From NCBI GenBank assembly GCA_025210295.1, contig JAOASC010000046.1, positions 186,001 through 250,000 of the forward strand: DNA of 64,000 nt, given 5' to 3'. Source of the DNA: Flavobacteriales bacterium (GTDB taxonomy: Bacteria; Bacteroidota; Bacteroidia; Flavobacteriales_D; Parvicellaceae). Numbering within the stretch: position 1 is the stretch's first letter; each line of letters starts with the position of its first letter. Position numbers and translations under genes: made by a program. Below, in pieces: positions 1 through 64,000 of the stretch. The notes beneath the pieces were generated by a model that was not told the DNA's origin, searched no databases, and was given only the letters and a program-made list of their open reading frames with translations.

Positions 1-1999
1 AGTTCTGCGCATCAGTATTATCCATAAAAGTTGACAAGTCGACTGTATTCCCATTAGAAACACTTAAATCTGTTCCTGTTAAAGCTAGTGTTTGTTCATC
101 TGTATTGGCAAACCCAGAAAGATCAATTGTAGAACCACTAGAAATACTCAAATTGTTCCCTACCAAAGAAAGGTCTTGAAGTTCATTGGTTGCGTCACCA
201 TCAACCTCTGTAAAAGAGGTTAAAAAACCATTATTTGCTACATAAGCATCTACCTGTGCTTCTGTTAATTGCGTATCATCTAAATAAGCTGACAAATCAA
301 TTGTAGAACCACTAGAAATACTCAAGTTGTTCCCTACTAATGAAAGGTCTTGAAGCTCGTTGGTTGCATCACCATCAACCTCAGTAAAAGAAGTTAAATA
401 GCCATTGTTTGCTACATAAGCATCTACCTGCGCTTCTGTTAGTTGTGTATCATCTAAATAAGCTGATAAATCAACTCCTGTTCCACCTTGGTCTATATTC
501 AAAGTATTCCCCATTAAGGTAAGATTTTGAACACCAGGCGTAATCCATTGTGTTCCATCCCAAGCTTTGATAGTATTATCATCAGCATTGTAAATTAACA
601 TTCCCTCTTCAGTAGCACTTAAAGAAGTTCCAAAGGCTGTTTCTTGAGCAGTTGTCATTCTATTAATTAGAAAACCATGGTCTGTTTCCGATAAATCAAT
701 TGAGGCTTTTTGGTTAGGTTTAGTTGTTCCTATCCCCATAGTCATACGATCTGTTGAAGTTATTCCTCCTACTACAAAGCTGTTATTAGTATCTGCTAAA
801 GCATTTGTTCCAAATGCAGCAGTGTAACCATAATTAGCTCTAGCATTATCTCCAATAGCTATAGCATAATCAGCTTGACTACCTAAATATGCCTGCGAAC
901 CAATCCCGATACTATGCATTCCCCATACTGTTGCTTGATACCCCATCCCAACAGAGTAGGAAGCATTGACATCTGCATCGTATCCAATTGCCAAATCATA
1001 ATTTTGACCAGCTCTAGTACTGTATCCAAAGGCCATTGGTCCAGTTCTGTCTGTAGTACTGTTTCCTACAACTGCATAATTACCCATCACTATACTTTGG
1101 TTGTGTCCATCAGTACTTTGGTCAGCGTGATGACCAATAGCAATATTATCTTGACCTTCTTCATTTCTATCCCCAGAAAAAGCACCTAAGAAAGTATTAC
1201 GGTTAGCATTACCTGTTCCATTACTTACGTTAGTACGAACACCAGCAAAATAACCGATAAAGGTATTATAATCTGCATGTTCATTTCTTGCTCCTGCTCC
1301 TTGACCAACAAACGTATTGAAAGACCCAGCTCCATTGTCTATTCCCGTAGAATCTCCAATAAAAACATTTCTTTGACCTGTAGAACAATCATAACCAGCT
1401 TCATTTCCTACAGCTACATTGTTTGTTCCTGTTGTATTTGCTCTACCAGCAGTATTTCCAATAAAAGTATTTTCGGTTCCTGTTGTATTGCTATAACCAG
1501 CTTGGTGTCCTACAAAACAACTTCGGCTTGCTCCAGTATTACGGCCAGCCCAATAACCAATAATGACATTATCATCTCCACTTTGTATATTTTCTCCAGC
1601 TTCACGTCCTATAATTACATTATCACTTCCGTTAGTCGATATACGTCCAGCTTCATAACCTATTACAACATTATCATTTCCTGTTGTATTTTCATGAAGC
1701 GTTCGATAACCGATTGCAATGTTATTATTAGCTGTAGTTGTTGCTGGCATAGCGTCACTCCCTATTGCCACACTGTAATCTCCAGATGTCATACTATAGC
1801 CAGCTCTATATCCTACAAAGGTATTATCAAAACCGTAATTGGTTTGATAACCTGAAGAGTCTCCATAAAAAGTACATCTATCAGCTGTTGAAAGAGACGC
1901 ACCTGAACCAGCTCCTTGTGTTTCGTTTCCAATTTGAGCTTGCGCGATATTACTTAAGGCTAATAAACCAGTAAGTAGAGGGTAAAAAATTCTTTGCAT
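1..1999 (-). CDS. Partial YadA-head-like repeat adhesin (C-terminus off window)
   Basis: The reading frame is open from an ATG at 1999 to the window edge (666 codons, no stop), so the 3' end is missing. It starts with a signal peptide (MQRIFYPLLTGLLALSNIAQA). Then come about 20 short repeats of the form GxxNxxIGxxAG, as in YadA/Hia-type trimeric adhesin heads (for example NTFVGYRAG, NVVIGYEAG). Next is a segment beginning GIGTTKPNQKASIDLSE, typical of Bacteroidota tail-fibre-like surface proteins, and then 58-residue tandem repeats (LDDTQLTEAQVDAYVANNG). Proteins of this build often end in a peptidase S74 chaperone, which could lie outside the window. It is probably exported and surface-exposed; its ligand is unknown. 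It is transcribed divergently from the gene at 2112. Confidence 0.8.
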   Translation of the reverse strand, partial: MQRIFYPLLTGLLALSNIAQAQIGNETQGAGSGASLSTADRCTFYGDSSGYQTNYGFDNTFVGYRAGYSMTSGDYSVAIGSDAMPATTTANNNIAIGYRTLHENTTGNDNVVIGYEAGRISTNGSDNVIIGREAGENIQSGDDNVIIGYWAGRNTGASRSCFVGHQAGYSNTTGTENTFIGNTAGRANTTGTNNVAVGNEAGYDCSTGQRNVFIGDSTGIDNGAGSFNTFVGQGAGARNEHADYNTFIGYFAGVRTNVSNGTGNANRNTFLGAFSGDRNEEGQDNIAIGHHADQSTDGHNQSIVMGNYAVVGNSTTDRTGPMAFGYSTRAGQNYDLAIGYDADVNASYSVGMGYQATVWGMHSIGIGSQAYLGSQADYAIAIGDNARANYGYTAAFGTNALADTNNSFVVGGITSTDRMTMGIGTTKPNQKASIDLSETDHGFLINRMTTAQETAFGTSLSATEEGMLIYNADDNTIKAWDGTQWITPGVQNLTLMGNTLNIDQGGTGVDLSAYLDDTQLTEAQVDAYVANNGYLTSFTEVDGDATNELQDLSLVGNNLSISSGSTIDLSAYLDDTQLTEAQVDAYVANNGFLTSFTEVDGDATNELQDLSLVGNNLSISSGSTIDLSGFANTDEQTLALTGTDLSVSNGNTVDLSTFMDNTDAQN
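123..470 (-). repeat. Two tandem 174-bp units inside the adhesin gene
   Basis: Two consecutive near-identical 174-bp units begin at about 123 and 297. Each encodes 58 residues containing LSLVGNNLSISSGSTIDLS and LDDTQLTEAQVDAY. A more diverged partial unit follows at about 470-530 and another lies at 1-120. Differences between units are mostly synonymous third-position changes, which suggests a coding repeat under protein-level selection rather than a very recent duplication. Confidence 0.85.
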
Positions 2000-2024
2000 T
2001 TTATGACGTTTAATTTATTTTGCC

Positions 2025-2032
2025 CAAAGGTA
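2025..2032 (-). promoter_or_regulatory. Promoter -7 element for the adhesin gene
   Basis: On the minus strand this reads TACCTTTG, a perfect match to the Bacteroidota sigma-A -7 consensus TAnnTTTG, 25 bases upstream of the ATG at 1999. No clear TTG -33 element is visible. Confidence 0.5.
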
Positions 2033-2086
2033 TTACTATTCTATCGAACTTTTATTATTCTCTAGCAATAATATTTAACACTTTTT

Positions 2087-2094
2087 TAACTTTG
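2087..2094 (+). promoter_or_regulatory. Promoter -7 element for the 2112 gene
   Basis: TAACTTTG matches TAnnTTTG and ends 17 bases before the ATG at 2112. A 7-bp inverted repeat (TATTATT / AATAATA, 2053-2073) lies just upstream, where a regulator could bind, but it is AT-only and may be chance. Confidence 0.5.
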
Positions 2095-2111
2095 AATAAA
2101 TTCCCAAAGAA

Positions 2112-2729
2112 ATGAAAAAACTTCGGTTCTCAACGTCAAGCGTATTACTCCTAATACTAAGCTATTTTTCAAATTTTCTAGTCATAAATGGTCAAAATGA
2201 AGATGATCTAAGCCGTACATTTATGCCTAACATTCAGATGGGGTACATTATTCATGAAACAAACGAACTTTCCAATGGCTTAATGACTCAAACCTCTATA
2301 GAATATCGTGATATTTCCAATTTTATCTTTAGAGTTAATTACGACGCTTTTAGCTCCAATATGCACCTCCAATACCCAGTAAACTCAAACGTATCTTTTA
2401 CTGGTAAAACAACCTTTTCTGACTTAATCATAGGCATTGGGTATCGCAAACAAATCGACAAACACAACATAACAGGATATATACAACCTGGTATAAGGTT
2501 TTATGGATACCCTATCTTTAAGACAAACAACAACCAAGTTAACTTAAACTACGACAGTCGAAATGTAGGTGTCTTGCGCTACAGTATTGGCTATGAATAT
2601 GCCCTAGCTCCCAAGTTATTCCTCTCCATAGAGGGGCTTATAGGCCACACCTTAAAAGCACAAGACTTTTGGGTAAACAATAAATGGTCTTATGGAGCAA
2701 CTATAGGTATAGCTGCTCCCCTAAATTAA
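2112..2729 (+). CDS. Secreted or outer-membrane beta-barrel-like protein, unknown
   Basis: This 205-residue protein has an N-terminal signal peptide of about 27 residues ending before Gln (LVINGQ). The rest alternates short amphipathic strands with aromatic belts (FIFRVNYDAF, DLIIGIGYRK, NITGYIQPGIRFYGYP, VLRYSIGYEYALAPKLFLSIEGL, WSYGATIGIAAPLN), as expected for a small outer-membrane beta-barrel. I do not recognise a named family. It converges on metG with a 12-base gap. The barrel assignment is inferred from strand pattern only. Confidence 0.7.
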   Translation: MKKLRFSTSSVLLLILSYFSNFLVINGQNEDDLSRTFMPNIQMGYIIHETNELSNGLMTQTSIEYRDISNFIFRVNYDAFSSNMHLQYPVNSNVSFTGKTTFSDLIIGIGYRKQIDKHNITGYIQPGIRFYGYPIFKTNNNQVNLNYDSRNVGVLRYSIGYEYALAPKLFLSIEGLIGHTLKAQDFWVNNKWSYGATIGIAAPLN

Positions 2730-2741
2730 CGTTCAAAAACA

Positions 2742-4802
2742 TTAACTAACATTTCCTCCTGCCAACATTTCTTTTGTTGGAGCTACGAAAGCTAATTCAC
2801 CTTTATCGTTTTCTGCCATTAAAATCATTCCTTGAGACTCTACTCCTCTAATTTTTCGAGGTGCCAGGTTTAACAAAATAGAAACCTTTTGACCAACTAC
2901 TTCCTCAGGTGAGTAATACTCAGCAATACCTGAAACTACAGTTCTTTTATCTAAACCTGTATCTACAGTTAATTGCAATAACTTCTTCGCTTTTTTTACT
3001 TTTTCAGCAGCTATGATTTCTCCTACTCGAATGTCCAACTTAGTAAAATCGTCAAACTCTATGGTTTCTTTTTGTTCTGGGAATTCGATTGGAGCGGCTT
3101 GTGATGCAGCTAATTTATCTAATTGCACTTCAATTTGAGCATCATCAATTTTTCCAAATAATAAACTTGCTTCATTAATCTGATGACCAGCATCAATCAA
3201 GTTATCACGACCAATTTCAGACCATTTTAGTTGCTCAATCCCTAACATCCCACTCAGTTTTTGAGTTGTAAAAGGTAAGAAAGCTTCAAAAGCTATGGTT
3301 AAGTTCGCTGTAATTTGAGCAGCAATATTCATGATCGTTTTCACCCTATTTTCATCTGTTTTAATTAACTTCCAAGGCTCTGAATCTGCTAAATATTTAT
3401 TTCCAAGACGTGCCATATTCATAGCTTCCCCCAAAGCTTCTCTAAAACGATAAGCCTCTATAGACTTTGCAATTTTGGCTGGTATAGCCTTAAGTTCTGC
3501 TAAAGTTTCTCTATCAAAATCGGTCAATTCACCACGCTCTGGAACAACTCCCTGATAATATTTATGAGTTAAAACTAAAGTCCTATTTACAAAGTTTCCA
3601 AAGATGGCAACTAACTCATTATTGTTGCGTGCTTGAAAGTCTTTCCATGAAAAATCGCTATCCTTATTTTCTGGCATTGTAGCAGTTAGCGCATAACGTA
3701 GTACATCTTGTTGCCCCTTAAAGTCTTCTAAATACTCATGTCCCCATACTGCCCAATTACGAGAAGTACTCAACTTCTTTCCCTCTAAATTTAAAAACTC
3801 GTTTGCAGGAACATTATCTGGTAGAATATGATCTCCAAAAGTTTTTAATAAAATAGGGAAAATAATCGTATGAAATACAATATTATCTTTCGCTAAAAAG
3901 TGAACTAATTTCGTATCTTCTGATTTCCAATAAGGCTCCCAATCTTTCCCGTTATCAGCAGCCCATTGTTTCGTTGCTGAAATATAACCAAGTGGAGCAT
4001 CAAACCATACATACAATACTTTGCCGTCTGCTCCCTCTACAGGTACTTTAACTCCCCAATCTAAATCACGTGTCATTGCACGTTCATGTAGGCCACCATC
4101 TATCCAACTCATACACTGCCCAACAACATGGTTCTTCCATTCTTCTGGATTGTGATGTTGCTTTCCATCTAGTACTCCCTCTTTCACCCATTTTCTTAAC
4201 CATTCTTCATGATCGTTCATTGGCAAATACCAATGTGATGTTTCTTTGAGAATAGGTGTCTTTCCACTTAAAGTAGATACAGGATTGATTAAATCTAATG
4301 GACTCAAATCTGACCCACATTTTTCACACTGATCTCCATAAGCCCCCTCATTTCCACACTTTGGACATTCTCCTGTAATATATCGGTCTGCTAAAAACTG
4401 ATTAAACTCTTCGTCATAGTATTGTTCCGAGGTTTTCTTAATAAAAGCCCCCTTAGCCTCTAATTCTTTAAAATAATTGGCAGCTGTTTCTTTGTGTAAC
4501 TCAGATGAGGTACGATGAAAAATATCAAAACTAATTCCTAACTCTTCAAAAACACGTTTATTTAAGTCGTTATACTTATCTACAATAGCTTGCGGTGTTG
4601 TTCCTTCTTTCTTTGCTCTTAACGTTATCGCGGCCCCGTGCTCATCAGAACCACAAACAAAAGCTACATCTTTTTTATTTTGACGTAGAAAACGTGCATA
4701 TATATCCGCTGGAACATATACCCCTGCTAAATGCCCTAAATGTAGCGGACCATTTGCATAAGGAAGTGCTGCTGTGACTGTATATCTTTTCGCGTTTTTC
4801 AT
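2742..4802 (-). CDS. metG: Methionine--tRNA ligase
   Basis: Cytoplasmic enzyme that charges tRNA-Met for initiation and elongation. Its 686 residues match the long dimeric form. The HIGH motif is HLGH (21-24) and the KMSKS loop is KLSTS (343-347). A zinc knuckle has cysteines 146, 149, 159 and 162 (CPKCG...CEKCG). The C-terminal ~105 residues ([14 protein letters not shown] onward) form the EMAP/Arc1p-like tRNA-binding domain, which drives dimerisation in this family. The ATG start precedes [19 protein letters not shown] with no upstream extension. It is monocistronic here, with its own promoter. All key motifs are intact. Confidence 0.97.
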
Positions 4803-4824
4803 AGTTTATTATTTTAGAGGACTG

Positions 4825-4832
4825 CAAAGATA
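4825..4832 (-). promoter_or_regulatory. Promoter -7 element for metG
   Basis: The minus strand reads TATCTTTG, a perfect TAnnTTTG match, 22 bases upstream of the metG ATG. No convincing -33 TTG is visible at the expected distance. Confidence 0.5.
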
Positions 4833-4935
4833 CTTTAACTCTATATATTTTGGAAAACATTCGTTAATTTCTTTTCTTCACTCAACACAAGAAGAGTTCA
4901 GAGCAAAGTCACTTCGAGTGAATTATAAGGAAAAA

Positions 4936-4966
4936 TTGTTGACAAACATATTTTTACGTTAATTTG
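4936..4966 (+). promoter_or_regulatory. Probable promoter for the LD-carboxypeptidase gene
   Basis: TTGTTGACA (4936-4944) is followed about 15-18 bases later by TAATTTG (4960-4966), one base short of TAnnTTTG. The ATG lies 20 bases downstream. This is one of the few places in the window where both promoter halves are recognisable. Confidence 0.5.
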
Positions 4967-4986
4967 TATCGAGAAGCGACTAAAAA

Positions 4987-5883
4987 ATGACACAACCAGC
5001 AAACCTCCAACCAAACGATAAAATTGCAATTATATCAACAGCCAGAAGCATTGACACTAAAAAGCTAAACTATGCAAAAGCTATTTTAACTTCTTGGGGA
5101 CTTCAAGTTGTAGAGGCTCCGAATCTAAGAGCAATTCATCATCAGTTTTGTGGCACTGATGAACAACGCACCAATGATTTACAATGGGCCATTGACAATA
5201 TTGAAATAAAAGGAATCATCTGCTTTAGAGGGGGGTATGGAACTGTTCGTATTCTTGACAACATTGATTTTTCTGCATTCATAACAAAGCCTAAATGGAT
5301 TGTTGGTTATAGTGATGTGACAGCACTCCATAATAAAATCAATCAATTAGGTATTTACTCGTTGCATGCTACAATGCCTGTAAACTTTAGAGAGAATACT
5401 GAAACAGCCTTAACAACCTTAAGAAATGCTCTATTTGGAATCCCCTATTCTATTGAGGCTCCTCATCAATCTCACAACAAAGTTGGAACAGCTAAAGGAA
5501 AATTAATTGGAGGAAATTTATCAATTTTATACAGTTTGTCTGGTACTAAATTTGACATTAACACAGCGGGAAAAATATTATTTGTTGAAGATTTAGATGA
5601 ATACCTCTATCACATTGACCGTATCATGTGGAATCTAAAATTAGCTGGAAAACTTCAAAACTTAGCTGGACTAATTATCGGAGGAATGACAGACATGCAC
5701 GACAACGATACTCCCTTTGGAAAAAATGTTATAGAAATAATTCTAGAAGCAACTAAAGACTATGACTATCCTGTTTGCTTTAACTTTCCTGCTGGACATA
5801 TTGATGATAACCAGGCCCTAATACTCAATAAGTTATATTGCCTTAACGTAGCACCTCAAGCGACAACTTTATCAATGCTCTAA
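4987..5883 (+). CDS. LD-carboxypeptidase, peptidase family S66
   Basis: Murein tetrapeptide LD-carboxypeptidase (LdcA family), which removes the terminal D-Ala from muropeptide tetrapeptides during cell-wall recycling. It has 298 residues, the usual length. The S66 triad is visible as Ser109 (GYSD), Glu201 (FVED) and His271 (PAGH). The N-terminal block DKIAIISTARSI and the CFRGGYGTVRIL block (79-90) are family hallmarks. There is no signal peptide, consistent with a cytoplasmic recycling enzyme. It starts at ATG 4987 just behind a promoter-like sequence. Its last 12 bases overlap the 3' end of the opposing gene. Confidence 0.92.
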   Translation: MTQPANLQPNDKIAIISTARSIDTKKLNYAKAILTSWGLQVVEAPNLRAIHHQFCGTDEQRTNDLQWAIDNIEIKGIICFRGGYGTVRILDNIDFSAFITKPKWIVGYSDVTALHNKINQLGIYSLHATMPVNFRENTETALTTLRNALFGIPYSIEAPHQSHNKVGTAKGKLIGGNLSILYSLSGTKFDINTAGKILFVEDLDEYLYHIDRIMWNLKLAGKLQNLAGLIIGGMTDMHDNDTPFGKNVIEIILEATKDYDYPVCFNFPAGHIDDNQALILNKLYCLNVAPQATTLSML

Positions 5884-7497
5884 ATGCTGTTCTAACTGCT
5901 CTAACTTTTCTTTTAACAATTCATTTTCTTTTTTAAGTTCTTTTACAGAATTCACTAACACATACAGCATATACGTTCCCCCATCATAGTTTAAGATTTC
6001 TTCTAAATGATCTGAGTCTTCATACTTAGGTGCTTGGTATGACCCAATCATATATGGAGCTACCTTTTTAACATCCTGAGCAATAATACCGACATATTTT
6101 TTATTGTCATTAGGTGTATTGTACAACCCATTATACATAAACGTAACAGGATTAATCTGATTCAAAACATTTAATCCATCAGTAAATTCCACAATTTCCT
6201 TTTTAGTTCTTCGATCAGATGTTGCTGCCCAAGCTCCACCACCTGGCTTAGCTGCAACACCAGCATTGGATATAGACCAAGTAGCTGCGGTTCCTGTAAC
6301 ACCTCCCCCTACACTTGCAGCGGCCCAAACATCCCAATTAGACTCTATTCCGCCTCCCCAACCTGATGGTTTTAAAGCTGTACTCTGGCTAGTTAAATGT
6401 GATATAATTCGTCCATTAGAAATAATACTCATTAATCTATTTCCTGAACCAAAAGTACCATTCCACACGACAAAATCCCCGCTCGTCTCATGCGTAATAT
6501 GATTATTAGTTGTTCCCCCATTATTCCCTAACATAATATTACCATAATTCGTTCCATTGGTAATTTGCAATTGTGTAGCAGGGGTATGTGTCCCAATACC
6601 TACATTACCTGTATTGTTTGCAATATAGATTCCATTATCGATATTTGCTCCTGGACCATCAAATGTACTTTGAGCCCCTATATAAGTATTATTATCAGAT
6701 GTAACAGTAACTATAGACCCAGCAGTCCCCCCTGAGTTTTCAATTCTCAAAGCAGCTGTTGCAGCATCATCTGTTGCTTGCTTTATAAAAAGTTTGCTAC
6801 TAGGTACTACAGAACCTATTCCCACATTCCCATCATTTCTAGCAAACAACACTGCATTATCGTAAGTATTATCCGACATATAATCACCTCCTCCAGAAGC
6901 TATTAACACCCCATCATTAGCATCATTATCTCTTATTCCCAATACCAATTGCCCATTAGTTCCACCATGGACGACCCCTCCAAAATGACTTCCCGTTGGA
7001 GGCAATATACTTGGCAATCCAACATATCCCGAAGTAAAGCCCTCTATTGCAACACTCGCATTGGTTGCATTACCTTCAGAAACCACCAATTTTTGCTGTG
7101 GGTTTGATTGACCAATTCCTACGTTCCCTTGTGTAAAAATATTATCATTGATATTGTCTGGAGCTGTTGTCCCCCCTACCTCATGCCAATCCTCATCTGG
7201 ATTAGAATTTGCATCTTCTAATTTTGTCCATTTTGCACCATCCCAAAAATAATACCCTACTCCACTAGCCGCATTGGTATTATACACTAATAAAGAAGTT
7301 ACAGGGGCTGTAACTGGTGCTGCAGTATTCAGGTCTACAATATTAACTCTTGGTATTAAAACTCCTTTATCTGTTGCTACAACATCAAGCATAGACGAGT
7401 TATCTGGAGCTGCTCCAGATGTATTTACTCCTACATTTTGACTATAGCAATTAACACTCCATAAGAGCACAAAAAATATGTTAAAAAGTACTTTCAT
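5872..7497 (-). CDS. Tail-fibre-like surface protein with peptidase S74 chaperone domain
   Basis: This 541-residue exported protein has a signal peptide (MKVLFNIFFVLLWSVNCYSQ). The start of the mature part (NVGVNTSGAAPDNSSMLDV) and repeats such as NVGIG...P...L.I are typical of Bacteroidota tail-fibre-domain proteins. Residues from about 430 carry the intramolecular chaperone/auto-protease S74 domain: SDRRTKKEI, INPVTFMYNG and YVGIIAQDVKKVAPYMI. The C-terminus (about 515-541) is a Leu/Glu/Lys coiled coil, as expected for trimer assembly. In phage relatives this domain cleaves itself off after trimerisation; whether this protein does is not known. It shares the N-terminal style of the adhesin at 1-1999. 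Confidence 0.85.
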   Translation of the reverse strand: MKVLFNIFFVLLWSVNCYSQNVGVNTSGAAPDNSSMLDVVATDKGVLIPRVNIVDLNTAAPVTAPVTSLLVYNTNAASGVGYYFWDGAKWTKLEDANSNPDEDWHEVGGTTAPDNINDNIFTQGNVGIGQSNPQQKLVVSEGNATNASVAIEGFTSGYVGLPSILPPTGSHFGGVVHGGTNGQLVLGIRDNDANDGVLIASGGGDYMSDNTYDNAVLFARNDGNVGIGSVVPSSKLFIKQATDDAATAALRIENSGGTAGSIVTVTSDNNTYIGAQSTFDGPGANIDNGIYIANNTGNVGIGTHTPATQLQITNGTNYGNIMLGNNGGTTNNHITHETSGDFVVWNGTFGSGNRLMSIISNGRIISHLTSQSTALKPSGWGGGIESNWDVWAAASVGGGVTGTAATWSISNAGVAAKPGGGAWAATSDRRTKKEIVEFTDGLNVLNQINPVTFMYNGLYNTPNDNKKYVGIIAQDVKKVAPYMIGSYQAPKYEDSDHLEEILNYDGGTYMLYVLVNSVKELKKENELLKEKLEQLEQHLEH

Positions 7498-7532
7498 TTT
7501 ATAAATATAAAACGTTTTACACTACAAAACAA

Positions 7533-7540
7533 TATCTTTG
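7533..7540 (+). promoter_or_regulatory. Promoter -7 element for ctaA
   Basis: TATCTTTG, a perfect TAnnTTTG match, ends 18 bases before the ctaA ATG in the 61-base divergent gap. Confidence 0.5.
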
Positions 7541-7558
7541 CCTAACTAAACAAAAGCT

Positions 7559-8542
7559 ATGCAAACAAAATCGTTAACACCTGTTGTCCGTTGGTTATTC
7601 TTAGGGTACTTTCTAATTTTTGTGATGGTAATTGTGGGAGGGGTCACTCGCTTAACAGGATCTGGATTATCTATGGCAGACTGGAAGCCAATTATGGGAG
7701 CTATTCCTCCTCTAAATGAAGCTGACTGGCTAGAAAAATTCGAATTATACAAAGCAACACCTGAATATAAAATCGTTAACAATCATTTTTCGCTTGAAGA
7801 GTTTAAATCTATTTTTTGGTGGGAATTTATACACCGCGACTTAGGGCGTTTAATTGGCTTAGTATTTATCATTCCTTTTGCCATCTTTTGGTTTCAAAAA
7901 AGATTTGATAAATCTCTCCTCAAAAAAATGTTGATAATACTAGGGCTGGGAGCCTTACAAGGGCTACTTGGCTGGTATATGGTAAGTAGTGGACTAGTAG
8001 ACAAACCTCATGTTAGTCACTTTAGATTAGCTGCGCATTTTATTACAGCACTTTCAGCTATGCTATATATTTTTTGGGTTGCGACATCTATTCTTTTTCC
8101 GCACAACAATAGTTTACCTAGCTTAAATAGAAAAACAAAAACATTATTAATTCTAGTGGTTATCCAACTCATATATGGAGCCTTTACAGCTGGGTTAAAA
8201 GCAGGGTTTGGGAACTATATTTTCACAGACGTTTTTGCTTTTCCTTCTCAGTTTAGCAGTTTCATCAACGATGGACCAACTGTTTTATTTACGCATAGGT
8301 ATTTAGCGATCATCATTCTTATTTACACACTATATCTTTATATTAAAGAACTAACAAACATAGCCCTTACCAACTACCAAAAAAAAGGGTTACACCTAGT
8401 ATTGGGAGCAGTTTTTATTCAAGTAGTTTTGGGGATTCTAACACTCTTAAATAGTGTTCCTATTAGCTTAGGTGTTATTCATCAAGCTGGAGCTGTGATC
8501 GTGATCACCAGTTGTGTATACCTTATACGAAGAACATCTTAA
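7559..8542 (+). CDS. ctaA: Heme A synthase, COX15/CtaA family
   Basis: Inner-membrane enzyme that oxidises the C8 methyl of heme O to the formyl group of heme A, the cofactor of aa3-type cytochrome oxidases. It has 327 residues with eight predicted membrane helices in two four-helix halves. Heme-ligand histidines sit in IHRDLGRLIG (His92), HVSHFRLAAH (His151/154/160), LFTHRYLA (His246) and VIHQAGA (His308). The loop GGVTRLTGSGLSMADWKP is a family signature. No ctaB or cox genes are adjacent, so it stands alone here, divergent from the S74 protein. It implies aerobic respiration. Confidence 0.95.
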   Translation: MQTKSLTPVVRWLFLGYFLIFVMVIVGGVTRLTGSGLSMADWKPIMGAIPPLNEADWLEKFELYKATPEYKIVNNHFSLEEFKSIFWWEFIHRDLGRLIGLVFIIPFAIFWFQKRFDKSLLKKMLIILGLGALQGLLGWYMVSSGLVDKPHVSHFRLAAHFITALSAMLYIFWVATSILFPHNNSLPSLNRKTKTLLILVVIQLIYGAFTAGLKAGFGNYIFTDVFAFPSQFSSFINDGPTVLFTHRYLAIIILIYTLYLYIKELTNIALTNYQKKGLHLVLGAVFIQVVLGILTLLNSVPISLGVIHQAGAVIVITSCVYLIRRTS

Positions 8543-8566
8543 CTTCGTATATAGGAAAAAGAGTAA

Positions 8567-11365
8567 TTACTTCAGTAAAGTAAAGTGTCCTGTATAAGAT
8601 TTATCTTTTCCTTCAGGACCTCTTAAATACACTTGATACACATAAACATCTTGTGGAGCTAATTCACCTTTATAAGTTCCATCCCATGGTCTGTTTTCCT
8701 CTGTTTTATACATCAATGTTCCCCAACGATCAAAAATAAGAAACTCAAAATGATCAAAATCTATAGCGAAACCTTCCACAAAAAAGGCATCATTAACACC
8801 ATCTCCATCAGGAGTAAAAGCTGATGGTATATAAACATTGAGTACTGGATCAATTTGAATCATTTTTTGGATCGTGTCTTTACAACCATTCACAGTGGTA
8901 ACGATCAATTGAGGATTATAAACTCCTGTATCGGCATATTGATGCGCCTCTTCAAAATCAATACTTTGATTTCCATCTGCATAATCCCATTCAAAACTTT
9001 CTCCACCTACTGATAAGTTTTGAAAAGCTATCTCAGAATTATACATATCTGTTTGTTCTGGACTTGCTTCAAACATTGCCAATGGTTTAGGCCAAACAGT
9101 AATATATCCCACCTCAACAATAGTATCTTTGCAACCTAAATCATTGGTCACTATTAATGAAGCGTCATAAATTGCATCATCGATATGGCTTGAGTTTCCA
9201 AAACAAATTTCTGGATCTTGACTCGTTTCTATTTCCCCATTCCCAAAAAACCAAAAATAATCTGTTATGGTGGTTGCATTTGCTTGTGAATTATCCTGAA
9301 ATTGAGTACAATAAGGAAAGCATCCCTCCTTAACATCGGCTATAAAATTAGCTTCAGGTTTGGGATGAACCACCACATCATGCCATACAGTATCTACACA
9401 CCCATTTGCAGTCTCAATATTCAATTCAACATGATAAGTTCCAGAAGCTGAATAATCATAAGTTGCAAACTGATTATTGGAAACAGCTCCATTATCTCCA
9501 AAGTCCCAATTGTGGTTAACAATACTCCCTTGAGCGATGGATGACAAATTAAAAAAACTTGTTGGAATTCCATTTTCACAAGTTGTTGTAAAAGAGAATT
9601 CGGCTGTAGGCAATGGATAGACCTGAACAAAATTAGTCACATCACTAACGCAACCATTATTAGAGGATGCTATTAAAGTCACATTAAAATATCCGTCCTG
9701 AGTATATTTATGATTTTGCTCTTCTAATGAAACTAAAGGGCTACCATCACCATAGTTCCATACCCAACTTGTAATATTATCAGGTGCATTGATTGAAGAA
9801 GTATTGGTGAACATCACAGAATCATTTTTACAGGCTGGAATTGAAATAAAGCTAACTTCTGGAATAGGGAAACGAGTTGTTGTTTGTACTAATGTATCAT
9901 CACATCCTTCAGCTGTAACAACAATTAAAGTGATATCATAACTCCCATCCTGAACATAGTTATGTGTTGGTGTTTGGTCTGTAGACTGGATAATACTTGA
10001 CGGTAACACATCTCCAAAATTCCAATTCCACGCGACAATACTTCCTGAAGAAACAGAAGAGGACTCATTAATCACAGGTGGTGTATATAAACAATCATCT
10101 ACAACGGAAAAACTTGCTGTTGGCTCAGCCCTTACTTCAACAGTTATTGTGGTATCATGAATACAATTTAAATCGGAGACTGAGGTTAACTGCACATTAT
10201 AACTACCAGCTGTTGAATAGGTATGAAGAGGCGCTTGAGCTTGGCTTGTCGCTCCATCTCCAAAATCCCATGTCATAGTAACAATACTTCCTGGTGCATC
10301 AATTTGACTTTGATTAGTAAAAGATGTTGTTCCCCCCATACAAACAGTATCTGCAATAAATTCTGATCTTGGAGATGACTTAAACCGAATATGTAAAGTG
10401 TCGATTCCATCACACTGAGGATAGGTTCCTGTTGTACGAATGATATAAGTTCCACTATCCAAGAATGTATAGGTTGCAGTGGTTGCTAAAACATTGCCTG
10501 AAACATCTTCCCAAGAATAACTAGCATAAGTCGGACATGTTCGAGAAAACGGCACAAAACCTGCTTTACAAATTAGGGTATCATTCCCTATAAAATCATC
10601 ATCTATCACTAAATTTTCATCCCAAGTATTTAATTGAGTTAAGAGTTGTTGATCATTCGTTAATTGAGCAAAATGCATTCTAGCTATTGCTTCTGCATGG
10701 CGACTCTGAGAAGCTCCACCTCCAGCTCTATATGGAAACCATGTTTCTCCTTGAATATACAAAGTTCCATCCCCCATATTAGGTCGTGCGGGGTATGCTG
10801 CCGAAACCCCTTGAACATTTCCACATGATGGTGGAGTACTATTTCTTTGATGTGTTACGTTTACAGGTGTAAAATTTGCAAAACTCGCATAAGACCCTGT
10901 TGTTGGGTTAATTGTTGGGTCTGGTGAAAGGTGCCAAGGACCATTTGAATTGTGAAATCTTGGAGGAGAACTTGTTCCAGAAGCACCAGAACCAGTTTCA
11001 GTAATTGCCTGACCTGTTAATGAATTCCATGCTGTACTCATAAAACGTCCTCCAGGAACAGTACTGCCCTCAGTTGACAAAACAACATGTTTACCTGCTT
11101 GAACATGATTCAAAACAGCTGTAACATCTGCATTGGTATAATTTTGATTAATATTATTGTATATCACCACATCATACAATGAGTAATCTGGGAGTGTACT
11201 TCCTGTAATAACATTGACATTTCCAGCGCCAAAAGATGCTTCATAAGCTACTGTAATACCAGCAATCGGAGAGCCATAATAAGGTGACACTAAATAGATA
11301 TTCACTTGTTGACTAAACAATACTTTTGAAAGAATCAACACACACACAACAACAAGAAATCTCAT
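8567..11365 (-). CDS. PKD-repeat secreted protein with CHU_C (T9SS type B) tail
   Basis: This 932-residue exported protein has a signal peptide (MRFLVVVCVLILSKVLFSQ). Residues about 20-110 (NIYLVSPYYGSP..., VVIYNNINQNYTNADV, GKHVVLSTEG) look like a Rossmann/amidotransferase-like fold, but I cannot name it. Six PKD-type domains follow; diagnostic cores are WDFGDGATS, WNFGDV, WNYGDGSPL, WDFGDNG, WFFGNG and WDYADGNQS. The last ~90 residues (VYIPSAFTPDGDGVNDAF, FDRWGTLMY, PWDGTYKG, DVYVYQVYL) are the gliding-motility-associated C-terminal domain used as a T9SS type B sorting signal. It is third in a leftward run with the protease and its PKD paralogue. Binding or scaffold roles are inference. Confidence 0.88.
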   Translation of the reverse strand: MRFLVVVCVLILSKVLFSQQVNIYLVSPYYGSPIAGITVAYEASFGAGNVNVITGSTLPDYSLYDVVIYNNINQNYTNADVTAVLNHVQAGKHVVLSTEGSTVPGGRFMSTAWNSLTGQAITETGSGASGTSSPPRFHNSNGPWHLSPDPTINPTTGSYASFANFTPVNVTHQRNSTPPSCGNVQGVSAAYPARPNMGDGTLYIQGETWFPYRAGGGASQSRHAEAIARMHFAQLTNDQQLLTQLNTWDENLVIDDDFIGNDTLICKAGFVPFSRTCPTYASYSWEDVSGNVLATTATYTFLDSGTYIIRTTGTYPQCDGIDTLHIRFKSSPRSEFIADTVCMGGTTSFTNQSQIDAPGSIVTMTWDFGDGATSQAQAPLHTYSTAGSYNVQLTSVSDLNCIHDTTITVEVRAEPTASFSVVDDCLYTPPVINESSSVSSGSIVAWNWNFGDVLPSSIIQSTDQTPTHNYVQDGSYDITLIVVTAEGCDDTLVQTTTRFPIPEVSFISIPACKNDSVMFTNTSSINAPDNITSWVWNYGDGSPLVSLEEQNHKYTQDGYFNVTLIASSNNGCVSDVTNFVQVYPLPTAEFSFTTTCENGIPTSFFNLSSIAQGSIVNHNWDFGDNGAVSNNQFATYDYSASGTYHVELNIETANGCVDTVWHDVVVHPKPEANFIADVKEGCFPYCTQFQDNSQANATTITDYFWFFGNGEIETSQDPEICFGNSSHIDDAIYDASLIVTNDLGCKDTIVEVGYITVWPKPLAMFEASPEQTDMYNSEIAFQNLSVGGESFEWDYADGNQSIDFEEAHQYADTGVYNPQLIVTTVNGCKDTIQKMIQIDPVLNVYIPSAFTPDGDGVNDAFFVEGFAIDFDHFEFLIFDRWGTLMYKTEENRPWDGTYKGELAPQDVYVYQVYLRGPEGKDKSYTGHFTLLK

Positions 11366-11419
11366 ACTTATAATAGATATACTACTTAGACGAATAAATA
11401 AAAAATAGTTGCTTACTTT

Positions 11420-14062
11420 TTAACGAATTAAAGCTACTGTTCCTCTAAACTTACTAATTACATCGCTTAAGTCAACATACGTGACACTATACACATAAAC
11501 ATCTGCTTCGCAAGGCTCCCCTTTTTCAGTACCATTCCAACCTTCAAATAAATCGTCTGTTTCAAAAATCACTTCTCCCCAACGGTTGTAAATTTGCAAT
11601 AAGAAGCCATTTTCCTTGATCCCAAAAGATGCTACATTAAAAACATCATTTGCACCATCCCCATTGGGAGAGAAAGCATTAGGCACGTAGATATTTTCAA
11701 CCGGCTCAATTAATAAACTTTGATACAAACTATCTACACAATTATTTTGAGTATAAGCTATCAACAACACCTCAAACTTTCCTGTATCTGGGTATTCATA
11801 AACAGGTTCAAACTCTTCCGAAATATCTGTATCTGTTAAGAACCACAAATAACCATCCGTTCCTATACTGTTATTGATTGTTTTGATTTCTCTCTCATAC
11901 ATATTGGTAACAGGAGGAATGATACTAAAATCAGCGATTGGGTTATGGTAAACAGTAAGATAATCTTCCAAAAGTAAGGTATCTTCACAACCAACATCAT
12001 TGGTTACAATGTATTTCATATCAATTGTAACATCCTCTTCATTAGAATTATTTTCAAAACAGTTAGAGAATGTACTTCCTATTCCCAGCCTATTGTTATC
12101 AAAAAACCACTCTTGACTCACCAAACTACTAGAATTTACTTGCGTTTGATCTAGAAAATCGACACATAATGGTGAACAACCACTAAGGCGATTCAAGGAA
12201 AAACTTGCAATAGGAGACGCCTTAACCGTGACAGGGTTTACCAATGTATCTACACAACCATTATCAGAGATCGAGATCAACTCCGCCGAATAAATTCCTG
12301 GTAAAGCATATTGATGAGATGGGTTGGTAACACTTTCATTTGAATTGTCTCCGAAGCTCCAATTTGAAATCATGATAGCTCCTGAAGAAATGCTTGATGA
12401 ATTTTGAAAAAGTGTTGCTCCTTCATTATCACAAACTGTATTGGTTTGAAAACTAGAAATTGGCGCAGGGTAAACCTCAACATTTTGGTTATCCTGAGCA
12501 ATACAACCGTCAGATGACTCAACTAATAATGTTATCGAATAAGTTCCTACTGCATTATATTTATGATTTTCTTCATAGTTAGTCGAAGTATTGCCATCTC
12601 CATAATCCCAAGTAATACTACTAATAACTCCTGGTGAGTTAATTAAAGCTGTACTTTCTATTTGAACACTGTCATACACACAGGCATTGCTAGCATAAAA
12701 ACTAGCTACCGGAACCGCAAAACGTTCTGTTGTTTGAAAAGCTGTATCTCTACACCCATACTCTGTTTCAACGATTAAACGAACATCATAAACTCCTGGT
12801 TGGAAATACTCGTATTGAGGTGTTTCCTCAAGACTTTGAACAAGTGTTACAGGAGAAGCATCTCCAAAACTCCACATATTAGCAGTAATAACACCTTCAG
12901 CCGAAGTAGAACTATTCGTAACATCAACAAACTCATTTAAACAACCATCAGTTACCATAAAATTCGAGGTAGGAGATTCATATATCGTAATTGTATTTAC
13001 ACTATCATCCACACATCCAAATACTGTCTCTACTTCTAACCGAACTGTGTAAACTCCATTATTATTGAATGTAAGTGTTACATCTTCATTGTTTGACGTT
13101 TCAGTACCAATACTCCATTCATAAGTTTCTATTACATCTGAGGAAAGAACCATTGATGAATTAAAAAAATCAGCTTGGTCTCCAGTACATGTATTCACAT
13201 ACTGAAAAGAAGCAGTTGGCTGAGGTAGTACTTGCACTGATTTTGTTACTGTTCCTACGCAGCCATTAAGGTCTGTTCCTACACATGTGATATTATACTC
13301 CCCTGGAGCATTATAATTATGTGAGACACTTTCAAGATTATTGTATACTGTACCGTCCCCCATATCCCATGAAACTGTTGATAGATCATAGAATCCTGGT
13401 TCTAAAAAAGCCTGCACATTAGTCGCTTGACAAATAGAGTCTCTTACTAATGTATAATCAAATATTCCTGTATAAATTAAGTTAGAATAAGTCACATCTG
13501 CTTGCGACCTATTATAAAACCCAAATTCACCTGGAGACATTGAAGCATTTTCCGTGTGAACTAAAGTACCATCAATAGTCACCGAAAAGCCTGTGGCAAA
13601 ATAATCAATGATAAAATTATGATTAAAATGTCGCACCCAATAATTCCCTGGATCAGAAAAAAGAGTTGTCACCCCATTTTGATCTATTTCTCTAATATAC
13701 ATCCCATTACCGTTACCACCTTCATCCCATTGAAATAAATAATAATGAAAATTCCCTACTCCTATTGTCCCTTGCACTCCAAAAACAAACCCCATTTGAT
13801 CATCGTCATTATCATCGGTTCTAATACTTCCTGAGATCGATGTATTGATAAGCTGGCTACCATTCAAAAAATAGACATCAGCTCCATTTACTGTTTGATG
13901 AACGATATTACCTGCTCCCAAAATATCCCAATTCCCCCCTTGTGCATACCACCCATTATTGAAATCATTAATTTGGTTACATTGCCCCAACACTTTATTG
14001 TTTATTAACAATACCAGCATTACAACAATTTGAAGTAATAGTATGTAAAAAGTTTTACTCAT
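11420..14062 (-). CDS. PKD-repeat secreted protein with LamG/thrombospondin-like N-terminus and CHU_C tail
   Basis: This 880-residue exported protein has a signal peptide (to about residue 26). Residues about 27-200 contain DDDQMGFVFGVQG, FHYYLFQWDEGG, GFSVTIDGTLVHTE and PGEFGFYNRSQ, a pattern like thrombospondin C-terminal/LamG jelly-roll domains. About seven PKD-type domains follow (WDMGDGTVYN, WSFGDASPV, WDYGDGNTS, WSFGDNSNE among them; some are degenerate). The C-terminus (IYVPNAFSPNGDGANDVF, IYNRWGEVIFE, WNGTEKG) is the CHU_C T9SS type B domain. It shares linker phrases with the downstream protein (TTERFAVPVASF versus TTTRFPIPEVSF), so the two are paralogues. It starts 14 bases after the protease stop. 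Confidence 0.88.
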   Translation of the reverse strand: MSKTFYILLLQIVVMLVLLINNKVLGQCNQINDFNNGWYAQGGNWDILGAGNIVHQTVNGADVYFLNGSQLINTSISGSIRTDDNDDDQMGFVFGVQGTIGVGNFHYYLFQWDEGGNGNGMYIREIDQNGVTTLFSDPGNYWVRHFNHNFIIDYFATGFSVTIDGTLVHTENASMSPGEFGFYNRSQADVTYSNLIYTGIFDYTLVRDSICQATNVQAFLEPGFYDLSTVSWDMGDGTVYNNLESVSHNYNAPGEYNITCVGTDLNGCVGTVTKSVQVLPQPTASFQYVNTCTGDQADFFNSSMVLSSDVIETYEWSIGTETSNNEDVTLTFNNNGVYTVRLEVETVFGCVDDSVNTITIYESPTSNFMVTDGCLNEFVDVTNSSTSAEGVITANMWSFGDASPVTLVQSLEETPQYEYFQPGVYDVRLIVETEYGCRDTAFQTTERFAVPVASFYASNACVYDSVQIESTALINSPGVISSITWDYGDGNTSTNYEENHKYNAVGTYSITLLVESSDGCIAQDNQNVEVYPAPISSFQTNTVCDNEGATLFQNSSSISSGAIMISNWSFGDNSNESVTNPSHQYALPGIYSAELISISDNGCVDTLVNPVTVKASPIASFSLNRLSGCSPLCVDFLDQTQVNSSSLVSQEWFFDNNRLGIGSTFSNCFENNSNEEDVTIDMKYIVTNDVGCEDTLLLEDYLTVYHNPIADFSIIPPVTNMYEREIKTINNSIGTDGYLWFLTDTDISEEFEPVYEYPDTGKFEVLLIAYTQNNCVDSLYQSLLIEPVENIYVPNAFSPNGDGANDVFNVASFGIKENGFLLQIYNRWGEVIFETDDLFEGWNGTEKGEPCEADVYVYSVTYVDLSDVISKFRGTVALIR

Positions 14063-14076
14063 CTAATCCTACAGCT

Positions 14077-17000
14077 TTATTTTTTTACTTGAACTTTTAG
14101 ATGACGGATACTCTTGTTACCAACCAATGAAACGGTATAAACCCCATCCGACAAATAACTTAAATCTAGGATATTCTCTTGCTCTGCTGAATAAACCAAT
14201 CGACCTATAGCATCATGCACTAGAGTGTGCGTCCAATCTACTTCAGTACTCTTTATATTAAAAATTCCTGATGATGGATTAGGATATATTTTGATCGTAT
14301 TTTGGCTATTTTCTTCTACACCAACATAACCAACATAAACTAAAACAGAATCTGAACTTGAGCAATCCCCTTCTACACCAGAAAGCACAACATAATATGC
14401 TCCTGCTGTATTATAAATATGATATGGATTTCCCATTATTGACGTCCCCCCGTCTCCAAAGTCCCATAAATAAGTGGAAGCAATAGACCCAGTATTAAAA
14501 AACTGTATCCCTTCCCCTGTATTAATGCTATAGGTATTTGCATCAGCTATCACAACTGCATTGGGGTTGACTTGAACTGGTATTGATAATTGCTGACTAC
14601 ACCCACCGTTTATACCAGTTAACGTTAATGTTGTTGAATATTCAAATACTGAGGTTAATTCAGCTATTGTATCTCCTGTACTCCATACGTAACTGTTCGC
14701 TCCACTTGGAGTAAACGTCGTAGCAACCCCTTGACAAATAGATACAGAAGTTGGAGATACAGATAAACTAGGAACAGTATCAACATAAATAATTGAACTT
14801 AAGCTATCTCTACACATTAAATCGTCTACCAAAACCACTTGATATTCTGTTGTAGTAGATGGCGATACAATATGATAATTTGAATTAGGGAGTCCTTGGT
14901 TCCATTCATAAGTTATATTAGGTGTTGTTCCACTCACGATTATTGTCGCATTATCGCCTTCACAAATATGTTGAGCTCCAGAAATAACACCATCTATCTG
15001 ACTTTGCTTAATTGGAATACTAACCTCTCCTACACAAGCTCCTCCATTAACCCCTCGTAACTTTAAACTATCCAATCCTGATGGATAAGACACCGTGACT
15101 TGACTTACTGTATCTCCTGTATTCCAACTATACACATTTGCGCCAGAAGCCGATACAACAACTTCATCACCTGAGCACAAGACTACTTCACTTTGGTCTA
15201 ATATAAGGTTAGGAGTTTGAATAACAGTAATCTCAGTGGTTAATGTATCGCGACATTCATAATTATCTGTTACAACAACATTATACACTGTTGTTGAAAG
15301 TGGAGAAACCTGATGTGCTTCAATTGCAGGCAATCCATTATCCCATGAAAAGGAGGAATTAAGGTCGGTCGATTCAACAGCTATTGTAACCATATCTCCC
15401 TCACACATTACCAAGGAACTGGTAATTGTATTCTCCATAAAGCTTTCTCCGACATATAGTATTTTTTGTTGTTCACACAATCCATCATTGACACCAGTCA
15501 AAACAATAGAATCAACGCCTAAAGGGTAATCTAATGTTATTGACGCATTTGTCCCCCCAATATTCCAGAGGTAAGAATCTGCTCCTGAGGCTACAACTAA
15601 CTCTGTTTCTCCCCTACACAACACAACTGTATCATGCGTCAATGACATGTTAGGATAAGCAATCACTTCGACTTCTGTAGACAGGGTATCATCACAACCA
15701 TAGGCATCGGTTGCAACGACAGTATAATTTGTTGTTAAATTGGGCGTTATGGTATGAACATTTGTATCTCCCAAACCTAAGTTCCAAGCATAACTGACTC
15801 CTACTCCACCTACTTGTTGCACTTCTATCTGAAGGCTATCTCCTTGACACATACGATAAGATGGTATTAAAGACGTTTCCATATTACTTTGGTTTAATGG
15901 AATAGCAACATAGGTAGAGCAATAATCAATATTATCTATTCCATATACGCTTACCGAATCTAAAGAAGTGGGGTAGGTCACAGTAATAGCATTTGTTGTT
16001 TCATAATTATTCCAAAAATAACTTACTCCCCCAGAAGCGGAAACACTAACTGTTTCATCTTTACATAAATTTACTTCTGTTAATGATAGTGAAACATTGG
16101 GAGATGGGAGAACTTCCAAATAGACCTGATCTTGATTTACACAACCATTAGCATCGGTTCCTGTTACTGTATATGTTCCTGAGACTGTTGGCAAATAGCT
16201 AACCCCATCTGTTACACCATTGGTCCATGAATAAGATTGAGCTCCCCCTCCAGAAAAGACAACTGTATTTCCAGTACACGCTGTATCTTTAGTAGACTGA
16301 GCAACAACTGTTGGTAATGGGTTCACTACCACCTGAACTTGAGCATCATTACTACACCCATTGACATCTGTGCCTCGAACAGTATAAGTAACCGTTGAAG
16401 TTGGTGAAAATGCCGTTCCATCAGTTACCCCATGATCCCACGTATAATTTAGCGCACCACTTCCAGTAAGTGTAACATTATCTCCCATACAGAGAGCTTG
16501 AGAAGTGGCATTTGCGGTTACACTAGGAGGTGAGTGAGGTATATATTGAATCTGGACATTAGCTGTAGTTTGACAACCTGAGGTGGTACCTGTTACACTA
16601 TACGTTGTCGCCGTACTTGGAGACACTGTTTGAACAGCGCTAGTCCCCAGACCATTATCCCAACTGTAAGTACTAGAACCTGAAGCTGTTAAAACGGCCG
16701 ATTCTCCTATGCATATTGCTGTTTTTGAAGCGACTATTGATACTGCTGGAGGCTGATTCATAGTGAAATTTCTCACCCCATTGTTATTTGAAACTTCTTG
16801 ATCAGAATTAGAGGTATTTAAGGTGTTTACCCTTACTTCCACTTCAAAGCTATTGGCTCCATTTACCCCAGAAATATTCGGAATTGATATGGTGGTAGCG
16901 TTTCCTGAAGACAATATTCCAGTCCAAGTATAGGTTGTCCAAGCTCCATTATTGACTCTATACCTGATCTTAAAATTATTTAAAGTTTGTGTACCAATAT

Positions 17001-18165
17001 TAGTCACATCAATATTCCCCGTAAATGTTAGGTCACAATCATTTTTATTGACTGTTACATTATCAATACTTAAATCGTACCTGGGTTCACATTTGGCACA
17101 TTGTGTCATCGTACTAAACCCTCCTGACATTCGAGAACGCATTACAGTTCTTTGACCTGCTGTGAACTCTCCAATACAATTTTGATTATTATAGTCCATG
17201 TAATTCTCAACATTCTGATTGTTACAACCTCCAGAACAAGCGTTAGCCACTACTCTAGCATTCCCAGTATCTCCAATACCATCTCCATTTGAACAAACAT
17301 TGGGGTTAAAATCTGAGAAAGTGTGTGGCAATCCAAAATAATGACCAATTTCGTGCGTTCCTACTCTTCCCTGATAGGCTAATCGCTGATTCCAAAAGAA
17401 ATATCCGGCAGAATTGGCTTGTGCCGAGGTATTTACTCCTAAACAAGCAGAGGCTACGATAAAGCACCCTGCGACCCCTGGCATAGTTCCTCCATCTGGA
17501 TCTGCTAAATTGGTATTCCACATTTGAGTAGGTGTTGTTCCTGCTGTTGGACTTAATGGTGCAAAACCTAGATAACCACCAGAAAAAGTATTCACATTAT
17601 TTTGTCCTTGATTATCAATCTCACTAATCACCCAGATATTTAAGTACCTATTTACATCCCAAGTTGCCCCAGGTCTTGAAGCTATAGAACGTGGTGTAAC
17701 TCCTCCTGTTCCAGGTGTAAACACTCTAATTCCTCTAGTAGCATAATTTCCGACAGAACTGCAATTGTGTCGTGTAATACCTGTTGTTGGATTACCACTT
17801 GGATCTTGTTTAGCTAAACAAAAATCTATTCGTGTATCTACATAAACACCTCTTTGCGATATAGAATGTGTCGCTCTAAAATCTCTATTTAATGCGTCTA
17901 TTAATGAAGTGGCTTGCGCATCTGAAATATTAATACCACTGCCTACAGACTGTCCGGTATGCATAACATGGATAACTACGGGAACTGTATATACATTATT
18001 TTCCCTACATCCAATCGCTTTAGTCTCTCCCAACCTCGACAAACGAATAACCTCTTTCATTTCATCTTTAGTAATAGGGTGTGTATGATGCCCACAAAAA
18101 CCTTGAGCAACTATATCTGAAACGATAAACAACAAATAAAAAACAATGAAACTATATTTAAGCAT
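14077..18165 (-). CDS. M43-type zinc metalloprotease with Ig-like repeats, PKD and T9SS type A tail
   Basis: Secreted metzincin protease of the pappalysin/M43 type. I chose ATG 18165 (1362 residues), which gives a clean signal peptide MLKYSFIVFYLLFIVSDIVAQ; an in-frame GTG 12 bases upstream is the alternative. The catalytic domain spans about 55-330. It holds the zinc site HEIGHYFGLPH (271-281) and the Met-turn NYMDY (Met323). Then come a CARDB-like segment (YDLSIDNVTVNKNDCDLTF), about ten Ig-like modules, one PKD domain (WDFGDGGTS) and a type A sorting tail (IKIYPNPSSGIFNI...LSDGVYTV). Substrates are unknown. It leads the three-gene run with the PKD proteins. Confidence 0.9.
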   Translation of the reverse strand: MLKYSFIVFYLLFIVSDIVAQGFCGHHTHPITKDEMKEVIRLSRLGETKAIGCRENNVYTVPVVIHVMHTGQSVGSGINISDAQATSLIDALNRDFRATHSISQRGVYVDTRIDFCLAKQDPSGNPTTGITRHNCSSVGNYATRGIRVFTPGTGGVTPRSIASRPGATWDVNRYLNIWVISEIDNQGQNNVNTFSGGYLGFAPLSPTAGTTPTQMWNTNLADPDGGTMPGVAGCFIVASACLGVNTSAQANSAGYFFWNQRLAYQGRVGTHEIGHYFGLPHTFSDFNPNVCSNGDGIGDTGNARVVANACSGGCNNQNVENYMDYNNQNCIGEFTAGQRTVMRSRMSGGFSTMTQCAKCEPRYDLSIDNVTVNKNDCDLTFTGNIDVTNIGTQTLNNFKIRYRVNNGAWTTYTWTGILSSGNATTISIPNISGVNGANSFEVEVRVNTLNTSNSDQEVSNNNGVRNFTMNQPPAVSIVASKTAICIGESAVLTASGSSTYSWDNGLGTSAVQTVSPSTATTYSVTGTTSGCQTTANVQIQYIPHSPPSVTANATSQALCMGDNVTLTGSGALNYTWDHGVTDGTAFSPTSTVTYTVRGTDVNGCSNDAQVQVVVNPLPTVVAQSTKDTACTGNTVVFSGGGAQSYSWTNGVTDGVSYLPTVSGTYTVTGTDANGCVNQDQVYLEVLPSPNVSLSLTEVNLCKDETVSVSASGGVSYFWNNYETTNAITVTYPTSLDSVSVYGIDNIDYCSTYVAIPLNQSNMETSLIPSYRMCQGDSLQIEVQQVGGVGVSYAWNLGLGDTNVHTITPNLTTNYTVVATDAYGCDDTLSTEVEVIAYPNMSLTHDTVVLCRGETELVVASGADSYLWNIGGTNASITLDYPLGVDSIVLTGVNDGLCEQQKILYVGESFMENTITSSLVMCEGDMVTIAVESTDLNSSFSWDNGLPAIEAHQVSPLSTTVYNVVVTDNYECRDTLTTEITVIQTPNLILDQSEVVLCSGDEVVVSASGANVYSWNTGDTVSQVTVSYPSGLDSLKLRGVNGGACVGEVSIPIKQSQIDGVISGAQHICEGDNATIIVSGTTPNITYEWNQGLPNSNYHIVSPSTTTEYQVVLVDDLMCRDSLSSIIYVDTVPSLSVSPTSVSICQGVATTFTPSGANSYVWSTGDTIAELTSVFEYSTTLTLTGINGGCSQQLSIPVQVNPNAVVIADANTYSINTGEGIQFFNTGSIASTYLWDFGDGGTSIMGNPYHIYNTAGAYYVVLSGVEGDCSSSDSVLVYVGYVGVEENSQNTIKIYPNPSSGIFNIKSTEVDWTHTLVHDAIGRLVYSAEQENILDLSYLSDGVYTVSLVGNKSIRHLKVQVKK

Positions 18166-18218
18166 AACCTTTATCACTTAACACAATAAATTGACGAAGC
18201 ACTTCATCATAAGTTGCC

Positions 18219-18226
18219 CAAAATTA
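18219..18226 (-). promoter_or_regulatory. Promoter -7 element for the protease/PKD run
   Basis: The minus strand reads TAATTTTG, a perfect TAnnTTTG match, about 53 bases upstream of the chosen protease ATG. It is the only such element before the three genes. The gaps inside the run are 14 and 54 bases, so it may serve all three. Confidence 0.45.
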
Positions 18227-18258
18227 GCTCCTTATCTATTTTAAGACAGCTATTATCT

Positions 18259-18287
18259 CGTTAAAAGATCTAATCATCTATTTAACG
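18259..18287. other. Imperfect inverted repeat between two leftward operons
   Basis: CGTTAAAAGAT pairs with ATCTATTTAACG across a short loop, with a single bulged A. It lies 20 bases past the stop of the LytTR gene and upstream of the protease promoter. It could be a weak terminator hairpin for the signalling operon (there is no strong T tract) or an operator for the protease run. Confidence 0.3.
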
Positions 18288-18307
18288 CAAGTAAAAAACA
18301 GATTAAA

Positions 18308-19072
18308 CTACCCTAATGAGGCTAAAACCTTAAAGAATGGCTCTTTTTTTCGAATTGATAATGGCACTTTAGATTGATCAGCCATGAGGATAAAACCTCC
18401 CTCTTTCTTTTCATAACTCACTAAATGCTCGAGATTAATTAAATGTGATTTGTGTGTACGAAAAAAGCCTAATTCTTCTAGCATTTCACTATATTCTTTT
18501 AGTGATTTTGCCACAATTATTTTTCTACCATCTACTAAATAGAATGTAGTGTAGTTAATTTCAGCTTCACATTTTATAATATCTGAAGTCTTTATTAACT
18601 TAATAGAATCCTGAGTTTTTAAGATTATTTTTCGGTTGGTCTTCAGCACAGAAGTCAAATGTTCTTTCAGAATTTCAAATTGTACTAACACATCTTTACT
18701 GTTAACTTCCCTATCCTTTACCTTATCAATCGCTGCTGTTAAGTCTTCTAAATCAATTGGTTTTAATAAAAAATCAATTGCACTAATTTTAATAGCGTTT
18801 AAAGCATAATGACTGTGTGCAGTTGTTATGATTACAGCAGCTTTAAGCTCTTCTTTTACTTCATCCAGTAAATCAAACCCAGACTTACCATTATCTAATT
18901 CGATATCTAAAAACACAATATCATAGTCGGTCTTTTCTAGATTTTCTAGCGCTTCAGCGTAAGTATTAGCCACAGCTATCTCTTCGAACAATTCAGAAAA
19001 ATTGTTTTGAAGTAAAAAAAGTAAAACTTCACTTACTTCTTTTATATCGTCTATAATTAATACTTTTAACAT
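18308..19072 (-). CDS. LytTR-family response regulator
   Basis: This 254-residue two-component regulator has a receiver domain at residues 1-120, with acidic pocket Asp8/Asp9, phospho-acceptor Asp56 (DIVFLDIEL), Thr (VIITTAHS) and Lys (LLKPIDLEDL). A LytTR DNA-binding domain occupies about 150-250 (KTSDIIKCEAEINYTTFYL, FFRTHKSHLINLEHL). LytTR regulators bind direct-repeat promoter sites as dimers. It is the last gene of a three-gene leftward operon, 27 bases after the LytS-type kinase, which is its likely phosphodonor. Targets are not evident. Confidence 0.92.
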   Translation of the reverse strand: MLKVLIIDDIKEVSEVLLFLLQNNFSELFEEIAVANTYAEALENLEKTDYDIVFLDIELDNGKSGFDLLDEVKEELKAAVIITTAHSHYALNAIKISAIDFLLKPIDLEDLTAAIDKVKDREVNSKDVLVQFEILKEHLTSVLKTNRKIILKTQDSIKLIKTSDIIKCEAEINYTTFYLVDGRKIIVAKSLKEYSEMLEELGFFRTHKSHLINLEHLVSYEKKEGGFILMADQSKVPLSIRKKEPFFKVLASLG

Positions 19073-19099
19073 AACAACTAATCAAAGGTATTTTATTTT

Positions 19100-21595
19100 T
19101 TATACCTGTACAAATATTTCTACCAAGACCCCCTTTTCTTCTCCTTTAGAATTAGATAAATCTACAATATTTAACCGTACTGCTTTACCTATTTGACTTT
19201 TAATGGTAGCGATTCTTTCTTTTGTTATTTGTATAGAGTAAGACGAGCCTTTTTTTTCGTTTGATGGACTGAATCCCTCTCCAAAATCTCTAACACTACA
19301 ATACAACTCTTTTCCTTTCAGCTCAAAATTTATGACTACTTTACATGCATTAGATGCTGACATTTCACCATATTTCACAGCATTCTCAATAAAAGGCTGC
19401 AACAACATTGGTGGAATCATAATCTCTTCATCTAAGATTTCTTTTTTATAATTCACTTCATAACTTAACTCCTCTTTCTTGTTCATTTGATGAAGGGATA
19501 AAAAGTTTTCGATAATTATCAATTCTGATTCTAAAGTGATTTCTTCTTTTCTTGATGATTCTAATATTAATCGAATCAATTTAGAAAACTGAGAAATATA
19601 GTTATAACTATCGTTTACCCTGTTCGCAACAATAAAACCTCCTATGGTCGTTAAAGAATTGAAAATAAAATGTGGATTCATTTGTGTTCTAAGGAGTTTC
19701 TGCTCTAAGGAAATCAACTTATTTTCTGACTTTAAAGCCTTTCTCCTAAAAAATAGATACATTACGATCAACAATACAATAGCCAACAAAACACTAAAAG
19801 CGACCACAATAAATTGTTGTTCTTCTTTTTGTTGCTCTTTTAATACTTCTATTTCATTTTGTCTAACGAGCTCCAGGCTATCTGTATATATTTTTTGACT
19901 ATATTCAAACTCTGCTTGTTGTCTACCTAGCAACTCTAAATTTTCTGATTTTTTTTCTTCATCTTTTAAAGAGTCTAACACCTCAATCCATTCCAATGCC
20001 TTAGTTAGTTGTTGTGTCTCATTTCGATAAAACCAATACAATTTTCTTGCTATTTTAATTTTATTAGACAGCTCCATCATCTCTGTTCCGTCTGCCACTC
20101 TCCAAGATTGCTCATAATAAAAAGCCGCTTTTTGTTGATTACCAACAACTTCATAATAATCTCCTAGGCCATAATATGGATGAATTAAGATCCTTTTATT
20201 CTCTTGGTTTTCAATTAAATCAACAGCGATGGTATAATTGCTACGAACTAAATTCAAAATAGTATCACTAATTTGCTTTTCATCCCACCCTGATACAGGC
20301 AATACATTTAAATGCTCTAGCACATGTTTTTTTTGAATTGTTGTATCTAAATACGCTCCTAAAATCGCATCTGCCAAGTTATAAAAAGTTGTAGGATTAC
20401 TTGTATCGATCTCCTTTGACAGCGTTGCATATTTTATTGCATTTAAATAGTCTAATATTTCATAGTAATTGTATGATAAATTGGTGTAGGCTACTTCTGT
20501 AGGTATCGGTAGAAATTGATCATAAGCCCTCAATAACTCTATATAAATATTAATTGCCTCTTGGTAGTTTTCTAATTTACCGTATACAAAAGTTGAATTA
20601 TACATTGCCTGAGCTATCAATGCTGAATCGCCAACTTTTTGCCCCCAATTAATTGCCTGTTGGCATAATCTCATTGACGCTTCTGAATCGCCCTTTACTG
20701 AATATAAAAAATTTAGTGGGCCAAATGCTTTTGAATAAGAAATAACATCTCCTTTCTCTAATGCCATTACAATAGCTTGTTCAAAATAAACCTTAGCCGA
20801 ATCATCCTCATAAAAAGAATAAAAACAATTCGCGTATTTTATCGCAGCCCAAACCGCCACATCGTATGGAATTTCTTCGTTTTTGTTATATTCCTCATAA
20901 CTTTTCTTCCCATAAAAAAGTGCAGAATCTTTATTGTTTTGAAATTCAAAAAAATTCATTAGACTCACATTGTAATACAATTCCCCTTGCTGCTCTCGAG
21001 GAACTTCTGACAACTGTTTAATATATTTTCTTGAAGCCTCAAAATTCCCTAAAACCAAATGAGCTAAAGACAATTGATGCAAACTTTTCACCTGATAAAC
21101 CTCATCAATAGCTTTGGATTGATTAACCGCTTTTTCAAAAAAAAGCAATGCACTATCCAGCTCTTTATTTAAGTAACCTTTGCTAAAATAAACGGCACCT
21201 ATTTCTGAATCACAAATAAACTTTAGTTTTTGATCACTTAACTCTTGTAGCAATGCCCTTGATTTTAAATAGTGTTTTAATGCCTGTTCATCTTGTTTCT
21301 TTTTACTATAAAACCTCCCCAACATCATGTGAGCTTTCCCCAGTGACTTTGTTGTTTTCAGTTGATTAGCTATTCTAAATGCTCTATTGGCAATAGCTTG
21401 TATTGAGTCATAATTTACCGCTACTAAATATGCTTTTTGGTATTCAAATAAGTGATCTACATACGCTTCTCTCAATTGATTTTCAGCAGGAACGCTATAC
21501 ACGACATCACGAAGAGAGTCGAGTACTTTTGTTTGACCAGACACCTCTTTGAAACAAAAAAGAAGCAACAGTATTTTCAAGAAGAACTTCACCAC
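19100..21595 (-). CDS. TPR-sensor histidine kinase, LytS (His_kinase) type
   Basis: This 831-residue kinase has a signal peptide, about 550 residues of periplasmic TPR-like helical repeats, a coiled coil, one membrane helix (about 597-616, FIVVAFSVLLAIVLLIVMYLF) and a cytoplasmic His_kinase domain with phospho-acceptor His642 (MNPHFIFNSL). The ATPase part has an N box (PPMLLQPFIENAVKYG) and a G box (VRDFGEGFS). LytS-type kinases pair with LytTR regulators, and the LytTR gene follows directly. The TPR region opens with LDSLRDVVY and is related to the sensor of the SpoIIE protein encoded just upstream, suggesting duplication. The stimulus is unknown. Confidence 0.92.
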   Translation of the reverse strand: MVKFFLKILLLLFCFKEVSGQTKVLDSLRDVVYSVPAENQLREAYVDHLFEYQKAYLVAVNYDSIQAIANRAFRIANQLKTTKSLGKAHMMLGRFYSKKKQDEQALKHYLKSRALLQELSDQKLKFICDSEIGAVYFSKGYLNKELDSALLFFEKAVNQSKAIDEVYQVKSLHQLSLAHLVLGNFEASRKYIKQLSEVPREQQGELYYNVSLMNFFEFQNNKDSALFYGKKSYEEYNKNEEIPYDVAVWAAIKYANCFYSFYEDDSAKVYFEQAIVMALEKGDVISYSKAFGPLNFLYSVKGDSEASMRLCQQAINWGQKVGDSALIAQAMYNSTFVYGKLENYQEAINIYIELLRAYDQFLPIPTEVAYTNLSYNYYEILDYLNAIKYATLSKEIDTSNPTTFYNLADAILGAYLDTTIQKKHVLEHLNVLPVSGWDEKQISDTILNLVRSNYTIAVDLIENQENKRILIHPYYGLGDYYEVVGNQQKAAFYYEQSWRVADGTEMMELSNKIKIARKLYWFYRNETQQLTKALEWIEVLDSLKDEEKKSENLELLGRQQAEFEYSQKIYTDSLELVRQNEIEVLKEQQKEEQQFIVVAFSVLLAIVLLIVMYLFFRRKALKSENKLISLEQKLLRTQMNPHFIFNSLTTIGGFIVANRVNDSYNYISQFSKLIRLILESSRKEEITLESELIIIENFLSLHQMNKKEELSYEVNYKKEILDEEIMIPPMLLQPFIENAVKYGEMSASNACKVVINFELKGKELYCSVRDFGEGFSPSNEKKGSSYSIQITKERIATIKSQIGKAVRLNIVDLSNSKGEEKGVLVEIFVQV

Positions 21596-21602
21596 TTATA
21601 AC

Positions 21603-24320
21603 TTATAATTTTATCCCCACAACAGTCATATCATCTAATTGCTCAAACTGATCACCTATCCAAGTTTCTCTTAACTCTTTTAATTTAACATGCTGTTCGG
21701 TCATTAAACACTCTGAATGCTCTAACAAAAATGCTCGTAATCGTTTGGCATAAAACTTCTTCCCCTTTTCTCCTCCTTTTTGATCCGGCAAACCATCTGT
21801 AGACATGTATATGACATCTCCTTTTTCATAAGGAATATAGTGAACCTTAGGTTCAGGTTGATCCAACTTTGCCCCTAAGAACAAATTACTTCCCTTATAC
21901 TCCACCAACTCCCCATTTCTAACATGGTATAAAGGAAGATGAGCTCCAGCAAACTCTATAGTCTTTTCATCAATAACACAAATCGCTAAATCCATCCCGT
22001 CTTTTACTGACGATTGATTACGTTGACTTAGTCGCTCTATTAAACGAACATTAATCGCCTTTAAAATAGCTGCTGTATCGGTTATCCCCTCCTGTATAAC
22101 CTCTTTAAGAATATTAATTCCAATGATCGTCATAAAAGCACCTGGAACTCCATGCCCAGTACAATCAGCAGTAACAAAAACACGTTTACCATCAACCTCT
22201 ACATACCAATAAAAATCTCCACTTACCACATCTTTGGGTTCAAAAAAGATAAACGAATCTGGAAATAATTCCTTTAACAAATAACTTGATGGAAAAACTG
22301 CTTTTTGAATTCTCTTACTGTAATTAATACTATCCTGAATTCCTTCATGTGTTTTACGCAATTGCGTCCTTTTCTCATCAATAGCTTCTTTTTGTAACTC
22401 TATTACTTTCTTTTGTTTTAATGTTAGTTGAAATCTCCTGTATAAAACCAACAAAAACAAAACTAACAAGAGCAACCCTCCGTATAAATAATACCGTTTC
22501 GTTTGTTCCGCTTCCAATTTTAACTCCTGTTGTTCTTTCTCGTATTTAATCTGTAAATCTTTCTCTTTTTGCTTTAAACTATCTGCATATAATTTTTGGC
22601 TAAACTCGTATTCTGCCTGTTTTTTACCTAATTCTTTTAAATTATTTTGGGCTAACTGCTCTTTTTCAAGAGAATCGGTAATCTCCAACCAATGTAAAGC
22701 TGCTCCATTATTCTTTTTTTCTTTATTTAAAATATAAAGACGTTTAGCTACCCTCAATTTATCCTTAAGCATTGTTCTCTCTACATTAGACGAATACTCC
22801 CATGCTTTTGTATAATTGACCAATGCACTGCTTCTATCACCTATTGTAAAGTAATAATCTCCTAACCCATTATATGGATGCACCAAGTCTTTAAAGTTTT
22901 GCGTTTGTTCCAATATTGGAATTGATTTTTCATAAAACTTTCTCACCAAATCCAGTACTTCTTTTTTAGCTTTATCCTCTGAATCAATAACAACATTACC
23001 CTCTCCTTCTATTACTCTTGGTAATATCGTTATCTTTTTTATTGAAGAATCCTTATAAGCTGCTAAATAAGCATCCCCTAGGTTGAAATAAACATTTGAT
23101 TTATCAGGATTTAACCTTAAGGCTACTAATCCATATTTTATAGCATTTACATAATCTTCATCCTCGTGATAGAAATAGGATAAATCTGAATTAAAAGTCT
23201 GTTCATAATGAGATGGAAAAAAAGCCAAATAGTTCTGCAACAAATCTAAGTCAATGTTAATTGCAGATTTATAATCTTTCATGGCATCATACACAAAAGT
23301 CATTGAATATTTAGATTTAGCAATTAAAGAAGAGTCACCATACTCATGCCCTAATTTTATAGCCGAATTAGCAAGATCTAGTGCTTTTTCATTTTCCCCT
23401 TTATTCGTCAACACATAAGACAAGACATGAAAAACCCGATTAAAAACATCTATTTCTTTAATTTCTAAAGATAATTTGACACAAGAATCTAAATAAACAA
23501 TACAGGAATCATACTCTTTAAGCGTATAATAAGAAGTTCCTATTCTGGCATATTGATTATTCAATAATTTTTTATAGTTTTTTAATTGTTTTCTTTGCTG
23601 ATGCAGTATTGCTTTTCCTTTTTTTAAGTAAAGAAACACAGAATCTTTCTCTTGTTTCTTTTTATAAATATCAGACTTAACTTTATAATACAACAACTCC
23701 GTTTCAATATCCTTATTCTCTTCAGCCAACTGTTGTATATAATCTACATAAACGTTTGCTGAATCGAACGCCTTCACACTTGTATAAACTTGTGCAATTC
23801 GATGATAACCAGTCGCTTGTTCTTTAACAGACACCGCATCCAGATATGCTAATGCGCTATAATATGCTAACAAGGTACTATCAAAATCCTCTAAACGATT
23901 TCCTTTTTTTAACCAATGATAGTTAGTTCCTCGATAAGCCTCTAAATAATACTTCAAACGCCTGTTATTTACTGTTTCTAGCAAAGCTTCTAATTCATTA
24001 AAACGGTTCAATGATTCACGAAACTTTCTTTTTTTATACAACAACTTCGCTTCCAACATCTTTGCTTTCGCTAAGGATTCATTATCACCTATTAAGCTGG
24101 CTAATCTTATTGCTTTAGCTTGATACAATTCCATAGAGTCATAATTTGTTTTCTTAAAAAACTCATTATGAATTTTACAAATCAAATTTAGTTTTGCTGT
24201 ATCCTGATTAAGATTCACTTGATAAAGCTTCCTCAAAGAATCAATTTCCTTACTTTGAGAAAAAACAACAACACCGTATAACACGGCTAAAAACACACCT
24301 AAAACTTTTATCATAATCAA
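21603..24320 (-). CDS. TPR-sensor protein with SpoIIE (PP2C-type) phosphatase output
   Basis: This 905-residue protein has a signal peptide, about 580 residues of periplasmic TPR-like repeats, one membrane helix (YYLYGGLLLLVLFLLVLY, about 627-644), a short coiled coil and a C-terminal SpoIIE/PP2C domain (about 680-905). Metal-binding acidic motifs are present: VVSGDFYW, TADCTGHGVPGAF, STDGLPDQKGG and LDDMTVVGIKL. The family dephosphorylates Ser/Thr-phosphorylated proteins, often anti-sigma antagonists in partner-switching systems. No such antagonist is next door. It is first in the operon, 7 bases before the LytS-type kinase, and shares the same sensor layout. Confidence 0.9.
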   Translation of the reverse strand: MIMIKVLGVFLAVLYGVVVFSQSKEIDSLRKLYQVNLNQDTAKLNLICKIHNEFFKKTNYDSMELYQAKAIRLASLIGDNESLAKAKMLEAKLLYKKRKFRESLNRFNELEALLETVNNRRLKYYLEAYRGTNYHWLKKGNRLEDFDSTLLAYYSALAYLDAVSVKEQATGYHRIAQVYTSVKAFDSANVYVDYIQQLAEENKDIETELLYYKVKSDIYKKKQEKDSVFLYLKKGKAILHQQRKQLKNYKKLLNNQYARIGTSYYTLKEYDSCIVYLDSCVKLSLEIKEIDVFNRVFHVLSYVLTNKGENEKALDLANSAIKLGHEYGDSSLIAKSKYSMTFVYDAMKDYKSAINIDLDLLQNYLAFFPSHYEQTFNSDLSYFYHEDEDYVNAIKYGLVALRLNPDKSNVYFNLGDAYLAAYKDSSIKKITILPRVIEGEGNVVIDSEDKAKKEVLDLVRKFYEKSIPILEQTQNFKDLVHPYNGLGDYYFTIGDRSSALVNYTKAWEYSSNVERTMLKDKLRVAKRLYILNKEKKNNGAALHWLEITDSLEKEQLAQNNLKELGKKQAEYEFSQKLYADSLKQKEKDLQIKYEKEQQELKLEAEQTKRYYLYGGLLLLVLFLLVLYRRFQLTLKQKKVIELQKEAIDEKRTQLRKTHEGIQDSINYSKRIQKAVFPSSYLLKELFPDSFIFFEPKDVVSGDFYWYVEVDGKRVFVTADCTGHGVPGAFMTIIGINILKEVIQEGITDTAAILKAINVRLIERLSQRNQSSVKDGMDLAICVIDEKTIEFAGAHLPLYHVRNGELVEYKGSNLFLGAKLDQPEPKVHYIPYEKGDVIYMSTDGLPDQKGGEKGKKFYAKRLRAFLLEHSECLMTEQHVKLKELRETWIGDQFEQLDDMTVVGIKL

Positions 24321-24400
24321 TTAGGAAAGATAATCTTTTAACAGGAAAAACCCATGTGTTTTGTTATAAAAAACTGGTTTTATTTATTATATGCATCCAA

Positions 24401-24435
24401 TGACTTATTGAAAGCATTTCCTTAATAATAAGTCA
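24401..24435. promoter_or_regulatory. 9-bp perfect inverted repeat upstream of cystathionine beta-synthase
   Basis: TGACTTATT (24401-24409) and AATAAGTCA (24427-24435) are exact inverted copies with a 17-base spacer. The gap is divergent, so no terminator is expected. The right arm ends about 32 bases before the -7 element at 24467, a position suited to an activator or repressor dimer. The binding protein is unknown. Confidence 0.4.
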
Positions 24436-24466
24436 ACTATTTCTCCCATAAGTGTAAGAATAACTT

Positions 24467-24474
24467 TATATTTG
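24467..24474 (+). promoter_or_regulatory. Promoter -7 element for the cystathionine beta-synthase operon
   Basis: TATATTTG, a perfect TAnnTTTG match, 24 bases before the ATG at 24498. No TTG -33 is present, which would fit a promoter that needs an activator. Confidence 0.5.
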
Positions 24475-24497
24475 CTTCGCTTACAATTCAAGACAAA

Positions 24498-25859
24498 ATG
24501 AAATATTACAACAACATATTAGAGACTATTGGAAACACTCCATTAGTAAAAATCAACAAAATTACCCAAGGTGTAAAAGGGACAATACTTGCTAAAATTG
24601 AAACCACCAACCCTGGCAACTCTGTTAAGGATAGAATGGCTTTACAAATGATAGAAGATGCTGAAGCTGATGGAAGATTAAAACCAGGAGGAACAGTAAT
24701 TGAGGGAACCTCTGGAAACACAGGTATGGGGCTTGCTCTTGCTTGTATTATGAAAGGGTACAAACTAATATGTGTCTTAAGTGATAAGCAAAGTAAAGAA
24801 AAAATGGATATCCTAAGAGCTGTTGGAGCTGAAGTTCACGTTTGCCCAACAAATGTTGCTCCTGAAGACCCTCGCTCTTATTATTCTGTTTCGAAAAGAC
24901 TAGCAGAAGAAACTCCTAATGGCTGGTATGTTAACCAATATGACAATCCTTCTAATGCCAAGGCGCACTACTTAAGCACTGGTCCAGAAATATGGGAACA
25001 AACTGAAGGAAAAATCACTCATTTTGTAGTTGGTGTTGGAACTGGCGGTACCGTTTCTGGAGTTGGAAAATACCTCAAAGAAAAGAATCCAAACATTAAG
25101 ATTTGGGGAATTGATACTTACGGGTCTGTATTCAAAAAATATCATGAAACAGGAATTTTTGATGAGAATGAGATTTACCCATACATCACAGAGGGTATTG
25201 GAGAAGATATTCTACCAAAAAATGTTGATTTTAGTGTAATTGATAAGTTTGAGAAAGTAACGGATAAAGACGCTGCTATTTACCAAAGAAAATTAGCTAA
25301 AGAAGAAGGTATATTCGTCGGAAACTCTGCAGGTTCGGCAATCAAAGGGATTTTACAATTAAAAGACGAATTAAAAGAAGACGATGTAGTTGTTGTTTTA
25401 TTCCACGATCACGGTAGTAGGTATGTTGGAAAAATGTTTAACGACGACTGGATGAGAGAGAGAGGCTTTTTAGAAGAGGAAAAATCTTGCGCTGTTGATT
25501 TAATCAAAGATCACCAAGGACAGCACTTAGTAACTGTAACTCCAGACACTCCTGTCTCACAAGCTATTATTTTAATGAAACAATATGGTATTTCACAAAT
25601 TCCTGTTGTGAATGAAAAAGAGTTTGTAGGATCGTTAACAGATAATCACTTATTTGCTCAACTATTAGACAATCCTGAATTGAAAGAATTGCCTGTTAAA
25701 AACATCATGGAAACGCCTTTTCCTGTTGTTGAAGAAAAAGCTTGCCTAGAAGACTTATCGCTCCTATTCAAACAAGATGCAGCTGCAATAATCGTAAAAT
25801 ACGATACAGACAAGCATCACATTATTACCAAACAGGATTTAATTAATGCCATTGCTTAA
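24498..25859 (+). CDS. Cystathionine beta-synthase (PLP enzyme with CBS domains)
   Basis: PLP-dependent beta-replacement enzyme that joins homocysteine and serine to cystathionine, or acts as an O-acetylserine-type synthase. It has 453 residues. PLP-binding Lys44 lies in NPGNSVKDRM; phosphate and substrate loops are GTSGNTG (70-76) and GVGTGGTVSG. Residues about 335-453 hold a pair of CBS domains (PVSQAIILMKQYGISQIPV, NIMETPFPVV), the regulatory part that distinguishes cystathionine beta-synthase from CysK. No N-terminal heme segment is present, as in other bacterial forms. It leads a cluster of rightward genes, overlapping the next by 14 bases. Confidence 0.9.
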   Translation: MKYYNNILETIGNTPLVKINKITQGVKGTILAKIETTNPGNSVKDRMALQMIEDAEADGRLKPGGTVIEGTSGNTGMGLALACIMKGYKLICVLSDKQSKEKMDILRAVGAEVHVCPTNVAPEDPRSYYSVSKRLAEETPNGWYVNQYDNPSNAKAHYLSTGPEIWEQTEGKITHFVVGVGTGGTVSGVGKYLKEKNPNIKIWGIDTYGSVFKKYHETGIFDENEIYPYITEGIGEDILPKNVDFSVIDKFEKVTDKDAAIYQRKLAKEEGIFVGNSAGSAIKGILQLKDELKEDDVVVVLFHDHGSRYVGKMFNDDWMRERGFLEEEKSCAVDLIKDHQGQHLVTVTPDTPVSQAIILMKQYGISQIPVVNEKEFVGSLTDNHLFAQLLDNPELKELPVKNIMETPFPVVEEKACLEDLSLLFKQDAAAIIVKYDTDKHHIITKQDLINAIA

Positions 25860-26427
25860 CCTCGATAAAACATGGAAGAAAGGGTTTTCCCCTTTCTTCT
25901 TTTTCTTGATTACCGCCACTTCACTTTGGGGACAAGAGCAGGATTCTATTGCCGATAATTTTGAACTCAGTTTTGGGCAGTCTACTTTATTTATTTCCAA
26001 TGACCAAGCTGCAGCTATTAAAAACGACTTCAATGTTGTGATCCCCACAAACTCCATGCTTTTTTTCTCGGAGTTCAGACCTTTTAAAACCATTAAAATC
26101 CCTGTTGTTTTTAATCTTCCCACAGAAAGCAAGCAATTTGTTATTGACGGAAAACTCGTTAGCGAAAAAGCTTCACCTACTTTAGCTTCAGGAGTTGAAT
26201 TTAAGTTATTTGATTTCAAAATCCCTTACAATGCACAAGTTGAAATGGATCTAGGGACTTTGGGAAGTGTAATCTTTAGAAGCAATTATAAACTAGCTTT
26301 TGCCCCTTTAATTACCAATAGAATAAGAATAATTAAGGATAAAAATTTCATCATGTATTTAGGTGGAAGTTATTCTGTTGGTGTCAATACCTGGGGGATG
26401 TTTTATGGCACTGGCTACATCTTTTAG
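25846..26427 (+). CDS. Secreted beta-rich protein of unknown function
   Basis: This 193-residue protein has a signal peptide (KGFSPFFFFLITATSLWGQ). The mature part is rich in beta strands and aromatic residues and ends in strands like FIMYLGGSYSVGVNTWGMFYGTGYIF, which suggests an outer-membrane or periplasmic beta-sandwich/barrel. No family recognised. Its ATG overlaps the last 14 bases of the cystathionine beta-synthase gene, and its stop is one base before the next ATG, so it is translationally packed into the operon. Confidence 0.75.
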   Translation: MPLLNLDKTWKKGFSPFFFFLITATSLWGQEQDSIADNFELSFGQSTLFISNDQAAAIKNDFNVVIPTNSMLFFSEFRPFKTIKIPVVFNLPTESKQFVIDGKLVSEKASPTLASGVEFKLFDFKIPYNAQVEMDLGTLGSVIFRSNYKLAFAPLITNRIRIIKDKNFIMYLGGSYSVGVNTWGMFYGTGYIF

Positions 26428-26428
26428 T

Positions 26429-27208
26429 ATGAAAACAGCAATAATAAAAGACATGTTAGGTAGGAATGTAAAACTTACAACTCCTCCCAAACGAATCATC
26501 AGCTTAGTCCCGTCACTTACTGAATTGCTTTATGATCTGGATTTAGATGAACAAGTTGTTGGCATTACAAAATTTTGTATTAAACCTAATTCTTGGTTCA
26601 GATCAAAAACAAGAATTGGAGGAACCAAATCTGTTGATTTTAAAAAAATAAAACAGTTAGCTCCAGATTTAATCATTGCTAATAAAGAGGAAAACACCAA
26701 AGAAGAAATCGAACAGCTATCGAAACTATATAATGTTTGGATTAGTGACATTAACAGTTATAGAGAGGCTTTAATTGCTATCCAAACTCTGGCTTCTATT
26801 TGTGATAAAACTGAAAAAGGACAACAACTCATCCAGCAAATAGAAGAAAAAAGAAAAACGTATTTAGCTCCTCCTTTGCCTCCAAAATCTGTTTTATATT
26901 TGATTTGGAAAAACCCCTATATGGCAACTGGAACCTCCACATACATCGATGACATTCTTAAATTATTGGGATACCAAAACTGCTTCCTGAAAGAACGCTA
27001 CCAAGCAATCACAATTGATGAAATAAAAGCATTGAATCCTGATTTAATATTCTTTTCGAGTGAGCCCTACCCTTTTAAAACAAAAGACTTTCATGAACTT
27101 CAGACCCAACTTCCCGACACAGTTTGTAGGCTTGTAGATGGCGAATTAATGAGTTGGTATGGTTCTAGACTCTTACACACCTTTAGTGACTCTATTTTTA
27201 TCGATTAA
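26429..27208 (+). CDS. Periplasmic-binding-fold protein, BtuF/FecB type (helical backbone metal receptor)
   Basis: This 259-residue protein is of the cluster that binds cobalamin or iron chelates. Family blocks include PKRIISLVPSLTELLYDL, VVGITKFC, KIKQLAPDLIIANKEENT and VLYLIWKNPYMATG. I start it at ATG 26429, because the longer in-frame start at 26363 lies inside the previous gene and adds unrelated residues. With this start there is no signal peptide, which is odd for a binding protein; relatives without signal peptides exist as presumed cytoplasmic proteins. No ABC permease or ATPase genes are adjacent. The ligand is undetermined. Confidence 0.82.
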   Translation: MKTAIIKDMLGRNVKLTTPPKRIISLVPSLTELLYDLDLDEQVVGITKFCIKPNSWFRSKTRIGGTKSVDFKKIKQLAPDLIIANKEENTKEEIEQLSKLYNVWISDINSYREALIAIQTLASICDKTEKGQQLIQQIEEKRKTYLAPPLPPKSVLYLIWKNPYMATGTSTYIDDILKLLGYQNCFLKERYQAITIDEIKALNPDLIFFSSEPYPFKTKDFHELQTQLPDTVCRLVDGELMSWYGSRLLHTFSDSIFID

Positions 27209-27264
27209 AAACATTGGGAAATAAGATTCTCGATTATTTTCCGTTATTTTAATACCACACTTAT

Positions 27265-30200
27265 ATTAGACCTCTGAGAGCTAGCATTAACATATTAACT
27301 GCATTTGGAATCCTTTATTTTTTAGGACTACCTACTTTATTCGCTCAAGGCAGTCTAACTAATAAAAAACTCATTACAAATGACAGTATTTTTACCTTAG
27401 ACACTTTAAGTATTTCACCTTTTAATTTTTCGATACAATCCAACCACCCTAATTTTAACACTTCCGACTATGAAATCGACTATGGTAAAGCTCAACTCAA
27501 ATGGTTCCCAGATCGAATAGACACCCTTCAAATTTCTTATAGAACTCTTGCGATCAAACTAGACCAAATTTACTACCACAAAGACACTAATCTTCTCCAA
27601 AACGCTCAAGAAGAGACCTACACTCCTGTAAAATATAGTATTACCCCCTCAACTACTGATTTATTTGGAAACAAGACCTTAAACAAATCAGGAAGTTTAT
27701 CACGTGGTGTTTTATTCGGTTCAGCACAAGACCTTTCACTCAACTCTAATTTAAACCTTCAACTATCTGGACAGATCAATAAAGACATTGAAATATTAGC
27801 TTCTATAACCGATGATAACCTACCTATTCAACCAGAAGGAAACACCCAGCAACTCAACGACTTTGATCAGGTATATATTCAACTCTTTTCAAAAGATAAT
27901 TGGAAACTTCAAGCCGGTGATTTTTGGCTAAAAAAACCTAAAGGTTATTTTATTAACTACAACAAAAGGGCACAAGGAGCTTCTTTTTATAAAAAGACAA
28001 CTTTATTACACCAAAAAAAACGATTTGAATTTAAAAACACAGCTTCTATGGCTATTTCTAAAGGAAAGTTTTCTAGAAACGTTATCCAAGGAGTAGAGGG
28101 AAACCAAGGGCCTTATCGATTAACTGGAGCTGACAATGAGCAATTCATTTTAATTTTGAGTGGTACTGAAAAAGTTTATATTGATGGACAATTGCTAACA
28201 AGAGGAACAGCATACGACTACACTATTGATTATAATACAGCTGAAGTTACTTTTACCACCAACCAAATTATTACCAAAGACAAAAGAATTATTGTAGAGT
28301 TTCAATACTCAGACAAAAACTATGCTCGTTCGATTGTTGAATCGAGCAATTATTTTAAAGGAACACGTGCCGATTGGTATCTCAACGTATATTCAGAGCA
28401 GGATGCTAAAAACCAACCATTACAACAAGATTTAACGACAGAAGAACGTTCTTATTTAAGTTCTATTGGAGATGACTTAACCCAAGCTTACTTCCCCAGT
28501 TTTGATTCTATTGAATTTAACACCAATCAGGTTCTTTACAAAAGAATAGACAGCTTAGGTTACACCATTTATGTCCAATCTGACCATCCTGACAGTGCTT
28601 TTTACCAACTCTCATTTTCTAAAATAACAGGAGGAGGAGATTACACCCTAAATGGATTTAACGCTTTTGGAAAAATATATCAGTGGGTAGCTCCTGATAC
28701 TGTCAACAACACTCTAGTTCACAATGGAGAATATGCTCCAGTTCGAACCTTAATTACACCTCAAAAAAAGCAACTATTTGCAATTGGGACGAAACAAAAT
28801 ATCAATCAAAATACAAAGCTAAATTTTGAAGCTGCTTTGAGCAATCAAGACATCAACACCTTTTCTAACCTTGACCAATCTGACAATTCTGGATTAGGGT
28901 TTAATTTTAACCTTCAAAACAAACAAGACAGTCTTATCAAAAACTGGAGCCTTATCTCAAGTGTTAAAGCCGAATTAATAACCGAACACTTTAAGTCCAT
29001 AGAGCGCTATAGAGATATTGAGTTTACAAGAGATTGGAATATACAAAACAGTGCGGTTTCCACTACTGCCATGCAAACCTTAGCTAAAGGTGAGGTTCGT
29101 TTACAGAAAGGGAAAGATTTTTTTGCTTTTAGGACAAATACGTTTCAGATAGATAATAATTATGAGGGCTACAAAAATGACTTTCTTATTGATTTAAACA
29201 GCGACATAAACATCCTATTTAATGGAAGTTATTTGCAATCAAAAAGCATTGAAAACACTTCTTTTTTACGTCATAACAGTACCATTTCGAAGCATCTTAA
29301 AGGCATAAAAATTAGCTTTAATGACATTCATGAATTAAACAAAAAAATCATTGCAGATAGCCTTTCCAATACTAGCTATCAATTTTACGACTGGAAAACA
29401 TCCATTGCCACACTAGATAGCAACAATGCAAGAATAGAAGTCTTTTATGGTGAACGTTATGACAAAAATGGTTCCGAGAACCAATTGAAATCGACAACTT
29501 TTGCAAGAAACCCAGGGATAAAAGTTAATTATAAATTTTCCCCTAACCATTTACTAAGATGGACAACTACGTATAGAATGCTTAGCATAAAAGATTCCAA
29601 CCTGACCAATAACACTCCAGAAAACACGCTACTTAATCGAATCAATCACAAAATCAAATTATTAAATGGTGGACTTACTTTTACTACATTTTATGAAATC
29701 GGTAGTGGACTTGAACTCAAAAAGGAGTTTAGCTATATCGAGGTTATCGCAGGTCAAGGTGTATATACGTGGATTGACTACAACAATGACGGAATAAAGG
29801 ATATCAACGAGTTTGAAACAGCTGTTTTTTCAGACCAAGCTAATTATATCAGAGTATTTACTCCATCTCAAGAATATATCAAAACCTTTAACAACAGTTT
29901 TAATGAAGTGGTCACAATCAACCCTAGGTATTTTCTTAAAAAGAAAACAGCACTAAACAAATTCATCAATCGATTGAGCACGCAAACAGCACTAAGAACC
30001 AATAGAAAAACGACCCTCAACAACATACAAGAAATAGCTAATCCTTTTGCAGAGGATATTGCTGACTCTAGTTTGCAAACCCTAAATAATTCCTTTAGAA
30101 ATTCTATTTACTTTAATCGAAGTAACCCTGTTTTTGGGATAGAGCATACTTACCTTATTAGTCAAAACAAAACCTTATTAGCCAATGGTTTTGATGCTAG

Positions 30201-30729
30201 AAGTAGGACGAACAACGCGATTAATACGAGGTGGAATATTACAAAATCTTTTTTACTACAGGTAAAAGGTGAATTGGAGACCAAAACATCTATTGTTGAA
30301 TATGCCAACAACCGTAATTACCTCATTGCCATTCAACAAACTGAAGGTAAAATATCTTATCAACCTTCAACTAAATTTAGACTTTCTTTAATTGCTAAGT
30401 ATAAAGATAAACGTAACCAATTAGCTACAGCAGGAGAAAAAGCTTTTATTAACGATTATGGTGTAGAACTCAAATACAACCAACTTCGAAAAGGTATTCT
30501 TACCGCAGCATTTAACTACGTCAACAACATCTATTTTGGTGAAGAAAATAGTACGATTGCCTTTGAAATGCTAGAAGCATTACAACCTGGAATAAACTAT
30601 ACCTGGAATTGTTCTATTCAACGTACATTGGCCAACAACTTACAATTAACCTTAAACTATACTGGACGAAACAGCGTCACTTCTAAAACCATTCATACTG
30701 GAGGTGTTCAAGTTAGAGCGTTTTTTTAA
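27265..30729 (+). CDS. Large outer-membrane/surface protein with non-ATG start
   Basis: About 1154 residues. An ATG-based call would start at 28048, but the frame stays open upstream to a stop at 27250 and encodes a clear signal peptide (LTAFGILYFLGLPTLFAQ). No ATG, GTG or TTG lies between that stop and the signal peptide, so I place the start tentatively at ATT 27265; CTG 27274 is an alternative. A conserved block near 275-350 (NQGPYRLTGADNEQF, GTEKVYIDGQLLTRG, YDYTIDYNTAEVTF) belongs to a widespread Bacteroidota surface module. A calcium-loop-like DYNNDGIKDINEFE sits near 838. The C-terminal half is strand-rich and ends in Phe-Phe, which suits an outer-membrane barrel. Function unknown. Confidence 0.75.
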   Translation: MRPLRASINILTAFGILYFLGLPTLFAQGSLTNKKLITNDSIFTLDTLSISPFNFSIQSNHPNFNTSDYEIDYGKAQLKWFPDRIDTLQISYRTLAIKLDQIYYHKDTNLLQNAQEETYTPVKYSITPSTTDLFGNKTLNKSGSLSRGVLFGSAQDLSLNSNLNLQLSGQINKDIEILASITDDNLPIQPEGNTQQLNDFDQVYIQLFSKDNWKLQAGDFWLKKPKGYFINYNKRAQGASFYKKTTLLHQKKRFEFKNTASMAISKGKFSRNVIQGVEGNQGPYRLTGADNEQFILILSGTEKVYIDGQLLTRGTAYDYTIDYNTAEVTFTTNQIITKDKRIIVEFQYSDKNYARSIVESSNYFKGTRADWYLNVYSEQDAKNQPLQQDLTTEERSYLSSIGDDLTQAYFPSFDSIEFNTNQVLYKRIDSLGYTIYVQSDHPDSAFYQLSFSKITGGGDYTLNGFNAFGKIYQWVAPDTVNNTLVHNGEYAPVRTLITPQKKQLFAIGTKQNINQNTKLNFEAALSNQDINTFSNLDQSDNSGLGFNFNLQNKQDSLIKNWSLISSVKAELITEHFKSIERYRDIEFTRDWNIQNSAVSTTAMQTLAKGEVRLQKGKDFFAFRTNTFQIDNNYEGYKNDFLIDLNSDINILFNGSYLQSKSIENTSFLRHNSTISKHLKGIKISFNDIHELNKKIIADSLSNTSYQFYDWKTSIATLDSNNARIEVFYGERYDKNGSENQLKSTTFARNPGIKVNYKFSPNHLLRWTTTYRMLSIKDSNLTNNTPENTLLNRINHKIKLLNGGLTFTTFYEIGSGLELKKEFSYIEVIAGQGVYTWIDYNNDGIKDINEFETAVFSDQANYIRVFTPSQEYIKTFNNSFNEVVTINPRYFLKKKTALNKFINRLSTQTALRTNRKTTLNNIQEIANPFAEDIADSSLQTLNNSFRNSIYFNRSNPVFGIEHTYLISQNKTLLANGFDARSRTNNAINTRWNITKSFLLQVKGELETKTSIVEYANNRNYLIAIQQTEGKISYQPSTKFRLSLIAKYKDKRNQLATAGEKAFINDYGVELKYNQLRKGILTAAFNYVNNIYFGEENSTIAFEMLEALQPGINYTWNCSIQRTLANNLQLTLNYTGRNSVTSKTIHTGGVQVRAFF

Positions 30730-30859
30730 ACACATCACTTTGCCATACGTAAAATAAGCAACAAGCAATCTTAACACTCCAATCGTCCCCCCCTTTCTAT
30801 TTTATAGTTTAGAAATTACTTTACAATAAAAAGAATAATTATCTTCACTAAAAAAAATA

Positions 30860-31552
30860 ATGACAAAACTTAAAACCCTTATTCCTTTTCTTGTAATCTT
30901 TAACTATAGCTGTTCAGAGACTGCACCAAAAATAGAAACGCCCCAACAGCAGGATAAGCATGAAGATTCAGTTATGCAATCAAAAACAGATGGGCATAAC
31001 ACTACTAATAAGACATCCGAATATCTTTTAGACGCGTTACTTTCTTATAATTCCGAAGCGGAACTAATTGAGAAATTTGGTCAAGAGAATGTAACTAGAA
31101 ACACGCAATATTATCCAGAAGGAATGGGAGAATATGTTTCAACTGCGCTTTACGAAAACACTCCTAATGAAGTTATTTTTAGTTGGTCAGATGACACCTT
31201 AAATTTTCAAGGCTTACTTACAATTAAAGTTAGTAAACAAAACTCGCCATGGTCGACTCAAAAAGGACTCCACATTGGAACTACATTAAAAGAACTCGAA
31301 AAAATTAATGGCAAAGCATTTACTTTTTATGGTTTTGAATGGGATTATGCGGGAAGTGTCAATTGGGAAGGCGGAATACTGGATGATAGAAAAACATTTT
31401 GTACTCTCGCTTATATTTATGACTACAACGACCCTAATCTTGTGTTACCAAAAGCTTATGAAGCCTTAATCGGAGACCAAGAAATAGCTAGCTCTGATAA
31501 AAATGCGCAAGCAGTTAATATTACGGTTAGTGAAATTACTTTAGCAAAGTAA
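30860..31552 (+). CDS. Putative lipoprotein, unknown function
   Basis: This 230-residue protein has an N-terminal hydrophobic stretch and a lipobox-like Cys (LVIFNYSCSET), followed by a Gln/Asp/Lys/Asn-rich tether (about 20-50), as in Bacteroidota lipoproteins. The body (about 55-200) contains LIEKFGQENVTRNTQYYPEG, VIFSWSDDTLNFQ, GLHIGTTLKELEKINGKAF and FYGFEWDYAGSVNWEGG. The last two resemble periplasmic proteins that bind small ligands, but I cannot assign a family. It converges on the DUF1456 gene with a 5-base gap. Confidence 0.75.
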   Translation: MTKLKTLIPFLVIFNYSCSETAPKIETPQQQDKHEDSVMQSKTDGHNTTNKTSEYLLDALLSYNSEAELIEKFGQENVTRNTQYYPEGMGEYVSTALYENTPNEVIFSWSDDTLNFQGLLTIKVSKQNSPWSTQKGLHIGTTLKELEKINGKAFTFYGFEWDYAGSVNWEGGILDDRKTFCTLAYIYDYNDPNLVLPKAYEALIGDQEIASSDKNAQAVNITVSEITLAK

Positions 31553-31557
31553 ATCAA

Positions 31558-32034
31558 TTAGTTATTGTTGCTTCCTCCACGTTTATACTTCAATTGCATA
31601 CCCATCAGGAAGTTTCTTAAAACTTGGTCTTTACATAAGCGATAATGTTGATGACCAGGTTTTCTAAAAAATGCACTTAATTCTGATTTCCCTAGCCTAA
31701 AGTCGGCTAAATCCAAGAGGGATAAAATATCTGTATCTTTTAAATTAAGAGCTATTTTCAATTTTCTTAAAATAAGATTATTATTCAAGTTCTTTTCAGG
31801 CTTTGGTTGTTCCCCCTCTCTTTTCCCTCTTCTCAGGTTGATAAAACCATTTAAAAAAGTAGCTAATTGCTTATCATTTAAATTTTCAAACTCTTCGTGC
31901 TCATCTTTTTTTAACCATTTAGTAACTTGAGCTCGCTCAACCTCTACATCTGCTAATTTAAAAATAGACACGATTTTATCATCATTAAAATCGAAAGTAT
32001 ATCTTACCTTACGTAAAACGGCATTATTGTTCAT
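31558..32034 (-). CDS. DUF1456 family protein (YehS-like)
   Basis: This 158-residue cytoplasmic protein consists of two tandem ~70-residue repeats: NNAVLRKVRYTFDFNDDKIVSIF...VTKWLKK (3-44) and NNLILRKLKIALNLKDTDILSLL...LSAFFRK (86-127). Each ends in a conserved FLNGFINLRRG or FLMGMQLKYKRG block. This is the DUF1456/YehS layout, whose function is unknown. Its ATG overlaps the gmd stop codon by one base, so it is co-translated with gmd. Confidence 0.88.
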   Translation of the reverse strand: MNNNAVLRKVRYTFDFNDDKIVSIFKLADVEVERAQVTKWLKKDEHEEFENLNDKQLATFLNGFINLRRGKREGEQPKPEKNLNNNLILRKLKIALNLKDTDILSLLDLADFRLGKSELSAFFRKPGHQHYRLCKDQVLRNFLMGMQLKYKRGGSNNN

Positions 32035-33098
32035 TATACTCCTTGTTCTTTAAGAATTTTCTCTCTTCTAAACACCTTTACATCTTCATCGACCATTTCG
32101 TGTACTAAATCTACTAACTCGTAATTGTGCTTCCATCCTAATTCTTGTTGTGCCTTAGTAGGATCTCCAATTAATAAATCTACTTCTGTTGGTCTAAAAT
32201 ATTTAGGGTCTACCTCCACTAAGATATTTCCTGTTTTTGTATCAATACCTTTTTCATTAACTCCTTCACCTTCCCATCTTAAGGAAATCCCTACTCTTTC
32301 AAATGCTAAATCAACAAAATGACGTACGGTATTGGTTACTCCTGTCGCTAAGACATAATCATCGGGATTTTCTTGTTGTAACATTAGCCACATTCCCTCT
32401 ATATAATCTTTAGCATGCCCCCAATCTCTTTGTGCATCTAAATTCCCTAAATACAATTTTGACTGCATTCCTAAAGATATTTGAGCCACAGCCCTAGTAA
32501 TTTTTCTCGTCACAAAAGTTTCCCCTCTCAATGGGCTTTCATGGTTAAATAAAATCCCATTGCACCCATAAATTCCATAAGCTTCACGATAATTCTTTAC
32601 AATCCAAAAAGCATATAATTTGGCTACGGCATAAGGGCTACGTGGATAAAATGGTGTTTTTTCTGATTGTGGAACTTCTTGTACTTTCCCATACAATTCG
32701 GATGTTGAAGCTTGGTAAAATTTGGTTTTCTGTGTTAAGCCCAATATTCGAATAGCCTCTAAAATTCTTAATGTTCCTAACGCATCAGAGTCAGCAGTAT
32801 ATTCTGGGACCTCAAACGAAACTTGAACATGTGACTGTGCTGCTAAATTGTATATTTCATCTGGTTGAACTTCTTGAATGATTCGAATTAAATTCGTTGA
32901 ATCTGTTAAGTCTCCATAATGCAATACAAAGTTCACATTTTCCTCATGTAAGTCTTTATACAGGTGATCAATACGAGCAGTATTAAACAAAGATGCTCTT
33001 CGTTTTACACCATGAACTTCATATCCTTTATTTAATAAAAACTCTGCTAAATAAGCACCGTCTTGACCAGTTACCCCTGTTATTAAAGCTTTTTTCAT
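32034..33098 (-). CDS. gmd: GDP-mannose 4,6-dehydratase
   Basis: Short-chain dehydrogenase/reductase that converts GDP-D-mannose to GDP-4-keto-6-deoxymannose, the first step to GDP-fucose and related deoxysugars for surface polysaccharides. It has 354 residues. The NADP-binding motif is [13 protein letters not shown] (8-20). The catalytic set is Thr132, Glu134, Tyr156 and Lys160 ([15 protein letters not shown]). The substrate loop [17 protein letters not shown] is present. No GDP-fucose synthase or glycosyltransferase is adjacent, so the partner reductase must be elsewhere. It has its own promoter at 33124. Confidence 0.96.
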
Positions 33099-33123
33099 AG
33101 AAATTAATTTTTTAGAGCGGTAG

Positions 33124-33153
33124 CAAAAGTAAGCTATAAATAGCTAATTACAA
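33124..33153 (-). promoter_or_regulatory. Complete promoter for gmd
   Basis: On the minus strand a TTG (33151-33153) is followed after 19 bases by TACTTTTG (33124-33131), the textbook Bacteroidota -33/-7 pair. The -7 element ends 25 bases before the gmd ATG. It is one of the two best promoters in the window. Confidence 0.6.
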
Positions 33154-33155
33154 AT

Positions 33156-33914
33156 CTATTTCACAGTAAAACCGTTATTCTTCAGGTTCTTTCGGTTATA
33201 AACCATTTCTTTCCCTGTTGATAGATCAATGAATTGCTTCCCTATTTCATTCATTAATACTTGACCAGCCGCAGTATCCCACTCCATAGTGGGGTTAAAA
33301 CGCGTATACTCATCGGCATGACCTTTGGCTATTTCGCAAAACTTGACGGAACTCCCAACAATTTTAACTTCTAGATTAGGATGCTTGCTTCTTAATTGTT
33401 TGAGGTACGCATCTAATTTAGCATCTGGATGTGATCGACTTTTCACAAAGATATAGTTTGACCGTTCTGTTTGAAGTGGCAAGCTGACTGTTTGAGCTCC
33501 AGTTAACAAAAAAGCTCCCTTACCTTTTATAGCATAATAAACTTCTTTTTTGACAGGAATATATATTAGTCCAAAGACTGGTAATTGTTGGGTAACCAGC
33601 GCAATATTAATTGCAAAATCTTCTTCTTTATTGATAAATTCTTTGGTTCCATCTAATGGATCAACCACCCACAATAGCGATAAATCTTTCCTACTTTCAT
33701 AACTTCCAAAATCTTCTTCCTCACTCAAAATAGGCACTCCTGTTTTTTGTAAATAGGTTTGAATAGTTTGGTTAGAAACCAAATCTGCTGTAGTTACTGG
33801 AGATTCATCTTTTTTGGTATAAACTTCATAGTCTGAATGAAAAATTTTCAGTACTTCCTCTCCCGCTTTTACCGCTGCCTCTATTGCAATATCAACCCAT
33901 GCTTGTTTTACCAT
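33156..33914 (-). CDS. cysQ: 3'(2'),5'-bisphosphate nucleotidase CysQ
   Basis: Magnesium-dependent inositol-monophosphatase-fold enzyme that hydrolyses 3'-phosphoadenosine 5'-phosphate to AMP, clearing a by-product of sulfate assimilation. It has 252 residues. Metal-site motifs are SEEEDFGSY (about 80-88), VVDPLDGTKEF (about 103-113) and MEWDTAAGQ (about 210-218). Its ATG lies 23 bases inside the end of the GMC oxidoreductase gene, so it is probably co-transcribed with that operon although functionally unrelated. The cystathionine beta-synthase gene nearby is the only other sulfur gene here. Confidence 0.93.
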   Translation of the reverse strand: MVKQAWVDIAIEAAVKAGEEVLKIFHSDYEVYTKKDESPVTTADLVSNQTIQTYLQKTGVPILSEEEDFGSYESRKDLSLLWVVDPLDGTKEFINKEEDFAINIALVTQQLPVFGLIYIPVKKEVYYAIKGKGAFLLTGAQTVSLPLQTERSNYIFVKSRSHPDAKLDAYLKQLRSKHPNLEVKIVGSSVKFCEIAKGHADEYTRFNPTMEWDTAAGQVLMNEIGKQFIDLSTGKEMVYNRKNLKNNGFTVK

Positions 33915-35583
33915 CTAAACGCTCTTTTATTTTATCTGCCACTCTAAATGAATTGGCATAAATCGTGAATGTAAATGTTGTACTCCCACCAGTAGGCATA
34001 AAACTTCCATCTGTTACATACAAGTTATCGACTTCATGTGCTTTACAGTTTTTATCCAACACCGAAGTCTTTGGGTCTTCCCCAAATCGACATCCACCAG
34101 CTTGCAAATTGGAAGGAGGCGTTCCTGAAACGCTACTTTTCACTTCATAAGCTCCCATTTGACTTAAGATTTCTTTAGTCTTTTCAGCGATATACTCCCC
34201 TACTTTTAAATCATATTTATTGTATCCCAAACGTACTTTAGCAACAGGATCTCCCCACTTATCCTTTTCTTTTTCATCTAGTGTAACAAAGCAATCATCG
34301 TTAGGTGTCCAATCTACAAAGATTTCAAAATTGAGTTTTCTTCTTTTTGTAAAATGGGTCAGTAATTTTTCTTTTAAAGCACTACCAAAAACCAAATTTC
34401 TGTTATCATCGTATTTTTGATTGAAAGCTTTTGTAATGCCATTGGCGTGTTCAAAAACAAAGTCAACTGTTCCTCCTTTTACTTTATTTTCAAAGCTTTC
34501 ATCTTCTATTTCATACCAATGTTGTGTTGCTCGATTTACCCAAAGCCCCGTTTGTTTAAATGCTTTTGAATCTTTTTCGGAAAGGCTATCATAATCTATT
34601 AAACCTGAACCTGTTCCTCCTGCTGAAAAAACTAAGTTCTTTCCTACTTGTCCGTTATTATTCCCTAATCCATTGGGGAAATTTTGGCTCTTACTCATCA
34701 ACAATAAACGCGCGCTCTCTATTGCTTGTGCTGCTACCACTGTTATTTGAGCTTCAACAAATACTTTTCCACCTTTTAAATCATAATAGTGAACTTTTTT
34801 CACTTCTCTATTTTCCTCTTCTAACCGAAATACTTTGGCATTGGGGATTATAGTACAGTTCCCGGTTTCAAGGGCTTGATTCAACAATGCTACTCTTGAG
34901 CTTCCTTTAGCATCAGAGTTACAACCATAACTTCCGCAATAGTTGGAATAAAAACACCCGTTTCTTCCTTCTTTTGGTCTTGAAAGCACACCTCTAGGTG
35001 TTGGAAAAGTCTCCACTCCTAATCTTGCTGCTGCTTGATCAATCCATGATGCTACAATATTTTCTTCTAGTGGAGGAAAGGGAAAATCAGGAGTTGAACG
35101 AGGCTCTAAAAATTGGTGAGGAATTACTTTACCAGAAACTCCTATAACCTCTTCCACCTTGGTATAATAAGGCTCTAGATCTTTATAAGTAATTGGCCAA
35201 TCGACAACATTACCTCCTGCGATTGTTCCATAATTAGATTTCAACTTAAAATCTTTGGGTTTCATTCGATGAAAATAGGCACTCATTAAATTGGAAGAAC
35301 CACCTACCATGCTTCCATTCCAGAAGTTAACTCCTGTTATACGTGTTGACTTTGCCTTCCATCCTTTTTCAGAACTACCTCGTTCCAATACTGTACACTC
35401 ATCCATCAACCTTGGGGTATAGACATCTCTTCGCGTTGCCACCATTTCATCTTTGGCTAAATCTGCAGTTTTAAACCAAGGTCCTTTTTCTAAAACAACA
35501 ACTTGATAGCCGGCTTTAGACAACTCATAAGCTACAGGTCCTGCACCTGCTCCGCTTCCCACTATACAAACATCATACTTCAT
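33892..35583 (-). CDS. GMC-family FAD-dependent oxidoreductase
   Basis: This 563-residue dehydrogenase resembles choline or gluconate dehydrogenase large subunits. The FAD Rossmann motif GSGAGAGPVAYELSKAG lies at 9-25, followed by VVLEKG. FAD-anchoring NGSMVGGSSNLMSAYFHRM is near 90-108. A Cys cluster (NGCFYSNYCGSYGCNSDAKG, about 209-228) is typical of this GMC branch. The C-terminal block VTDGSFMPTGGSTTFT carries the FAD-end signature. No signal peptide is seen, so export would depend on the partner subunit. The substrate (sugar, alcohol or sterol) cannot be told. It overlaps the small-subunit gene by 11 bases. Confidence 0.88.
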   Translation of the reverse strand: MKYDVCIVGSGAGAGPVAYELSKAGYQVVVLEKGPWFKTADLAKDEMVATRRDVYTPRLMDECTVLERGSSEKGWKAKSTRITGVNFWNGSMVGGSSNLMSAYFHRMKPKDFKLKSNYGTIAGGNVVDWPITYKDLEPYYTKVEEVIGVSGKVIPHQFLEPRSTPDFPFPPLEENIVASWIDQAAARLGVETFPTPRGVLSRPKEGRNGCFYSNYCGSYGCNSDAKGSSRVALLNQALETGNCTIIPNAKVFRLEEENREVKKVHYYDLKGGKVFVEAQITVVAAQAIESARLLLMSKSQNFPNGLGNNNGQVGKNLVFSAGGTGSGLIDYDSLSEKDSKAFKQTGLWVNRATQHWYEIEDESFENKVKGGTVDFVFEHANGITKAFNQKYDDNRNLVFGSALKEKLLTHFTKRRKLNFEIFVDWTPNDDCFVTLDEKEKDKWGDPVAKVRLGYNKYDLKVGEYIAEKTKEILSQMGAYEVKSSVSGTPPSNLQAGGCRFGEDPKTSVLDKNCKAHEVDNLYVTDGSFMPTGGSTTFTFTIYANSFRVADKIKERLDGKTSMG

Positions 35584-36202
35584 CCCTAATGGTTTTTAAA
35601 ACTGTTGGATAACGATATTTTTCTTTTGAACGCGGAGTACCTGGATTATGATTGAGCCAATCCCACCCCACTTGATCAACATTTCCTCCATAACAAGGAT
35701 CGGTAAGCAGTGCTTCAAAAATCATTGTTATGAGTTTACTAACCCACAATTTTGTCTTTTTCTTTTTGGCCAACAATTCAACTGTTCGGTATTGAATATC
35801 AGGAGACAAGTCAAGAAAGGGCTGATTAAATAACTTTAATGCTTCTTGGTTGGCCCAATCTGCTCCTAACGAAAAGAATTTTCGCTCATAAGGCTCTATT
35901 AATTCATCTTGGAGATACCATAATAAGTAGGGAAAAGCATTGATGGAGTCAACACTTGGACCATTTCCATCATTAGGGAATAAAATATTTTGAACGACCT
36001 GAATAATTTCAGCTTGCTGGTTCGACATTAATGGACTAAACTGCTGCTCTTCTCCCTCCTTTTGATCGTCGGCAATAGAACAAGCTAGCAATTGTGTTGA
36101 AATGCCAAGCAGTGCTAACGTTCTTAGGAACTCTCCTCTAGAAAATTGCCATTGAGACATTCGTGCTCTGCTGACGCTTTCTATTTCATTTTTCCTTATC
36201 AT
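35573..36202 (-). CDS. Gluconate 2-dehydrogenase subunit 3-like protein
   Basis: This 209-residue partner belongs to the subunit-3 family that escorts GMC dehydrogenases. The N-terminus MSQWQFSRGEFLRTLALLGISTQLLACS (about 15-42) looks like a twin-arginine signal with only one arginine and ends in a possible lipobox. The body has NQQAEIIQVVQNILFPNDGNGPS and FEALLTDPCYGGNVDQVGWDWLNH, the family's conserved end. Subunit 3 normally carries the large subunit through the Tat system, so the degenerate motif is notable. It leads the operon with the GMC subunit and cysQ. Confidence 0.85.
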   Translation of the reverse strand: MIRKNEIESVSRARMSQWQFSRGEFLRTLALLGISTQLLACSIADDQKEGEEQQFSPLMSNQQAEIIQVVQNILFPNDGNGPSVDSINAFPYLLWYLQDELIEPYERKFFSLGADWANQEALKLFNQPFLDLSPDIQYRTVELLAKKKKTKLWVSKLITMIFEALLTDPCYGGNVDQVGWDWLNHNPGTPRSKEKYRYPTVLKTIRDEV

Positions 36203-36237
36203 TATCTTAATCTAGTCTATAAAGTTAATGAAAAACA

Positions 36238-36265
36238 AAAAGCCACTCCTAAGGAGTGGCTTTTT
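36238..36265. terminator. Bidirectional hairpin terminator
   Basis: AAAGCCACTCCT and AGGAGTGGCTTT form an 11-12 bp GC-rich stem with almost no loop. It is flanked by A-rich sequence on the left and TTTTT on the right, so it can act in both directions. It terminates the leftward lipoprotein gene ending at 36292 and separates it from the GMC operon. Confidence 0.85.
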
Positions 36266-36291
36266 ATATAAAATTTATTTTGGAATAAATC

Positions 36292-36633
36292 TTAGTGTCC
36301 AGCGTGCTCTTCAACATGCTCTTCAACGTGAGCAGCAGCTTCTTCAGCAGCTTCCTCAACGTGCTCAGCAGCCTCAGCAGCAGCACCTTCAGCACATTTA
36401 CCTTCTTCACATTTGTGCTCTTCAGCGTGAGCTTCAGCTTCTTCAGCAGCAGCTTCAACTTCAGCTTCCATATCAGCAGCAGCCTCATCTAAAGCAGCAT
36501 TAGCTTTTGCTTCCATTTCAGCAGCTAACTTTTCAGCTTCCTCAGCAGTCATTCCACCACCACAGTTAGTCATTGAGAATGATACAGTTCCTAAAGCTAA
36601 GATAAATCCGATTTTTCTTAAATTCTTTTTCAT
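36292..36633 (-). CDS. Small Ala/Glu/His-rich lipoprotein
   Basis: This 113-residue protein starts at ATG 36633 (MKKNLRKIGFILALGTVSFSMTNCGGG); a longer in-frame start at 36714 would add residues before the signal and lies upstream of the promoter. The Cys of TNCGGG is a lipobox. The mature part is a highly charged helix of Ala, Glu and regularly spaced His (EEAEAHAEEH, HVEEAAEEAAAHVEEHVEEH), with one Cys pair (HKCEEGKC). His/Glu-rich faces and the Cys pair suggest metal binding, but this is inference. It has a strong promoter and a strong terminator, so it is a free-standing, likely abundant gene. Confidence 0.8.
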   Translation of the reverse strand: MKKNLRKIGFILALGTVSFSMTNCGGGMTAEEAEKLAAEMEAKANAALDEAAADMEAEVEAAAEEAEAHAEEHKCEEGKCAEGAAAEAAEHVEEAAEEAAAHVEEHVEEHAGH

Positions 36634-36664
36634 TTTAAAAATTGTTAATTGGTTAAGTAAGGGA

Positions 36665-36693
36665 CAAAAATAATCTTTATTTCTGAAAATCAA
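36665..36693 (-). promoter_or_regulatory. Complete promoter for the Ala/Glu/His lipoprotein
   Basis: On the minus strand TTG (36691-36693) is followed after 18 bases by TATTTTTG (36665-36672), matching both parts of the Bacteroidota consensus. The -7 element ends 31 bases before ATG 36633, which supports that start over the one at 36714. Confidence 0.6.
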
Positions 36694-36726
36694 ATGTTTT
36701 TTCAAAAAAATCAATAAACTAGGCGA

Positions 36727-37608
36727 TTAATAACCACTTCCTGCCCCTGAAATATGCTCAATTGGATGCCAAGTTGTTTTTGTTTCCTGAAAATCTAAGA
36801 TAGCGTAAGGAGATTCATTTTCATCTTTATTCCAATCTTTCACTGCTTTATCGACAACACGTTTAAGGTTAACGATCGCCTCTTCCTGAATTGCCTTTAA
36901 TTCCTTTTGGTCATTTCCGCAATACAACAAAGCATTAACATCTTTATGTGTTGAAAAATGTGGCAACAATTCTTTTCTATTTCCTGTTAAAATATTTACA
37001 ACTCCTCCAGGCACGTCAGATGTTGCTAACACCTCTGAAAATGTAACTGCACATAACGGTTTACTTTCTGAAGCTAAAACAACACAAGTATTTCCTCCTG
37101 CTATAATTGGAGCGATTTGAGAAACCAATCCAATCAATCCATTTTCTTCTGGTGCAAAAACAGCAACAACTCCAGTTGGTTCTGGAACAGAAAAGTTAAA
37201 ATGACTGGAAGCTACAGGGTTTACAGCACTGTATACTTGCGTATACTTATCGCACCATCCTGCATAATAAATCAAACGATCAATAGCTACTTCAACTTCT
37301 TTTGTTGCCTGTGCTTTAGTACTTCCTTGTATCATTAACTCCTCAACAAACTGTGCCTTTCTTCCTTCAAGGACCTCAGCAATTCGATAAAGGATTTGAC
37401 TTTTGTTGTAGGCTGTACGCGCTCCCCATGCTCCTTGCGCTCCTCTGGCTGCCACTACGGAATTTCTAAAGTCTTTTCGAGATGATTGACAAATATTCCC
37501 AATCGCCTTTCCGTTTACTTGTGGTTGGTAATAACGTCCTGACTCTGTTCTAGGAAATTTACCTCCTATATATATTTTATATGTTTTCAAAACTTCTATT
37601 CTTGACAT
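36727..37608 (-). CDS. Half-length aldehyde dehydrogenase homologue lacking catalytic residues
   Basis: This 293-residue protein keeps the N-terminal nucleotide-binding part of the ALDH fold (YKIYIGGKFPRTESGRYY, AIDRLIYYAGWCDKY, IIAGGNTCVVL, VPGGVVNILTG) but lacks the catalytic half. The usual PWNFP is FAPEENGL, the KPAE lysine is replaced (LASESKP), and there is no ELGGK glutamate or GQxC cysteine. After residue ~240 it jumps to the family's C-terminal tail. It follows the complete ALDH in the same operon. This looks like a conserved pseudoenzyme or partner subunit rather than decay, since the frame is intact. Its function is unproven. Confidence 0.8.
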   Translation of the reverse strand: MSRIEVLKTYKIYIGGKFPRTESGRYYQPQVNGKAIGNICQSSRKDFRNSVVAARGAQGAWGARTAYNKSQILYRIAEVLEGRKAQFVEELMIQGSTKAQATKEVEVAIDRLIYYAGWCDKYTQVYSAVNPVASSHFNFSVPEPTGVVAVFAPEENGLIGLVSQIAPIIAGGNTCVVLASESKPLCAVTFSEVLATSDVPGGVVNILTGNRKELLPHFSTHKDVNALLYCGNDQKELKAIQEEAIVNLKRVVDKAVKDWNKDENESPYAILDFQETKTTWHPIEHISGAGSGY

Positions 37609-37710
37609 ATTTTTCTTGACTAAAAGATCGCTATACTATAAATTCAAGCCATTCTGATTCTCTTGTTTAAAGACTTGTCCTAGCTATATTTTGCGATCCA
37701 ATTGATTATT

Positions 37711-39174
37711 TTAGTTAAACTTTACATAAGGCTCTAATCCTTGCACTCCTCCTTCACGACCGTGACCACTTTCTTTATATCCTCCAAATGGAGAGGTAGG
37801 ATCAAATTTATTATAGGTATTTGCCCATACTACACCAGCTTTTAGTTTAGAAGTTAAGTTAAAAACTTTAGATCCTTTATCAGACCACACCCCAGCAGAC
37901 AATCCATAAGGCGTATTATTCGCTTTTGCGATAACCTCATCTACCGTTCTAAAAGTTTGAATTGCTAAAACAGGTCCAAAAATCTCTTCTTGCGCTAAAC
38001 GACTTGACTGTGCGACATTAGTAAATAGTGTTGGTTTACACCAATATCCTTTTTTAGGGGTTGAACAAGCAGGTTGATAAAACTCTGCCCCTTCATCCTT
38101 TCCTATTTTGATATAATTATTGATAACATCTAATTGCTTTTTTGAGTTAATCGCTCCAACATCTGTATTTTTATCGAGTGGATCTCCTACAACTAAATTT
38201 GCCATTCTATCTTTCAATTTACGCATCACAACATCGTAAACAGACTCTTGGATAAACAAACGTGAACCAGCACAACAAACATGTCCTTGATTAAAGAATA
38301 TTCCATTGATCACCCCTTCTACAGCTTGATCAAGAGGAGCATCTTCAAAAATAATATTAGCCGCTTTACCACCGAGTTCCATTGTTGACTTTTTACTCGT
38401 TCCAGCAATAGCTTTCATGATAATTTTTCCCACTCCAGTAGAACCTGTAAATGCGACTTTGTCGATATCTGGATGTTCTACCATCATCGCACCTGTTTTA
38501 CCATACCCAGTTACGATATTAACCACACCGTCAGGTAAACCAGCATCTTGGATTAACTCTGCTAATTTTAACGCTGTGAGTGGCGTTGTTTCTGCAGGCT
38601 TTAAGACTACGGTATTTCCAGCTGCTAAAGCTGGCGCTATTTTCCAAGCGACCATTAACATTGGAAAATTCCAAGGAGTAATTTGAGCAGCAACCCCCAA
38701 TGCTTTTGGTTTTCTATTGGGGAATGCATATTCTAATTTATCGGCCCAACCTGCATAGTAAAAGAAATGCGCTGCAGCTAATGGTACGTCTACATCTCTA
38801 GACTCTCTAATTGGTTTTCCTCCATCTAATGATTCAATAACAGCAAATTCTCTAGCTCTTTCTTGAATCAAACGGGCTATACGATAAATATACTTTCCTC
38901 TTTCTTTTCCAGACAGCTTCGACCAAACTTCATTATAGGCCTTTCTAGCCGCTTTCACCGCCAAATCAACATCTTTTTCGTTGGCCTCAGCGACCTCAGC
39001 CAATAATTCTTCATTAGAAGGGTTGACTGTTTTAAAATATTTTCCTGATTTCGGCTTTACCCATTTTCCTCCAATAAACAGGTCATATTTTTTTTTCATC
39101 TGAATATGAGCTGTACTTTCTGGAGCTGGAGCAAACTCCCAACCTGAATTTAAATCTAATTTATTTTCTTTCAT
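37711..39174 (-). CDS. NAD(P)-dependent aldehyde dehydrogenase
   Basis: This complete 487-residue ALDH oxidises an aldehyde to its acid. Catalytic residues are Asn169 (PWNFP), Lys192 (KPAE), Glu266 (ELGGK) and Cys300 (GHVCCAGSR). NAD-binding FTGSTGVGK lies at 242-250. It starts 2 bases after the deoC stop, so it is tightly coupled to deoC. DeoC releases acetaldehyde and glyceraldehyde 3-phosphate, so acetaldehyde is a sensible substrate, though unproven. The next gene encodes a catalytically dead ALDH-like partner. Confidence 0.92.
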   Translation of the reverse strand: MKENKLDLNSGWEFAPAPESTAHIQMKKKYDLFIGGKWVKPKSGKYFKTVNPSNEELLAEVAEANEKDVDLAVKAARKAYNEVWSKLSGKERGKYIYRIARLIQERAREFAVIESLDGGKPIRESRDVDVPLAAAHFFYYAGWADKLEYAFPNRKPKALGVAAQITPWNFPMLMVAWKIAPALAAGNTVVLKPAETTPLTALKLAELIQDAGLPDGVVNIVTGYGKTGAMMVEHPDIDKVAFTGSTGVGKIIMKAIAGTSKKSTMELGGKAANIIFEDAPLDQAVEGVINGIFFNQGHVCCAGSRLFIQESVYDVVMRKLKDRMANLVVGDPLDKNTDVGAINSKKQLDVINNYIKIGKDEGAEFYQPACSTPKKGYWCKPTLFTNVAQSSRLAQEEIFGPVLAIQTFRTVDEVIAKANNTPYGLSAGVWSDKGSKVFNLTSKLKAGVVWANTYNKFDPTSPFGGYKESGHGREGGVQGLEPYVKFN

Positions 39175-39176
39175 TA

Positions 39177-40073
39177 TTAATCTATTGAGATATAATCTTT
39201 TGATTCATAAACACCTGATCGTTGTTTAGAAATTTGCATAATCACATCATTTGCTAAACTACTTGCTCCAAATCGGAACCACTCGTTAGTTAACCATTTA
39301 TCTCCTAAGGTTTCTTTTACTAAAACCAGGTATTGTAAAGCTAACTTTGCATTAGAAATTCCTCCTGCTGGTTTCATCCCTACCATTTTACCTGTAGCAT
39401 AATAGTGGTCTCTAATTGCTTCTAACATTACAGAGGTAAAAGGTAATGTTGCGGCTGGTTTAATTTTCCCTGTAGAAGTCTTAATAAAATCAGCTCCTGC
39501 ATCAATTGCTATATCACTTGCTCTACGAATTTTATCTAATGTCCCTAATTCTCCTGTTTCTAAGATCACTTTTAGACGTGCGTCACCACAAGCTTCTTTA
39601 ATCATTGCAATTTCATCAAAAACAAAATTGTAATCTCCTGAGTGAAAACGTCCACGACTAATGACCATATCTACTTCGTCAGCACCATTATCTACCGCAA
39701 TTTTAGTATCTAGCAATTTGATTTCCGAGCTCGATTGTCCACTAGGAAAAGCAGTTGCTACCGAAGCGACTTTAACCCCTGAACCTTTTAATTCATTAAC
39801 TGCTGTTTTTACAAAATTTGGGTATACACATACCGCAGCAGTAGTTGGCAAGTCAGGAAAATCTACGTGTAAATGCTGTGCTTTGTAACACATCTGTTTC
39901 ACTTTATTCTCGGTATCAGCCCCTTCTAAAGTGGTAAGATCAATCATATTTAAAGCCATAAGAAGTCCTTTCATCTTCGTGTCTTTTTTCAGGCTCCTTT
40001 TGGTAATTCTTTCTATTCTATCATTAACACCAACTTGATCTACTCTTGGTGATAATCTATAATCTTTATTCAT
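39177..40073 (-). CDS. deoC: Deoxyribose-phosphate aldolase
   Basis: Class I aldolase that splits 2-deoxyribose 5-phosphate into acetaldehyde and glyceraldehyde 3-phosphate in deoxynucleoside catabolism. It has 298 residues, somewhat longer than the ~220-260-residue E. coli-type enzymes because of an N-terminal extension. The Schiff-base Lys198 lies in FIKTSTGK. Partner residues are Asp135 (EVDMV) and Lys234 (GMKPAGGIS). It is first in a three-gene operon with the two aldehyde dehydrogenase-type proteins. No deoD or deoA nucleoside phosphorylase is in the window. Confidence 0.95.
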   Translation of the reverse strand: MNKDYRLSPRVDQVGVNDRIERITKRSLKKDTKMKGLLMALNMIDLTTLEGADTENKVKQMCYKAQHLHVDFPDLPTTAAVCVYPNFVKTAVNELKGSGVKVASVATAFPSGQSSSEIKLLDTKIAVDNGADEVDMVISRGRFHSGDYNFVFDEIAMIKEACGDARLKVILETGELGTLDKIRRASDIAIDAGADFIKTSTGKIKPAATLPFTSVMLEAIRDHYYATGKMVGMKPAGGISNAKLALQYLVLVKETLGDKWLTNEWFRFGASSLANDVIMQISKQRSGVYESKDYISID

Positions 40074-40102
40074 GTATTATTTAAGATTAAAATGTCTTCT
40101 TT

Positions 40103-40110
40103 CAAAGATA
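40103..40110 (-). promoter_or_regulatory. Promoter -7 element for the deoC operon
   Basis: The minus strand reads TATCTTTG, a perfect TAnnTTTG match, 29 bases before the deoC ATG, inside the 67-base gap that separates it from the patatin gene. Confidence 0.5.
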
Positions 40111-40140
40111 GTACTTTTTTTGAATTGAGGAAATGCCTAA

Positions 40141-41007
40141 CTATTGTTCTCTTTCTTCCATAAAAACAGCTATTGCATCTTCAGCTACTTCTCTTCCGTA
40201 AGCAATAATTTTCTCTGCTTTATAAAAGTCAAACAATGTACAGACATCTTGCGAAACTTGGATTAATAAATCTGGAGGTGTTGTTTTCAACTTTAACTTT
40301 ACAACCTCCTCTATCATGAGGTTTATGGATTTATCAATAATTTCAAAATAGCTTAATTGAGCTGAAATCTTTCGTGCCTTTATTTCATCAAAATAATTTC
40401 TAAACTTTTTAATTTTTTGTTGGTATTTCTCCTCATCTTTTTCCGTTTCATAAAAAGGAACATTAGCTACAACGTCTACTGCTATTAATAGATCATCTTC
40501 TTTTCTTTTTACTCGATCTAAGGGTAAGTTATTGATTGTACCTCCATCAATCAACATTGTTGAAGGTGTTTTAACAGGCGTAAAAACAGACGGTATCGAT
40601 ACTGAAGCTCTAACTGCATCAAAGATAGAACCTTGAGTAAACACGACTTCTCTTTTATTCATAATATCTGTGGCAACAGCCGTATAATCAATTGTTAATT
40701 CTTCGATATTGACATCTGGAATAAACTTTTTTAATTCCGAAAAAATTCGATCTCCTTTGATGAATCCTTGCGAGCCAAACGTAAAATCAACAAGCTTAAA
40801 TATTTCTAACTTATCAATATGTAGCAACCATTGCTTAAACTCTTGAAGCTTACCAATTGCGTACACAGCTCCAACCAACGACCCCATTGATGTTCCTGAT
40901 ATTGAAGTAATATTGAATCCTTGTTCCTCCAACGCTTCTATCACCCCTATATGTGCTATTCCTCTTGCTCCTCCCCCTGATAATACTAATGCTACATCTT
41001 TTTTCAT
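40141..41007 (-). CDS. Patatin-like phospholipase
   Basis: This 288-residue lipid acyl hydrolase has a Ser-Asp dyad: oxyanion loop GGGARG (11-16), nucleophile Ser40 in GTSMG, and Asp154 in DGG. The layout matches the bacterial RssA/YchK-like patatins, which are cytoplasmic or membrane-associated. There is no signal peptide. It lies 10 bases after the halogenase-like flavoprotein and is the last gene of a three-gene operon, which suggests action on an acyl or lipid substrate shared with those oxidoreductases. That link is inference. Confidence 0.92.
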   Translation of the reverse strand: MKKDVALVLSGGGARGIAHIGVIEALEEQGFNITSISGTSMGSLVGAVYAIGKLQEFKQWLLHIDKLEIFKLVDFTFGSQGFIKGDRIFSELKKFIPDVNIEELTIDYTAVATDIMNKREVVFTQGSIFDAVRASVSIPSVFTPVKTPSTMLIDGGTINNLPLDRVKRKEDDLLIAVDVVANVPFYETEKDEEKYQQKIKKFRNYFDEIKARKISAQLSYFEIIDKSINLMIEEVVKLKLKTTPPDLLIQVSQDVCTLFDFYKAEKIIAYGREVAEDAIAVFMEEREQ

Positions 41008-41017
41008 TTGAATACTT

Positions 41018-42493
41018 TTATTTCTTTCTAAACTTTAATTCTTTTACCTCCAATAACCAATACGCCCACAAGGCTTTAAAAAGCAAATGAAAGGGGATAA
41101 AAGGGAATAGAATACCTTTAGGTACACGTACACTCGAATAGGTTAATTCGTTTTTTTGATAAACAGCAACCCGATTACTTTTTATCCTTTTTTGGTTAAT
41201 GGCTTTTAGACGTTTTCCGAAATAATGAACGGCTACATTTTCGATCATATTAAATCGAAGTGGATATTTGATTCTGTGGTTAAACACAACTGAGGGGAAC
41301 ACAATTTTACCAAAGTAGGCAAAGTTACCTTGCATCAACCATACTTTAAACAAATCATAAGAGTGCATAAAATGGTAAGCTGTCTTATAGATCTTTAATC
41401 TTGATGCATAAGATTGATAAAACAATTGGCTATAGCGCTCCCATTTGCGTTGCTCAAACTTTCCTGTTTCTTTTTCTTTCACTAATAGTTTTGAAAGCCA
41501 AATCGTTTGTTGCCCAATCATTTCTAACCCTGGACTAATAAAAGGATCTAAAAAAGCTCCACTTTCACCAATTAAAGCAATACCCTTGGAATAGATTCTC
41601 TCACTGACATAAGCTAAGTTTTTGATATACCGAATTTCTCCTTGTTTTGCATGTTGAGTCATTCGAACCAGTTGTGCGTCTGTGGTAATCTGCTCTTGAA
41701 AAAAGGTTTTATAATCTTCAAACTTCACCTTATTTTTATCGAAAACAACGCCAATACTTGTCGTTGTTTCATTTAATCTGATTACCCACCACCAACTGTG
41801 TTTCCTCATTAAATGAGTAGTACTGAAATCTCTCAACCCTACGGCTTTTCCATCCCAGTAATGATTTTTACAGGTATCCCATTCTGCACTTGGAGCAATA
41901 TTTTGAAAATGCGCCATAATAGCTCCTGTATTTAACCCTATTGGTTTATTATTCCAATTTAATTTTTTGGCTACAAACCGCCCTCTACCTGTTGCATCCA
42001 CCACCCATTTTGATTGAACATGTTTGATTTGGTCTTCCACCTGGACACTTAATTTATTCTCAAATTCTTTAAAAGAAGTGGCTACAATTTCTGCTGGTCG
42101 ATAAACCGTTACCCCTTTTTGTTGGACCTCTTCTAATAGTTTTTGATCCACAACACTTCTATTAAGGTGATATCCTTTAATTGCTCCTGGCAACGTGGGG
42201 CTAGCAAACTCAGCAACATCTCCTAAATCACCACTATTGGTTTCATTAAACAAAAAACGAACTCCAGTTTTATGGACTTGTTCTGTTAATAGATGATCTA
42301 TTTCTAAAGACTTCAGAAAAACAGCTGTTAGATCAACAACCGACTCTCCTACTTTTTGAGAAAACCGATCACTTTTTTCTATGATTAAGATGTTAAAGTC
42401 TTTTGTTCTTTTAAAAATCGACAAGCACAATAATGTTGCAGAAATCCCACCTCCTATTATGATTAAATCAAATTGTTTTGTTTCCTCATTCAT
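41018..42493 (-). CDS. FAD-dependent oxidoreductase, tryptophan-halogenase-like fold
   Basis: This 491-residue flavoprotein has FAD Rossmann motif IIIGGGISATLLCL (10-23), followed by the IEKSDRFSQKVGES block (38-51) typical of flavin halogenase and geranylgeranyl-reductase relatives. A WWWVIRL stretch (about 236-242) resembles halogenase WxWxIP, but Pro is Arg. The second FAD motif is GIALIGESGAFLDPF (about 312-326). The catalytic Lys of halogenases cannot be confirmed, so it may be an epoxidase or reductase rather than a halogenase. It overlaps the upstream gene by 4 bases (ATGA) and is followed by the patatin. Confidence 0.82.
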   Translation of the reverse strand: MNEETKQFDLIIIGGGISATLLCLSIFKRTKDFNILIIEKSDRFSQKVGESVVDLTAVFLKSLEIDHLLTEQVHKTGVRFLFNETNSGDLGDVAEFASPTLPGAIKGYHLNRSVVDQKLLEEVQQKGVTVYRPAEIVATSFKEFENKLSVQVEDQIKHVQSKWVVDATGRGRFVAKKLNWNNKPIGLNTGAIMAHFQNIAPSAEWDTCKNHYWDGKAVGLRDFSTTHLMRKHSWWWVIRLNETTTSIGVVFDKNKVKFEDYKTFFQEQITTDAQLVRMTQHAKQGEIRYIKNLAYVSERIYSKGIALIGESGAFLDPFISPGLEMIGQQTIWLSKLLVKEKETGKFEQRKWERYSQLFYQSYASRLKIYKTAYHFMHSYDLFKVWLMQGNFAYFGKIVFPSVVFNHRIKYPLRFNMIENVAVHYFGKRLKAINQKRIKSNRVAVYQKNELTYSSVRVPKGILFPFIPFHLLFKALWAYWLLEVKELKFRKK

Positions 42494-43497
42494 CTTTTGA
42501 TCTTGACGATTACTTTACCTCTAGCCCTTTTGGTTTCTAAATATGTTAATGCTCCTATAGCATCTTCAAAATTAAAAATTTTATCGACAACAGCCTTTAT
42601 TTCTCCTGCTTCTATTAGCGTTGTAATAAACTCTAACTTTTCTTTATTGGGATAACTCCAGACGTGTTTATATGAAATCTCATTTTGTTTCATTCTAAAC
42701 ATTAATAGACTTCCTTTAATTAAAAATGCCCATCGAAAAATTCTAGGTACTTTCACTTTTTTTAGTGTGGCATTATCGTGGTGTCCAGCTACAGTAATAA
42801 TTTTACCACCTCTTTTTACAGTCTGGATACTTTGTCTAGGATACTTCCCTCCTATGGCATCAAATACGACATCCAAGTCTTTTATCTTTTTATAAAACTT
42901 CTCTTGGGTATAATCAATCACCTCATCCGCTCCTAGACTTTGAACTAACTTCACATTTTTCCCACTTGTTGTAGCATACACATAAGCACCAAGATATTTA
43001 GCATATTGTATGGCAAATGTACCTATTCCTCCAGACCCTCCGGTAATCAAAAGCCTTGTTCCTTTTTTGATTCCTGCTACCTGAAAAGCATCGAAAACAG
43101 TACAAGCAACCAATGGCATCCCTGCCGCTTCAATAAAACTTTGATTTTTAGGCTTTAATGCCACTGCCCCCTCTTCAACGACTAACTGTTCAGAAACGGT
43201 ACCTATTTGATGCCAAGGAACCTTGGCGTATATTTCATCTCCTATCTTAAAACCTTTTACATCTTTTCCTATTTCGACAACCACTCCAGACAAATCAAAT
43301 CCTAAAGCAAAAGGTCTTTTAGGGCGACTAAAAATAGTCGCCATTCCATAAACGATTTTATAATCAACTGGATTCAGCCCCGCTGCATAAACATCAATCA
43401 ACATTTCCTGACTTCCAACCTTGGGAAGCAAACGTTCATTTATCTCAAGGTGTTTTTTCAACTTAAGCCCATAGCTCTTTAGAAACAATGCTTTCAT
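42490..43497 (-). CDS. NAD(P)-dependent quinone-oxidoreductase-like MDR protein
   Basis: This 335-residue medium-chain dehydrogenase/reductase lacks zinc ligands. I chose ATG 43497 (MKALFLKSYG), because the 18-base upstream extension to 43515 is Met/Leu-rich and not family-like. AAGLNPVDYKIVYG and LGFDLSGVVVEIG are the N-terminal MDR blocks. NADP-binding GGSGGIGTFAIQYAK lies at about 154-168, and GADEVIDY follows. Zinc-free members reduce quinones or enones (QOR/RTN4IP1 type). It is first in the operon with the FAD enzyme and the patatin. Confidence 0.88.
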   Translation of the reverse strand: MKALFLKSYGLKLKKHLEINERLLPKVGSQEMLIDVYAAGLNPVDYKIVYGMATIFSRPKRPFALGFDLSGVVVEIGKDVKGFKIGDEIYAKVPWHQIGTVSEQLVVEEGAVALKPKNQSFIEAAGMPLVACTVFDAFQVAGIKKGTRLLITGGSGGIGTFAIQYAKYLGAYVYATTSGKNVKLVQSLGADEVIDYTQEKFYKKIKDLDVVFDAIGGKYPRQSIQTVKRGGKIITVAGHHDNATLKKVKVPRIFRWAFLIKGSLLMFRMKQNEISYKHVWSYPNKEKLEFITTLIEAGEIKAVVDKIFNFEDAIGALTYLETKRARGKVIVKIKR

Positions 43498-43559
43498 AAG
43501 CATCAAAATTAACAATAAATCACATTGACTGTCTTAAAACACCAATACCTTGCTTATTT

Positions 43560-46500
43560 TTATGGTTTTATCTCTACTCTTATCCCCTCACTATGTGAAG
43601 TAAATTCTGGAGCATACATACATTGAATTGTAGTAATTCCATTAGAGAAATTCCCTTCTTGACTAGCGATTAAGCTGTATTCAAAAACATAAGTACCCTT
43701 GCTTACATAATCCATAAAGAAATTTGTAGATGCATCTTTCGTAGATTCATAATACCCTAATCCATCTTGCCATTTATAACGTGAAATCACATTAGTTGGC
43801 TCAAATGAAGCTGCACGCATATCTTTTAAATGAACATATTCTAAGTTTCTATCGGTCTCCAGCACCACTCTTACTTTTATTTTATCTCCTATTTTTATCG
43901 GTGATTCTTTAGTAATTGGCTCTAGCACCTTACCGGCATTTGAATTTCGTTCAATATAGAGTTTCTTTGTTAACTTCAAAGGTGTTTCATGCGGCGTAAT
44001 CTTATCTAAATCTTCAAAGTATTGCCAATACAAAGCTCCCCATGCCACACTGTTCTGTTTTTTGGTAACACTAACATTCCCCATTTCTGGATTTATATCT
44101 GCCCCACTCCATGATGTTTTAAAATAACCTGTACCAGCTTCTGTTTTGGAAACGGTTACTTTTTTACCACCTAACTTAATTGTTGGAACATCTGTTTCCG
44201 AAAGCATATCCGTTCCTTTTAATAAAAGTGCATAACACGCGTCAGCAGTAGCTTTAGTTGTTTTCCAATCTGTAGTTTGCTTCTGTTTCAACAACCAAAC
44301 TTTCATTTCATTAACGCTATTTTGGTCGTTTGTTACTTCATCAAAAGCTTCGATCAACAATGCTTGTGTTTCGATTGGAGCTTGATACCAATAATAACCT
44401 CCTGATAAGTCTTTCCAATACATCCCCATCTCTTCGTTGTAGATTGCTCTTTCTTTTATTGAAGCCATTACTTTTTTAGCAATCGTTTCATCTCCAGAAC
44501 GCTTTACTGCTAACGCAATCATTCCTTGTGTATAGAGATTAAATTCTAACCAGTACGTTTTTGCTTGACTCATAAAATAAGCATAGGCCTCTTGGTGCTG
44601 TTTCTTGATTGGTAAATCTAAATAGAAACTTCTTGCATATAGGTATTGTATGGTTGAATTAGATATTGTTTGTTTCGTTAAGTAATTGGCGTGATGCTTT
44701 TTAATGTACAAATAATCTTTTTGCATTTGATTATCTAGATAAGTCACCGCTTTTTTAGTCATAGCTTTTTGACTATTTTTTTCAACACCTAATTGATTCA
44801 AATGCCCTAGACCTGTGATAATATGCTGTGTAATATATCTATTTTCTCTCATCCCATTAAACCAAGGCCAAGCGCCATTGTGTAACTGCATTTTTTCCAA
44901 TTTACGAATGGTTCTTTCTTTTTCATTTTGCATTCTATTGAGGTCAAATAATAATGCTACTCGTTTTTTACGCTCTTGCTCATCTTGAGCATTCAATACC
45001 CATGGTGTTTCTTCTAACAACAATGCTTTTAACTCTTGATTTTTTTCTAGGTTTGATAAAAAGGCTTCAGAATCATAACTAGACCATTGATCAAATACAC
45101 GTTTTATTTTAGGATTGGAGTTGGCTACATGACCTGCTATAGCGTTTGCATAATAACGTGAAAAAGTTTGCTCTGCACACTCATAAGGGTACTCCATTAA
45201 ATATGGCAAGGCTTGTATCGCGTACCAAGCTGGGTTTGAAGTAAACTCCAATGTAACTTTATGATTCTTTAGGGTCGCTGACCCATTACTTTGACTGATT
45301 AACTTTTCAAAAGTAAATTTCGTCTCTCCAGCCTTTTTAACGGGTAACGGTAACGATTCTGTTACTAACATTCTATTGGTTAACACTGGAACCGCCATTT
45401 CTTCTCCATCAGTATGGTTCCCTGCTTCAGCCGTTACTTTATATGTAATAGCACTATACCCCTCTGGTATTGTGATCTTCCAATTCACTACTACACTTTT
45501 TCCTTTTGCTATTGAAACTTCTTTTACTGGCTCTACATTTTTCAATTGAGTATCTATCATTTTCATCGATAAAGCATCAAACAATTCTAGCTTTACCTTT
45601 CCTTGTACAGCTCCCTCTGATAAATTAACCACTTTACTCGAAAAACTCATTTGATCACCTTCTCTAAAGAAACGTGGTGCATTTGGCACAACCATTAACT
45701 CTTTCTGAGTAATCAATTCTTTTTGAGTTGTTCCTATTTTTAAGTCCTTTGTATGTGCTAATGCTAAGAACTTCCATCTGGTTAAACTTTCAGGAATTGT
45801 AAATTTCACAATTACATCGCCATTTTTATTGGTTTCCAACTGAGGATAAAAGAAAGCAGTTTCATTAAAGTTTGTTCTTGGTTTAGCTGATGGTTTGACT
45901 TTTTTATCTTGTTCTCTTTCCTTTTTAGATTCATCTCTTGCTAATCCGCTACCTACCCTAGGAGAATTAGCGACAGCTTTAGCTGGCATCACCTCGCTTT
46001 CCTCTACGACAGAATACAGAGGCGCTGCATCAGCCATTTCTAGCTCTGCTCCCTCATTGTCAGCATCTTGAAAATTAGCCTCACTTTTTACCATCCTTTT
46101 GTATTTTCTACCACGATAACCAAAAGCATATTGATAATAGCTATATCCAAACCAATTTAATGTAGTAAAGGCTCTTGGATTAAAACTATAATAAGGGTTC
46201 CAATCATCTGAATCCAAAGAGGAATATTCTTTAGCAAAACAACTGTTTGTCCAATTTGTTGAAGCATAATAACTGTTATATATCGAAAGTCCTATTGAAT
46301 TGCTTGCAAACTCATCTAATGAGGCATCATACATCGTTGCCAATAGTTCAGCAGCAACTTTATCTCCTTTTGCTCCTCTAATTTTAATCTTCCATTCTTC
46401 TTTTTGACCTGGCAACAACTTATTTCTAAATGATTCAAAAGTCAAATCTAATTTCTTATTAGTATATGGGACCGCTATGGTTTTATGATCTTGAAAAAAT

Positions 46501-49500
46501 CGATTGTGTTTAGTTGTTGTAAACATTACACTAAAATTCCCTCGATGCTTTTCTTCAATTGGAAGCTCAATTAAACGTTGCTCATCGCTTAAAGCCATCA
46601 CCTCAGAATGAACTATTTCTCCTCGATGTTCTATTTCATAGGTCACCAACAACTCCTTTTCTGAGGTTCCAATAACAAATGCTGCCTTTTCACCTGGTTC
46701 TCCTTTCAACTTTAAATCGGTTGTCCACCAAGTTGCCTTCACAGGTATTTTACTTCCTTGTTTATCGTAAACAGTGAAATACTTAACATCAATGACTTTT
46801 GTCCCAAACTCATCAGTAGTTTCAGCTTCTAACACATACCTTCCTGGCGTCAGTTTGTTCTTGATCAACTTAAGTACTCGCGAGTTTTTAGTATCGAAAG
46901 TTTGCTTCCAAACCTCACTTCCTCGTTTTAATTTTTCAATACTATTTTCTCGGTCATATTCATCAAATGGGAATAAAGAGTGATAGTCTTCTTGGGCGAT
47001 TGTTTTCAAATCTGGATTAGACAACAATGCAGACCTATAAATACGATCAGGTTCGATTAATGCTGTTACCTTAACCCAACCTTGAGCTTCAACTTCTTCT
47101 CCATTTAAATTTTGTGCATTAATTTTTAACTCTTGCTCTTCGTTTTTATCAAAAGATTCGGCAATACCTATAGAAAAATCCATGGCATTATACCCTACAT
47201 TTACCACAGCTGTATTGCTTTGCGTTTCTCCATTTAAATCAGTAACATCAATAATAACCTCATAAGAAAACGTAGGGCTATATTTTTCCTCAACAGTTTC
47301 ATCTGCTAACGCGGTAAAATCAACTTTAAATTCTCCATTATCATCTGTCTTCAACACTCCACTTTTAATCTCAACAGTTGGACTTGTAGGATTATACCCC
47401 CATCTATACCAGCACCAATAAGGAAAACGAGCTGCCCTCACCACACGATACTTTACTGTAGCTCCATCTAAAAAGTAACCAGCAAAGGCCTTAGCATTCC
47501 CGACAACTTCAATGGTTTGATTCAATTTATAGCTCCCCTTTATTGGATCAAAATTGACTTCAAACTTCGGTCTTTTATATTCTTCTACTTGAATATATTT
47601 TCGCTGACGATTTTCATCTGAAAGACTCATTGAGCCATTCATTGCACCAGTTGGCAACTTAAATGTACCTGAAAAAGTTCCATATTCATTGGTAACGACA
47701 GCTACATCTGCTATTTTTTGACGATTGACGTCATACAACGTTATTGTCTTTTTAGCTTTAGGAATGATATAATGCTTGTCTTTGTAATGACCTATTACAA
47801 TTCCCTTAAAATAAACCGTTTGCCCAGGTCTATAGATCGCTCTATCAGTAAAGAACGTCGTTTTTATACGTTCTTTTTCATCTTCTTTATACCTGCCATA
47901 TTGATAAATTGAATTATCGGTGAAATACTCATCTTTTCCATTCTTGAAATAGTAATAATAGCTATTTGAATAATAATTAGTCCTATGTGGTGTTACTTTT
48001 ACTTTTCCTTTTGAATCGGTCTTATATTGGCTTCTTTTCTTTAAATTCCTTTTGGATCTACCATAATCATAAGTATACTGTTGAACCAAGACATTTGGCA
48101 ATACTTTTCCAGTTTCGGAGTTTACCACTAACAATTCTGTTTCATCATGCCCATTTCTTACAGATGAAAAGCTGATATCTGTGACCCAAAACGAGGCATA
48201 GGCTACCGCTTCTTTTTCTTCGATAAAATCTTTATGTGTTCCCGAAAGAATAAAGTATTTTCCATATGGCAAACCATCTGTATTTAAATGGCTGTAATGC
48301 TCTTGATAATCATTTTGATTATCTATAGCAACCTCCCAAGTTCTAACAGGAGTCAATTTATTTAAGCGATCAAGTGTCTCATAGCGATCTTTAAAATTAA
48401 AATCCCATTCTACTTTCACCAGTTTAAAGAAAACCTTATTTATATTTTTATGTTTAAAAACTAACTGTATGGGTTGATTTGGGCGTTGACTTTTCTCTAT
48501 TTCAAAAGCCATTGACTTGGCTTCAATTTGTAATTTTAAAGCTCGACATTCTTTTGCACCATAACTTTCTGGAAACTTTGAAATGGTAGCATTACAAATT
48601 TCCATTGCTTTCTTTTTTTCTAATTGATGCTCACCTGTTGTTCTATTATAGCGATCTCCTTTTTCTGAATGAATCTGAGCTATTTTATACCATACTCTTG
48701 CTGTTTCGTCATTTTCTTTATATGTTTTAGTCAACTCAGTTAACGCATCAAAATACAACTTTTCTTTTTGAGGATGAGTCGTTTGATTATTGACAAACGA
48801 CAAACGTTTCAATGTTGTTTCAATGATCCCCGATTCATTTCCAAGACGCGATTGATGTATTGTTAATTCTTGATAAATTTTTATTGCATAAAAAAGATTA
48901 GAAGCGTCTTTAGGCCTTACTATTTCCAGTTCTGTAAACGCTTGATTTTCCTCATAAAACACTTCATCATTTAATGTAAAAAAGTCGGCAGGTTGAGTCA
49001 AGTTAAATTGTGTATTTTCAAAAAACTCCAGTGAGCGAGAAGCTAAAAAATCATATAAAGTAGGCCTAAACTTTTCCGTTTCTTCATGATAATTTAAAAT
49101 CGCTTTAAAATCTGACAAGGTAGTATGTTGCAAACTATCTTTCCCACTTAAAGAAGCTAAATATGCTTCAAACGTTTTGTTGGAGAGGGTTTTTAAATCC
49201 CAAGTTCTAATATCATCATCTTTAAAATCTTCTGAGTAACTACGCCCATTAATTTGCCACTGATTTTGTTGATAATACCTCCAATAAGTTTCTGCTGCAA
49301 TGGAATGAACCAACTGTTTCAAAGGAAATTTCGCTGTTTTAGCTATTCCTTGCAATTCATTTAATGCTTTTACAAAATCATCTTCCTCAAGATAAGAATT
49401 ATACTTCATTTTATAAATTAACGCCTTGATTGTTTGGGGCGTATTCTCATCTTTTTGGGCTGTCTGAAAGATCTCTTTTACAGTTCTTAACGCAGATTTA

Positions 49501-49700
49501 TACAACCCATTATTTTCATGTTGAGCTACAGTATCCCAAAGGTTTTGGTAATCTTCTTCAAAATTAAAATTCAGTGCAGTCATTTCTTGATTATTGGTAT
49601 TGGTATTTGCAGTACTCTTCTTGTTTTTACAGGAAAACCCCAAAAATAGTACACTTAAAATTACAATTATTATCGAAAAAACATGCTTTTTAAAACTCAT
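43560..49700 (-). CDS. Giant alpha-2-macroglobulin family lipoprotein
   Basis: This 2046-residue lipoprotein (signal FSIIIVILSVLFLGFSCKNKK) is probably anchored in the outer or inner membrane. Order: helical TPR-like part (about 50-400), macroglobulin domains with the MG2 hallmark TDRAIYRPGQTVYF (about 620), more MG domains, the A2M block SLTRWKFLALAHTKDLKIG (about 1310), and an alpha-helical thioester domain starting at PYECAEQTFSRYY with the thioester pair Cys1508-Gln1511. Bacterial alpha-2-macroglobulins trap attacking proteases covalently. Here the usual CLEQ/CGEQ is CAEQ but both reactive residues remain. A penicillin-binding protein 1C gene, the common partner, is absent. It is divergent from the kinase at 49887. 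Confidence 0.9.
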   Translation of the reverse strand: MSFKKHVFSIIIVILSVLFLGFSCKNKKSTANTNTNNQEMTALNFNFEEDYQNLWDTVAQHENNGLYKSALRTVKEIFQTAQKDENTPQTIKALIYKMKYNSYLEEDDFVKALNELQGIAKTAKFPLKQLVHSIAAETYWRYYQQNQWQINGRSYSEDFKDDDIRTWDLKTLSNKTFEAYLASLSGKDSLQHTTLSDFKAILNYHEETEKFRPTLYDFLASRSLEFFENTQFNLTQPADFFTLNDEVFYEENQAFTELEIVRPKDASNLFYAIKIYQELTIHQSRLGNESGIIETTLKRLSFVNNQTTHPQKEKLYFDALTELTKTYKENDETARVWYKIAQIHSEKGDRYNRTTGEHQLEKKKAMEICNATISKFPESYGAKECRALKLQIEAKSMAFEIEKSQRPNQPIQLVFKHKNINKVFFKLVKVEWDFNFKDRYETLDRLNKLTPVRTWEVAIDNQNDYQEHYSHLNTDGLPYGKYFILSGTHKDFIEEKEAVAYASFWVTDISFSSVRNGHDETELLVVNSETGKVLPNVLVQQYTYDYGRSKRNLKKRSQYKTDSKGKVKVTPHRTNYYSNSYYYYFKNGKDEYFTDNSIYQYGRYKEDEKERIKTTFFTDRAIYRPGQTVYFKGIVIGHYKDKHYIIPKAKKTITLYDVNRQKIADVAVVTNEYGTFSGTFKLPTGAMNGSMSLSDENRQRKYIQVEEYKRPKFEVNFDPIKGSYKLNQTIEVVGNAKAFAGYFLDGATVKYRVVRAARFPYWCWYRWGYNPTSPTVEIKSGVLKTDDNGEFKVDFTALADETVEEKYSPTFSYEVIIDVTDLNGETQSNTAVVNVGYNAMDFSIGIAESFDKNEEQELKINAQNLNGEEVEAQGWVKVTALIEPDRIYRSALLSNPDLKTIAQEDYHSLFPFDEYDRENSIEKLKRGSEVWKQTFDTKNSRVLKLIKNKLTPGRYVLEAETTDEFGTKVIDVKYFTVYDKQGSKIPVKATWWTTDLKLKGEPGEKAAFVIGTSEKELLVTYEIEHRGEIVHSEVMALSDEQRLIELPIEEKHRGNFSVMFTTTKHNRFFQDHKTIAVPYTNKKLDLTFESFRNKLLPGQKEEWKIKIRGAKGDKVAAELLATMYDASLDEFASNSIGLSIYNSYYASTNWTNSCFAKEYSSLDSDDWNPYYSFNPRAFTTLNWFGYSYYQYAFGYRGRKYKRMVKSEANFQDADNEGAELEMADAAPLYSVVEESEVMPAKAVANSPRVGSGLARDESKKEREQDKKVKPSAKPRTNFNETAFFYPQLETNKNGDVIVKFTIPESLTRWKFLALAHTKDLKIGTTQKELITQKELMVVPNAPRFFREGDQMSFSSKVVNLSEGAVQGKVKLELFDALSMKMIDTQLKNVEPVKEVSIAKGKSVVVNWKITIPEGYSAITYKVTAEAGNHTDGEEMAVPVLTNRMLVTESLPLPVKKAGETKFTFEKLISQSNGSATLKNHKVTLEFTSNPAWYAIQALPYLMEYPYECAEQTFSRYYANAIAGHVANSNPKIKRVFDQWSSYDSEAFLSNLEKNQELKALLLEETPWVLNAQDEQERKKRVALLFDLNRMQNEKERTIRKLEKMQLHNGAWPWFNGMRENRYITQHIITGLGHLNQLGVEKNSQKAMTKKAVTYLDNQMQKDYLYIKKHHANYLTKQTISNSTIQYLYARSFYLDLPIKKQHQEAYAYFMSQAKTYWLEFNLYTQGMIALAVKRSGDETIAKKVMASIKERAIYNEEMGMYWKDLSGGYYWYQAPIETQALLIEAFDEVTNDQNSVNEMKVWLLKQKQTTDWKTTKATADACYALLLKGTDMLSETDVPTIKLGGKKVTVSKTEAGTGYFKTSWSGADINPEMGNVSVTKKQNSVAWGALYWQYFEDLDKITPHETPLKLTKKLYIERNSNAGKVLEPITKESPIKIGDKIKVRVVLETDRNLEYVHLKDMRAASFEPTNVISRYKWQDGLGYYESTKDASTNFFMDYVSKGTYVFEYSLIASQEGNFSNGITTIQCMYAPEFTSHSEGIRVEIKP

Positions 49701-49720
49701 AATACCAGTATTTAGCTAAT

Positions 49721-49728
49721 CAAAAATA
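49721..49728 (-). promoter_or_regulatory. Promoter -7 element for the alpha-2-macroglobulin gene
   Basis: The minus strand reads TATTTTTG, a TAnnTTTG match, 20 bases before the ATG at 49700. No -33 TTG is clear. Confidence 0.45.
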
Positions 49729-49856
49729 AGATTAGTTTGACGGATATACACCCAATAGTTTAAAAAGTTCAAAAAAGTTTAACATTTTCCTATATCATTT
49801 TAATATTATCCAAGACGATCATATCAAATGAAGCCTAGAATTCAAATGGTAATTCT

Positions 49857-49864
49857 TATCTTTG
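49857..49864 (+). promoter_or_regulatory. Promoter -7 element for kinase cassette 1
   Basis: TATCTTTG, a perfect TAnnTTTG match, ends 22 bases before the GTG start at 49887. It supports that GTG as the true start. Confidence 0.5.
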
Positions 49865-49886
49865 GAAGAACAAAAATCTATTTATC

Positions 49887-51734
49887 GTGAGACATCTCCT
49901 TCTTCTTGCTTCTTTCCTAATCATGAATTGGTATTGGAGTCAACAAATTGACTCAATAGGTATAGGCAACACTATTTTTAGTGGTATTGGCAACCCAAAA
50001 AAACTAGACTCCATCGAACAGGTGATTTACCCTAAAGTTATTGACGATTATTTATTGGAGGAAACCTATTATTACACTTTGTCTAAAGCTCGTTTTCTTT
50101 CAGGACAATTGACAGAAGCCTTTTCACATGCAGAAAAGGGTATTGCTCTTAATCAACGAAAAAACAAAACCTTTCGATCTGCAAAATTCTACAATATTCA
50201 AGCTTCTGTTTATGCCTATCAAAAAGATTATAAAAAGGCCATTCAGACCTTTAAAACATCTTTGGAAATTCTAGAGAATACTAAAAACTATTATACTGCG
50301 GCACAAGTTCAGAACAACATTGCAAACATCTTTTTTGGATTATCTGATTTTGAATCTGCATACAAATACAGTAAGGTATCGCATGATCGCTTAACAGCAT
50401 TTAATGACACCATTCATTTACCTGGTGTTAAAGGAATTTTAGCTGTTACCCTTTTAAAGCTTAATCGCATTCCTGAGGGTAAAAAAAATGCCAACCAAGC
50501 GTTGAAACTCTCTAAAAAATACAACAATCCCATTGGCTTAATTGTTAGTAATTACAGTCTTGGTGAAGTATTTATCGTTGAAGAAAGCTGCGATAGTGCG
50601 ATTATTTATTTTAAAGCTTCACTCCAATTAAGTGAACAGTTTCGACAAAAGCATTTTACGATGTTAAATAAAGTTGGACTACTCAAAGCATATTTGATTA
50701 ACAAAAACTATAATGAGGCTGTTGAAGTAGGCGAACAAGCATTAGCCGAGACTATTGCTCTTGAGAATGAAAACACGTTATATGCTATTCATAAAAATCT
50801 TGGCTATGCTTATCATGGACTTGAAAAAGAAAAAGAAGCTTTTGAACATATTTCTGCTGCTCTTGAAACTTATGTTGAAGCATCCAGTACAGAGAACAAA
50901 AAAGCAATTAATGATATTCTAATTAAATACGACACAGAAAAGAAAGAAAAAAAACTTATTGCCGCGCGTTTAGAAAATGCCCAAAGTAAACATCAACTTT
51001 ATAAACGAACCCAACTTGCCATTATTCTTGGCGTAGTAGTTATTTTACTGCTCTTCAGTTATTATTTATACAACCGCCTGCAAAAGGAAAAGATGCGACA
51101 ACTCCAAAAAGAGCAGGAATCTAAAAGAATGTTAGCGGCCATTTCTGCCGAAGAAAAAGAGCGTAAGCGAATCTCCAATGAACTTCATGACGGAATGGCT
51201 TCTTCCATTACTGGAATCAAATTAAAACTTGAGGGAATGATGACAGAAAGTAAAGACAGTACTTTCTCTCCTCTTGTTAGTCAACTGCAACGTCTTCATG
51301 ATGAAACACGTAGAATATCCCACAACCTTATGCCCTTGGATTTGAATAAAGAAAACTGGGCCAAACGTTTAGAAGAATATTGCGTTGAAAACTCAAGTGA
51401 TCGATTTAAAATTGATTTCATTAACAATCTACCTTCAACGATTGCGCTTCCCCCAAGTCAATCAATTTTATTGTACCGCAGTATTCAAGAATTAATACAC
51501 AATGCTCAAAAATATGCAGGAGTGAATAGTTGCACTGTACAACTATCTTCGGTAAAGGGTGAATTAATCATCTCTGTTGAAGATGAGGGGGTTGGTTTTA
51601 TTCCAAAAGATCAAAAGGGCCAAGGCTTAAACAGCATAAGACAACGTCTCTTTGAAATTGATGCAACTATTGATATCGAGAGCAGAATAGGAAATGGAAG
51701 TTTAATCTCAATATATTTAACTTTACCGTCATGA
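49887..51734 (+). CDS. TPR-sensor histidine kinase (HisKA_3), cassette 1
   Basis: This 615-residue kinase starts at a GTG that gives a signal peptide (MRHLLLLASFLIMNWYWSQ). It has about 340 residues of periplasmic TPR repeats (for example AKFYNIQASVYAYQKDYKKAI), one membrane helix (about 375-393, LAIILGVVVILLLFSYYLY), a coiled coil, HisKA_3 with His434 (ERKRISNELHDGMASSI) and a NarL-partner ATPase (IQELIHNAQKYAG, VEDEGVGFIP). Its end overlaps the response regulator by 4 bases (ATGA), so they are translationally coupled. It is a paralogue of the kinase at 53888. The stimulus is unknown. Confidence 0.92.
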   Translation: MRHLLLLASFLIMNWYWSQQIDSIGIGNTIFSGIGNPKKLDSIEQVIYPKVIDDYLLEETYYYTLSKARFLSGQLTEAFSHAEKGIALNQRKNKTFRSAKFYNIQASVYAYQKDYKKAIQTFKTSLEILENTKNYYTAAQVQNNIANIFFGLSDFESAYKYSKVSHDRLTAFNDTIHLPGVKGILAVTLLKLNRIPEGKKNANQALKLSKKYNNPIGLIVSNYSLGEVFIVEESCDSAIIYFKASLQLSEQFRQKHFTMLNKVGLLKAYLINKNYNEAVEVGEQALAETIALENENTLYAIHKNLGYAYHGLEKEKEAFEHISAALETYVEASSTENKKAINDILIKYDTEKKEKKLIAARLENAQSKHQLYKRTQLAIILGVVVILLLFSYYLYNRLQKEKMRQLQKEQESKRMLAAISAEEKERKRISNELHDGMASSITGIKLKLEGMMTESKDSTFSPLVSQLQRLHDETRRISHNLMPLDLNKENWAKRLEEYCVENSSDRFKIDFINNLPSTIALPPSQSILLYRSIQELIHNAQKYAGVNSCTVQLSSVKGELIISVEDEGVGFIPKDQKGQGLNSIRQRLFEIDATIDIESRIGNGSLISIYLTLPS

Positions 51735-52345
51735 ATATTATTATTGCTGATGATCATCAATTAATTTTGGACGGCCTACTTTCGGTGTTGACGAAGCAGT
51801 TCCCCAACGCTAAATGCCATGGTGTTTTGAACAAAAATGCTTTGTTTGAATCCCTACGAAAAAAGGAATTTGACATTCTTATTCAAGACATCAAATTTGG
51901 TACTGACAATGCAAAAGACTTTTTAAATGATTTAAAACAGGAATTTCCCCATGTAAAAATTGTGTTACTCTCTACTATTTCCGACAGCGTAACGATCAAG
52001 CAATTAAGCAATAAAGTTGACGGATATGTGCTCAAATCTGAATCTCTAATTGAAATTGAAACTGCAATCAAAACTTTAGCAAAAGGGGGGAAATATTTTA
52101 GCACGATGGCTCAAAAGAAAATGAACCAACTCATCTCTGACGACACAATTATTCTTACTAAAAGAGAGCGAGAGGTACTTGAGGTTATCATGCGAGAGAA
52201 ATCGATCAAACAAATTGCTGAGGAACTTTTTATTTCTGAGAAAACCGTGGAATTACATCGTAGTAATCTTTTCGTTAAACTCGATGTAAAAAACATTACG
52301 GGCTTAGTTAAAAAGGCTATTGCTTTGAACCTTTTGGACGACTAA
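51731..52345 (+). CDS. NarL/LuxR-family response regulator, cassette 1
   Basis: This 204-residue regulator has a receiver domain at 1-118 with acidic pocket Asp7/Asp8, phospho-acceptor Asp53 (DILIQDIKF), Thr/Ser (LLSTISDS) and Lys (YVLKSESL). A LuxR-type HTH lies at about 138-200 (LTKREREVLEVI, SIKQIAEELFISEKTVELHRSNLFVKL). It starts with ATGA overlapping the kinase stop. The next gene rightward is a beta-helix lipoprotein whose upstream region has a 14-bp palindrome, so it is a candidate target. That is inference. Confidence 0.94.
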   Translation: MNIIIADDHQLILDGLLSVLTKQFPNAKCHGVLNKNALFESLRKKEFDILIQDIKFGTDNAKDFLNDLKQEFPHVKIVLLSTISDSVTIKQLSNKVDGYVLKSESLIEIETAIKTLAKGGKYFSTMAQKKMNQLISDDTIILTKREREVLEVIMREKSIKQIAEELFISEKTVELHRSNLFVKLDVKNITGLVKKAIALNLLDD

Positions 52346-52364
52346 TTCCTATCAAAATTTAATT

Positions 52365-52388
52365 GATTTTTTCCAATTAAACGCATTA
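52365..52388. terminator. AT-rich inverted repeat after cassette 1
   Basis: TTTAATTG and CAATTAAA are exact inverted 8-bp arms around an 8-base loop containing TTTTTT, 20 bases after the response regulator stop. The stem is weak (one GC pair per arm), so it may be a weak terminator or a binding site. Confidence 0.3.
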
Positions 52389-52396
52389 CTAGGGAA

Positions 52397-52410
52397 TTCC
52401 CTATATGCTT
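52397..52410. promoter_or_regulatory. 14-bp perfect palindrome TAGGGAATTCCCTA
   Basis: TAGGGAATTCCCTA is an exact palindrome, 49 bases upstream of the lipoprotein ATG at 52459. It lies in the stretch expected for an operator of a dimeric regulator. No second copy was noticed in the intergenic regions inspected. Confidence 0.4.
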
Positions 52411-52458
52411 CACAAGACATTCTGTAGACCTTTGTTTTAAATAACAAAAAACAGAATT

Positions 52459-53706
52459 ATGAAACAAAAAGGATTATTGGCATTGTTAGCCATCACTATG
52501 GTAACATTCTCTTGTAAAAAGAAGGGCTGTACAGATTCAGCAGCTGATAACTACAGTGAAGAAGCAAGAAAGGACGATGGAAGTTGTATCTATTCTACGC
52601 CCCCAGAAGTTACGTCACCTAAAGAGTTAGATTGTTTTACTTTTACACAATCAGGTACAACATACGAATTAGAAGATTTAGGATTGGACATTGATTATAT
52701 CGTTACTTGTAAAATGCATATTTCGTGTGACCTTAAAATAAAACCTGGGGTGGCTATTGCATTTCAAACAAATGCTGGGTTGAGCGTTGGTGAAGATGGT
52801 TCATTAAGCGCCATAGCAACTGCTAGCAATCCTATTTTATTTACAGGAGTAGATGAAGCTCCAGGGGCTTGGGCTGGGATTTTTATCAATTCTGAAGATG
52901 TAAAAAACAACCTATCGGAGTGTACAATTAAATATGCTGCTGGCGACCCTTTTAATAGCAATGGTGACGAGGGTGGTATTATTCTTTATGCCGGTTCTAA
53001 AGCAACAATTGAAAACACTACTATTATGAATTGTGATGGTTATGGAATCAATGCCAACTATTCTGATGGAGACTTCACTTTCCAAAACAATACCATTTCT
53101 GGCTGTACTATGCCGATGTTCATCGCTGCTGAATACGGAGGAGCCATCAATGGAGGAACCTACACAGGAAACACTACGGATGTCATTTACATCAAGAGTT
53201 ATGCAAGTGCTGGAACTATTTTAACCCCTCAAACTTGGACTAACCTTAATGTACCGTATAGAGTCAAAGGTGGTGGAGAAATTACCAGCAATACAGACTG
53301 GACTATTGCCCCTGGAACAACTATAGAGTTTGAACCTGGAATAACAGTTAAAATCAATGACGGAAAAAGTATAAAAGCTGTGGGAACAGCTACTGAACGA
53401 ATTACCTTTAAAGGATCAAACTCAGGCCAAGGAACATGGAAAAGAATCAAATTTGACGGAACAAATCCATTGAATGAAATTGGTTTTGCTGACATCATTG
53501 GAGGAGGAGAGGATCCTACAAACTCAAAAGGAACCATCTACCTTTGGTACGACGCAAAGCTCAACATTCATGATGTAAACTTTACCGATAATGCAGCTTG
53601 TGGAGTTTATGGAAAGATTTCTAGCGGAACCACTGCCAACCCTAACTACACTTCATCTAATCTTAACTTTACGAATACCCCTTGCACGGAAACATTTGAA
53701 ATGTAA
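52459..53706 (+). CDS. Right-handed beta-helix lipoprotein
   Basis: This 415-residue lipoprotein has signal and lipobox LLALLAITMVTFSCKKK, with Cys19. Directly after comes the motif GCTDSAADNYSEEA...DDGSC (22-42), a short Cys-stabilised module common at the start of Bacteroidota surface proteins. The rest (about 60-410) consists of short repeats (GGIILYAGSKATIENTTI, GTIYLWYDAKLNIHDVNFTDN) that fit a parallel beta-helix. Such proteins often bind or cleave polysaccharide, but no catalytic motif is evident. It lies between two kinase/regulator cassettes on the same strand and is followed by a strong terminator. Confidence 0.85.
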   Translation: MKQKGLLALLAITMVTFSCKKKGCTDSAADNYSEEARKDDGSCIYSTPPEVTSPKELDCFTFTQSGTTYELEDLGLDIDYIVTCKMHISCDLKIKPGVAIAFQTNAGLSVGEDGSLSAIATASNPILFTGVDEAPGAWAGIFINSEDVKNNLSECTIKYAAGDPFNSNGDEGGIILYAGSKATIENTTIMNCDGYGINANYSDGDFTFQNNTISGCTMPMFIAAEYGGAINGGTYTGNTTDVIYIKSYASAGTILTPQTWTNLNVPYRVKGGGEITSNTDWTIAPGTTIEFEPGITVKINDGKSIKAVGTATERITFKGSNSGQGTWKRIKFDGTNPLNEIGFADIIGGGEDPTNSKGTIYLWYDAKLNIHDVNFTDNAACGVYGKISSGTTANPNYTSSNLNFTNTPCTETFEM

Positions 53707-53729
53707 CTCGATTGTTTCATAAATCGACA

Positions 53730-53775
53730 GTAGCCCTCGTTAGAAATTCTTTTCTTTCGGGGGTTACTTTTTTTT
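53730..53775 (+). terminator. Intrinsic terminator after the beta-helix lipoprotein
   Basis: GTAGCCCTCG (53730-53739) pairs with CGGGGGTTAC (53758-53767) using a few G-U pairs, followed directly by eight T. It lies 24 bases after the lipoprotein stop and separates it from cassette 2. Confidence 0.8.
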
Positions 53776-53887
53776 ACTCTATCCTGAAAGGAAATTGGTT
53801 GCAATTACCTCAATCGAATTGGGCTTATTTTCCATTTGCAAAAAAACATTTATATTAGGCATATTATTTTTTACTTAAAAGCTTTTT

Positions 53888-55891
53888 ATGAAGCGATTTT
53901 TTCTCTTATTCTCCTATTTTCTGATCGCTCTACCTTACTGTACACAAAATGCTGTTTTAGACTCTTTAACTGCTGCAATCCGTCCCCAGGTAAACGATTC
54001 ATCTCAAGCAATACTCCATAATGACATCGCACATGAATTTGTCAAGTTATCCTTATATGACGAAGCAAAATCACACTATCAAAAGGTATTGACAATCTCT
54101 CAGGCTACCAACTTTAAAAAAGGGATATGGTCGTATTGGTCTGGAATGGCTACCATACTCCTCAATGAAAATAAATTAAACGAAGCATTAGTCAGTTACT
54201 CCCAACTGGAACAGCAAATGCAGGAAGACCATGCTGACAGTTCTAGCCTTGGTGTACTATATGCGAGTATAGCAAACGTTCACGATGCACTTTCTAACTA
54301 CAACAAGGCTGTTGAATACAACAACAAGGCACTAACCATTTTTAAAGACAACAACCCTCCTTATGAAGCAATTATTTTGGGAAACTTGGGGAGTATTTAC
54401 TTTAAAAATGATGATTATCAAAATGCCATTAAACACCATGAGCAATCGTTAGCAATAAAGAAAGTACACTCTTCAGATCACAGCATCGGGACTGGTCTCT
54501 TGAACTACGCTCAGGTATATGATCGAACAAAGAATTACCCCAAGGCAATCGCTATTCTACAGGAGAGCATCCTTTATTTAGAACGGTGTAACGACCAAGC
54601 TGGACTGGCCTTATGCTACACCTCTCTAGGCCTTTGTTATGTAAGCCTTTCAGACAGCACTTACAATGATTCTATTCTTCTTAACAACACCAACAATGAT
54701 CAACTGCTTACCCCTAAAGAGCTGCTAGCAAAAGCCTATGAATATGAAGAAAAAGCTATTTCCATCTTTGAGAAAATGGGGGAAAACTTTCAAATAGGAC
54801 ATGCTTACAATGGTATAGGAACTGTACTTGTTAATCAAAATAAGCCCAAAGAAGCTATAGCATACTATTTGTTATCCTATAATCAATTCAAAGATTCCAA
54901 ATTAGAAACAGCTAAAGCTGCTGCTGAAGGTTTGGCCGAAGCTTATAAGGACTTAAAGCAATATCAGTTAGCCTATCAATGGCTCCAAAAGATGCATCAT
55001 ATTCAGGATACAATTGACCAACAAACCAATGCTATTGAGCTTGGCAGGCAACAAGCCAACATGATCTATCAACAAGAAAAAGAAATTGCTGATCTAAAAC
55101 ACAAACAAGAATTGTCAAGAGCTCAACTTTTATTTATTCAAGAAAAAAACCTACTTAAAACACAACGGGACAACCGTAACAAGTGGATACTAATATTAAT
55201 TCTATTATTCTTGTTTACTTTTATCAGCTTTTACTTCATTCGAAAAAACCTTCGGACAAGAAACATGCTTTTAGAGACAGAGCAACAACAAACAGTACTG
55301 CTGTCAACAATCGAGGGAGAAGAACAAGAACGAGAGAGAATTGCTTTAGAGTTGCATGATGGGGTAGCCAGTGCAATAACTGGCCTACGTTTAAAAGTAA
55401 CAACAGGAACGGTCGAACCTAGCGAGCTTGAACAACAGCTTACCGCAATCAACACTGAAATCAGAACTATTTCTCACCAACTGGCTCCTCCTCCAACTAA
55501 AGATTTTATTAATGTTGAATCTTTTTTTGAACGCTTAATTAGCGAAGCGTTTTCAAAACATGAAATTTCCTTAACTTGTTATCCCGAAAATGATATTTTT
55601 ACTATAGAAAATCAAGCAATAACAAACCTATACCGAGTTATTCAAGAGTTATTTCAGAACATCACCAAACATGCTCAAGCTAATGCAGTTAGTATTTCTT
55701 ATAGTAGAGAACAAAATGAATTGAACATTATCATTGAAGATAACGGGATTGGATTTGATAGTGCTATCACAAAAAAAGGAATTGGATTTGAGAATATTAA
55801 AAAAAGGTTGTTACCTTTAAATGGACAATTAACTATTGATACTGCCCTCGGTCGCGGAACTTGTATAATCATTCAAATCAATAACCTATGA
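53888..55891 (+). CDS. TPR-sensor histidine kinase (HisKA_3), cassette 2
   Basis: This 667-residue kinase has a signal peptide (MKRFFLLFSYFLIALPYCTQ), about 370 residues of periplasmic TPR repeats (ILGNLGSIYFKNDDYQNAIK, AYNGIGTVLVNQNKPKEAI), one membrane helix (WILILILLFLFTFISFYFI, about 437-455), HisKA_3 with His490 (ERERIALELHDGVASAI) and a NarL-partner ATPase (IQELFQNITKHAQ, IEDNGIGFD). It overlaps its regulator by 4 bases, exactly as cassette 1 does. Domain order and motif spacing match the kinase at 49887, so these are paralogues with diverged sensors. Confidence 0.92.
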   Translation: MKRFFLLFSYFLIALPYCTQNAVLDSLTAAIRPQVNDSSQAILHNDIAHEFVKLSLYDEAKSHYQKVLTISQATNFKKGIWSYWSGMATILLNENKLNEALVSYSQLEQQMQEDHADSSSLGVLYASIANVHDALSNYNKAVEYNNKALTIFKDNNPPYEAIILGNLGSIYFKNDDYQNAIKHHEQSLAIKKVHSSDHSIGTGLLNYAQVYDRTKNYPKAIAILQESILYLERCNDQAGLALCYTSLGLCYVSLSDSTYNDSILLNNTNNDQLLTPKELLAKAYEYEEKAISIFEKMGENFQIGHAYNGIGTVLVNQNKPKEAIAYYLLSYNQFKDSKLETAKAAAEGLAEAYKDLKQYQLAYQWLQKMHHIQDTIDQQTNAIELGRQQANMIYQQEKEIADLKHKQELSRAQLLFIQEKNLLKTQRDNRNKWILILILLFLFTFISFYFIRKNLRTRNMLLETEQQQTVLLSTIEGEEQERERIALELHDGVASAITGLRLKVTTGTVEPSELEQQLTAINTEIRTISHQLAPPPTKDFINVESFFERLISEAFSKHEISLTCYPENDIFTIENQAITNLYRVIQELFQNITKHAQANAVSISYSREQNELNIIIEDNGIGFDSAITKKGIGFENIKKRLLPLNGQLTIDTALGRGTCIIIQINNL

Positions 55892-56526
55892 GTAAGTTAT
55901 TTATTGTTGATGATCACCAAATGATGATTGACGGCATTGTTTCTTTTTTAAAACAAGAACCTCATATTGAAATTGTGGGGGTTGCAAACAGTTATGAAGA
56001 GGCACTACGTAAAATTGTTAACGGCAATTTATCGGTAGACATTGTTCTAACCGACTTAAATCTTCAAGGGAAAACAGGTGTTGATTTAATTAGCATGTTA
56101 AAATCACATTTCTCCACAATCAAATACATTGTCTTTACCATGTATTTTGAGCGTTCACTCATTAAAGAATTAATGAGCTTAAAAGTAGAAGGTTTTGTTG
56201 AAAAAAACGCTCCTCAAGAGACTTTAAAACAAGCCATTAATGACGTTTCTAATGGAAACACTCACTACCCTAACAACCTCATGGAACGTATCAAGAACTA
56301 CACTACAACTTACAATGAAAGTTCTATTAAAGATGCTTTCGCTAGTCGATACAAACTTTCCAAACGAGAGTTAGAAATTGCTTTACTGGTTATAGACGGA
56401 ATGAATACAGAGCAAATTGCCCAACAACTACAATTAAGTCCAGCAACGATCTCTACACATAGAAAAAACTTAAACAACAAGACCAACACTTCTACTCCAC
56501 TAGAACTCTATAAACTACTGCAATAA
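55888..56526 (+). CDS. NarL/LuxR-family response regulator, cassette 2
   Basis: This 212-residue regulator has a receiver domain at 1-118 with acidic pocket Asp8/Asp9, phospho-acceptor Asp56 (DIVLTDLNL), Thr (YIVFTMYF) and Lys (FVEKNAPQ). A LuxR-type HTH lies at about 150-208 (LSKRELEIALLVIDG, NTEQIAQQLQLSPATISTHRKNLNNK). It is coupled to the kinase by an ATGA overlap. Its HTH differs from that of cassette 1 in the recognition helix (SPATISTHR versus SEKTVELHR), so the two regulators should not read identical sites. Confidence 0.94.
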   Translation: MSKLFIVDDHQMMIDGIVSFLKQEPHIEIVGVANSYEEALRKIVNGNLSVDIVLTDLNLQGKTGVDLISMLKSHFSTIKYIVFTMYFERSLIKELMSLKVEGFVEKNAPQETLKQAINDVSNGNTHYPNNLMERIKNYTTTYNESSIKDAFASRYKLSKRELEIALLVIDGMNTEQIAQQLQLSPATISTHRKNLNNKTNTSTPLELYKLLQ

Positions 56527-56554
56527 AAAGCATTGACTAGATCTATATTTCTGC

Positions 56555-56582
56555 AAAAGAATGTTAAAAGAGTCATTCTTTT
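56555..56582 (+). terminator. Inverted repeat after cassette 2, possible terminator
   Basis: AAAAGAATG and CATTCTTTT are exact 9-bp inverted arms around a 10-base loop, 28 bases after the regulator stop, ending in four T. The stem has only two GC pairs, so it is a weak terminator candidate. Confidence 0.4.
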
Positions 56583-56680
56583 ATCAAAAGATAACATTTT
56601 ATTGAACGTTTTTAAAAGTCTTGAGTAATACTTTTAAACCATCGAACATCAAGCGCTTCTGTTCATTAAAATTCAATCAA

Positions 56681-57841
56681 ATGAAAAAGATAATTTATAG
56701 TTTAATTATAGGGCTAGCCCTAACCAACATTAATGCACAAGAATTAAAACGAGTTTATAGTATTGTAAAAGAGTTACAAAATGAAGAATGGTACCTTACA
56801 CAAAAAGAGCTTTGGAAAAAAGAGGTGAATAAAAACAAAAAGAATGCTGTTGCTTGGGAAAACTATTACAATGCTGCTCGAGCGTTAAAGAACCTCAATT
56901 GGAAAAATGAAGAGCAACTCACCAAGTACAGTAAAGAATGTGCAACAATTGCTGAACAAGCCTATAAGGCAGCCCCAAAAAGTTACCAAGCTAATCTTAT
57001 TATGTGGCGAAACTCTGGCAACAACGAAAAATATTTAAAACATTTGGAGAAAGCTTATGAAGTCAACCCCAACAATGAAGAGGTATTGGTTAATATGTTA
57101 ACTCAGGCTAAGATTATGGGAGATGATAGGGCTTACTCTAAGTACTGCAAAGAATATTACCAAACCAATGATGTCCCTGCTGGTCTACTAAACTGGGGGT
57201 ACAATCTTCTTTCCGAGTTAGATGACAATGCCATCGTATTTACAAGTGGAGATAATGACACTTATCCTTGTTTACTGGTTCAAGAAGCTAAGAATTTTAG
57301 AAAAGACATCACCATTCTTAACACCTATTTACTGTTTAAGGACGACTATAGAAATAATGTCATTCAAAAACTAGGATTACCTCAACTAAACATCCAACTT
57401 TCGGAGTCAAAAAACCAAGAAGAATATCAAGAAAACCAGAAAAAGATCATTGACCATTTCTTTAAGCATTATCAACACGCTGTATATGTTGTTACGACTT
57501 CCATTGAAGGGTTTAGAGCGCAATATGGTGAGCAATTACACTTAACAGGCTTAGCCTATAAATATTCAGAGACACCAATTGACAACATCTCCTTAATCAT
57601 TAGAAATTACGAGAAGCGCTATTTACTGGATTACTTAAAAATAAATTTCTCTTTTAACATTGGTCAGCAGGTTGCTGAAAATGCACAAGTTATGTATTTA
57701 CCAGCTTTAACCAAACTATACAAACACTATAAAAACACAGAACAACAGGAGGAATTAGAAGAGGTTAAAACACTATTATTACTAATTGGAGAACGCACCA
57801 ACAGTCTAGATGATATTCATGCTATTCTCAAGGAAAACTAG
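56681..57841 (+). CDS. Exported TPR-domain protein, DUF2723-tail-like
   Basis: This 386-residue protein starts at ATG 56681, which gives the signal peptide MKKIIYSLIIGLALTNINAQ; the longer frame from 56621 adds non-signal residues. TPR-like helices occupy about 40-170 (EKAYEVNPNNEEVLVNML). Then comes the block LDDNAIVFTSGDNDTYPCLLVQE (about 185-207), very like the conserved end of DUF2723 membrane proteins, followed by ITILNTYLLFKDDYRNN. It is first in an operon with an ECF sigma factor 6 bases downstream, so it may be the periplasmic sensor or target of that sigma system. Its precise role is unknown. Confidence 0.78.
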   Translation: MKKIIYSLIIGLALTNINAQELKRVYSIVKELQNEEWYLTQKELWKKEVNKNKKNAVAWENYYNAARALKNLNWKNEEQLTKYSKECATIAEQAYKAAPKSYQANLIMWRNSGNNEKYLKHLEKAYEVNPNNEEVLVNMLTQAKIMGDDRAYSKYCKEYYQTNDVPAGLLNWGYNLLSELDDNAIVFTSGDNDTYPCLLVQEAKNFRKDITILNTYLLFKDDYRNNVIQKLGLPQLNIQLSESKNQEEYQENQKKIIDHFFKHYQHAVYVVTTSIEGFRAQYGEQLHLTGLAYKYSETPIDNISLIIRNYEKRYLLDYLKINFSFNIGQQVAENAQVMYLPALTKLYKHYKNTEQQEELEEVKTLLLLIGERTNSLDDIHAILKEN

Positions 57842-57847
57842 TTTTTT

Positions 57848-58447
57848 GTGCAACTTTTTTCTAAAAATATAACCAAGTTATCTGATGAACAGTTGATGGT
57901 TCTTTACATTCAAAAAGGCCACAACAAATACATCGAAGAGATCTACAAAAGATATAGCCCAAAACTACTGGGTTATTTCTTTCGTATGTTGAATGGGGAT
58001 CATCAAAAAGCGCAAGATTTATTACAAGATTTATTTTTAAAGGTTATTGAAAAGAAACAGCAATTTGATCCTTCTAAAAAACTTTATACCTGGCTCTTCA
58101 CCATTGCTAGCAACTCTTTCAAATCGGACTACAGAAAGCTTTCCAATCGCAATACAACGCGTGATTTACCTATTGAAAAAACACCCTTGCAATACGACGA
58201 AAACCTTTTTGACCGGAAAGAGTTTAAAATTGCTTTGAGACAAGGGATCAATTTGTTGACATCTAAACAAAAAGCGACTTTCATTCTTAGGTATCACGTG
58301 GGGTTCTCTGTAAAAGAAATTGCGGAAATCACAGCTGTCTCTGAGGGAACAGTCAAATCTCGAATTTATTATGCGACACAGCAAGTCAGTGAATACATTA
58401 AAGAATTTTCTCCAATAAACGAACCGCATATTTTTAAACATAATTAA
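57848..58447 (+). CDS. ECF-type RNA polymerase sigma factor
   Basis: This 199-residue group IV sigma factor has region 2 at about 25-95 (YIEEIYKRYSPKLLGYFFRM, QDLLQDLFLKVIEK, LYTWLFTIASNSFKSDYRK) and region 4 at about 130-185 (LLTSKQKATFILRYHVGFSVKEIAEITAVSEGTVKSRIYYA). It starts at GTG 57848, 6 bases after the previous stop; no ATG lies close by in frame. It directs RNA polymerase to a specific stress or envelope regulon, probably inhibited by the protein encoded 2 bases downstream. Confidence 0.93.
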   Translation: MQLFSKNITKLSDEQLMVLYIQKGHNKYIEEIYKRYSPKLLGYFFRMLNGDHQKAQDLLQDLFLKVIEKKQQFDPSKKLYTWLFTIASNSFKSDYRKLSNRNTTRDLPIEKTPLQYDENLFDRKEFKIALRQGINLLTSKQKATFILRYHVGFSVKEIAEITAVSEGTVKSRIYYATQQVSEYIKEFSPINEPHIFKHN

Positions 58448-58449
58448 AG

Positions 58450-59070
58450 ATGGAACCAAAAATTCAAACAAAAGAATGGAAACTACAGCAACTGCTAGAG
58501 CAAAAAGATTTTAGCGAGCTATCGACCGCTGAAAAAGCTTTAGTTAATGAGTTCCTTAGCCCAGAAACATATCGATTACGTCGCGAATTGCTTCTTACTA
58601 TTCAAGAGGAAAAAACAACGCTTACTCCTCTCCCTCTAAACACTCCCCCAACTAATACAGGAATAGCTATCCCTTTATATCAAGCTATATTAGCGATTGC
58701 TGCGACGATCCTTGTCATGCTCTTTTTAAAACTTCCTTATACTACTATAATCAATTCAGCAGAGTCTCAACAAATCAAATATATTTCTGTAACAGACACT
58801 ATTAAGGAAATAGAATACATTTATGATACTGTTTACAAAGAAATTGAAAAAACTAAAGTCGTAGAGAAAAAAGTATATATCCCTAAAACTGAAATACAGT
58901 ATGTGAAAGTTTATGGAAATCACCACCTTAAGAGTAACCAAGTTCTAAATGCTCCCAACAATTATCAAAAGCCAGATTTACAATCTATTTTGGAAGAAGT
59001 AGATGGTTCTGAAAGTTTAGCAGAGGAAGCTAATCAAGAGCAATTTACACTAACAATACATAGGGACTAA
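58450..59070 (+). CDS. Membrane protein, likely anti-sigma factor
   Basis: This 206-residue protein has a cytoplasmic N-terminal part (1-75: WKLQQLLEQKDFSELSTAEKALVNEFLSPETYRLRRELLL), one membrane helix (about 80-97, YQAILAIAATILVMLFL) and a periplasmic tail (about 98-206) with coiled-coil-like EIEYIYDTVYKEIEKTKVVEKKV. Its position directly after an ECF sigma gene and its single-pass layout fit an anti-sigma factor, but there is no recognisable zinc (ZAS) motif. The assignment is by context. Promoter control through the same ECF factor is likely. Confidence 0.7.
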   Translation: MEPKIQTKEWKLQQLLEQKDFSELSTAEKALVNEFLSPETYRLRRELLLTIQEEKTTLTPLPLNTPPTNTGIAIPLYQAILAIAATILVMLFLKLPYTTIINSAESQQIKYISVTDTIKEIEYIYDTVYKEIEKTKVVEKKVYIPKTEIQYVKVYGNHHLKSNQVLNAPNNYQKPDLQSILEEVDGSESLAEEANQEQFTLTIHRD

Positions 59071-59112
59071 AAATAATTAACTATCATTGTAAATCTAACT
59101 ACATAACAGAAA

Positions 59113-59688
59113 ATGAAAGAATTGAGAACATTACTAGATGAATTAATTGACTTAAATAATGAAGAGTGGGATGCTTTTAATCGAGCAATTAATGAAGAAC
59201 GTTTTCAATCTAAAACCACTATTATCAAAGAGGGCAGTATCGCTAATAAAATTTACTTTATTCAATCAGGCTTATTGAGGACCTATTATCTAGAAGAAGG
59301 AAAAGAGGTGACAACTTATTTTTCTTGTGGGGGACAATTTATAGGAACATTTACAAGTTTTATTTCTCAACAACCATCAGCAGAAATTTTAGAAACCATA
59401 GCGGAAAGCGTTACTTACTCTTTAACATATACGGCATTGAATCTGCTCTATAAAAAACACCCAAAGTTTGAACGTTTAGGAAGAATATGGGCTGAAAAAA
59501 ATTATTTATGTACGATAGAACGTACTACTCTCATGCAAACAAAAACAGGTAAGCAAAAGTATTTAGATTTCATCAAAAATTACGACAAGAGAATTGTATT
59601 AAATGCTCCTCAACATCAAATTGCCAGCTTCTTGGGAATAACTCCTGAGTCATTAAGTCGAATTAGAAAAGAAATAGCTATTTCTTAA
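59113..59688 (+). CDS. Crp/Fnr-family transcriptional regulator
   Basis: This 191-residue regulator has a cyclic-nucleotide-binding-type beta-roll at about 10-115 (TIIKEGSIANKIYFIQSGLLRTYY, GGQFIGTFTSF), a dimerisation helix (about 118-145) and a short winged HTH at the C-terminus (APQHQIASFLGITPESLSRIRKE, about 166-188). Bacteroidota members of this group usually lack clear cAMP or iron-sulfur ligands, and none are visible here. It is monocistronic, just upstream of a strictosidine-synthase-like lipoprotein that could be a target. Confidence 0.9.
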   Translation: MKELRTLLDELIDLNNEEWDAFNRAINEERFQSKTTIIKEGSIANKIYFIQSGLLRTYYLEEGKEVTTYFSCGGQFIGTFTSFISQQPSAEILETIAESVTYSLTYTALNLLYKKHPKFERLGRIWAEKNYLCTIERTTLMQTKTGKQKYLDFIKNYDKRIVLNAPQHQIASFLGITPESLSRIRKEIAIS

Positions 59689-59752
59689 CAAATATCAATG
59701 GAGCTTCTTTGTTCTCATCATTTCTTTGTTTTAAACTTAAAATTTAAACAAA

Positions 59753-60838
59753 ATGAGAACTACAAATCTATTAAAGGCTATTGTAGCCAGCAGCATCTTT
59801 CTACTGTTTCAATCATGTCAACTAACCCCCTTATCATGGAATCCTCCATCACTTTCAAATAGCATAAACACATCTGACAACGATTTACTGAAATCAAGTC
59901 AGCACCTAAGTATCGGAAAATGGTATGGACCAGAAGATATAGCTATTGGGAAAGATGGTTACATCTATTGTGGTGTTCATATAAACAAGAAGAATTTCAA
60001 AAACGGTAGAATTCTAAAAATTGATACAAGTGGTAATATTTCAACTTTTTGTAATACTGGTTCTTGGGTAACTGGCTTACATTTTGATGACCAACATAAC
60101 CTTATTGCTTGTGATCAAAAAAGAGGACTTATTTCAATTGACACCACTGGTAACATTACTATACTTGCACAAAAAGATGAAACTGAGCAACCTTTTTTAA
60201 TCCCCAACGATGTTGACATTGCAACAAATGGGACTATTTACTTTTCCAACACTTCTTCTAATGTTTCATTTAGCAGAAAACATGCTCGAAAAATATTAAT
60301 GGAGGTACGACCAGACGGTGGACTATATGCATACACACCTAGCACTAAAAAAATCACTACTTTAATTGACAGTTCTTTTTTTGGAAATGGAGTTGCAGTG
60401 TCTCAAAATGATGAATTTGTTTTAATGGCTGATTTGACTAAATATAGAATCTTAAGGTACTGGTTAAAAGGAGAACACAGCGGAAAAACAGATATTTTCA
60501 TTGACAATCTACCAGGTTTTCCTAATGGAATATCTAGAAGAAAGGATGGTAGTTTTTGGTTAGGTTTCACAACTAAAAGAGACCCTTTACTTGACAAAAT
60601 TCATTCTAAAACAACCATCAAAAAAATGATTTATGCATTACCAATGTGGCTACAACCTAAACAAAAACCTTATGGAATGCTTATGCACTTATCGGAAAAT
60701 GGTAATATATTAAAAACCTATTACGATACTTCTGGAAAAATTGTTTCCGAAGTCAGTTCTATTGAAGAGCATAAGGGAATTCTATATATGGGGGGAGATT
60801 TACTCAATCATATTAACCAATATAATATACAAGAATAA
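59753..60838 (+). CDS. SMP-30/strictosidine-synthase-like beta-propeller lipoprotein
   Basis: This 361-residue lipoprotein (signal MRTTNLLKAIVASSIFLLFQSCQ, Cys22) carries a six-bladed beta-propeller of the SMP-30/gluconolactonase and strictosidine-synthase superfamily. Motifs are GPEDIAIGKDGYIYCGV (about 61-77), TGLHFDDQHNLIACD, IPNDVDIATNGTIYFSNTSS and DNLPGFPNGISRRKDGSFWLG (about 255-275). The last block and the KPYGMLMHL stretch match the APMAP-like group, which has hydrolase-type activity on lactones or esters. Substrate unknown. It lies 64 bases after the Crp/Fnr gene. Confidence 0.85.
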   Translation: MRTTNLLKAIVASSIFLLFQSCQLTPLSWNPPSLSNSINTSDNDLLKSSQHLSIGKWYGPEDIAIGKDGYIYCGVHINKKNFKNGRILKIDTSGNISTFCNTGSWVTGLHFDDQHNLIACDQKRGLISIDTTGNITILAQKDETEQPFLIPNDVDIATNGTIYFSNTSSNVSFSRKHARKILMEVRPDGGLYAYTPSTKKITTLIDSSFFGNGVAVSQNDEFVLMADLTKYRILRYWLKGEHSGKTDIFIDNLPGFPNGISRRKDGSFWLGFTTKRDPLLDKIHSKTTIKKMIYALPMWLQPKQKPYGMLMHLSENGNILKTYYDTSGKIVSEVSSIEEHKGILYMGGDLLNHINQYNIQE

Positions 60839-60855
60839 CTTATTTCCACAAAATA

Positions 60856-60886
60856 CCCCCCTCACTATATCTACATAAGGAGGGGG
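60856..60886 (+). terminator. GC-rich hairpin after the beta-propeller gene
   Basis: CCCCCTC and GAGGGGG form a 7-bp GC stem with a loop of about 16 bases, 17 bases after the stop. No T tract follows, so its termination strength is doubtful. Confidence 0.35.
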
Positions 60887-61002
60887 CTACAACACTGAGT
60901 TATGTTAATTTCATCATTTAACAAGAGTAAAAAACAAACATCTAAAGAGTTCCTCATAAGTAGCTTATTTTTAACAGAACAATCCCAATAAAAAAGGACA
61001 TC

Positions 61003-61344
61003 CTACTGTTTATGTCTATATAGAAGCAATATATCTGTCACTACAACCTCAGTAATATATCGTACCACCCCTCCTTTATCTTGATAACTTTTGTTATGTA
61101 ATTTTCCATAAACGCAAACTTCTTTTCCTTTTTCCAGGTATCTTTCGACTATTGTTGCTTGATGATTCCATGCAACTAGACTATGCCACTGGGTTTCTTG
61201 AATAATTTTTCCCTCTTTATTTTTATAGTATTCATAGGTTGCTAAAGTAAGGCGAGCCACCTTAATTCCATTGGGTAATTCTTTTACTTTAGGCTGTGTT
61301 CCTAAACTACCTATTAACTGTACATTGTTTCTTAGATTAGTCAT
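61003..61344 (-). CDS. ssb: Short single-stranded DNA-binding protein
   Basis: This 113-residue OB-fold protein opens with NNVQLIGSLGTQPKVKELPNGIKVARLTLAT (5-36), then ETQWHSLVAWNHQATIVERYLEKGKEVCVYGKL and TEVVVTDILLL, all SSB signatures. It ends at LLYRHKQ right after the OB fold, so the Gln/Gly-rich linker and acidic DDDIPF tip that recruit SSB partners are missing. It may be a specialised paralogue (for example for recombination or competence), with the housekeeping SSB elsewhere. Monocistronic. Confidence 0.9.
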   Translation of the reverse strand: MTNLRNNVQLIGSLGTQPKVKELPNGIKVARLTLATYEYYKNKEGKIIQETQWHSLVAWNHQATIVERYLEKGKEVCVYGKLHNKSYQDKGGVVRYITEVVVTDILLLYRHKQ

Positions 61345-61549
61345 TTTAATTTATTTTTTCTATTGCTGCTAGACACTTTTGCCCAACACTTGAATTATTT
61401 TAGATTTTATAACACAAAGTAAATGACTCCAACAACCTTATTCGGAAATTAAACGATTAACATACGGGTAAAAACGGTTATACCTACTTCCCTCCTACTA
61501 TCCCTTATTTAATCACTCTCCATCACTAATTATTTTTTATATTGCGATC

Positions 61550-62023
61550 ATGAGTTTAGCAGAAAGAGAAATCATTAATCGCAACATTATAGCACTGATT
61601 AAGGCTCCTAATCAATGCTTTACTGAAGTTGACTTTTTAAACCTTGATATAAAGATTTTTCCCAGTCCTAAGGAGCTCATCTCAAAAATGGAAAAACTAG
61701 ACTTAATAGAACTGGATCTAGATGATGACAAGTATTATTTAACTGAACATGGGTACGACTATCATGAAAAGCTCACTTCTAAAAAAAGAAACTATTATTA
61801 TGAAAACGTTCCAATTTCGCTAACTCACTACTATCACAAAAACCCTAAACGCCTGAAAGTAATCGTATTTATGCTAATACCTACTTTACTAATCGTTTGC
61901 GCTATTAAAATTATCTCCCCTAAGAAAAACAAAGGATTAAACCTGCCTACAGGAACACACCAACACATTCAACATCAACTAGATAGTCTATTAAAGGTAC
62001 ATGACACTTTACCCAAACAATGA
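61550..62023 (+). CDS. Small single-pass membrane protein, unknown
   Basis: This 157-residue protein has a cytoplasmic N-terminal part of about 95 residues (ISKMEKLDLIELDLDDDKYYLTEHGYDYHEKL, winged-helix-like), one membrane helix (VIVFMLIPTLLIVCAIKII, about 103-121) and a short periplasmic tail. No family recognised. The N-terminal part has the strand/helix rhythm of a winged helix (EHGYDYHEKL resembles MarR/PadR-type ends), so a membrane-tethered regulator is conceivable but unproven. Its last 15 bases overlap the radA 3' end on the other strand. Confidence 0.7.
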   Translation: MSLAEREIINRNIIALIKAPNQCFTEVDFLNLDIKIFPSPKELISKMEKLDLIELDLDDDKYYLTEHGYDYHEKLTSKKRNYYYENVPISLTHYYHKNPKRLKVIVFMLIPTLLIVCAIKIISPKKNKGLNLPTGTHQHIQHQLDSLLKVHDTLPKQ

Positions 62024-63373
62024 TCTCAACACATCTTCTATTTTATTGACCATTACGAGTTCTATCTTGTAGTTTTGTTGTAATAACCCTTTATTGTGTT
62101 TGGAAATAAATATGCGTTCATACCCTAATTTCTCAGCTTCAGAAATGCGCTGTTCGATTCTTGGTACAGGCCTAATTTCTCCAGACAATCCTACCTCTGC
62201 AGCAAAACAAGTTTTTGAATCAATACTTAAATCTACGTTTGAAGACAATATTGCACAAACTACTGCTAAATCAATAGAGGGGTCATCGACTTTTATCCCT
62301 CCTGTTATATTTAAGAAAACATCTTTTTGACCTATTCTAAACCCGCATTTTTTCTCTAATACAGCCAACAGCATATTCAGTCTTCTTAAATCAAAACCTG
62401 TTGCTGAACGTTGAGGAGTACCATAAGCAGCTGTACTTGCCAAAGCCTGTATCTCAACAAGTAATGGACGTGTTCCCTCCATAGTAACCGCCACACTAAC
62501 TCCACTCAGTTCACCATTTTGATTACTAATTAATATTGCTGAAGGGTTATCTACCTCTTTTAACCCTTTGCTCGTCATTTCATAAATCCCCAACTCATTG
62601 GTACTTCCAAAACGATTTTTAATACTTCTCAACAAACGATATAAATGATTTCGGTCTCCCTCAAATTGAAGCACCGTATCCACCATATGTTCAAGAACCT
62701 TTGGACCTGCAATTGCTCCATCTTTAGTGATGTGACCAATTAAAATAATTGGTACACCTGTTTCTTTGGCATAACGCATCATTTCGGCTGTACATTCTCT
62801 TACTTGAGAAATACTTCCTGGACTAGATTCTATAGCTGGCGTTTGTAAAGTCTGAATGGAATCTATGATAATTAAATTAGGAGCTAAATTACGTGCGTGT
62901 TGAAAGATATTTTGTGTATTGGTTTCGGTTAACAAAAAACAATTCGCATCCTGATGATCTATTCGATCTGCACGCATTTTTATCTGCTCTTCACTTTCCT
63001 CACCAGAAACATACAATACTTTAAGCTGACTATTCAAAGCCAAGTCAAGCAACAATGTAGACTTACCTATACCGGGCTCACCACCTATCAACGTAAGAGA
63101 CCCTACCACAATGCCACCACCTTAGACTCTATTAAACTCATCATTAGACAATTTATAACGCCTATTCTCTAATGGTGTAATTTCGCTAATATGGTGGGGT
63201 TTCGTATTTTTTTTAAAGGAATCTCCATGTAATATTTTATCCTTTTTATTTTCTTTTTGGACAACTTCCTCTACAAACGTATTCCATTCATTACATCCCG
63301 GACATTTCCCTAACCACTTTGCTGATTCTGTTCCACAGTTTTGACAAAAAAATGCTGATTTTACTTTAGCCAT
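62009..63373 (-). pseudogene. radA: DNA repair protein RadA, interrupted by one in-frame TAA
   Basis: RadA is an AAA-type ATPase with a Lon-like C-terminus that aids branch migration in recombination repair. From ATG 63373 the frame encodes the zinc finger (Cys10, 13, 24, 27: CQNCG...CPGC), then stops at TAA 63122-63124 (codon 84). The same frame continues without a shift as GGGIVVGSLTLIGGEPGIGKS (Walker A), the RadA motif KNRFGSTNELG, and the Lon-like domain. Total length, 454 residues, is exactly a normal RadA. The stop sits where homologues have Leu (RVLGGG), so a single base change TTA to TAA explains it. Everything else is intact. It could be a real nonsense mutation, read-through, or a sequencing error. 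Confidence 0.9.
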
Positions 63374-63677
63374 GTTACAAATGTAATGGCTTACTACGTA
63401 TTTTTTTTACGTTTTAATCTTTTTTTACCCTCTATCGAAAACTCTATTAAAAAACGCTAAGTCATTTTAGGGAATAGACTAAGGTCAACAACCAACAAAA
63501 ACAGCTAATCGAAGGAAAGTACCAATCCTATTTCAAGAAAAAAACACAAAAACATAAAACACTCTGTATCAATACTTAGAACTAAAGACTTTCACTAAAA
63601 AACTATCTAAATTTTATTTTTTAGGTATATTTAGGCCAAACATCCTTGTAAAGATTTTTTTTGAAAACCCCAATTAC
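63374..63677. other. Intergenic gap of about 300 bases
   Basis: AT-rich, divergent gap between radA and a response regulator. No ORF, tRNA or repeat is seen. On the minus strand, TACATTTG at 63378-63385 matches the -7 consensus but lies only 4 bases from the radA ATG, too close unless radA is leaderless. Confidence 0.6.
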
Positions 63678-64000
63678 ATGAAAAAATTACTCTTTGTTGA
63701 CGATGATCACTCAACTCGAATTCTTTTTCAAAAAGCTTTTAGAGACCAATACGATGTACTCCTTGCAAAATCGGCAAAAAAGGCATTGAAGATTCTCAAG
63801 AAAGAAGAAATACCTGTTATTATTTCGGATCAAGTAATGCCCAAACAAACTGGACTAGAATTATTTGAGTTATTAGCACATCGCACCCCATTGTCTCCAT
63901 CGATAAAAATTTTAATCACAGGATGTAAGGACATCGACATCGCCATTCACGCTATTAATCAAGGATACGTTTATAAGTACATCAAAAAACCTTTTGAAAT
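63678..64000 (+). CDS. Response regulator receiver protein (partial)
   Basis: It starts at ATG 63678 and runs off the window end after 107 residues. These form nearly a full receiver domain: acidic pocket VDDDHST (7-13), phospho-acceptor Asp51 (VIISDQVMP), Thr (ILITGCKD) and Lys (YIKKPFE). The output domain is outside the window, so its class is unknown; the style (SDQVMPKQTG) is common in regulators with HD-GYP or kinase partners. Confidence 0.88.
   Translation, partial: MKKLLFVDDDHSTRILFQKAFRDQYDVLLAKSAKKALKILKKEEIPVIISDQVMPKQTGLELFELLAHRTPLSPSIKILITGCKDIDIAIHAINQGYVYKYIKKPFE

Follow-up and report, generated by a model that had tools for sequence, protein, structure and literature searches.

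A lineage-specific phosphatase-kinase-regulator gene cluster with an apparently chimeric TPR histidine kinase in a Flavobacteriales bacterium

The locus described here raises the question of whether two related sensors, one on a protein phosphatase and one on a histidine kinase, carry a single stimulus to two signalling outputs. The first of its three genes, P, codes for a TPR-SpoIIE phosphatase, the second, K, for a TPR-LytS kinase and the third, R, for a LytTR response regulator; they lie in a stretch of 64,000 nucleotides (the window) from a draft Flavobacteriales genome. Should both sensors still respond to a common signal, a partner switch and a transcriptional response would be set jointly by that one stimulus. 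An earlier note on this DNA had described a phosphatase gene, a kinase gene 7 bases further on and then a LytTR regulator gene, and we confirmed this arrangement from the open reading frames and from Pfam matches (E-values of 4.7e-20 for SpoIIE, 1.9e-17 for His_kinase, 3.9e-19 for Response_reg and 1.6e-16 for LytTR), with TPR families matching as well. The operon-like character of the locus is also supported, as all three genes occupy the same strand with gaps of 7 bases (P-K) and 27 bases (K-R); from this layout, P, K and R are probably co-transcribed. The coordinates are collected in Table 1.

Table 1. Features of the P-K-R locus and its surroundings, in window coordinates
Feature	Position	Strand	Remarks
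P, TPR-SpoIIE (SiaA-like) protein phosphatase gene	21603..24320	-	905 aa from TTG
P sensor, periplasmic TPR region	22521..24251	-	aa 24-600 of the listed ORF; homologous to K sensor
P membrane helix	22419..22499	-	about aa 608-634; hydropathy
P output, SiaA-like helices and PP2C/SpoIIE catalytic domain	21609..22394	-	aa 643-904
K, TPR-LytS histidine kinase gene	19100..21595	-	831 aa; GTG start 7 bases past P
K sensor, periplasmic TPR region of P-family type	19826..21538	-	aa 20-590; sensor tree, AlphaFold model
K membrane helix, apparent site of sensor/output junction	19733..19825	-	aa 591-621; hydropathy, block identity
K output, DHp/ATPase	19103..19705	-	aa 631-831; His_kinase PF06580; H642, N738, D770
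R, LytTR response regulator (REC and LytTR)	18308..19072	-	254 aa; phospho-acceptor D56
Secreted M43 metalloprotease with PKD and T9SS tail, downstream of R	14077..18177	-	homologue follows K-R in genome G002
Perfect 9-bp dyad TGACTTATT-N17-AATAAGTCA	24401..24435		divergent promoter region upstream of P

The further claim that P and K share one layout holds for the order of parts. Each protein has one N-terminal, signal-like hydrophobic stretch and one internal stretch that forms the membrane helix, about 570 residues of TPR-type helices lie between the two, and an output domain follows. The cytoplasmic linkers do not fit the claim, as that of K is short (about 20 residues) whereas that of P is longer and helical. 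P probably starts at the ATG at 24314 (903 aa) rather than at the listed TTG. The catalytic residues look intact in the phosphatase (D702, D719, D777, D842 and D897 of the P output), the kinase and the receiver. An AlphaFold model of the K sensor is an all-helical TPR solenoid (mean pLDDT 82) that ends in a long helix of low confidence. When this sensor was searched against structures in the PDB, the best matches were TPR proteins of the general solenoid kind, mostly eukaryotic LGN and OGT, and thus no ligand is indicated.

The homology of the two TPR regions, on which the earlier note depended, is well founded. The K and P sensors align over their full length of about 580 residues with 31% identity (262–269 bits, E-values of about 1e-81 to 1e-84), well beyond what the TPR background gives. 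The runner-up sensor in the same genome reaches only 67–74 bits against K or P; similarity arising from generic TPR repeats alone was considered and rejected, since the other TPR sensors of the genome remain below 75 bits against either protein. In an all-versus-all comparison of 32 phosphatase and 17 kinase sensors, K and P form the strongest pair across the two output classes, with 259 bits. Identity is distributed unevenly along the alignment. It is lowest in the N-terminal half (15–28% per block, columns 1–300) and reaches 33–49% in columns 300–589, where several blocks are comparable to those between P and its orthologue in G006, a genome of the same genus. P and this orthologue are 38% identical in the sensor and 73% in the output, which shows that sensors change fast here.

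We then asked how far the arrangement extends beyond this genome. Orthologues of P are present in two of the six other genomes of the genus, G002 and G006; both are phosphatases and are 50%–57% identical to P. Among 100 relatives and 399 genomes of the order, the P-type sensor is confined to these two genomes and our own, and a scan of 84,980 species genomes returned G002 and G006 again and no more. The P orthologue of G002 is followed by genes for a small heavy-metal-domain protein and a transporter, that of G006 has a Dps gene beside it on the opposite strand, and no kinase gene adjoins either of them where sequence is visible. The G006 orthologue (L070, about base 126) contains one in-frame TAA just past the signal-peptide region, and this gene may be broken or a base may have been miscalled. 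Eight other genomes of the order, for which the domain lists are complete, hold 140 SpoIIE and 65 kinase matches and no tandem SpoIIE/LytS neighbours of the P-K type. The nearest arrangement is a SpoIIE/kinase neighbour on opposite strands in G090. Neighbourhoods in the order kinase, regulator, SpoIIE phosphatase occur in G082 (gap of about 450 bp) and, among the matches listed, in G048 (36-bp gap), but their order is the opposite of P-K-R and no sensor homology is detectable. These neighbourhoods lie at L145:2892-6484 and L144:1175-7410, where regulator and phosphatase are 36 and about 450 bases apart. The P-K pair is thus seen in one draft genome only. The earlier note had itself named absence of the gene order from related genomes as an outcome that would count against its module, and the order is absent from those surveyed. 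P-K-R is not a conserved module; it is lineage-specific.

The history of K becomes clearer when it is compared with a kinase-regulator pair of G002 (L172, 430-3324), which has no phosphatase gene upstream. The kinase output of this pair is 54% identical to that of K and its regulator is 61% identical to R, and a related M43 protease follows, as in our own locus. The protease stands outside the signalling system and serves as a marker of an orthologous K-R-protease block. The sensor of the G002 kinase (G002_K) is a different one, scoring about 38 bits only against that of K. In the output tree K groups with G002_K (support 99/96), and in the sensor tree it groups with P and its orthologues G002_P and G006_P (support 100/100). 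A constraint that places the sensors of K and G002_K together was rejected (p-AU 0.0005). Along K itself, block identity is nearer to P and G002_P over most of residues 1–560, this excess fades at about 561–600, and from about residue 601, inside the membrane helix, K is nearer to G002_K. From the conflict between the two trees and this switch in identity, it follows that either K or G002_K swapped its sensor. K has the appearance of a chimera whose parts meet at the membrane helix. Either kinase may have been the one that changed, and it is simpler to assume that the sensor passed from a phosphatase to a kinase, because the sensor clade consists mostly of phosphatases (three of four members, or six of eight when the clade is drawn more widely). 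We also considered a recent tandem copy made inside this genome and rejected it, if weakly, on the constraint of K and P as sisters (p-AU 0.027). As K moreover stands outside the clade of the three P-type phosphatases (99/99), the swap was probably not recent.

Sensors are shared between output classes elsewhere in this genome as well. It contains 36 SpoIIE and 21 His_kinase matches (about 35 SpoIIE phosphatases and 20 LytS kinases), and most of the kinase genes adjoin a gene for a LytTR regulator. A second cross-class sensor pair, between a kinase at C46:362 kb and a phosphatase on C5, scores 253 bits, and others score 100–210 bits. Cross-class sharing of sensors is thus a widespread feature of the genome. 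No further phosphatase-kinase neighbour pair was found in it; within this genome, a pair with matched sensors side by side is unique to P and K. Tandem SpoIIE genes are frequent, with spacings of -24 to 5 bp, and are found at C16, C28, C8, C9 and C46:176-182 kb, some with clearly related sensors. Phosphatase genes thus multiply in tandem here. We also noted a SpoIIE phosphatase at L127:2595-4922 (C47:28608-30935) whose TPR sensor matches the profile of FimS from P. gingivalis with 172 bits; judged by sequence, this is another sensor shared between phosphatase and kinase.

The catalytic half of P gives some indication of its target. Along its length, it matches the PP2C domain of SiaA (PDB 6k4e_A) with 123 bits, metal-binding Asp included. 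The SiaA residues D457, D474, G477, D600, G601 and D653 are aligned and identical in P in the 6k4e alignment; the counterparts in P of the metal-binding residues, which are named for SiaA in PMC7647112, are D702, D719, D842 and the DD pair at 896–897. Against the SiaA equivalog NF038263, P scores 170.8 bits versus a cut-off of 700, and profile positions 393–656 alone match. A SiaA-type output was also found in eight of the nine other phosphatases of the genome that were tested. SiaA removes the phosphate from a threonine of SiaC, in the motif LNTSS, to which SiaB adds it (PMC7647112). Neither siaB nor siaC is present in the P operon and no SiaC gene lies near P. Elsewhere, the genome encodes seven SiaC proteins, six of which carry T or S where the acceptor is expected (NTSS in P. 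aeruginosa), at least four SiaB-like (DUF6272) proteins, and only two standalone STAS proteins. Given the SiaA-type output and seven SiaC proteins as against two standalone STAS proteins, a SiaC protein is the likeliest target of P, which probably acts on a SiaC (or STAS) substrate.

Several SiaC loci deserve mention in their own right. A DUF6272 gene is the immediate neighbour of four of the seven SiaC genes (L133, L137, L138 and L139); in Pfam, the DUF6272 family is annotated as of unknown function. At L139:929-3375 (C24, about 7.9–10.8 kb), the end of a TPR-SpoIIE gene on the opposite strand abuts a SiaB-like and SiaC pair, and by its gene content this can be regarded as a SiaABC-like cluster in Bacteroidota. 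In another genome (G047 contig 25; L146:6405-8717), genes for a LytS kinase, a LytTR regulator and what by eye is an apparent SiaC follow one another, a hint that LytTR systems and SiaC partner switches may be connected. Our own locus points to a little-studied Bacteroidota network, in which one genome has about 35 SpoIIE phosphatases and 20 LytS kinases alongside seven SiaC proteins.

The sequences around the genes offer few regulatory signals. The TGACTTATT/AATAAGTCA dyad, with its 17-base spacer, sits between the divergent genes for P and a cystathionine-synthase-like protein; it occurs once in the window and never in shuffled sequences, and it is possibly an operator. A TTG-N20-TACCTTTG pattern at 19083-19113, shortly before the start of R, resembles the promoter consensus of Bacteroidota. 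A separate promoter for R may thus lie between K and R, although the pattern occurs in the window at chance frequency. Promoter and terminator scans gave counts at or below chance.

Taken as a whole, we consider it reasonably likely that P-K-R is a lineage-specific, probably co-transcribed signalling cluster with a chimeric kinase, for which we propose the following origin and mode of action. K-R would be an older LytS-LytTR two-component system, kept in G002 with a different sensor. A phosphatase gene was probably duplicated in tandem (P-P') upstream of K-R, a precursor made plausible by the frequency of tandem SpoIIE genes. The output of the second copy would then have been replaced by the kinase half when the DNA separating the P' sensor from the K output was lost, and such a loss from a P-P' tandem before K-R would give exactly the layout observed. 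Both sensors would be periplasmic and would recognise one ligand or protein partner, or two related ones, and the signal would travel along the membrane-proximal helix to dimeric outputs. P would then remove the phosphate from a partner-switch protein of the SiaC (or STAS) type whose gene lies away from this locus, and K would alter the phosphorylation of R and thereby transcription, as K and R are expected to form an ordinary LytS-LytTR relay. That one stimulus drives both branches is plausible because the genes are co-located and the C-terminal half of the sensors, with the stalk, is the better kept; at 31% identity, the sensors could nevertheless bind different ligands. It is also conceivable, although we think it improbable, that the paralogous sensors pair in the periplasm, as mixed dimers or through a common partner protein, to form one receptor complex with two outputs that differ in their chemistry. 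The homologous membrane-proximal stalk and the operon layout would be compatible with such pairing and, if it were true, one binding event would set a His-Asp relay as well as a Ser/Thr partner switch, with the ratio of the two fixed.

The main competing explanation is that P and K share ancestry but now belong to two independent systems that read different stimuli, their adjacency being a leftover of duplication devoid of joint function. We regard this as a possible but less likely account. The low overall identity of the sensors, lowest of all in the N-terminal half, agrees with it, as do the fast change of sensors between P and G006_P and the commonness of diverged tandem SpoIIE pairs in the genome. 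However, the 7-base gap between P and K suggests co-expression, and the C-terminal half of the sensors has retained, in several blocks, as much identity as P shares with its G006 orthologue. Far less credit can be given to a dual-output module of phosphatase, kinase and LytTR regulator maintained by selection across related bacteria. The operon-like layout, the homologous sensors and the neighbourhoods of G082 and G048 speak for such a module, but both the gene order and the pairing of sensors are absent from congeners and from the order, and those neighbourhoods run the other way with sensors that are not detectably homologous, so that this explanation is very unlikely and largely refuted. 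Least probable of all is a mis-join in the assembly. The genome is indeed a draft of 48 contigs, yet about 160 kb separate the locus from the closer end of its contig (371 kb), GC content is even (30%–32%) across genes whose reading frames are all intact and whose gaps are so short, and the K-R-protease synteny recurs in an independent genome, G002.

Our preferred reading, a lineage-specific cluster with a chimeric kinase, can be set beside several known systems, although a search of the open-licence literature found no description of a P-K-R operon or of SiaC networks in Bacteroidota. With SiaA of the SiaABCD system of Pseudomonas aeruginosa (6k4e; PMC7647112), P shares the catalytic half with its N-terminal dimer helices and metal-binding Asp residues, and homologues of SiaC and SiaB are encoded in the genome. 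P differs in that its sensor is a periplasmic TPR solenoid, that siaB, siaC and siaD are not beside it, and that it scores just 171 of 700 bits. With LytS/LytTR systems (PF06580 and PF04397), K and R share the kinase core, the receiver-LytTR regulator and the order of the two genes; H642 of K lies in the motif NPHFIFN, N738 is in place for ATP binding, and the adjoining REC-LytTR regulator has its acceptor at D56. The sensor of LytS is multi-spanning, whereas K has a TPR sensor and one membrane helix; no multi-spanning sensor of the LytS type was found in K, in which only TPR families match outside the kinase core (Pfam) and a single hydrophobic stretch is internal. Our locus also differs in that a phosphatase gene with a homologous sensor precedes K. 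FimS of Porphyromonas gingivalis (NF053520) is similar in carrying a TPR sensor on a histidine kinase in Bacteroidota, but neither K nor P matches its profile. Another parallel is the proposal that dimeric coiled-coil linkers allow PPM phosphatases, histidine kinases and diguanylate cyclases to exchange sensors (PMC12143880), a common linker having been noted earlier in the signalling-helix paper (PMC1592074). P and K correspond to this proposal, as homologous sensors are found on a phosphatase and a histidine kinase, apparently joined through the membrane-proximal helix. The examples given there are RsbU-N, PAS, GAF and REC domains; P and K have a long periplasmic TPR sensor and stand in one operon. 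P-K-R is therefore not a new kind of system, since sensors exchangeable between phosphatases and kinases have already been proposed. Such exchange has so far been argued mainly from domain lists and models, and P-K is a naturally occurring example for which a phylogenetic placement is possible, with a donor-type gene beside the chimeric kinase and a relative that keeps K-R with another sensor. With its two outputs, the pair also allows one to test whether both chemistries can be driven by a single TPR sensor. Among known systems, the P-K locus is best regarded as a clean instance of the exchange proposed in PMC12143880, with a long periplasmic TPR sensor.
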